31,276 nucleotides of DNA from a virus. Position numbers and translations under genes: made by a program. The stretch is taken from positions 9,589 to 40,864 of the IMG/VR virus record IMGVR_UViG_3300030430_004073. One strand, given 5' to 3'. The number at the start of each line of letters is the position of its first letter. Within the stretch, counting starts at the first letter, position 1. The notes beneath the pieces are model-generated. The model was not told the DNA's origin. It did no database searches and worked only from the letters and a program-made list of their open reading frames with translations. Below are positions 1-31,276 of the stretch, piece after piece.

Positions 1-68
1 TACCACTTCCGGGTGATCCTGACTTTTTTGGGAATTAGTTCCTGAAACCAATCAATTTCTTCTTCCAT
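1..68 (-). CDS. Possible start of a minus-strand gene, partial
   Basis: On the minus strand an ATG at 68 opens a frame that stays open to the left edge, beginning MEEEIDWFQELIPKK. Only about 22 codons are visible and there is no clear Shine-Dalgarno site before it, so this is weak. The competing reading is that a plus-strand gene ends here: one plus frame reads PLPGDPDFFGN and stops with TAG at 36-38. In T4 the large terminase gene precedes the sheath gene, so a plus-strand tail end is also reasonable. The visible sequence does not identify a product in either case. Confidence 0.25.
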   Translation of the reverse strand, partial: MEEEIDWFQELIPKKVRITRKW

Positions 69-112
69 CGAAAGACTTTTGAAAATGCAATAACTATTTA
101 CTGTTGATTAGC

Positions 113-130
113 TTATAATTTAATATTATA
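113..130 (+). promoter_or_regulatory. AT-rich candidate promoter before the tail sheath gene
   Basis: A run of A and T about 25-40 bases before the sheath ATG contains TATAAT at 114-119 and TATTAT at 124-129. No matching TTGACA-type element sits at the right distance. It could be a phage-specific late promoter that needs only a -10-like element, as T4 late promoters do, but it does not match the T4 TATAAATA consensus. A GAGAGG Shine-Dalgarno lies at 137-142. Confidence 0.25.
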
Positions 131-152
131 ACAAAAGAGAGGAATTTGCTAA

Positions 153-3100
153 ATGTCAGTAAAAAACTTTAAGTTTGTATCGCCCGGTGTCTTTATCAAC
201 GAGATTGATAACAGTTTTCGCCCAAGAGTCTTAGAACAAATCGGACCAGTTGTTATTGGTCGCAGTCAGCAAGGTCTTGCAATGACCCCCACCAAAGTCG
301 AATCGTATCGCGACTTTGTTAACCAATTCGGAGATACCGTTCCCGGTAGTGCTGAATCCGATGTTTATAGAACAGGCGTTAGCCGTTCGCCAATGTATGG
401 TACATACGCTGCCAAAGCTCACTTAGAAGCTAACGATACTCCCCTTACTTATGTTCGTCTTTTGGGACAACAGTCGATTAACGCCACTGCCGGTGGTAAA
501 GCTGGTTGGCAAACTACAACCGGACCAGCAGTAACTGGTGATGGTGGTGGTGCATATGGACTTTTCGTTGCTACCTCTGCTTCTCTCGAAGCCGGCTTGA
601 CTGCACCCAGCGGCGGTGATGCAGATCATCAAGCTTCCAACACAGGCTCTTTTGCCTTGGGTGCTATCTTCTACGCTGATTCTGGTGCTGTTCTGCTCTC
701 TGGTTCTACTTTTGGTCAAAACCCCGGAGCTACCACAGCCGCCACAGCGCAAATTGATTTTACTAATGCGCCCACTGCCACTAACACAATTACTATAATT
801 GCAACCGACGGAACAACCGCAACATTTGAATGCACCGCTGGAACAACATCTGCCACACAATTTTCCCGTGCAGGTGTTAAAAATGGTGCAGATAATTTAA
901 AAACTGCAATTGAAGCTAGCACAATCGCTGCTAAAGTCACTGTATCTGCGGTTTCTGAACCCACTGGAGGAACTTTTAGAATTACATTAACTCAAGCCAC
1001 TGGTGGCTCCGCAGGTAACACTGCGATAACTTCTAACTTGGCAAATGTTGATATTAATGACGGCTCCTCCGGCGCTGACGGCGCATTTACTGGCGGTTTA
1101 ACAGGTCCAGCAACTGCATTTGAAAATGGTCTTACTGGAGCAATTAATACATTCATCAACTCTCAGGCTGATGGTACTTTCTCTATTGCGATTGATAGCG
1201 CCAAGGGAACTGTGACTGATGGTGTTCGCACATTTAGTCGCAAAGTATTAGAGTTCAACTTTAACGATAGCAGCAACAAGTTTATTCGTAAGCAGCTTAA
1301 CACTGACCCAACATTGATTTCGGCTAACGCATCTAACTACTATTCCACTGATGGCACTGGCGAGGAAACATACTGGTTGGGTGAATCTTATGAACAATTC
1401 CTTACGGATCAATTAACTAGTGTTTCAACAAGATTGGTCGGTATTATGCTGCCTCTCGGTTCTGGCTCTGCCACAGCGCCCACTAAAGGACCTTCTCTTA
1501 AGAGAGTCGCCTCTTCGGAAGCTTGTGCCGGCTGGTTTATTGCACAGGATGTTGGCGATGCTGGCTCCTTTGATATTAACAGCGCCACTAAGTTATTCCG
1601 TCTTAAAGGACGCGGACATGGTGAGTGGTTACACAAGAATGTTAAGGTGACAATTGAAAGAATTAGACAGTCTACTTCGCTTACTGACGAGTACGGTACT
1701 TTCTCTGTTGTCTTGCGCGCACTGAACGATACCGATCAGGCACCTCAAGTTGTTGAAAGGTTTGATAACCTTAACTTGAACCCCGCATCTCCAAATTACA
1801 TTGGTAAAATGATCGGAGACAGATATATTGAGTGGGATGAGCAAAACCGTAGACTTCGTGAATATGGTGATTATCCAAATCAATCGAAATACGTTTACTG
1901 CGAGGTTAATGACTCAATTTCTAACCCTGCACTGATTCCATTTGGTTTCTTTGGTCCTCCAATGTATGGTCCAGACGATTTTGGAACAGATAATGTAACT
2001 ACTGGAACCGATCGCAACATTGGTACCACCGATGCCAACGTTGGTATGATTGCTATTGGTAAGGGTACCAGTAACTATGGAGCACCACTTACACACTTCT
2101 CAGGTGGTTTCCAACAAGCAACTCGTACTGATACCGCTGGTCCCGGTAGAGTTCTATTCACTCCAGTATATCCACAAATTGCTCTTGTTAGCAAAGATAC
2201 AGATGCTGGAGCATCATTAAGAACAGATACCAACTTCGGTATCCGCACTTCAAGAGCAGCCGGTTCTAACCGACCTGCATCCGGTCTTGGAGATGTTCTT
2301 AACATGTTAACTGCCGACGCAGCTAACACAGATGCATCCACATTGGCTCAAGCATCCACTGCCTTAAGACCATACTCTTACATCTTCACATTAGATGATA
2401 TTGTTTCCGGTTCAACTGATTTTACTTACACATCAGGTTCCCGTGCCGGTGAGACAAGCTGGACGGCACAAGCAGGAAATGATTACACATCATTGCTTGA
2501 CCTTGGTTATGATAGCTTCACTGCTCCATTCTTTGGTGGCTTCGATGGGCTTGATATTACTAAGCCAGATCCACTTGCTAACCACTTAATTGGTGCTGGT
2601 GCTACCGCGCAAAGCTCGTACATATTCCACACTTATCGCCAAGCTCTTGAGACAGTTTCAGATCCAGAATTATTAGATTATGATTTGCTTGCTGTTCCGG
2701 GCTTAACTAACGAAAGCTTAACAAATTACATGGTTGATATCTGCGAAGAACGTAGAGATGCATTTGCTCTTATCGATCTTCCAAACGTGTATACTCCAAC
2801 TCACGAAGGTTACCTTGCAAAGAATGCACGCGCAAACAGGAATGTTACTTCAACATCTAACGCGCTTAGAAACAGAAGATTTGATTCTTCCTATGCTGCA
2901 ACCTTCTATCCTTGGATTCAAACTAGAGACGCTAACACTGGTCAAGCTCTTTGGGCTCCACCTTCAGTGGCAATGATGGGTGTTTTGGCATCGTCCGCTA
3001 AGCAGTCGGAACTTTGGTTTGCTCCAGCCGGATTCAATCGCGGTGGATTGTCAGATGGTGCGGCCGGTATCCCAGTCCTTGGTGTATCACAAAGACTCTC

Positions 3101-3533
3101 AGCCAAAGAAAGAGACACGCTTTATGATGCACGTATTAACCCAATTGCTTCTTTCCCATCAACAGGCATTGTTGTCTTGGGTCAGAAAACCCTCCAAGAA
3201 AGACCATCAGCATTAGATAGAATCAATGTTCGTAGATTGGTCATCTACCTTAAGAAACAAATTTCTATCCTCTCAACACAAATTCTCTTTGAACAAAACG
3301 TCCAAGCTACTTGGTCGCGATTCAAGGGATTAGTTGAGCCATTCTTAGCTAACGTTAAGACACGTTACGGTATCTCTGATTATCGATTGATTTTGGACGA
3401 GACCACAACGACACCCGATCTTGTCGATCAGAACATTCTGTATGCCAAGATCATGATCAAGCCTGCACGAGCAATTGAATTCATCGCAATTGACTTTGTT
3501 GTCGCTAACACAGGCGCATCTTTTGATGACTAA
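153..3533 (+). CDS. Tail sheath protein (T4 gp18-like), with a large insert
   Basis: This is the contractile sheath subunit that surrounds the tail tube and shortens to drive it through the host envelope. The N-terminus (FVSPGVFINEID, residues 8-19, then GPVVIGRSQQG) is the usual sheath opening, and the C-terminal ~250 residues (SFPSTGIVVLGQKTL, RINVRRLVIYLKKQI, near 1000-1050) match the conserved sheath core. At 1126 residues it is far longer than T4 gp18 (about 659). Much of the excess is Ala/Thr/Gly-rich sequence between about residues 110 and 340. Within it, about 196-316 looks like a beta-rich domain (TITIIATDGTTATFE, then GNTAIT, then FTGGLTG) that I recall from marine phage surface proteins. 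The tube gene follows, as in T4. The ATG at 153 has GAGAGG at 137-142. Confidence 0.95.
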   Translation: MSVKNFKFVSPGVFINEIDNSFRPRVLEQIGPVVIGRSQQGLAMTPTKVESYRDFVNQFGDTVPGSAESDVYRTGVSRSPMYGTYAAKAHLEANDTPLTYVRLLGQQSINATAGGKAGWQTTTGPAVTGDGGGAYGLFVATSASLEAGLTAPSGGDADHQASNTGSFALGAIFYADSGAVLLSGSTFGQNPGATTAATAQIDFTNAPTATNTITIIATDGTTATFECTAGTTSATQFSRAGVKNGADNLKTAIEASTIAAKVTVSAVSEPTGGTFRITLTQATGGSAGNTAITSNLANVDINDGSSGADGAFTGGLTGPATAFENGLTGAINTFINSQADGTFSIAIDSAKGTVTDGVRTFSRKVLEFNFNDSSNKFIRKQLNTDPTLISANASNYYSTDGTGEETYWLGESYEQFLTDQLTSVSTRLVGIMLPLGSGSATAPTKGPSLKRVASSEACAGWFIAQDVGDAGSFDINSATKLFRLKGRGHGEWLHKNVKVTIERIRQSTSLTDEYGTFSVVLRALNDTDQAPQVVERFDNLNLNPASPNYIGKMIGDRYIEWDEQNRRLREYGDYPNQSKYVYCEVNDSISNPALIPFGFFGPPMYGPDDFGTDNVTTGTDRNIGTTDANVGMIAIGKGTSNYGAPLTHFSGGFQQATRTDTAGPGRVLFTPVYPQIALVSKDTDAGASLRTDTNFGIRTSRAAGSNRPASGLGDVLNMLTADAANTDASTLAQASTALRPYSYIFTLDDIVSGSTDFTYTSGSRAGETSWTAQAGNDYTSLLDLGYDSFTAPFFGGFDGLDITKPDPLANHLIGAGATAQSSYIFHTYRQALETVSDPELLDYDLLAVPGLTNESLTNYMVDICEERRDAFALIDLPNVYTPTHEGYLAKNARANRNVTSTSNALRNRRFDSSYAATFYPWIQTRDANTGQALWAPPSVAMMGVLASSAKQSELWFAPAGFNRGGLSDGAAGIPVLGVSQRLSAKERDTLYDARINPIASFPSTGIVVLGQKTLQERPSALDRINVRRLVIYLKKQISILSTQILFEQNVQATWSRFKGLVEPFLANVKTRYGISDYRLILDETTTTPDLVDQNILYAKIMIKPARAIEFIAIDFVVANTGASFDD

Positions 3534-3575
3534 AAAACAAATCGCACTAGTTAACTTAAAGGGAGAAACCAAATA

Positions 3576-4175
3576 ATGCCATTCTGGTCAACAGATTTTT
3601 CAAATCAAGACGAAATCTTAAAAGATCCTAAAAGAAATTTTAGGTTCTTCGTTCAAATTCAAGGTATACAAACAGACAACGGTGGTGGTCTAGTCTGGTA
3701 TGCTAAGTCGGTCCAAAAGCCAACTTTCACTATGGAAGAAGCTACTCATACGTATCTTAACCATTCTTATTACTACCCCGGTAAAGTCACATGGAATACT
3801 ATTGAACTTACCATGGTTGATCCCGGCGATAACCCAGAGGTTAGTGCTACACTGGCTGGCATTCTTGAAGGTGCAGGTTATAACATCCCTACCACTCCTG
3901 ATAGCAGTGTGTTAACAAGTGTTTCTAAGCAAAAAGCTGCCGGCGCTCTTGGTACAATGACTATTGTTCAAGTTGACTCTGATGGAAAGCCAATGGAGAC
4001 TTGGACACTTTGGAATGCATTTGCCAAAGAAGTAAACTTTGGCGGTACGCTTGAGTATGGTAACGATGAATTAACCACAATCACGATGACCGTTCGATAT
4101 GATTGGGCTAGACTTGAAACAGCCGAAGTTGGTTCAGCCGCAATCTTGCGTAATAACAGATTCTTTAACGTATAA
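3576..4175 (+). CDS. Tail tube protein (T4 gp19-like)
   Basis: Subunit of the inner tail tube that stacks as hexameric rings inside the sheath and carries DNA during ejection. At 199 residues it is somewhat longer than T4 gp19 (163). Visible signs are the N-terminal WSTDFSNQDEILKDPKRNFRF, the beta-strand pattern LVWYAKSVQKPTFTMEEATH, the KVTWNTIELTMVDPG segment and a late METWTLWNAFAKEVNFGGTLEYG block ending in TITMTVRYDWA, which is the usual gp19/FI fold layout. It sits directly after the sheath gene as in T4. A GGGAG Shine-Dalgarno (3560-3564) precedes the ATG. No signal peptide or membrane segment is seen. Confidence rests on fold-level pattern plus gene order. Confidence 0.9.
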   Translation: MPFWSTDFSNQDEILKDPKRNFRFFVQIQGIQTDNGGGLVWYAKSVQKPTFTMEEATHTYLNHSYYYPGKVTWNTIELTMVDPGDNPEVSATLAGILEGAGYNIPTTPDSSVLTSVSKQKAAGALGTMTIVQVDSDGKPMETWTLWNAFAKEVNFGGTLEYGNDELTTITMTVRYDWARLETAEVGSAAILRNNRFFNV

Positions 4176-4192
4176 CAATATAGAGGTGTAAA

Positions 4193-5047
4193 TTGTCACG
4201 AAATAGAGATCGCCTTGGCGGCGAGGAGACTCCTTCCGCCCCAAGTGCGCCCGTCGAAGCTATGAATACAAATGTATTTTCTTTCGTAGCTCCCACTGAA
4301 TTTGTAGAACTCCCATCTGAGGGCAAGTTCTATGCATCCGATCATCCGCTTTATAATCAAAAAACTATTGAGATTAAGCAGATGACCGCAAAAGAAGAAG
4401 ATATACTTTCTTCAATGACGCTTATTAAAAATGGAGTCGCACTTGAAAGACTGCTTGAAAGCGTTATAATTGATAAAAACATTAAGCCAGAAACACTGCT
4501 TTTAGGCGACAGAAACGCTATTATAATCGCTGCTAGAGTCTCAGGGTATGGTATGGAGTACCGCACAGAAATAAGGTGCCCCAAATGCCAAGCAGATCAA
4601 AAGTTTGGTTTTAATTTATCAAGTGCTAAAACTAAAACGACTTCAACAATTATGAATCAGCTTGAAGATGGTGTTAGCTTAGTTAACAATGAATTTAGAG
4701 TCACTCTTCCAAAGTCAAAACTTCAAGTTGGTTTGAAGCTACTTAATGGTATCGATGAGTCATCGATTGCCGACAAAATGGAAATTAACGAGCAACAAAA
4801 TTTAGATAAGCTAGTAACAACTCAGTTGTCTTTTATGATTAGCTCAGTTAACGATAACTACACTCAAGAAGCGATTGAGCATGTAGTTGAAAACATCCCA
4901 TCAGCAGATTCTGCATACATCAGAAAAATTTATAAGTCTATAATTCCTAATATTGATTTGACACTAGGTTTTACATGCTCCTCCTGTTCCCATAAAGCGG
5001 ACATGGAGGTGCCGCTCAATGTGGACTTTTTTTGGCCTGACCAGTGA
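4193..5047 (+). CDS. Baseplate hub assembly protein (T4 gp26-like)
   Basis: This appears to belong to the T4 gp26 baseplate family (Pfam T4_baseplate), whose members take part in building the baseplate hub. The core is FVELPSEGKFYASDHPLYN (37-55), followed by IEIKQMTAKEEDILSS (59-74), typical of the family. Two Cys pairs, C129-x2-C132 (CPKC) and C262-x2-C265 (CSSC), would together form a zinc ribbon. It is 284 residues, longer than T4 gp26 (208), mainly from an N-terminal Pro/Ser/Ala-rich tail. The start is TTG at 4193 with GAGGTG at 4183-4188; no ATG fits as well. The gene's last 29 bases overlap the next reading frame around a run of seven T (5027-5033). Confidence 0.8.
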   Translation: MSRNRDRLGGEETPSAPSAPVEAMNTNVFSFVAPTEFVELPSEGKFYASDHPLYNQKTIEIKQMTAKEEDILSSMTLIKNGVALERLLESVIIDKNIKPETLLLGDRNAIIIAARVSGYGMEYRTEIRCPKCQADQKFGFNLSSAKTKTTSTIMNQLEDGVSLVNNEFRVTLPKSKLQVGLKLLNGIDESSIADKMEINEQQNLDKLVTTQLSFMISSVNDNYTQEAIEHVVENIPSADSAYIRKIYKSIIPNIDLTLGFTCSSCSHKADMEVPLNVDFFWPDQ

Positions 5048-5276
5048 TTACATGGAAGACGTTTACGAACAGTTTTTCTTTCTAAAACACGAGGGAGGCT
5101 GGTCGTTTACAGAGGCATATAATCTTCCGATTGGTTTGAGAGTTTGGTTTGTCGAGAGGCTTATTAAGCATATAAAACTGCAAAATGAAGCCAATCAAAA
5201 TGCTGCAAATGGTGGTTCTAGAACACTCACCAGTGATAACCAACCGCCAATGCCTATCGGTATGGACGTAAAATAG
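5019..5276 (+). CDS. Small tail-assembly protein preceding the tape measure (chaperone-like)
   Basis: An 85-residue protein encoded between the gp26-like gene and the tape measure. The core FFLKHEGGWSFTEAYNLP, followed by an amphipathic helix (RVWFVERLIKHIK) and a polar tail, resembles small proteins annotated as tail assembly chaperones or gp51 stand-ins in other myoviruses; T4 places gp51 next to gp26. This is an inference from position and a short motif. The start at 5019 is favoured because GGAGGTG lies at 5005-5011, seven bases upstream inside the previous gene; the ATG at 5052 has no such site. The frame enters through the T7 run at 5027-5033, so a product fused to the gp26-like protein by frameshifting is conceivable. 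Confidence 0.6.
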   Translation: MWTFFGLTSDYMEDVYEQFFFLKHEGGWSFTEAYNLPIGLRVWFVERLIKHIKLQNEANQNAANGGSRTLTSDNQPPMPIGMDVK

Positions 5277-5308
5277 CTCCTAACACTATTTAAATGTAGG
5301 GAGCTATT
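5272..5308 (+). promoter_or_regulatory. Inverted repeat in the tape-measure leader
   Basis: AATAGCTCC at 5272-5280 pairs perfectly with GGAGCTATT at 5300-5308, giving a 9-bp stem with a 19-base AT-rich loop. The left arm contains the stop codon of the upstream gene. The right arm contains most of the only purine-rich AGGGAG (5298-5303) before the tape-measure ATG, but that lies 16 bases away, which is long for a Shine-Dalgarno. There is no T-run after the stem, so it does not look like a terminator. Confidence 0.4.
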
Positions 5309-5319
5309 GCGTAGCTAAT

Positions 5320-7659
5320 ATGGATGAACTTCAGAGACTAACAGAACAACTAAGGCTTGCAGAAAGCCAGCTCTCTCGCTTAGATCAAGGTACATCGGCG
5401 TACAATCAGAAATTAAGAGAAGTTGAGCGCTTAAGTAACCAAGCTTCTGCTGCCTTTAACAGTCAAACAGGATCAATGCTTGGATTAGGCAGAGCTTATG
5501 ACACAATTAAAAGCAAAATTATAGAATTTGGTAACGCTATTGCGGCCGAGGCTAAAGCCTTGGACAATACTACGATAGAATTTCAAAGAACTACTGGAGC
5601 TACCGAGCAACTTTCTGAAAACATAGGCAGATTAACTGATAATTTAGCTTTATTTGGTGTAAGCTTAGCCGATGCAGAAGCAACAGTAAGCGCACTCATG
5701 GGTACATTTACAGAATTTACCCAAATGAACGCTGTTTTGCAAAATGAAATCGGTGCTACTGTTGCATTACTAAATGAAGTTGGTATTTCTGCCGCTTCTT
5801 CAGCTAAAATACTTGAGTCTTCAACAAAAACATTGGGAATGTCTGTTGATGAAACAGCAGATATGTTGGTAAATCTTCGGGCGTCAGCTACTGCTCTTGG
5901 TGTACCTGTAGAAAAATTGACACAAGATTTTATTGGCGCTGAGGAAATGTTAGCTAAGCTTGGTAAAACAGGTCCAAATACTTTTAAAGAATTGGCAGCA
6001 CAAGCAAAAGCAACCGGTCTAGAATTAGCTAAAATAACTGCTTTAGCAGAAAAGTTTGATACTTTTGAAGGTGCTGCCAGCGCAGCTCAGGGTCTTAATG
6101 CTGTCTTGGGGGGCAACTTTTTAGATTCACTGTATATGATAGAAGAAGTCGATCCTGCAAAGAGATTTTTAGCTATTAGAGATGCTATTTTCGATGCTGG
6201 ATATTCTGCCGAATCATTAGCAGACACAAACAATTACTACCTGAAAAAATCATTAGCAGCAACACTTGGATTGCCAGTTAGTGACTTTATGAAAATGTTG
6301 ACTGGTGATGTTAACTTGTTAACTGGCGAGGTTATGCAAGCAGCATCAAGTCTAGAAGAGCTTCGAGAGCAAGCATTTAAAATGAAAGGGTTTGACGACA
6401 TCATGTCAAACGTATTTAAGCAGTTTAAAAAGCCAGTTACAGAAATTCAAACTGCTACAAGAGACGCATTTGAACTTTTAACTCCTCTGCAAAAATCAAT
6501 CGAAGATTATACATCAAAAGTTACCTCTGCTACAAATACTTTCATTAGAAACAACAGGCAACTTGTTGGTAATATTGGCATGCTGTATAATTTCTTTGGA
6601 ATGGATGTATTTCAAGAAGCATTTAATTTAATGGAAGGCACGGCTAGTGCTATGAGCAAAACTGTTGGATTCATATTCAGCATGAAGGGTCTTATATTAG
6701 GTTTAACTGGCGGTGCTTTGTATCTCTTACATGACAGAGTTAATGAAATTAGAGCAGCGTTTCACATGGGTGGTGTTTTTGCAGCCATAGATACAGCAGT
6801 AGTGGAATTAGCTGACAAAATAAAAACTTTAATGGGCGGAGGAACTGGAACCACAACCGGTAGTGGTGGGATGATTGGCTCAATATTTCAAACAATCGTT
6901 GCGGGTGGTAAATATGCTTTCGCCGCGTTGAGAAAGTTTGTATTTGTTCCATTAGCAAATTATTTTATCAGAGAATTCTTTTTTTACGGTGATACTCTTT
7001 TAGTATTTTTACAAAATAAACTTCTTCCCGCATTATCAGGTATTGCCATTAAAGCGGGCAACATTTTTGCTAATATTTTTGCTGCCATAGTAACAGAAGT
7101 CAAAGACGCGATACCTTTTATTTATGCGAGCAAAAAAGATAAAGAAACTGATAGAAAAAATATAGCCGCTAGTCTTGGTGGAACCATTTCCCAAATATTG
7201 ACGCCAACAGGCGCGCCAGCTCAAGAAAAATTTGCTAGAGGCACCACGGGCAATAAAGTTTTTGACGATTTAGAAAAAAGACTTGAGATTGAAAGGTTTA
7301 TGCAAAGTAAGGGTTTTGAGTTTAGCGAAAGAAACGCCGCAATGAGCTATCAACAAGCCTTAATTGGCGCTGCAGGTGACCCAAACATTAAAGCTGCCAC
7401 AACTGCTGTTAACACACAACTTAAGCCTGCTATAACAGCAGCAGTAACCGCTGCACAAACTACAGCGGCACCGCTAGCGCAACAATATGGACAAATGGCT
7501 ACCGATATGATTGGAAAAGCCATGGATAATATTGTACCACAATTACAAGAAGGTCTTGAGAACGTAAAAATTGAGAACAAGCTCTATATTGATGGAAAAG
7601 AGGTTCAAGCCCGAACGATTGGAGCAGTAACCAATAGAGCTATGGCAGGAGGTCAATAA
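5320..7659 (+). CDS. Tape measure protein (T4 gp29 role)
   Basis: The tape measure sets tail length and lies inside the tube until ejection. It is 779 residues, begins with a heptad-like coiled coil (LQRLTEQLRLAESQLSRLD, 4-22), and continues with long Ala-rich helices such as GATEQLSENIGRLTDNLALFG, typical of tape measures. A hydrophobic stretch at about residues 447-469 (VGFIFSMKGLILGLTGGALY) and another near 510-560 fit the membrane-interacting segment seen in this class. The C-terminus (YIDGKEVQARTIG) is also common in tape measures. It sits after the gp26-like and small chaperone-like genes and before a tube initiator, as expected. Its ATG lacks a well-spaced Shine-Dalgarno and follows a 9-bp inverted repeat. 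Its stop overlaps the next ATG (TAATG). Confidence 0.9.
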   Translation: MDELQRLTEQLRLAESQLSRLDQGTSAYNQKLREVERLSNQASAAFNSQTGSMLGLGRAYDTIKSKIIEFGNAIAAEAKALDNTTIEFQRTTGATEQLSENIGRLTDNLALFGVSLADAEATVSALMGTFTEFTQMNAVLQNEIGATVALLNEVGISAASSAKILESSTKTLGMSVDETADMLVNLRASATALGVPVEKLTQDFIGAEEMLAKLGKTGPNTFKELAAQAKATGLELAKITALAEKFDTFEGAASAAQGLNAVLGGNFLDSLYMIEEVDPAKRFLAIRDAIFDAGYSAESLADTNNYYLKKSLAATLGLPVSDFMKMLTGDVNLLTGEVMQAASSLEELREQAFKMKGFDDIMSNVFKQFKKPVTEIQTATRDAFELLTPLQKSIEDYTSKVTSATNTFIRNNRQLVGNIGMLYNFFGMDVFQEAFNLMEGTASAMSKTVGFIFSMKGLILGLTGGALYLLHDRVNEIRAAFHMGGVFAAIDTAVVELADKIKTLMGGGTGTTTGSGGMIGSIFQTIVAGGKYAFAALRKFVFVPLANYFIREFFFYGDTLLVFLQNKLLPALSGIAIKAGNIFANIFAAIVTEVKDAIPFIYASKKDKETDRKNIAASLGGTISQILTPTGAPAQEKFARGTTGNKVFDDLEKRLEIERFMQSKGFEFSERNAAMSYQQALIGAAGDPNIKAATTAVNTQLKPAITAAVTAAQTTAAPLAQQYGQMATDMIGKAMDNIVPQLQEGLENVKIENKLYIDGKEVQARTIGAVTNRAMAGGQ

Positions 7660-8633
7660 TGAGTACAGATGATACAAATTACTTTAACGTAAACAAATAC
7701 GGACGAGACAAGGGCGTTATAAACGATGCGATGACCGATGCATCTGATGCGTATGCAAATTTCCATCAAATGATTCTGTCTTTTCTTCATGTTGGTAGTG
7801 GAAATTCTGTATTTTTCAAAGCGTTTGTAACCGAACTAAGTAATAACTTTTCTTGTGAATGGCAAGCAAACAACGTGTATGGTCGAACAGACCCAATTCA
7901 AACCTATGGCGGTACAACTCGATCCTTATCACTTGCTTTCGATGTTCCAGCTTCATCAGTCACGGAAGCATATGAAAATCTTGGTAGAGTATCAAAGCTC
8001 GCACAAATGCTTTATCCAAACTATACACAAGCAACCGAAAACGGTGCTAAAATCATTTCTAAAGCACCTTTAGTACGTGTTAAGCTAATGAACTTGATTA
8101 CAAATGAGAGAGAAGCAGACGAGTTTGTATCTGGTTACGGTGAATTATTTGGAGGTGAAATAAAAAGTCAAACCGATTCTAAAAGTCCGTTTCAATTATT
8201 TGATGAGTACCAAACATCACCAAATCCAGAAAATGGTCTTTTGTGTGCGATTAAAAGCATGAGCTATAACAGCGATTTGCAAAGCATACAAGTTTTTGAA
8301 AAAGCCCCAAACACCGTTTTACCGCAAAGCATTAAAGTGACTTTATCATTAGATGTTATTCACGAGGAGACATTGGGATTTGAAGGTTCTGAATTCACAT
8401 CACCATCATTTCCACATAAGATAACACTTTCGGACTCAACCAACAAGATTCCAACAGACCAAAATTTTAAAGACATACTCACTCGAATTGATGAAGATGA
8501 GCGCAATCAAGCAAAAGAAGATGAACGTATTGCAGCACAAAACAGGCTACTTAGAAAGATGGGCAGAAACGCAGCTAATAATAGGCTTAGTAATTATGTT
8601 GGGAACATCTTTGGGAATGATAGCGACAAATAA
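7659..8633 (+). CDS. Baseplate tube-initiator-like protein (gp48/gp54 type)
   Basis: In T4, gp48 and gp54 cap the baseplate hub and start tail tube growth. This 324-residue protein has the pattern I associate with that family: FFKAFVTELSNNFSCEWQ, then VYGRTDPIQTYGGTTRSLSL (68-87) with an AFDVPASSVTEAYENLGRVSKLAQMLYP helix region. The C-terminal 50 residues are charged and probably helical (EDERNQAKEDERIAAQNRL). Starting in a TAATG overlap with the tape measure implies translational coupling, and the T4 order 29-48-54 supports the role. Only one such gene is present here, so it may do the work of both. Another baseplate component is the main alternative. Confidence 0.6.
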   Translation: MSTDDTNYFNVNKYGRDKGVINDAMTDASDAYANFHQMILSFLHVGSGNSVFFKAFVTELSNNFSCEWQANNVYGRTDPIQTYGGTTRSLSLAFDVPASSVTEAYENLGRVSKLAQMLYPNYTQATENGAKIISKAPLVRVKLMNLITNEREADEFVSGYGELFGGEIKSQTDSKSPFQLFDEYQTSPNPENGLLCAIKSMSYNSDLQSIQVFEKAPNTVLPQSIKVTLSLDVIHEETLGFEGSEFTSPSFPHKITLSDSTNKIPTDQNFKDILTRIDEDERNQAKEDERIAAQNRLLRKMGRNAANNRLSNYVGNIFGNDSDK

Positions 8634-8642
8634 GGTATTAAA

Positions 8643-8984
8643 ATGGCAAGATATAAAGGAACAAGAAAATTTGATAACGATGTAGACTATTACGAGTATC
8701 TTAGAAAGAACAGAAAGCTTAGGTCTGTTACTCATTTTGAGACTCCAATTCTTAGAAACCCTACAGTGGAAGACAGAACACGTATTATCACCACTAGACA
8801 CATCTGGAAGCTAGGCGATAGATTCTATAAATTAGCCGATCAATTTTATGGTGATTCTGTTTACTGGTGGGTTATTGCTTGGTATAATTCGGTTCCAACT
8901 GAAGCTCACTTAAAGCCCGGTGATATCATATTAATTCCTGTTAATTTGCAAACAGCACTTGATGTTTTAGGGACGAACTACTAA
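8643..8984 (+). CDS. Baseplate wedge protein with LysM-like domain (gp53 type)
   Basis: A 113-residue protein whose second half has the LysM fold pattern: WKLGDRFYKLADQFYGDSVY, then WWVIAWYN and LKPGDIILIP (about residues 54-100). T4 gp53, which helps clamp baseplate wedges together, carries the same type of LysM-like domain. The N-terminal half is basic and aromatic (RYKGTRKFDNDVDYYEYL). A LysM domain in a free-standing phage protein could also bind peptidoglycan, but the position between a tube initiator and a hub protein favours baseplate assembly. Its stop overlaps the next start (TAATG). Confidence 0.75.
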   Translation: MARYKGTRKFDNDVDYYEYLRKNRKLRSVTHFETPILRNPTVEDRTRIITTRHIWKLGDRFYKLADQFYGDSVYWWVIAWYNSVPTEAHLKPGDIILIPVNLQTALDVLGTNY

Positions 8985-11900
8985 TGGCGAGTTTACAAGA
9001 ACGCCTCTATGGGCCCGGAATTGTAGAGACAATAAATACTTTTAGAGCAACCTTTTTTCCTAAGAAATTAACCAAGGCTGCAGAAAACATAGAATTTATT
9101 AAGAATATTGACAAAGCAATTGCGGCGGATCCCACATATCGAATAAGTGATGCGGAAAAAGCCCAGCTTGAAACACTTGCTAAGGATCCGGGCTTCGCCA
9201 AACACCAAGAAGCCAAAGAGCTTCTTGATCGCAATCAGAGACAAATAGAAAACGATGAATACAACGCCCAAGCTGTGACCGAAACTGAAGCTGCAGAATT
9301 TGGTACATCAGATCCGGCCGCAGGTGGTGTGAAGCAGGATCCTGAAACTGTAAAAACGGCAGTAGATGAATCAAAAAACGAAGAAGCTGATGAGGTTATG
9401 GATGTGATTGATAATAGAGAATATCCCGTTTTAAAAAGCTTCTCTGATCAAACTTATATTTTGATGCAAATGTCAAACATACTAAATTTACGAATAGACA
9501 AAACAGATAAAAATCCTGAAATTAAAAGACAATCAATTATACAAAAGCAAAATGGCAAAAATCCAAAGAATAAGAAGGGTGACGTTACAAGATTAACTCG
9601 CGCTGCTTTAACAAGCCCTCTACCATACGCATACTTAGAAGGCGACTCAGGTCAAAGCTCTGGAAATGCCATAATTCAATGTTATGGTGAGCCATTTAGC
9701 TTTGTTAATTATTTGACCTCCGATCCGAGATATCAAGGTTATTTAGACTTAAAGCCTGATAAGTTATCCAGACTGCAGCCTAAAATTAGATTGTTTAAAG
9801 AGTTTAATTCAGAGGGTAAATTAGACATTGTTGAAATTAAATTTCCTACTGATGGTATTGAAAGCAAAAATGTTTTGGATCCTTACACGGATAAATCAAC
9901 TTCTGAATTAGAAGAATTTTTGAATGGACGCCGAGGATATGGTGTTGGTATTGAAAATTTTACGTTTACGGTTGACGGCACAAACCCGGTCACAAGAGAT
10001 AGATCAGTAAGTGCTACACTTACTTTAGTAGCTAACAGCCTCGATGATTTACTAAAACCAAGAAGAGGTAAATCTATACGATTTCCAGAATCAAAGGATA
10101 GATTAGCGTATAAGTATTATGATTTAGCCATGCATACTGATACGGGAGATAAAAAACGAGAAGGGCCCTCAGATGAAAGCACAAAATTTGGTATGATTAA
10201 TGATTTAGATTTTAGAATTTTAGCTGAAATAGGCATATCTGAAAATACTGACGTTTCTGAGCTTTCTCAGTTAAATTCCACTACTTTATCATTAGGCAGA
10301 ATTAATCACACGTATCAAATTGGACAAGATGGAAAAGTTACATTAAACATTGAATATAAAGGTTATATTGAGAAAGAATACCAAAACCCAGTTGTTTGGG
10401 ATTGTTTTATCACACGCGAGTCAATGAAAAATGATTTAAAAAAACAATTATCAGAAATTCTTCTGAAAGATAGCTGCGAAAAGGCTCAAATTAAAGAATT
10501 TCATAAACAAAATATTGTTACATCAGATTCTGATTTTAGGAACAGAGTTACATCAATTTCAGATGCTCTTCGTGATGCAGGAAAAATTGTCTACTATGAA
10601 CTCACCACAAAAGAATTTGAAGCTTACAACACAATTTTTAATAATCACGACGCAAACATCAAGAATATACAAGAAAATGATGAAGCAACTTCTGAACTTA
10701 AAAAAAAGAAAATTAAAGAGGCATATAAAGTCCTGCAAGAACATTTAACCACTGCACATGAAGAGATTAAAAAAACTAAAACTGATTCAAAAGATACAGA
10801 GCGTGACGAGTTAAAGAAAGCAGCAACTGATGAAGGCGGAGAAAGCAAGAAAGGCGAAGATCCTTGCAAAGAAATTGACGCCAACAGAACACAAGTTTCT
10901 TTTTTCTTTGCCGGTGACTTAATTAATCTTATTTTGCAAGAAATGGGCGATGTTTATAATCAAAATACATTAATTTCATTAGTTAATAGTGCCTACGATG
11001 AACTTCGAGAGGATGAAATGTTTGGTGAGCTAGTGCCAGATACCAGTCGGGACGCAGAAAAAGTTCAAAGCTCTGCTTTTATACAAAACTTACTGGCTAA
11101 AGCTGAGCGTTTTCAAAAATTAAGAATTGTGCTGGGTCCGACACAATTCGATTCATTACTTTCTAATGATCAGCCCATGGCCAGTATAGGTGATGTACCA
11201 ATTGCACTAGATTATTTTAATTCTTGGTTAGCGAGATCTGTAAAAGGCAAACAATTAAGATATCCTCTGTCTTCATTTCTAAAAGATTTCGTGACAGTAT
11301 TTATACCTAAATATTTAAGAGGGACTCCTGAAGAAAATGATGGACTCATTAGTTTTAAAAAAACATACTCTTCTGTCCCATTCACTGCGTATAATCCACC
11401 AAATTTGCCCGATGAATTACAAGAAACAGATGCTTTAACGGCGTATCGAGTTGGTACCCGAGGTAGATCGCAAAATGGTCTTGTGTATGAAAAGATAGAT
11501 CAAACATTTAGGCCGCTACTTGATCAAACAAGTAAAACCGTTAGCTCCAATAAAAGACTTTTAAAATCTTATGATTACTTAGTTTTTTATGAAAAGCGTT
11601 CAGATCCGATTTATCCAAAAATGGGGCGCCCAACCAGACAAATTGATAATGCGTTTGGTATATTTCATTATCAACAAGGAATTGATAGGGGCATTCTTAA
11701 AAACATTGAATTTAAAGCTACTAATATTGAAGGTCGCCGCGAAGCGCGCTTTCAAAAAGGTAAATTTAACGGTCTTGCTCAATTAACTGAGGTTTTTGAT
11801 GCTACTTTAGAAACATTTCTTGATTTGAATATATATCCCGGCACTAAAATTTATGTTGATTCTGATACACTGGTAAATCATCTAAGCACTGAAACAAGAG

Positions 11901-12295
11901 AATTATTGGGCGACTACAAAATTTCAGAGTTTGGCTTGGGTGGCTATTATATTGTTAATTCTGTGACACACAATTTTGGACCCGGAATATTCACAACATC
12001 ATTTCAAGCACAATGGGATTCATGGCAGCATAAGCGCCCTCAAACCAGAAAAACAAAAGAGAAGCCTGATGAGAAAGTTGTGAAAGCCAAGGAAAAGTGC
12101 AAAGCTGCACTTGAGGTTTCGGGAGGAGCCCAAAGCGGCTCATTAGCAGATTTAGCTAGAAGTATACTACAGTCATTTGGACTTGATGCTGGTTCAATTG
12201 ACACTGTTATTGAATTAGCTGAAGATGCAGGCGAAAAGCTACAAGGCTATACTAATTCTTTATCTAAACTATTAGGTGGTAAACAAAATGAGTAA
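8984..12295 (+). CDS. Large virion structural protein, probable baseplate hub
   Basis: I do not recognise the whole protein. At 1103 residues it is mostly soluble with no signal peptide. Residues 1-130 are helical and charged, and residues ~130-160 start a folded part (YPVLKSFSDQTYILMQMSNI). A Lys/Glu-rich linker, probably coiled coil, lies near 545-640 (ATSELKKKKIKEAYKVLQE). The C-terminal part contains a beta-rich block (TKIYVDSDTLVNHL, GLGGYYIVNSVTHNFGPGIF, about 955-1005) of the kind found in hub proteins of the gp27/gpD type, in which the hub ends with a domain that contacts the tube. Position after the LysM wedge gene and translational coupling support a baseplate role. Its final 8 bases overlap the next gene. 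Confidence 0.5.
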   Translation: MASLQERLYGPGIVETINTFRATFFPKKLTKAAENIEFIKNIDKAIAADPTYRISDAEKAQLETLAKDPGFAKHQEAKELLDRNQRQIENDEYNAQAVTETEAAEFGTSDPAAGGVKQDPETVKTAVDESKNEEADEVMDVIDNREYPVLKSFSDQTYILMQMSNILNLRIDKTDKNPEIKRQSIIQKQNGKNPKNKKGDVTRLTRAALTSPLPYAYLEGDSGQSSGNAIIQCYGEPFSFVNYLTSDPRYQGYLDLKPDKLSRLQPKIRLFKEFNSEGKLDIVEIKFPTDGIESKNVLDPYTDKSTSELEEFLNGRRGYGVGIENFTFTVDGTNPVTRDRSVSATLTLVANSLDDLLKPRRGKSIRFPESKDRLAYKYYDLAMHTDTGDKKREGPSDESTKFGMINDLDFRILAEIGISENTDVSELSQLNSTTLSLGRINHTYQIGQDGKVTLNIEYKGYIEKEYQNPVVWDCFITRESMKNDLKKQLSEILLKDSCEKAQIKEFHKQNIVTSDSDFRNRVTSISDALRDAGKIVYYELTTKEFEAYNTIFNNHDANIKNIQENDEATSELKKKKIKEAYKVLQEHLTTAHEEIKKTKTDSKDTERDELKKAATDEGGESKKGEDPCKEIDANRTQVSFFFAGDLINLILQEMGDVYNQNTLISLVNSAYDELREDEMFGELVPDTSRDAEKVQSSAFIQNLLAKAERFQKLRIVLGPTQFDSLLSNDQPMASIGDVPIALDYFNSWLARSVKGKQLRYPLSSFLKDFVTVFIPKYLRGTPEENDGLISFKKTYSSVPFTAYNPPNLPDELQETDALTAYRVGTRGRSQNGLVYEKIDQTFRPLLDQTSKTVSSNKRLLKSYDYLVFYEKRSDPIYPKMGRPTRQIDNAFGIFHYQQGIDRGILKNIEFKATNIEGRREARFQKGKFNGLAQLTEVFDATLETFLDLNIYPGTKIYVDSDTLVNHLSTETRELLGDYKISEFGLGGYYIVNSVTHNFGPGIFTTSFQAQWDSWQHKRPQTRKTKEKPDEKVVKAKEKCKAALEVSGGAQSGSLADLARSILQSFGLDAGSIDTVIELAEDAGEKLQGYTNSLSKLLGGKQNE

Positions 12296-13481
12296 ACAAT
12301 TAATTGACGGATCAGCAGTTGGTATAAAAGAAGCATTTCGTAAGAAAACACTGTTTGGTGCAATAGCAACTTCAAAATATAAAAATTTAGTTGATTTTAA
12401 TTTTGCTGAAAAACAATTATACGGCAGAGTTAATAGAGTTTTTACCCCAATTGTTGCCAATGAAAAAGTTTTTAGTTTTGTTAGTTTACCCAGCACTGAT
12501 GCAGGCAATGTAACTGTTTATAACTTTGTTGCACATGCATTCATACAGCTTCAAAACAGATTCAAAATCAAATCACAAAGAGGCGAGATACAGTCTGGTG
12601 AAACATTTTTAACAGATTTAATTCCATACAAAGGTTATAGAGATCCCAAAGGGTTATATGACTCTTACACTACGATGTACGCTGATGTTATGAGTGAGAT
12701 TGCAAGAGATGAGAAAATCTTTTATACTGATTTTAATGAGTTCATGAATAAAATGACACCATTCATTGAGAATACTATTAAAAATAAAAAACCTTTTACT
12801 TACCCAGCTTTTATCAAGGACAAAAAATGTCCGATTAATGTTTCTGGACTGGTTATTGAAATTGGTGATATTGACCCCTCAAATGACATGGACAAGTTTG
12901 AAGATTTTTATAGTAGCAACAACTGGGATTTTTACTTAAATGCATGCAACACTTACGGATTTATGGTTGATGCGAATAATCCTCAAAGATTAGTGGCCGA
13001 TATTGGATCAGCAGCCATGACTGAATACATGAGGCTATATAATCGAGCCGTTGGCTCAACTGATGCTTTTCTTAACTCTTCTTATGATCCAGTTGGCTCC
13101 AAGTATTTTATAAATTTTAAGTTTTTTCTATATAGCATTTATAATGAATCTAGAAAACCAAAAATTATCACAATGACGGAAAATTCAAATGACGGTACAA
13201 AAATTGAAATTACTGAAAGTGTCTCATACACATTTGGTGATTTTCAAAAACAATTTGATGATTTGTATTTTTTCAAATTATATGCTAAAATAAGATTCAT
13301 GGAAGAAGAGAGTAAATTTACTGAGTATGAAAAAACCAGTTTGATTAATGAAGCCACTGAGCTTGCCAAGGTGAACATATCCTTAGCTATCGATTTATTT
13401 GAAGAAATATTAAATAGAACATTTGACTATTCAGGCTCATTAAGCTATATTACGCAGAGACAAAAGAACTTGAGGCTTTAG
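12288..13481 (+). CDS. Probable virion structural protein (baseplate region), function unknown
   Basis: A 397-residue soluble protein with no clear domain name. A segment DFYLNACNTYGFMVDANNPQRLVADIGSA and an earlier LIPYKGYRDPKGLYDSY block look like conserved structural proteins in distant T4-like marine phages, but I cannot assign a numbered T4 homologue. The C-terminal half is helical. The start is ATG at 12288, which overlaps the previous gene by 8 bases (ATGAGTAA) and has AGGTGG at 12274-12279; a GTG at 12276 in the same frame lies inside that site and is less likely. Being the last gene of the tail block and coupled to the hub candidate suggests a baseplate or fibre-attachment role. This is inference. 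Confidence 0.45.
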   Translation: MSKQLIDGSAVGIKEAFRKKTLFGAIATSKYKNLVDFNFAEKQLYGRVNRVFTPIVANEKVFSFVSLPSTDAGNVTVYNFVAHAFIQLQNRFKIKSQRGEIQSGETFLTDLIPYKGYRDPKGLYDSYTTMYADVMSEIARDEKIFYTDFNEFMNKMTPFIENTIKNKKPFTYPAFIKDKKCPINVSGLVIEIGDIDPSNDMDKFEDFYSSNNWDFYLNACNTYGFMVDANNPQRLVADIGSAAMTEYMRLYNRAVGSTDAFLNSSYDPVGSKYFINFKFFLYSIYNESRKPKIITMTENSNDGTKIEITESVSYTFGDFQKQFDDLYFFKLYAKIRFMEEESKFTEYEKTSLINEATELAKVNISLAIDLFEEILNRTFDYSGSLSYITQRQKNLRL

Positions 13482-14683
13482 TGTATTTTCAGGCATTAGA
13501 TGATAAAAAAACATGTGTTGGAATCTACCATGATGGAAATCTTATATTTGATGAATCAAAGTTTCCAGAATCTTTTAAAGATTCAAAGACGTGGCGATAC
13601 TCAGGTTTTCTGAATGATGATTCAATTGATTACGGCTGGATTCTTTCCGAAGGCGCTTCACTTGAGCGTATGTGCCCTAAAGATCTCGAAGAATCATTCA
13701 AGAGAGTAAATAGAAAAATGCACGCTTTCAAAAAGTCTTTTGAGCTTGCTAAGATTAATTTTAATAATCATTGTTTTTTTGACCTTGTGCCTCATGATTT
13801 TTTGTGTGAGTTTTTAGAAATTAAAAATGATATTACTAAACATGTGTTCGATATTTTTGACAAGCAAGAATATTATGACCATCTTGTTAGCGTTGAAAAG
13901 CTTTTGTATAAAATTCGATATCAAAACTTAAACATAAACAACGATAACTGCAGAGGGCTTTTTATGAGTTCTATGTCTAGAGGTGAAGTACAAAAAATTC
14001 TCAAGAGTAGCAAGAGAATTGATTACAATATTTTTGGAACTAGAACTGGTCGATTGTCAACATACTTTAAATCGTTTCCAATTTTAACAATGAGAAAAGA
14101 AACCCGAGCGCTGATCAAGCCTCATAATGATTGGTTTATATCACTTGATTATAATGGCGCCGAAGTTCGCACTGTGTTGGCTTTATTAGATGTTGAACAG
14201 CCACTTGGCGATGTTCACAATTGGAACATTCAAAATATTCTAAAGAAAAAGGGTATCATTGACCGCGAAAAAGCTAAGACATTCTTCTTTTCTTGGCTTT
14301 ACAACCCAGAGTCAAAAAAGATCGAAAATACGATATATAATCGCGAACTTCTAAATGAGCGATACTACCATAATGGATATGTTTGCACACCATTTGGACG
14401 TGAAATATTTGTGAACGATTATAAGTCAGTAAACTATTTAATACAGAGCACTACAGCAGATCTTGTCAACGAACGCGCAGTGGCGCTGGACAAGTTTTTG
14501 AGCGATAAAAAGACATTTATTTCGCACATTGTTCACGATGAAGTGGTGCTGGATATGCCAAATAGTGAGAGATACTTGATTCCTGAAATCAAAAAAATAT
14601 TTTCCCAAAACTCCCTTGCAGAATTTAAAACAAACTTGCGCGCTGGTAAGGACTACTATGACATTGGAGTTTTAAATTTATGA
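13481..14683 (+). CDS. DNA polymerase, family A, polymerase domain only
   Basis: Template-directed DNA synthesis. All family A polymerase motifs are present in a 400-residue protein: TRTGRLST (187-194); motif A DYNGAEVR (223-230), with D223 and E228 matching Taq D610 and E615; motif B R262-x3-K266-x3-F270-x3-Y274, the spacing of the Taq O helix; GYVCTPFGRE (299-308); QSTTADL (322-328); and motif C HDE (352-354). The final Gly after the O-helix Tyr is Asn here. There is no 5' nuclease and no recognisable 3'-5' exonuclease domain; residues 1-140 are unassigned. Rhodothermus phage RM378 also encodes family A polymerase and exonuclease as separate proteins, from memory. GTG start at 13481 shares a base with the previous stop; the gene ends in an ATGA overlap with the next. 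Confidence 0.92.
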   Translation: MYFQALDDKKTCVGIYHDGNLIFDESKFPESFKDSKTWRYSGFLNDDSIDYGWILSEGASLERMCPKDLEESFKRVNRKMHAFKKSFELAKINFNNHCFFDLVPHDFLCEFLEIKNDITKHVFDIFDKQEYYDHLVSVEKLLYKIRYQNLNINNDNCRGLFMSSMSRGEVQKILKSSKRIDYNIFGTRTGRLSTYFKSFPILTMRKETRALIKPHNDWFISLDYNGAEVRTVLALLDVEQPLGDVHNWNIQNILKKKGIIDREKAKTFFFSWLYNPESKKIENTIYNRELLNERYYHNGYVCTPFGREIFVNDYKSVNYLIQSTTADLVNERAVALDKFLSDKKTFISHIVHDEVVLDMPNSERYLIPEIKKIFSQNSLAEFKTNLRAGKDYYDIGVLNL

Positions 14684-15543
14684 TCTCTATTGTTGGAATT
14701 GGCAACGCTGCGTCGAAAATTGCCGAGAACTTTAAAACTCAGAAAAACAATTATAAGATTTATCAACTTAGTTCCGATTGTAAAAACACTAAGTTTACAC
14801 GGAAGCTTGAGCGTTTTGAAAATCCAGAGGATTATGAAAACAATATTCCTGATCTTAAAAAATTTTTTAGTGATATTACCGATGACGTTCAAGTTATCAT
14901 TGTTGGCGCTTCTCTAAGCTCCAACTACGCACTCGGTATTCTTGAGCAGATTAAAGAAAAAAATATTAATGTGTTCTATGTCAAACCAGATATTGAACTG
15001 CTTACCGGTGTTCCTAAGCTATTAGAAAACATGATGTTTGGTGTATTACAGGAATATGCGCGTTCTGGTCTTTTTCAGTCACTTACTATTATTTCTAATC
15101 TTGAGCTAGAAAAAGGTATTCAAGACTTATCAATTAAGAATTATTATGATAAAATAAATGAAACAATTTTCTCGTGCATGCATTATATGAACTTTTTCAA
15201 TCACACAGAACCAGAAATAGGTATCATGTCCCGGCCGTCTAAAATAAATCGTATTAAAAGCATCGGTATGCTGGATTCAAAAACTTTGAAAGAAAAATGG
15301 TTTTTTCCACTTGACATGACTCGTGAAACATATTATTATATTTGCATTAATGAAGAAAAACTGGAGAAAGAAGTTGGTTTACACCGTAAACTTGTAAGCA
15401 TTTTAAAAGATAAACCCCGCAATGCTTATAAGAAAATTTCTTATGGTATATGGGGCACACACTTAAATGACTTTGGGTTCTGCGTTGCCCACACTAACGC
15501 AATACAACAACAAAATACCCTTGACAAGCTAGAACAAGGGTGA
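14680..15543 (+). CDS. Rossmann-type protein resembling a degenerate tubulin/FtsZ
   Basis: The reading frame is solid; the function is not known. The order of elements resembles FtsZ/tubulin: a first strand and glycine turn ISIVGIGNAASKIAENF (2-18), SSD (31-33) after a second strand, then VQVIIVGASLSSNYALGILEQIKEKNINVFYVKPD (70-104, read as strand, loop, helix, strand), where FtsZ has its GGGTGTG nucleotide loop. This is followed by VLQEYARSGLFQSLTIISN (122-140), like the FtsZ strand ending in IPND, and a helix YYDKINETIF. The glycine loop is GASLSSN instead of GGGTGTG, so GTP binding may be lost. Another Rossmann protein is possible. It overlaps the polymerase stop by ATGA and precedes gp32, and its 3' end carries the likely gp32 promoter. 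Confidence 0.4.
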   Translation: MISIVGIGNAASKIAENFKTQKNNYKIYQLSSDCKNTKFTRKLERFENPEDYENNIPDLKKFFSDITDDVQVIIVGASLSSNYALGILEQIKEKNINVFYVKPDIELLTGVPKLLENMMFGVLQEYARSGLFQSLTIISNLELEKGIQDLSIKNYYDKINETIFSCMHYMNFFNHTEPEIGIMSRPSKINRIKSIGMLDSKTLKEKWFFPLDMTRETYYYICINEEKLEKEVGLHRKLVSILKDKPRNAYKKISYGIWGTHLNDFGFCVAHTNAIQQQNTLDKLEQG

Positions 15544-15549
15544 TACATT
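15521..15549 (+). promoter_or_regulatory. Candidate sigma70 promoter for the gp32-like gene
   Basis: TTGACA at 15521-15526 is followed after 17 bases by TACATT at 15544-15549 (four of six matches to TATAAT). It lies at the 3' end of the tubulin-like gene, about 50 bases before the SSB start. Predicted initiation is near 15556, inside the left arm of the hairpin at 15552-15572. Confidence 0.5.
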
Positions 15550-15551
15550 AG

Positions 15552-15572
15552 ATGCTGTGGCAAGCACAGTAT
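15552..15572 (+). promoter_or_regulatory. Hairpin in the gp32-like gene leader
   Basis: ATGCTGTG (15552-15559) pairs with CACAGTAT (15565-15572) around a GCAAG loop, an 8-bp stem with one G-U pair. It sits between the upstream stop codon and the AGGAGA ribosome-binding site (15585-15590). No T-run follows, so it is more likely a leader element than a terminator. T4 gene 32 is controlled by an RNA structure in its leader; whether this plays that role is untested. Confidence 0.4.
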
Positions 15573-15598
15573 ACTTTAACAAATAGGAGAAAATACTA

Positions 15599-16372
15599 AT
15601 GTCAATTAACATGGAACTTATGCGTAAGAAGCTTGCTTCTTTGCGCGGCGAAGGCGGGGACAAACAGGATTCTGTTTGGTTTAAGCCACAAGAAGGAGAG
15701 CAAGATATCAGGATTGTTCCAACACCTGATGGCGATCCACTTAAAGAAGTTTACTTTCATTATAATGTAGGTGAACACAAGCGTGGCATCATGTGCCCAA
15801 AGCGAAACTTTGGTGAACGATGCCCAATTTGCGATTTTGCTTCCTCTCTTTGGAGAGAAGGAAGTGAAACCAATGATGAGGAAAGCAAGAAGCTTGCAAA
15901 GTCACTATTCGTGCGAGCACGCTACTTCTCTCCCGTTATTTGGCGTGGTCACGAAGGAGAAGGTATCAAGGTTTACGGTTATGGTAAGCGAGCATACGAA
16001 AACCTTCTTGGCTACATTTTAGACCCAGAGTACGGTGATATCACCGATACACACTCTGGCACCGATATTGCGTTGACTTATACAAAGCCAACGTCACCCG
16101 GAGCTTATCCACAAACAAACTTGAAAATGCGTAGAAGTTCGTCGCCATTGCTGGAAGACACTGAGGCAATCCCTGCCCTCCTAGACAGCATGCCCGATAT
16201 TGAGTCATTGTTTGAGCGCCTTAGTCCCGAAGAAATCGATGCGATCCTTGACGAGCAATTATCCGGTGATGCAAGTGCTGAGTCTCGTTCCAACGAGTCC
16301 AGCAAATACAACACTGACGCTTCAGTCAACCCAGTTGATGCTGCATTTGATGAACTAATGGCAAATAAATAG
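15599..16372 (+). CDS. Single-stranded DNA-binding protein (T4 gp32-like)
   Basis: Coats single-stranded DNA during replication and recombination, working with UvsX and the helicase. At 257 residues it has the T4 gp32 zinc site: H54, C66, C75 and C78 (CPKRNFGERCPIC at 66-78), with spacing close to T4 H64-C77-C87-C90. The N-terminus MELMRKKLASLRGEGG has the basic patch and LAS element used for cooperative binding, and the region SVWFKPQEGEQDIRIVPTPDG starts the OB fold. The C-terminal ~70 residues are Ser/Glu/Asp-rich, the usual partner-binding tail, ending DAAFDELMANK. An AGGAGA site precedes the ATG. It has its own candidate promoter and leader hairpin and is followed by a terminator-like RNA structure. 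Confidence 0.92.
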   Translation: MSINMELMRKKLASLRGEGGDKQDSVWFKPQEGEQDIRIVPTPDGDPLKEVYFHYNVGEHKRGIMCPKRNFGERCPICDFASSLWREGSETNDEESKKLAKSLFVRARYFSPVIWRGHEGEGIKVYGYGKRAYENLLGYILDPEYGDITDTHSGTDIALTYTKPTSPGAYPQTNLKMRRSSSPLLEDTEAIPALLDSMPDIESLFERLSPEEIDAILDEQLSGDASAESRSNESSKYNTDASVNPVDAAFDELMANK

Positions 16373-16383
16373 TTTGTTATCGG

Positions 16384-16417
16384 AGCCGCTAGCAGACCGG
16401 CTATAGTCTGCCCGTTT
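16384..16417 (+). terminator. RNA structure copy 1: pseudoknot or weak terminator
   Basis: AGCCG (16384-16388) can pair with CGGCT (16398-16402), and GCAGAC (16392-16397), in the loop of that stem, can pair with GTCTGC (16406-16411). The two stems interleave with 3-base connecting loops, which is H-type pseudoknot geometry. Taken alone, the second stem followed by CCGTTT resembles a weak intrinsic terminator. A second copy lies at 16700-16734. It begins 12 bases after the gp32-like stop codon. Confidence 0.45.
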
Positions 16418-16437
16418 ACCATAAAAAGGAGTATATT

Positions 16438-16695
16438 ATGGAATGGTTGAGAAGTACATTGCAACGTTGGAGAGTGCAAGTTAGTTTTGTTGCTGGGGCA
16501 CTAGTTGTCGCAACAGCATACGGAACATGCACTGTTTCCCCAGAAGTTGCTGAAGAAGTAAGTGAGGTTACAACTGAAACTGTTGTTGAGCCTCCTTCGG
16601 TTGAGGTTTCTACATCTGAAACTGTTGATGTTGAAGCGCCTGCCGAGGCTACAAGCACAGAAACAACCACTACAGAAGCTACTGAAACGGAATAG
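16438..16695 (+). CDS. Small single-span membrane protein with acidic Thr/Glu tail
   Basis: An 85-residue protein of unknown function. Residues 1-13 are short, basic and Trp-containing (MEWLRSTLQRWRV); about 14-30 form one hydrophobic span (VSFVAGALVVATAYG). The rest has no Lys or Arg and is rich in Glu, Thr and Val (for example STETTTTEATETE). Charge distribution predicts the N-terminus in the cytoplasm and the acidic tail outside. The AYGTC at 27-31 is not a proper lipobox because Thr precedes the Cys. An AAGGAG site (16426-16431) sits just before the ATG. It lies between two similar RNA structures as a separate transcription or translation unit. Superinfection exclusion or an envelope role are guesses; nothing shows which. 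Confidence 0.65.
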   Translation: MEWLRSTLQRWRVQVSFVAGALVVATAYGTCTVSPEVAEEVSEVTTETVVEPPSVEVSTSETVDVEAPAEATSTETTTTEATETE

Positions 16696-16699
16696 CTGC

Positions 16700-16736
16700 A
16701 GCCGCTGGCAGACCGGTGTAAAGTCTGCCGTTTTCT
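16700..16736 (+). terminator. RNA structure copy 2: probable intrinsic terminator, possible pseudoknot
   Basis: GGCAGAC (16707-16713) pairs perfectly with GTCTGCC (16723-16729) and is followed by GTTTTCT, a reasonable Rho-independent terminator. GCCG (16701-16704) can also pair with CGGT (16714-16717), interleaved as in copy 1. The core GCCGCT-GCAGACCGG-AGTCTGCC-GTTT is shared with 16384-16417, and the differing bases mostly keep pairing. Confidence 0.55.
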
Positions 16737-16798
16737 AATCGCAAAGTTTTTACTAACTGATTTGTAAAGACGATGCAATCTAACAAAGGAGAACAGAT

Positions 16799-18061
16799 AT
16801 GAAAATTAGAAAAATTACTAAAACAGCACAGAACGTGTCTGTGCAAGATGTTGTAAATGACTACAACGATAAAAAAATGGCAATCGTTAAAGATTTCCAG
16901 AGACGAGTAGTTTGGCAACGTGACACTGCCAATAAATACATTGAATCAGTTAGTAAAGGTACCGCCGTTTCAGGTATCATTGTTGCTGATATCGAAAGCG
17001 GTATTGAAGCTTCTGATGCACACAGTGATATCAGAGGCGCCGAGAGATACCGAAAACTAAAAAGTGAAGGTAAGCTGACTGTTAATGAAGATGGTCAAAA
17101 TCGTTTACGCAAGGGTCTAATGGGGTTTGTTAATAATGAAACTACATTTACCGGAACGCTTTACGACTTGAACTATCAGCCTCAACAATTCACTAATATA
17201 AAGTTTGAAAAGCTACCAGTGAGCTTTCAACAAGCGTTTTTGCACAGCACCGTGATTATTGTTACTGTTAAAAACGCACCATTTAAAGAGTTGCCATCGA
17301 TTTTTCGTGATTTAAATGCTGGCGATCCTCTTAATAGAACTGAGAATCGACAATCATATCAAACTGATATTTCTAGTTGGATCCGAAAGTATTGCGAAGG
17401 CACTTTTTCTAACATCTGGTCAAGATTTAGTGGCTGCTCAGAGCAATCAATTTTGCGTATGAGAGATATTGAGTGGTTTACTCAAGCGTTTATGTCAATT
17501 AATGAACACACAAAGTCGCGCTTCTTTCGAGATGCAGATATGGATTGGTTTTATCAAATTGGTGAAAACCGAGCGATGTCTAAAGTCCCCGAATATGATG
17601 ATGCTGAACAGCGTAAATTTATCTCTATCATGGAGACTATCAAGAACACTGTAGAGCAACAGCAAGCAGTCCCTGCCTCTAAGACCATCCCACAGAGAAC
17701 TTTTTGGGCTATGTTGTTTGTTGCTGAGTATTTCTATGATTGTAATGGCAAATACGTGATTCACAGCTATGATCAGTTTTATCGAGATGTGCATTCTATT
17801 GATGCTCGCTTGGTTAACGATTCAAAGCATGACCAATCAAGTGACTTGAAGTTAGCCAGAGCTAATAATCCACACTTGGATGATGCTGACATCAGTGCCA
17901 TGGCTCCAGATAGCGATTACTACTGGTACCAGTGTCGCCGCATGGTTAATCCAACCCGTCGCGACACCCGAAAAGATACGTTAATAGCAGAAGTAAAAAA
18001 AGCTATTAGTAGCGGAAAATTCACATCTATCAATGCACCAGTTGCGCTGGCTAGTAAGTGA
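16799..18061 (+). CDS. DUF262-family protein (ParB/GmrS-like fold), putative nuclease or NTPase
   Basis: The 420-residue protein shows the DUF262 order of motifs: KDFQRRVVWQRDTANKYIES (31-50), GTAVSGIIVADIE (54-66), a DGQNR motif (98-102) matching the family's DGQQR, and later IFRDLNAGDPLNRTENRQ, matching the usual iN-G-xL-xxE-R segment. DUF262 is the fold of the GmrS part of type IV restriction enzymes and occurs in several phage-defence proteins. No HNH or DUF1524 domain is attached, so if it cuts DNA it may need a partner. The linker between the second strand and DGQ is longer than usual. It overlaps the methyltransferase gene by GTGA, so the two are probably co-translated. An AAAGGAG site precedes the ATG. 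Confidence 0.75.
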   Translation: MKIRKITKTAQNVSVQDVVNDYNDKKMAIVKDFQRRVVWQRDTANKYIESVSKGTAVSGIIVADIESGIEASDAHSDIRGAERYRKLKSEGKLTVNEDGQNRLRKGLMGFVNNETTFTGTLYDLNYQPQQFTNIKFEKLPVSFQQAFLHSTVIIVTVKNAPFKELPSIFRDLNAGDPLNRTENRQSYQTDISSWIRKYCEGTFSNIWSRFSGCSEQSILRMRDIEWFTQAFMSINEHTKSRFFRDADMDWFYQIGENRAMSKVPEYDDAEQRKFISIMETIKNTVEQQQAVPASKTIPQRTFWAMLFVAEYFYDCNGKYVIHSYDQFYRDVHSIDARLVNDSKHDQSSDLKLARANNPHLDDADISAMAPDSDYYWYQCRRMVNPTRRDTRKDTLIAEVKKAISSGKFTSINAPVALASK

Positions 18062-18855
18062 AAACGCCTTTGAGATATCCCGGCGGTAAATCACGCGCCG
18101 TTAAGCATATCTTACCTCACATCCCCGAAGGTGTCGAACGAGTGTGTTCGCCATTCTTCGGGGGTGGCTCTATTGAGCTTGCTTTGGCAAATCGTGGAAC
18201 TCAAGTGTTTGGTTATGACAAAATGAAACAGCTTGTGTGGTTTTGGATGGCGCTGTGCGGCGATAATAATCAATTGGCCGATGAGGTGCAAAAGCTGCGA
18301 GAGGAATATGATATCCGCAGTGGTGAGAAAGTGACAGGCTGTAGTAAAGACTCCTTTCACCAGTATCGCGAAGACCTCAAAACAGATTCATTCATGTTTT
18401 CTTACGAGAGGGCAGCGAAGTACTATGCCATTAATCGCGCCAGTTTTTCTGGTGCTACGTTTAGTGGTGGTTGGTCGGAACGTGCGTCATATGCACGCTT
18501 TACTGACTCCTCTATTAAGCGCTTGCGAGACTTTAAAGCCAAAAACTTTAGAGTAGATTACGCCGATTTTGAAGACGCAATCAATTATCATCCAAGGGCT
18601 TTCTTATACCTCGATCCGCCATACATGCTTAATGGATCGCAGAACTCTTTATATGGTATTGATGGTAATCTTCACAGTTCGTTTGACCATGAAAGACTAC
18701 ATGGCTTACTGACCAGCCGCACTGGCTGGCTGATGTCCTATAATGATTGCGAGACTATCAGAGAAATGTATGATGACTATGAAATAATTGAAGCTGAGTG
18801 GACTTATGGAATGAATAAGAGCAAACAGTCATCTGAGATACTAATTAAAGGGTAA
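18058..18855 (+). CDS. D12-class N6-adenine DNA methyltransferase (Dam-like)
   Basis: Transfers a methyl group from S-adenosylmethionine to adenine N6 in a short DNA target. The D12 family motifs are complete in 265 residues: motif X PLRYPGGKSRAV (4-15), motif I FFGGGSIEL (33-41) for SAM binding, INRASFSGATFSGGWS (125-140), and catalytic motif IV DPPY (186-189). The target cannot be read from sequence; GATC is common in such enzymes, and GATC sites occur in this window, so they are not avoided. The GTG start at 18058 overlaps the DUF262 gene stop. Protection of phage DNA from host restriction is the usual role; pairing with its neighbours suggests it could also protect against them. Confidence 0.92.
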   Translation: MKTPLRYPGGKSRAVKHILPHIPEGVERVCSPFFGGGSIELALANRGTQVFGYDKMKQLVWFWMALCGDNNQLADEVQKLREEYDIRSGEKVTGCSKDSFHQYREDLKTDSFMFSYERAAKYYAINRASFSGATFSGGWSERASYARFTDSSIKRLRDFKAKNFRVDYADFEDAINYHPRAFLYLDPPYMLNGSQNSLYGIDGNLHSSFDHERLHGLLTSRTGWLMSYNDCETIREMYDDYEIIEAEWTYGMNKSKQSSEILIKG

Positions 18856-18860
18856 TGAGC

Positions 18861-19997
18861 ATGAAAAAGATCATCGAAAGTTGGGACTTTTATCTAACGG
18901 AACAAAAATGTAAGCTTCCAAACCGAGGAGATATTGCTGAAGGTATTGTTGCTGCTGCTATCGCTGCTAAACTTTCCAAGAGAATAGATGGAAAAATAGG
19001 AATGGTCGATGCATCCGATGTTATAGCTCAAATTGCCAATATTAAACAAATGAACGCTGTAGTTAGCAATGTTGTTCCTGACTTTAGTAGTGAATATGAG
19101 GACAAAGTTAGTTTTTCTATTTCAATGCCCAAGCGTCCGTTTGAGGCTCTACTTGATAGAAATATTTTAACTTGCTTACAGGGCGAATATGAAGGTGCGG
19201 TTAGCTACGTAAATAGCCCCCCGATGCACAAGTTTGCAACAAGACTTGCGTCAAATAGAAAATCAAATGATATATTAGTAAAAGCGGCTGGCACAGAGGA
19301 TCAAAAGGGTACAAAAGTTGATATATCAATAATTGTAGACGGTAATAAATTAAGGAATCAATTATCACTAAAAGTAAAAGGTGGCGAACAATTTGCACAA
19401 AAAACCGGAAAGGCTTTTGATGTTCAAAAAGCTTTTTGGGAGCCTCTTGGTATTGATGTGTCAAGTGCCGAGCAGGCGTACAATAGAATTGTTAGCAATA
19501 TACCAGATGGTAAGCCATTTTTTTCTCGTGATGAGATTGATGCCGGAGGCTTTTTAAGGCTGGCATCTGATGCAACAAGTTTAATATACCAGCAAGCATA
19601 TAAAGTTTTAGAGTCTAAGCTACAGAATGATAGATTTGAAGCTGAGTTTGTTAAATTGTTGGCTGATTATATTAAAACTGGTGCTGTTGGACCAGAGTCT
19701 GAGTTTATTGAGTTGGTGAAAATTTTACCCGGCGGTTTCAAAAGAGCTAGATTCGGTAAAAAGTTTTACACTGAGATGGAAAAAGCAAATTTATATCCTA
19801 TTATTAATACTTCCGGTTCTTATCCAAAAATCCAAATTATTTACGAGGATGCTGCAGGAAACAAAAGTGTTCTTGTGCAAATGAGAGCTAAAGTAGAAAG
19901 AGCTTCGGGAAAGTCTGGTGGCACTAAAAAGTATGGTGTTCTAATGAGAAACTATCTTGAAACAGGTCCAGCGTTATATAAGTTAGCTGGTGTGTAA
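18861..19997 (+). CDS. Unrecognised protein, possibly restriction-endonuclease-like fold
   Basis: No sure family. About 378 residues from ATG 18861, chosen because AAAGGG (18847-18852) is well spaced for it; the ATG at 18855, in a TAATG overlap, is too close. The N-terminus KKIIESWDFYLTEQ is a short helix common at the start of T4-like accessory proteins. IAEGIVAAAIAAKL, then KVDISIIVDG, then NQLSLKVKGGEQFAQ could be the alpha-helix Glu, the Asp and the x-x-Lys of a PD-(D/E)xK nuclease (E27, D154, K171 in this numbering), although the residue two before Lys is Ser rather than Glu or Gln. The segment SLKVKGGEQF recalls a family of uncharacterised marine phage proteins. Its place after a methyltransferase fits a nuclease but does not prove it. 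Confidence 0.4.
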   Translation: MKKIIESWDFYLTEQKCKLPNRGDIAEGIVAAAIAAKLSKRIDGKIGMVDASDVIAQIANIKQMNAVVSNVVPDFSSEYEDKVSFSISMPKRPFEALLDRNILTCLQGEYEGAVSYVNSPPMHKFATRLASNRKSNDILVKAAGTEDQKGTKVDISIIVDGNKLRNQLSLKVKGGEQFAQKTGKAFDVQKAFWEPLGIDVSSAEQAYNRIVSNIPDGKPFFSRDEIDAGGFLRLASDATSLIYQQAYKVLESKLQNDRFEAEFVKLLADYIKTGAVGPESEFIELVKILPGGFKRARFGKKFYTEMEKANLYPIINTSGSYPKIQIIYEDAAGNKSVLVQMRAKVERASGKSGGTKKYGVLMRNYLETGPALYKLAGV

Positions 19998-20004
19998 ATA
20001 ACAT

Positions 20005-20033
20005 TTGACATCATTAATTTATGGTGTTATCTT
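20005..20033 (+). promoter_or_regulatory. Candidate sigma70 promoter for the uvsX-like gene
   Basis: TTGACA (20005-20010), 17-base spacer, TATCTT (20028-20033). A perfect TATAAT also sits at 20038-20043 but is 27 bases from the -35. AGGAGGG at 20048-20054 precedes the ATG. Confidence 0.5.
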
Positions 20034-20057
20034 ATATTATAATTAACAGGAGGGCTA

Positions 20058-21206
20058 ATGCCTAAGAAAACCACCGCCAAGGCCGGGCGTGTAAATTTAC
20101 AAGATCTTATGAAACTTGTAAATAAAAAAGCAGGTCAAAACGTTGCTCACGATCTTACGGGCGATAACCCTACGTCTGTCAAAGAATGGATTCCAACCGG
20201 CTCACGCTGGCTAGACTCTATCATTGCTAAAGGTCAAATCGCTGGTATTCCAGTGGGTAAGATTACAGAGATTGCAGGTCTTGAAGCAACTGGCAAATCA
20301 TACATGGCAACACAGATTGCCGCCAACGCCCAGAAAGCGGGTAAGATGGTCGTTTATTTCGATTCTGAGTCTGCTATCGACCCAATGTTCTTGGAGCGAG
20401 CAGGATGCGATCTAGAGCGATTAATGTACGTTCAAGCATCCTCTGTCGAGTTTGTGCTTGAGACTATCGAAGAGTTACTTGGTGCAACTGATGAGCAGAT
20501 GGTTTTTATCTGGGATTCACTAGCATTTACGCCATCAATCTCTGATGTTCAAGGTGACTTCAACCCACAATCATCAATGGCTGTCAAAGCTCGTATTCTC
20601 GCTAAGGGTATGTCAAAGCTTGTTATTCCTATTGCGGATAAGAAAGCAACGTTTATTGTTCTTAACCAGCTTAAGACCAACATCCCGCAGGGTCCGCTAG
20701 CTAGACAAATTGCAATGACAACGCCCTATATCACTCCCGGTGGTAAAGCGATGCATTATGCATACTCGCTTCGGATTTGGCTCACCGGCCGAAAAGCAAA
20801 GTCCGCATTCATCGAAGACGAACGAGGTTTCCGTATTGGCTCTGAAGTTAAAGTAAAACTTGAAAAGTCTCGCTTTGGTACCCAAGGTCGTTCCTGTGCA
20901 TTCCGCATTATGTGGGGCACTGATGATGTTGGTATCCGAGATGAGGAATCTTGGTTTGATGCTATTAAAGGTTCCGAACATCTATCATCCGCCGGCGCAT
21001 GGTATACGCTATCAATGCCTGATGGATATGTTAAGAAATTTCAGCCTTCAAAGTGGACTGAGCTTGTAACATCTGATGAAGAATTTAAAAGCAGAGTTAT
21101 CAGTATTATGGACGAAGAAATCGTGCAGAAGTTTGATAAACGCCAAGGCGATGCTAGCACATACTACGAAGATCCAGAGGATATATCAGTTCCAATAAAA
21201 GAATAA
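20058..21206 (+). CDS. UvsX/RecA-like recombinase
   Basis: ATP-dependent strand exchange protein that forms filaments on gp32-cleared single-stranded DNA and starts recombination-dependent replication. Walker A is GLEATGKS (74-81), preceded by the family's strand GKITEIA; Walker B is MVFIWDS (148-154); FDSESAIDP (101-109) and VLNQLKTNIPQG further on match the RecA/UvsX L2 neighbourhood, followed by TPGGKAMHYAYSLRI. Length (382) is close to T4 UvsX (391). The N-terminus is basic, as in UvsX. It has its own promoter candidate and a very strong Shine-Dalgarno, consistent with high expression, and stands ahead of fen and dnaB. Confidence 0.95.
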   Translation: MPKKTTAKAGRVNLQDLMKLVNKKAGQNVAHDLTGDNPTSVKEWIPTGSRWLDSIIAKGQIAGIPVGKITEIAGLEATGKSYMATQIAANAQKAGKMVVYFDSESAIDPMFLERAGCDLERLMYVQASSVEFVLETIEELLGATDEQMVFIWDSLAFTPSISDVQGDFNPQSSMAVKARILAKGMSKLVIPIADKKATFIVLNQLKTNIPQGPLARQIAMTTPYITPGGKAMHYAYSLRIWLTGRKAKSAFIEDERGFRIGSEVKVKLEKSRFGTQGRSCAFRIMWGTDDVGIRDEESWFDAIKGSEHLSSAGAWYTLSMPDGYVKKFQPSKWTELVTSDEEFKSRVISIMDEEIVQKFDKRQGDASTYYEDPEDISVPIKE

Positions 21207-21214
21207 AATATTAC

Positions 21215-21243
21215 TTGACTATTGACCTCCGATGAGTTATTCT
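21215..21243 (+). promoter_or_regulatory. Candidate promoter inside the fen leader hairpin
   Basis: TTGACT (21215-21220), 17-base spacer, TATTCT (21238-21243). The -10 lies in the loop of the inverted repeat at 21225-21258, and predicted initiation near 21250 falls at the start of its right arm. A transcript from here would lack the left arm. Confidence 0.45.
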
Positions 21244-21258
21244 ATGACTGTCGGAGGT
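21225..21258 (+). promoter_or_regulatory. Hairpin that hides the fen ribosome-binding site
   Basis: ACCTCCGA (21225-21232) and TCGGAGGT (21251-21258) form a perfect 8-bp stem with an 18-base loop. The right arm contains the whole Shine-Dalgarno GGAGG (21253-21257), six bases before the ATG at 21264. Transcripts reading through from uvsX can fold it and block ribosomes. The six T that follow could also make it a weak terminator, but they lead straight into the start codon. Confidence 0.6.
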
Positions 21259-21263
21259 TTTTT

Positions 21264-22232
21264 ATGTCAGAGCAGAAAAAAAGGGTTATTGTTATTGATG
21301 CCCTTAACATGTTCATCCGTGCCTATATTGTTGATCCATCTTTATCTACAAATGGTCAGCCAATTGGAGGTATCAAAGGAACTATCAAGATTTTACAAAA
21401 GCTGGTTCGCATGACTGAACCAGACGAAATCGTGATGGTTTGGGATGGACCCAATGGCTCATTGAAAAGAAAAAGTATTGATAAGAACTACAAAGAAGGT
21501 CGTAAGCCGTTACGCCTGAATAGAGCCGTACATAACCTCACAGATAACGAAGTGATTCATAATAAAATATGGCAGCAAACTAGAGTGATGTCTTATTTTA
21601 ATGAAATGCCGATTATACAAATTATTATTCCAGAGGTTGAAGCTGACGATGTTATCTCGCAAGTTACAAAACTAGAAAAGTATGACGGGTGGCAGAAAGT
21701 CATTATCTCTAATGATAAAGACTTTTTACAGTTGTGTGATGATTCGACAGTTGTATATCGACCAACTAGTAATCAACTCGTAAATAAAAACCGAGTTATT
21801 GAAGAATATGGAGTCCACCCAAACAACATGGCACTAGCTAGAGCTATAGTTGGTGATGCTTCAGATAACCTGATTGGCATTAAAGGTGCAGGCTTGATCT
21901 CGGTCAAGAAAAGACTGTCTTTCCTTGCGTCGGAAAAAGACTATACTATCAACGAGTTAGTTGATTTCTGTGAGAAAGCAGATAGTAAATTGAAATTTTT
22001 TACTAACATCATTGAGGGAAAAGAAGTTATTTCTCATAATTATAAAATGATGCAACTGTACGCACCGTTGTTATCATTTCAATCAAAGCAGTTTATCTCT
22101 GAATCGATTGAAAACTTCCAGTGTACCTTCAACAAAACAGAAATTTTATCTCTAATGAGAGAGGATGGTTTTGGTGAATTGAACTGGGAAGATTTGAGAG
22201 CAAATCTAAATAGAATTTTATTAAATTGCTAG
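21264..22232 (+). CDS. RNase H / 5'-3' exonuclease (T4 Rnh, FEN family)
   Basis: Removes RNA primers and 5' flaps during lagging-strand synthesis. The 322-residue protein carries the FEN/5' nuclease acidic residues in order: VIVIDALN (D12), MVWDGPNG (D61), PEVEADDV (E126, D128, D129), SNDKDF (D151, D153) and GDASDNLIGIKGAG (D198, D201), ending in the helix-hairpin-helix needed for duplex binding. Length is close to T4 Rnh (305). The start is ATG 21264, decided by GGAGG at 21253-21257; a longer frame from TTG 21222 would run through the hairpin. It provides the 5' nuclease that the short family A polymerase here lacks. Likely controlled by the leader hairpin and internal promoter. Confidence 0.92.
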   Translation: MSEQKKRVIVIDALNMFIRAYIVDPSLSTNGQPIGGIKGTIKILQKLVRMTEPDEIVMVWDGPNGSLKRKSIDKNYKEGRKPLRLNRAVHNLTDNEVIHNKIWQQTRVMSYFNEMPIIQIIIPEVEADDVISQVTKLEKYDGWQKVIISNDKDFLQLCDDSTVVYRPTSNQLVNKNRVIEEYGVHPNNMALARAIVGDASDNLIGIKGAGLISVKKRLSFLASEKDYTINELVDFCEKADSKLKFFTNIIEGKEVISHNYKMMQLYAPLLSFQSKQFISESIENFQCTFNKTEILSLMREDGFGELNWEDLRANLNRILLNC

Positions 22233-22260
22233 TTGACAATTTCACTAAACAATTTATAAT
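22233..22260 (+). promoter_or_regulatory. Consensus sigma70 promoter for the dnaB-like gene
   Basis: A perfect TTGACA (22233-22238), 16-base spacer and perfect TATAAT (22255-22260), beginning one base after the fen stop codon. Predicted initiation is near 22267, giving a leader of about 11 bases before the TTG start. Confidence 0.75.
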
Positions 22261-22277
22261 ACAACCACGAGGTTAAT

Positions 22278-23654
22278 TTGTCAGCTAAGCCATCTTTCAG
22301 CAATTATGGAAAAAGTTTCCAAGAAGATTTGGTGCATCTAATACTTAATGATCGTCCGTTTGCGGACCAGATTTTAGAAGTATTGGATGTTAACTTTTTG
22401 GAGCTTGAATATTTGCGCTTGTTCACAAATAAGATTGTTGAATATCGTCAAAAATATTCTAAACATCCATCGCACACTATTGTTGACTCTATACTAAACA
22501 CAGAATTATCTAAAGAAGATAAAGTAGTATCTGAGCAAATTAAGGAATATTTTAGCAAGGTCTCGTCTACTGAAGTTGAAGGTTCTGAATATATCAAAGA
22601 GCAGTCACTAGATTTTTGTAGAAAGCAAAATCTTAAGGAGGCAATGCTAAAATCAGTTGACCTTCTGCAATCTTGTTCGTTTGATGAAATCTCCAAAATT
22701 ATCAACGATTCCCTCAAGCTTGGTTCTGAAAATAATTTTGGCTATGACTACCTTGCTGACTTTGAAGAAAGATACTTGCCTAAGTTTAGAAACCCAGTTA
22801 CTACTGGTTGGAAAGAGATCGATGACATTTGTGGCAGCGGTCTTGGCAAATCTGAACTGGGAGTTGTTGTAGCGCCCACTGGCGCTGGTAAATCTATGGT
22901 TTTGGTGCATCTTGGAGCACAAGCGATCAAAGAGGGTAAAACTGTCATCCATTACACTTTAGAGCTTCAAGAGACTGTTATTGGTAAGCGATATGATAGC
23001 TGCATTACAAGTTATCCACTTTCAGAGTTAACGTCTTTTAAAGATGATGTATACGAACAAATCAAAGACTTAGAGGGACACTTAATTGTTAAAGAATATC
23101 CTACAAAATCAGCAACAACTGGTACAATAAAGAACCATCTTAACAAACTAATCAAAAGGGGAATTGAGCCCGGCATGATCATTGTTGATTATGCTGATTT
23201 GTTGCGGCCGATGGTTATTAGAAAAGAAAAAAGAAATGAGCTTGAATCAATTTATGAAGAACTCCGCGCGATATCCACAGAATATAATTGTCCAATCTGG
23301 ACCGCTTCACAAACTAACCGATCAGGTTTGAATGCTGAGGTGATCACAATGGAACAAATTTCTGAGGCTTTTAATAAATGTTTCGTAGCTGATTTCATCT
23401 TCTCCGTCTCACGAACAATCGAAGATAAACAAAATAATAAAGGTAAAATATTCATCGCAAAAAACAGAAATGGTCCCGATGGTATGGTCTATGACATATT
23501 TATGGATACGTCAAATGTCAATATTAGAGTTTTACCTAAAACACAAACTATAAATAATGGCGTGGTTACGTCACCCGTGCAGTTAACACCAAAAATGCAG
23601 AAAGAGCATTTACATTCAAAGTATCAAAAATTTAGAAGGAACAAAACAAAATGA
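22278..23654 (+). CDS. Replicative DNA helicase (DnaB / T4 gp41-like)
   Basis: Hexameric 5'-3' helicase that opens the replication fork. It has 458 residues: an N-terminal helical domain (1-150) and a RecA-like motor. Walker A is APTGAGKSM (199-207), preceded by VTTGWKEIDD as in DnaB; Walker B is IIVDYADLL (301-309); WTASQTNRSG (341-350) is motif H3; AKNRNGPDG (394-402) carries the arginine finger. Length is near T4 gp41 (475). The start is TTG 22278 with CGAGGT at 22268-22273; no nearby ATG is in frame. It overlaps nrdJ by ATGA. No primase is seen in the window, so priming is encoded elsewhere or by the host. Confidence 0.95.
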   Translation: MSAKPSFSNYGKSFQEDLVHLILNDRPFADQILEVLDVNFLELEYLRLFTNKIVEYRQKYSKHPSHTIVDSILNTELSKEDKVVSEQIKEYFSKVSSTEVEGSEYIKEQSLDFCRKQNLKEAMLKSVDLLQSCSFDEISKIINDSLKLGSENNFGYDYLADFEERYLPKFRNPVTTGWKEIDDICGSGLGKSELGVVVAPTGAGKSMVLVHLGAQAIKEGKTVIHYTLELQETVIGKRYDSCITSYPLSELTSFKDDVYEQIKDLEGHLIVKEYPTKSATTGTIKNHLNKLIKRGIEPGMIIVDYADLLRPMVIRKEKRNELESIYEELRAISTEYNCPIWTASQTNRSGLNAEVITMEQISEAFNKCFVADFIFSVSRTIEDKQNNKGKIFIAKNRNGPDGMVYDIFMDTSNVNIRVLPKTQTINNGVVTSPVQLTPKMQKEHLHSKYQKFRRNKTK

Positions 23655-25618
23655 AAACTATTGAAAACATCCGCAAGTTCAGATTATCTGACTCGTTTAT
23701 TGAGCCTTACACAACAGCCGAAGTACCATGGGGTCCGCTTGGGTATGTTACCTTCAAGCGCACTTATGCTAGAAGGTTGAGCGAATTTGATCCTAACGCT
23801 ACTGGCACAGAAGAATGGTGGCAAACATGCCGTCGTGTCATCGAGGGTATGTTCAATATTCAAAAAGAACATGTTGTTCGTCTTGGATTAGAGTGGAATG
23901 ATAATAAGGCACAGAAAACAGCGAAAGATGCTTTTGATCGTTTGTTTAACTTGAAGTGGACACCACCCGGTCGCGGTCTTTGGATGATGGGCACCAAATT
24001 TGTTGAGGAAAGAACTGGTGCCGCTTTGTTCAATTGTGCTTTCCGTTCCACACAAGATTTATCCAGCAAAGGTGGCTACATTTTTGCTTGGATTATGGAT
24101 GCGTTGATGGTTGGTGTTGGTGTTGGATTTGATACTAAGGGCGCTGGTACCCTTAACATTAAAGAGCCAGTGTACACTAATGATACGCTGCTTATTGATG
24201 ACTCGCGTGAGGGCTGGGTTGACTCGGTACACTTGCTGCTTGACGGCTTTTTTCTCGGAGGAAAAGTACCAAAGTTTGATTATTCAGCAATCAGACCTGA
24301 AGGAGCCCCAATTCTTGGGTTTGGTGGCACCTCTTCTGGAGCCGGACCATTAATCGAACTACATGATAACTTGAAAGAACTTTTTTCAGATAAAATTGGT
24401 GAACAAATTACATCGGTTGATATTGTTGATGTTGAAAATCTAATCGGTCGTTGTGTGGTTGCTGGTAATGTGAGACGTTCTGCTGCTTTGGCGATTGGAG
24501 ATTCTAATGACTTTAGGTATCTTGAGATGAAGAATGATCAAGAAAAGCTTTATCACCACCGTTGGGGCTCTAATAATTCATTTGATGCTGAAGTCGGGAT
24601 GGATTACAGTTGGCACGCTGAGCAATCGCAAACTAATGGTGAACCCGGTTATATCTGGCTTGAAAACGCGAGAGCATACGGAAGAATGAAAGATGGTGAA
24701 AATTATGATGATATCGAGGTTATGGGATTTAATCCTTGTGTGGAGCAAAGCTTACACAACGCTGAGATGTGTTGTCTAGTAGAAACGTTTCCTGCTAAAC
24801 ATGATGATTATGAAGACTATCTTAAAACATTAAAGTGTGCTTATTTGTATGGCAAGACCGTTACTCTTGTTAATACACACTGGCCAGAGACAAACGCCAA
24901 GATGCTTAAAAACCGTCGCATTGGTTTGTCACAATCAGGCATCGTGCAAGCTTTCAATAAGCATGGACGCCGCGAAATGCTTGAGTGGTGCGACAATGCG
25001 TACACACAAATTAATGAACTTGACAGAGAATACTCTAACTGGTTGTGTGTTCCTAATTCGATCAAGATGACATCGATTAAGCCTTCCGGCACCGTTTCGT
25101 TGTTGAATGGCTCCACCCCCGGCATCCATTTCCCAGAGGATGAATACTACATCCGCCGTATTAGATTTTCTAAGTCGTCACAAATTCTTAAAACATTAGA
25201 AAAAGCAGGTTATAATATTGAAGATGATAAATACTCTCCGAATACTTCTGTTGTCGAGTTTCCTGTCAAGGAGCCATATTTTACAAAAGGAAAGCGAGAT
25301 GTTTCTATGTGGGAACAACTTGAAATTGCAGCCCAGTATCAGAATTATTGGGCAGATAACGCCGTGTCTGTTACGATCTCGTTTAAAGACTCTGAGTCAG
25401 ATCAGATTCTTAACGCCTTAGAGATGTATGAAACTAGATTAAAAGCAGTATCATTTCTTAAGTATGAAGAAACTGGATATGAACAAGCACCCTACGAATC
25501 TATTACTAAAGAAAAGTATGAAGAGATGAGCAAAAAAGTGCAGCCAATTATCAAAATTGAAGATGATAAAGGTGGAGTAGGCACTAAATTTTGTAGTAAC
25601 GATACTTGTGAAATTTAA
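23651..25618 (+). CDS. nrdJ: Adenosylcobalamin-dependent (class II) ribonucleotide reductase
   Basis: Reduces ribonucleoside triphosphates to deoxyribonucleotides using a B12-derived radical, with no separate radical subunit and no oxygen requirement. It matches the monomeric Lactobacillus leichmannii type. The active-site loop NPCVE (361-365) gives N361, C363 and E365; C129 (FNCAF) and C374 would be the redox pair, with C363 to C374 spaced 11 as in L. leichmannii C408 and C419. The tail CSNDTC (C648, C653) matches its C731/C736 pair. SIKPSGTVSLL (475-485) is the phosphate-binding loop. At 655 residues it is shorter than the 739-residue enzyme. It depends on host cobalamin. ATGA overlap with dnaB implies coupling; the GroES-like gene follows directly. 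Confidence 0.94.
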   Translation: MKTIENIRKFRLSDSFIEPYTTAEVPWGPLGYVTFKRTYARRLSEFDPNATGTEEWWQTCRRVIEGMFNIQKEHVVRLGLEWNDNKAQKTAKDAFDRLFNLKWTPPGRGLWMMGTKFVEERTGAALFNCAFRSTQDLSSKGGYIFAWIMDALMVGVGVGFDTKGAGTLNIKEPVYTNDTLLIDDSREGWVDSVHLLLDGFFLGGKVPKFDYSAIRPEGAPILGFGGTSSGAGPLIELHDNLKELFSDKIGEQITSVDIVDVENLIGRCVVAGNVRRSAALAIGDSNDFRYLEMKNDQEKLYHHRWGSNNSFDAEVGMDYSWHAEQSQTNGEPGYIWLENARAYGRMKDGENYDDIEVMGFNPCVEQSLHNAEMCCLVETFPAKHDDYEDYLKTLKCAYLYGKTVTLVNTHWPETNAKMLKNRRIGLSQSGIVQAFNKHGRREMLEWCDNAYTQINELDREYSNWLCVPNSIKMTSIKPSGTVSLLNGSTPGIHFPEDEYYIRRIRFSKSSQILKTLEKAGYNIEDDKYSPNTSVVEFPVKEPYFTKGKRDVSMWEQLEIAAQYQNYWADNAVSVTISFKDSESDQILNALEMYETRLKAVSFLKYEETGYEQAPYESITKEKYEEMSKKVQPIIKIEDDKGGVGTKFCSNDTCEI

Positions 25619-25626
25619 GGAGAAAA

Positions 25627-25893
25627 ATGTTTAAACCAGTAAATCGACACATCTTGATTGATCTTGATCAAAGAACTGACGAGCAAAAATCATTAATTAT
25701 GCTACCAGAAGATTATAAGCCTGAACAGCAAAAACATTCAGTTGTGCAGGTTTTGAATAAGTCTGATGATGTTAAGTTTGACCTTGTTATTGGTAGCAAA
25801 ATTGTCGTAGATTCGTCTATGATCGAAGAAATAGTCATTAATAACACTACTTATAATATAATATTAGAGAATTATGTTGTGGGGGTGCTGTAG
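25627..25893 (+). CDS. GroES-like co-chaperonin (T4 gp31 role)
   Basis: An 88-residue protein with the Cpn10 layout: FKPVNRHILIDLD at the N-terminus (GroES has a similar rxP-l-DRVLV strand), a mobile-loop region SLIMLPEDYKPEQ carrying the hydrophobic triplet IML that would dock into GroEL, VVQVLN, then GSKIVVDSSMIEEIVI and a C-terminal strand NIILENYVVGVL like the GroES ending. T4 gp31 replaces host GroES to fold the capsid protein; this is the likely role. An AAGGAGAA site spans the nrdJ stop, so it is in the same operon. Divergent Cpn10 proteins are hard to prove by eye, so some doubt remains. Confidence 0.8.
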   Translation: MFKPVNRHILIDLDQRTDEQKSLIMLPEDYKPEQQKHSVVQVLNKSDDVKFDLVIGSKIVVDSSMIEEIVINNTTYNIILENYVVGVL

Positions 25894-25910
25894 CCCTTGA
25901 GGTAAAGTTA

Positions 25911-26831
25911 ATGGATAAGAATTTCTACAATGAGGCTTCTGCCAAAAAACTTGGCTGGGAGCCTTCTTGGTTTAAAGAAAGATTTTTTGACGATAAGCTT
26001 GTAAGAGCTATAAAAAAATGGCAACGTTCGCGTAAATTAACGGCGGATGGTTTATGCGGACCTACAACTTTCAGAAGGCTTTGGACCGAGCGTCAAGCAG
26101 AGATTGACAATTTTAAACCCCGTAGTAAACACTTTTCAAATTATATTGTTTACAATGGTGAATTTCATCCTATTGATTGGGATAAATTTGTCTTATGGTC
26201 AGAGAAGGGTGGTCTTGAAACACCGCATGGAAACTACTATGATTATTCTGGAAGACCTAAAAGACAAATACGGTATTTTATAAACCATTGGGACGTGTGT
26301 TTAAATTCTACCTCATGTCAAAATGTGCTTAACAGGAGGGGCGCTTCGGTTCACTTTTTAATTGATAATGATGGCACAATTTATCAAACCATGGATCTTC
26401 AGCATGCTGCATGGCATGCCGGCTCTGAAAGAACAAATCGGCCGTCAATCGGTGTGGAGATATCAAACGCTTATTATCCAAAATATCAAAGTTGGTATAA
26501 AAAACATGGCTTTGGAGAGAGACCTATAATTGACGATGCTTGGGTCCATGGAGAAAAACTAGACCCATTTACAGGATTCTATCCAGAGCAAATAGAAGCA
26601 CTAAAGTCGCTTTGGGTCTCTATCCATCATGCAACTGGTATACCATTCGAGACTCCAACAAATCAATTTGGCAATACCTCTACAAAATATGAACAAGATG
26701 TTGCATACGGAAAGTTTTCTGGGTTTGTTAGTCACTATCACGTTAGCAAAAGAAAGATAGATTGTGCTGGATTAGATATTAAATCTTTGCTTGATGGAAT
26801 ATATGTTTCTGATAAGGTGTTAGATGATTAA
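25911..26831 (+). CDS. Endolysin: N-acetylmuramoyl-L-alanine amidase with peptidoglycan-binding domain
   Basis: Zinc amidase that cuts the bond between MurNAc and L-alanine in peptidoglycan. The N-terminal PG_binding_1 domain covers about residues 15-60 (VRAIKKWQRS, then TADGLCGPTTFRRLW). The C-terminal Amidase_2 domain covers about 120-295, with zinc ligands likely H126 (INHWD), H277 (HYHVSKRKIDC) and C285, the same His-x7-Cys spacing as T7 lysozyme H122 and C130; AWHAG (167-171) and GVEISN are also typical. At 306 residues it has no signal peptide, so it needs a holin or acts in the virion. The cell-wall domain at the N-terminus is common in Gram-negative phage endolysins. The stop overlaps the next ATG (TAATG). 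Confidence 0.92.
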   Translation: MDKNFYNEASAKKLGWEPSWFKERFFDDKLVRAIKKWQRSRKLTADGLCGPTTFRRLWTERQAEIDNFKPRSKHFSNYIVYNGEFHPIDWDKFVLWSEKGGLETPHGNYYDYSGRPKRQIRYFINHWDVCLNSTSCQNVLNRRGASVHFLIDNDGTIYQTMDLQHAAWHAGSERTNRPSIGVEISNAYYPKYQSWYKKHGFGERPIIDDAWVHGEKLDPFTGFYPEQIEALKSLWVSIHHATGIPFETPTNQFGNTSTKYEQDVAYGKFSGFVSHYHVSKRKIDCAGLDIKSLLDGIYVSDKVLDD

Positions 26832-27349
26832 TGTTTATGAATTTTATATTGTTGATGATGGGCTTAAATGTTAGCTACTACTCCGAGCTAGTAAAAAAAC
26901 GAAATCATGAGTGGCAAATGAAGCCGGGAGTTACCGTTTGCAGCCACACAGGAGTTCAAAGTTTCAGAGTCTCGCAAGCTATTAAATACTGGGAAAAGCT
27001 TGGATATAGATTTGATTACATTCGCTACGATGATACTATATCTTGTGGTGAACCTAGATTTGGTGAAATTATCTTAACCATTCCAGACCAAGAATTTAAC
27101 TTTAGTGATCATATGGCATCAACAAGGATCACTATTTCTAATGAAACAAGAGAGATTGTTAAAGCTAAAATATTTTTGTTTCCTAAAACTGCCAACAAAG
27201 AAAGAGTGCTGGAACATGAATTGGGTCACGCTTTAGGGTGGCCACATATTAATATACCTTATCATATAATGAACGCTAATTGGCATACCGGTGGTCACAA
27301 TTCAAAAGGTTTGCATCTTAAACAATTTTACAAAAATTACGTTGATTAG
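26831..27349 (+). CDS. Metzincin-like zinc metalloprotease
   Basis: The 172-residue protein contains HELGHALGWPH (129-139), an exact HExxHxxGxxH zinc-protease signature, with E130 as the general base. An IMN Met-turn follows at 146-148. Together these define metzincins, here closest in layout to matrixin-type domains, with an edge strand KAKIFLFP before the zinc helix. The first 14 residues are hydrophobic (NFILLMMGLNV) and may be an export signal or weak anchor, though there is no clear cleavage site. It is translationally coupled to the amidase. A role in breaking envelope proteins or in virion maturation is inference; the substrate is unknown. The gap between the third His and the Met-turn is short for the class. 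Confidence 0.72.
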   Translation: MFMNFILLMMGLNVSYYSELVKKRNHEWQMKPGVTVCSHTGVQSFRVSQAIKYWEKLGYRFDYIRYDDTISCGEPRFGEIILTIPDQEFNFSDHMASTRITISNETREIVKAKIFLFPKTANKERVLEHELGHALGWPHINIPYHIMNANWHTGGHNSKGLHLKQFYKNYVD

Positions 27350-27358
27350 TGATATAAT
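27350..27358 (+). promoter_or_regulatory. Extended -10 promoter for a possible leaderless message
   Basis: TGATATAAT is a perfect extended -10 (TGn plus TATAAT). Initiation seven bases on would be at 27365, exactly the GTG start of the next gene, which has no Shine-Dalgarno. No -35 is recognisable. Confidence 0.4.
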
Positions 27359-27364
27359 ATTATC

Positions 27365-28252
27365 GTGATTTTTAATTATGATAAAGTGGTTGTTGGTGGT
27401 GATTTGAGAGCTTTACTGTTTGCTTATATAAACTCATACCCTATCATTTTCGCAAGATGGCAAAAGCCTTTTGACTATGAGTTCTTTAGTCCAGAGACTA
27501 ATTTAGAATTTTGTGGTATTCCAGAACAGACTAAAACACTAAGCTGTAATTCTAAAACTAAGAGGGTCGGCATCAAAAAAGTTATTTTATGGGAAAGGCT
27601 TTATTTTCTATTGTCATTAAATGGATTACTGCCACTGTCTAATCTATGTTCAACAGTTAGACACAGTGAAGGAAGAATATCATGCCATAATGAATACTCG
27701 AAAATTGCAGAATTTGAATTTAATAAATGTTTTTACTTCGATTCACCAAACTGTTTTAACTTTGCAGTCGATAATTTATTGGACGAAAGCAACTATTTAT
27801 GTTATGATGAAATTGCATTTAATAAAGGTGGGAAACATGATATCGAGTTTATCAATGGTGACGATGAGTTTGTTAGCGAGATTTACTTTCATATTACCAG
27901 CCGTCTTCTTGGAAATAATTCTATTAGAGATGCTGTTGCGCTATCAACACTAACTGAGAGCCAACTACAGGATTTCAATTTTTCTGAAACAATGGCTTCA
28001 TTTAAAATTAGCAGCCTTTTAAAAGAGAATGGAATTAGAGGTCAGTTTAACGGGTATTCTAAAAATGGGGTACCAATGTATTATAACTTCAAAACAACCA
28101 GTGTCAGAAGAACAACAAGAAAACTGCCGGGAAATATTAAATCAAAATACAGAAATATTAAAATTGTAGACGACGATGTTTATAAGATTTTGAATCATTG
28201 TTTAAATATTAAAGATTCTTTTTTAACAAAACTGCGAAAAGATGCACCTTAG
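27365..28252 (+). CDS. Unknown protein, N-terminus resembling a dinucleotide-binding fold
   Basis: I do not recognise this 295-residue protein. Its start, FNYDKVVVGGDLRALLFAY followed by PIIFAR, resembles the first strand, glycine turn and helix of a Rossmann nucleotide-binding fold (VVxGGxxxAL), but no other cofactor motif is clear. The middle is rich in Cys, Asn and aromatic residues (for example FNKCFYFDSPNCFNFAVDN); the C-terminus is basic (VRRTTRKLPGNIKSKYRN). No membrane span. GTG at 27365 is the only plausible start, because the frame is closed by TGA at 27350-27352, and it has no ribosome-binding site. It overlaps the next gene by 11 bases, so the two are probably co-expressed and may act together. 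Confidence 0.5.
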   Translation: MIFNYDKVVVGGDLRALLFAYINSYPIIFARWQKPFDYEFFSPETNLEFCGIPEQTKTLSCNSKTKRVGIKKVILWERLYFLLSLNGLLPLSNLCSTVRHSEGRISCHNEYSKIAEFEFNKCFYFDSPNCFNFAVDNLLDESNYLCYDEIAFNKGGKHDIEFINGDDEFVSEIYFHITSRLLGNNSIRDAVALSTLTESQLQDFNFSETMASFKISSLLKENGIRGQFNGYSKNGVPMYYNFKTTSVRRTTRKLPGNIKSKYRNIKIVDDDVYKILNHCLNIKDSFLTKLRKDAP

Positions 28253-29117
28253 CGGAATTATACCAATAGCAAATTACGAAGTTGAGCTGAAGACTCACTA
28301 CCCAGAGCTATTGACATTAGTAGATGAAGAGTTCAACTTGATACAGAAATCGGTATACGAGTGTGCCGCAGCGGGCTGCAACACAATATGGATTGTAGCC
28401 AACGATAACATGGCGCCAATAATAAGAAAAGTTGTTGGAGAATGGGTTTATGACCCTGTTTACTACAAAAGAGATTTAGAAAGTAAATTTTATTCACACT
28501 TAAGAAGAGAAATACCTATATATTACGTCGGTATCAAGCCAAAGGACATGAAAAGGAGAGATAGCTACGGTTGGTCAATTTTAGAAGGTATGCATGCATC
28601 ATACATGACAGCATATAAGATTTCAAAATGGCTTTTACCAGAAAAGTATTTCGTTTCATTTCCTTTTGGAGTTTTTGATACTGATGTAATACGACAAAAT
28701 CGTAAGTTAATCAAGGATAAAAAGAAAAACTTATTTTTTACGCATGATGAAAAAAGCTTATTATCAAACGATTATCTGCCATTTACACTAACAGGAGAAG
28801 ATTTTATAAAATGTCGAAGAAACGTGAACAAAAAGACAACAAGGGAGTTTTTACCCCCTTTACCAAGCGAAAAGTACCCAACCAAGCGTCTACCAACTCA
28901 TCAGAGATGGTCGGCACGATTCTTCAGTTTGTATGATATCTTCCAACCACTAGAAGAGCAAAAAAGCAATAACCTAGAACTAGATTGGTATTATGACGTA
29001 TCTTCTTGGAATGGCTACATTAATTATTTGAGATCAGGTAATATTATAAATAAGCCATTTGATGCATTGACAAAGCCCCACAAACACGTTAAAATACCAT
29101 ATACACTAGGAGAGTAA
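28242..29117 (+). CDS. Unknown protein, faint resemblance to a nucleotidyltransferase
   Basis: A 291-residue protein of no recognised family. SGIIPIANYEVEL, a helix with DEEFNLIQKSVYECAAAGC, then NTIWIVANDNMAPIIRKVVGEW, has the strand-helix-strand rhythm of a GT-A nucleotidyltransferase N-terminus, but the GxGTR loop and metal-binding Asp are not clearly there, so the idea is weak. Later, SKWLLPEKYFVSFPFGVFDTD and a basic, Pro-rich region (LPPLPSEKYPTKRLP) precede an aromatic C-terminus. No signal or membrane segment. Its last 75 bases contain two promoter-like elements for the downstream dnaE gene. Coupling to the previous unknown gene suggests a shared process. Confidence 0.45.
   Translation: MHLSGIIPIANYEVELKTHYPELLTLVDEEFNLIQKSVYECAAAGCNTIWIVANDNMAPIIRKVVGEWVYDPVYYKRDLESKFYSHLRREIPIYYVGIKPKDMKRRDSYGWSILEGMHASYMTAYKISKWLLPEKYFVSFPFGVFDTDVIRQNRKLIKDKKKNLFFTHDEKSLLSNDYLPFTLTGEDFIKCRRNVNKKTTREFLPPLPSEKYPTKRLPTHQRWSARFFSLYDIFQPLEEQKSNNLELDWYYDVSSWNGYINYLRSGNIINKPFDALTKPHKHVKIPYTLGE
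29045..29052 (+). promoter_or_regulatory. T4-type late promoter match upstream of dnaE
   Basis: TATAAATA, identical to the T4 late promoter consensus, lies 66 bases before the dnaE ATG within the upstream coding sequence. In AT-rich DNA an 8-base match can occur by chance, and I did not find the same word before the tail genes. Confidence 0.25.
29067..29095 (+). promoter_or_regulatory. Strong candidate sigma70 promoter for dnaE
   Basis: TTGACA (29067-29072), 17-base spacer, TAAAAT (29090-29095; five of six). Predicted initiation near 29102 leaves a 16-base leader containing AGGAGAG (29108-29114) before the ATG at 29118. Confidence 0.65.
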
Positions 29118-31276
29118 ATGAATCGAAAGAATTCTAAGATTAAGTTTGTTGGCTTGCACGCACACAGTGTCGCAGGCTCTATATTTGATGCCATTGGATA
29201 TCCACAGGCACACATGGACTTTGCATACGAAAATGGTTGCGAAGCATTAGCTTTGACAGATCATGGAAATATGAATGGTTTAGCGTATCAAGTCTTGCAT
29301 GCAAAGAAAATGCAAGAGGCTGGTAAAGAGTTTAAGCCCATCTTTGGTTGCGAGGCTTACTTTACGCCGTCTATTGCTGAATGGCGGGACGCCTATGAGC
29401 AAGCCATGGCTGATAAGAAGCGCGCCCGTGCCATTAAGAAAGACGCACAGTCTGGTGCTACCGTTGAGGATGAGGGAAACAGCAAGCAGGTTCAGGATAT
29501 TCTCCGTCGCCGCCGCCACCTTGTTCTCCTTGCACAGAATCAAACCGGGTTAAACAATCTATTTAAGTTGGTATCCGAGTCATATCAGCCGGAGAATTTT
29601 TATCGCTACCCACGTATCGACTATGCGCTGCTCAAGAAGTACAATGAGGGTATCATTGCTTCTTCTGCTTGTCTTGGTGGGGTGTATGCTGGTAACTACT
29701 GGGAGAACCGAGAGGACGGCGATGAGGCAGTGCTGGAAGCAATGCGAGAGACAACTCGACGTATGGTCGATATTTTCGGTGATCGCTGGTATGCCGAAAT
29801 CCAGTGGAACAATATTAAAGAGCAGCATGAACTTAACAAATATGTAATTCAAGTTGCTAAAGAGTTTGGCGTTGGACTGGTTTCTACAGCCGACAGCCAT
29901 TACCCCAACCCTGACGCTTGGAAGGACAGAGAGCTTTACAAGCGTCTTGGTTGGCTTGGTAAAGGACGCCCATCATGGGCTGACGAGGAGTCGGAGCTAC
30001 CAGAGGGCGTTGAAGAAATTGGATATGAACTCTATCCAAAGAATGGTGATCAAATGTGGGAGAGCTATAAGCAATACTCCAACGAACAAGGCTTTGAATA
30101 TGATGATGATTTGGTTATGCAAAGTATTGAAGAAACACATCGCATTGCCTTTGACAGAATTGAAAAGTTCATGCCAGATAATACAGTGCGATTGCCTGAA
30201 TTTGTTGTGCCGGCAGGATTTACAGCCACTCAGGCACTGGTAAATTATGCACTTGAGGGTCTAAAAGATAAAGGCTTGCATACAAATAAAGAGTACACTG
30301 ACCGTTTGCGAAAAGAGCTACACGTTATTGATGACCGCGGTTTCTCGAAGTATTTCTTGACAATGAAATCCATTGTCGATGTCGCTACCAGCATGATGCT
30401 TACTGGACCCGGCCGAGGCTCAGCGGCGGGCTCACTGGTGGCATATGCACTGAATATTACACAGGTTGATCCAATTAAGCACGGTCTACTCTTTTCTCGA
30501 TTCTTGAGAGCAGATGCTACAGACTACCCAGATATTGACTATGATGTATCTGATAGTATGACTCTTAAAGAAAAGTTAGTTGAGATGTGGGGTGCTGATT
30601 GTGTTGCACCAATCTCTAACTGGAATACACTACAGCTTAAATCGTTGATTAAGGATATTTCCAAGCTCTATAATATTCCATTCACTGAAGTTAATACAGT
30701 TACATCAATCATGATACGGGAAGCTACCCCTCTAGCAAAACAAAAGCACGGTATCAAAGCAGGAATCTATAATCCAACATGGGAAGAAGTTATCGAATTT
30801 TCTCCAGCACTTCAAACATATTTGGCAAAATATCCTGCTGTCAAGACACACGTCGAAGGTCTTGTTGGTCAAGTTCGTTCTTGTTCTCGCCATGCTGGCG
30901 GCGTCGTTATTGCGGAGAATCTTGATAAAAATATGCCACTGATCAATTCGGGCGGTGTGCGTCAGGCTCCATGGGCAGAGGGACAGAACGTTCGCCATCT
31001 TGAGCCTATGGGCTTCATCAAGTTCGATTTGCTTGGGCTCTCCACACTTAAAATGATGGAGGGTGCGATATATCATATTTTGCGCCGCCATCACGGCATT
31101 GAGGAGCCAACCTTTTCAGATGTGCGAGAATACTATGAAAAAAATCTACACCCAGAAGTTGTGGACTTGAACGATCCAGAAGTTTATCAGAATATTTTCC
31201 ACAAGGGTAAATGGGCTGGAATCTTCCAGTTCACTGAAAATGGCGCCCAAAGCTTTTGTAAGCGTGTAAAGCCAAA
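29118..31276 (+). CDS. dnaE: DNA polymerase III alpha subunit (DnaE) with intact PHP domain, 3' end outside the window
   Basis: Family C replicative polymerase; 719 residues are visible and the frame is open to the window edge (full DnaE is about 1100-1200). The PHP domain (about 10-270) keeps all nine residues I would expect for the metal site: H14, H16, D24, H49 (TDHGN), E79, H134 (RHLVLLA), C185 (SACLGG), D259 and H261 (TADSHY). The polymerase core has GPGRGSAAGSLVAY (430-443), the first two catalytic aspartates D472 and D474 (YPDIDYD), RHAGGVVI (591-598), the third aspartate D637 (KFDLLGL), and AGIFQFTENG (700-709). An insert of about 40 residues (90-130) is rich in Lys, Arg and Ala. The ATG at 29118 is backed by AGGAGAG and its own promoter. 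Confidence 0.93.
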   Translation, partial: MNRKNSKIKFVGLHAHSVAGSIFDAIGYPQAHMDFAYENGCEALALTDHGNMNGLAYQVLHAKKMQEAGKEFKPIFGCEAYFTPSIAEWRDAYEQAMADKKRARAIKKDAQSGATVEDEGNSKQVQDILRRRRHLVLLAQNQTGLNNLFKLVSESYQPENFYRYPRIDYALLKKYNEGIIASSACLGGVYAGNYWENREDGDEAVLEAMRETTRRMVDIFGDRWYAEIQWNNIKEQHELNKYVIQVAKEFGVGLVSTADSHYPNPDAWKDRELYKRLGWLGKGRPSWADEESELPEGVEEIGYELYPKNGDQMWESYKQYSNEQGFEYDDDLVMQSIEETHRIAFDRIEKFMPDNTVRLPEFVVPAGFTATQALVNYALEGLKDKGLHTNKEYTDRLRKELHVIDDRGFSKYFLTMKSIVDVATSMMLTGPGRGSAAGSLVAYALNITQVDPIKHGLLFSRFLRADATDYPDIDYDVSDSMTLKEKLVEMWGADCVAPISNWNTLQLKSLIKDISKLYNIPFTEVNTVTSIMIREATPLAKQKHGIKAGIYNPTWEEVIEFSPALQTYLAKYPAVKTHVEGLVGQVRSCSRHAGGVVIAENLDKNMPLINSGGVRQAPWAEGQNVRHLEPMGFIKFDLLGLSTLKMMEGAIYHILRRHHGIEEPTFSDVREYYEKNLHPEVVDLNDPEVYQNIFHKGKWAGIFQFTENGAQSFCKRVKP

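What the first reader, a model, noticed from the sequence alone, without database searches (positions are those of the whole stretch)
21215..21266. Hairpin hides the fen ribosome-binding site while a promoter lies in its loop
The perfect 8-bp inverted repeat masks GGAGG six bases before the ATG in read-through transcripts from uvsX. A promoter-like pair (TTGACT-17-TATTCT) places its -10 in the loop, so its transcript would start after the left arm and keep the site free. T4 uses this layout for genes e, soc and 49 to block translation of early read-through messages.
Basis: partly seen in the sequence, partly recalled or inferred. Interest (0 to 1): 0.65.

Follow-up and report, generated by a model that had tools for sequence, protein, structure and literature searches.

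The report
Promoter nested inside a terminator hairpin
Between two DNA-repair genes of an uncultured phage, about 50 bases appear to stop the previous gene's transcript, start the next gene's own transcript from inside the stop signal, and hide the next gene's ribosome site in any run-on message; many related sequences support the layout, but no experiment has tested it.

Summary
The hairpin is stronger than described: a 16-pair stem (21224-21259) followed by T6, the form of an intrinsic terminator. In relatives the -35 (TTGAC) and parts of the -10 are the only invariant bases, almost always 17 apart. The arms change but covary: 9 of 10 pairs have changes on both sides, and 98.7% of cells pair against 42-48% when slid. 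Distant relatives carry a separate terminator followed by a separate promoter at the same uvsX end. Several lineages keep hairpin plus T tract but have the ribosome site beyond it. The best reading is a uvsX terminator with the next gene's sigma70-type promoter nested in it; the right arm doubles as ribosome site, so read-through RNA is also masked. A viral-contig pattern scan gave 88 stretches against 1 with a scrambled -35; 77 of the 88 have a near-perfect -10 although none was specified. No close cultured relative and no RNA data were found. New variant of a known kind.

The parts
20058..21206 (+). uvsX-like recombinase gene (upstream gene)
   Evidence: PHROG phrog_97 UvsX-like recombinase E 1.7e-59
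21215..21220 (+). -35 box TTGACT
   Evidence: TTGAC invariant in 25 aligned relatives
21225..21232 (+). left arm ACCTCCGA, lying inside the -35/-10 spacer
   Evidence: the stem's left side extends over 21224-21240 in the fold
21238..21243 (+). -10 box TATTCT, in the loop of the 8-bp repeat (upper stem and loop of the full fold)
   Evidence: TA...T conserved; spacer 17 in 95 of 110 distinct elements
21249..21251 (+). predicted transcription start region
   Evidence: inference: 6-8 nt after the -10; not measured
21251..21258 (+). right arm TCGGAGGT
21253..21257 (+). GGAGG ribosome-binding site of fen, inside the right arm
   Evidence: sequence; accessibility model
21258..21263 (+). T6 tract: terminator U tract and also SD-to-ATG spacer
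21264..22232 (+). fen: 5'-3' exonuclease gene (downstream gene)
   Evidence: PHROG phrog_107 exonuclease E 7.7e-26

Best explanation
A composite gene-boundary element. RNA polymerase coming from uvsX transcribes both arms; the RNA hairpin followed by U6 ends that transcript (inferred). The promoter for fen overlaps the same DNA: its -35 lies just upstream, the left arm fills the 17-nt spacer and the -10 lies in the loop. RNA started there therefore begins at the right arm, cannot form the hairpin, escapes termination and shows GGAGG to the ribosome (inferred from anatomy and folding). Any uvsX transcript that reads through keeps the GGAGG paired and should be poorly translated. The result is that fen expression is reset and set by its own promoter. 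Shown here: the anatomy, its conservation, arm covariation, the predicted fold, and enrichment over controls. Not shown: the transcription start, termination, or any translation effect.
For: Stem plus T6; the classical terminator score is positive for the window (16.9) and for most relatives tested (fold). Arms covary: 9/10 pairs with double changes, 98.7% paired against 78.6% in shuffles and 42-48% when slid. Native arm duplexes average -21.6 kcal/mol, swapped arms -10.7. TTGAC and TA...T are the invariant columns. About 30 of 41 distinct uvsX 3' junctions carry the nested form. L053, L059, L061 and L062 have a separate terminator then a separate promoter there; L011, L016 and L020 keep the promoter but lack the paired arms and the long T tract. 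Pattern scans without a -10: 88 stretches against 1 with scrambled -35, and 84 against 14. Of the 88, 77 have a -10 of at least 5/6 at spacing 17-18; in the second set 37 of 42 distinct hits score at least 4/6 against 0 of 8 controls.
Against: No RNA data. The window's own promoter is only 9/12. Some homologous elements (L035, L045, L050, L028, L019) have weak T tracts with negative terminator scores, so termination may not be the common denominator. T-less versions exist before another gene (L043:5545, L042:8197, L039:8236). Distinct sequences are not independent lineages.
Confidence: 0.72

Rival explanations
1. Translational mask only, as in T4 e/soc/49: read-through RNA hides the SD, promoter RNA frees it; termination is negligible and the T run is just a spacer.
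For: The SD lies in the right arm in 85 of 96 distinct elements with a recognised SD. T-poor homologous elements (L035, L045, L050) keep the mask. T-less nested hairpins occur before another gene. The T4 precedent is documented.
Against: L017, L070, L026, L037, L042, L043, L058, L115, L129, L251, L290 and others keep hairpin and T tract with the SD beyond them. Outgroups have a plain terminator there. The SD count is partly built in, because the searched arms GAGGG/AGGGG resemble an SD.
Confidence: 0.17
2. An ordinary uvsX terminator; the promoter-like pair is a chance match and fen is expressed by read-through.
For: The promoter scores only 9/12, and such sites are common in this A+T-rich DNA.
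Against: The -35 and -10 are the only invariant columns while the arms change; the promoter persists where the hairpin is lost (L011, L016, L020); a scrambled -35 removes almost all pattern hits.
Confidence: 0.06
3. A DNA dyad: an operator for a dimeric repressor flanking the -10, not an RNA structure.
For: Inverted repeats around a -10 are typical of operators (general knowledge, not tested).
Against: Arm sequences differ widely between relatives yet stay complementary, with G-U pairs tolerated; a T tract follows the 3' arm in most; the arm register slides relative to the promoter by a base or so.
Confidence: 0.04

Closest known systems
T4 genes e, soc, 49 and I-TevI leaders (RBS-sequestering hairpin with an internal late promoter)
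   Same: Long RNA hides the SD in a hairpin; a promoter placed near or between the arms yields RNA without the left arm (PMC3014915, PMC2988022).
   Different: Here the promoter is sigma70-type with a -35 and a 17-nt spacer made of the left arm, the hairpin ends in a T tract, and the gene is a replication/repair gene next to others with the same promoter type.
Intrinsic (Rho-independent) terminators
   Same: G+C-rich stem followed by T6 at the end of uvsX.
   Different: The loop and left arm contain the next gene's promoter and the right arm its ribosome-binding site.
Tandem terminator-then-promoter boundaries, as in L053, L061 and L062 at the same uvsX end
   Same: Same position and same order of effects.
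   Different: There the two signals are separate; here they are superimposed in about 50 bp.

Membership tests
T4-type RBS-sequestering hairpin with internal promoter | SD and/or start codon paired in read-through RNA | tested here: met
   GGAGG arm unpaired probability 0.00 in the modelled read-through RNA
T4-type RBS-sequestering hairpin with internal promoter | Promoter placed so that its RNA lacks the left arm | tested here: met
   Anatomy; modelled promoter RNA leaves the arm 86% unpaired; layout conserved in relatives. The start itself was not measured
T4-type RBS-sequestering hairpin with internal promoter | The promoter is a phage late promoter (TATAAATA class) | tested here: not met
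   Relatives show TTGAC-17-TATAAT, a sigma70 consensus; at this site TATTCTAT
T4-type RBS-sequestering hairpin with internal promoter | Reduced translation of the long RNA | not testable with these tools
   Needs reporter assays
Intrinsic terminator | Stable G+C-rich stem followed directly by a T tract | tested here: met
   Stem and T6; terminator score 16.9. The built-in scan did not list it, probably because of the bulge and its loop limit
Intrinsic terminator | Transcript ends there | not testable with these tools
   Needs 3'-end mapping or in vitro transcription
Described RNA families (Rfam 15) | Match above gathering score | tested here: not met
   No match in the window

The most novel reading that the evidence does not exclude
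The sequence belongs to a widespread, repeatedly arisen class of three-in-one boundaries in uncultured phages: terminator, promoter and ribosome-binding site share the same 50 bases, so genes can be swapped in behind them (fen, a small ORF, a DnaJ-like gene, uvdE) while staying insulated from upstream transcription.
Probability: 0.5. Interest if true: 0.72.

Novelty: new variant of a known kind. Interest (0 to 1): 0.6.

Why it matters
It would be an extreme case of genome compaction. The same bases stop one transcript, start the next and carry its ribosome site, and which function acts depends only on where the RNA began. It is a compact, sequence-programmable insulator that could be tested in E. 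coli, and a recognisable signature (TTGAC, left arm, -10, right arm, T tract) that would improve annotation of transcription units in phages known only from metagenomes.

Tried and rejected
A chance hairpin was rejected. An in-frame extension of fen through the hairpin (TTG 21222) was not favoured, since arm and T-tract lengths vary between relatives. Rfam gave nothing. DNA similarity to annotated phages gave nothing for the window or for three of four other element families; for L233 the best matches shown were short and partial. The closest cultured relative by protein, Microcystis phage Mel-JY01 (about 32-34% identity), has a terminator-like hairpin but no TTGAC promoter between uvsX and fen. 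T7 and the first 50 kb of HTVC008M showed no convincing element even at relaxed settings. Bacterial genomes gave 64 pattern hits in 257 Gb, only 11 of 63 distinct with a -10 of at least 5/6, so the layout is not exclusively viral. The literature searches found no description of a promoter nested in a terminator hairpin in phages; the library lacks most subscription journals, so this is weak evidence of novelty. A first scanner missed the window's element because of greedy G-U extension and was corrected. My automatic count of junctions (29 of 41) was corrected by eye to about 30: L059 and L020 removed, L256, L291 and L301 added. Two apparent elements in the control set (L307, L310) appear to belong to the hits by locus number and contain that pattern; they are not control hits.

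Full report
What is there. The gap between uvsX (20058-21206) and fen (21264-22232) is 57 bp and holds TTGACT, a 17-nt spacer, TATTCT, an inverted repeat whose arms flank the -10, GGAGG in the right arm, T6 and the ATG. The RNA of the gap folds into a 16-pair stem; the 84-nt stretch has -24.4 kcal/mol, z -3.4. In the window no other G+C-rich 8-bp inverted repeat has a T tail, and none arose in 20 shuffles. The genes match UvsX-like recombinase, a 5'-3' exonuclease and, further on, a DnaB-like helicase. The record is a 49-kb virus contig and the relatives come from IMG/VR contigs.

Conservation at the same place. Seventy-one loci encoding relatives of fen (36-99% identity) were fetched. Where their uvsX end is present it mostly carries the same layout with different arms, whether the next gene is fen or a different small gene. 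In an alignment of 25, the invariant bases are TTGAC and the -10's TA...T. In 15 elements of one register, 9 of 10 arm pairs show changes on both sides, 98.7% of cells pair, shuffles give 78.6% and slid pairings 42-48%. Swapping arms between elements halves the duplex energy.

What the variation says about function. About 30 of 41 distinct uvsX junctions are nested (corrected by eye). L053, L059, L061 and L062 have a plain terminator followed by a separate sigma70-type promoter; L060 has a terminator with no evident promoter. L011, L016 and L020 keep the promoter but lack both the paired arms and the long T tract. L018 and L025 have no room for either. In L017, L070, L026, L037, L042, L043, L058, L115, L129, L251, L290 and others the ribosome site is beyond the T tract, so those hairpins cannot mask it, yet hairpin and T tract persist. 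In L035, L045, L050 and L028 the T tract is weak but the ribosome site stays in the arm. Terminator and mask are therefore two partly independent uses of one hairpin; the window's copy is built for both (terminator score 16.9; SD unpaired 0.00 in long RNA, 0.86 in short RNA).

Beyond this family. A pattern fixing only TTGAC, CCCTC/GAGGG arms and T5, leaving the loop open, hit 88 stretches of viral contigs (47 distinct), of which 77 have a -10 of at least 5/6 at spacing 17-18; the same pattern with a scrambled -35 hit one. A second arm pair gave 84 against 14 for its control, with a -10 of at least 4/6 in 37 of 42 distinct hits against 0 of 8. Elements fill the gap between co-directional genes of several unrelated pairs: uvsX with fen, a small ORF or a DnaJ-like gene, several genes with uvdE, and one before a probable tRNA (gene names there are from my reading of the translations). 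Among 110 distinct elements the spacer is 17 in 95 and the SD lies in the right arm in 85, beyond the hairpin in 11, unrecognised in 14; the arms searched for resemble an SD, so that proportion is inflated. A T-less nested hairpin masking the SD occurs before a small gene of about 75 codons in L043, L039 and relatives, the nearest thing to the pure T4 form.

Mechanism and limits. Polymerase arriving from uvsX makes both arms and should stop at the T tract; polymerase starting at the nested promoter makes only the right arm, should not stop, and exposes GGAGG; read-through RNA remains masked. These steps are inferred from anatomy, folding and comparison. Because the T tract lies downstream of the promoter, the element resets the transcript but does not shield the promoter from passing polymerase. 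Nothing here speaks to early or late timing. Counts are of distinct sequences, not of independent origins, and no cultured phage close to the window was found.

Comparison with what is known. T4 uses the mask-plus-internal-promoter layout for e, soc, 49 and I-TevI with late promoters. The element here works like those but is not a member by promoter class, and adds the terminator. I found no published description of the combined form in the open library searched.

Noticed in passing
window 15514-15579, before the SSB gene 15599-16372: A sigma70-like promoter (TTGACA-17-TACATT, -35 inside the end of the previous gene) is followed at once by a hairpin ATGCTGTG-GCAAG-CACAGTAT that covaries strongly in 15 sequences (5 of 8 pairs with double changes, 100% paired; a second stem around the -35 also pairs). 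Candidate autoregulatory site for the SSB protein, in the manner of T4 gene 32, or a 5' stabiliser.
   Followed up: partly
window 22233-22260: Perfect 12/12 sigma70 promoter match (TTGACA-16-TATAAT) starting at the base after the fen stop codon, before the helicase gene; with 20005-20033 before uvsX, each of three consecutive replication genes seems to have its own promoter.
   Followed up: no
window 16373-16437 and 16696-16798: Two similar terminator-like hairpins (GCAGACCGGCTATAGTCTGC and GGCAGACCGGTGTAAAGTCTGCC) flank the short ORF 16438-16695.
   Followed up: no
L043:5545, L042:8197, L039:8236, L041:8235, L051:7489: T-less version: promoter nested in a hairpin that masks the SD of a small gene (about 75 codons) lying after an apparent ribonucleotide reductase gene.
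   Followed up: partly
bacterial loci L189, L207, L214, L224, L226: A few bacterial contigs, mostly Clostridia-like MAGs, show the same nested layout with good -10 boxes.
   Followed up: no
window 13481-14683: A 400-aa ORF matching only the polymerase end of a phage DNA polymerase profile (phrog_17 positions 965-1231 of 1445), beside an unmatched 401-aa ORF: the polymerase may be split.
   Followed up: no
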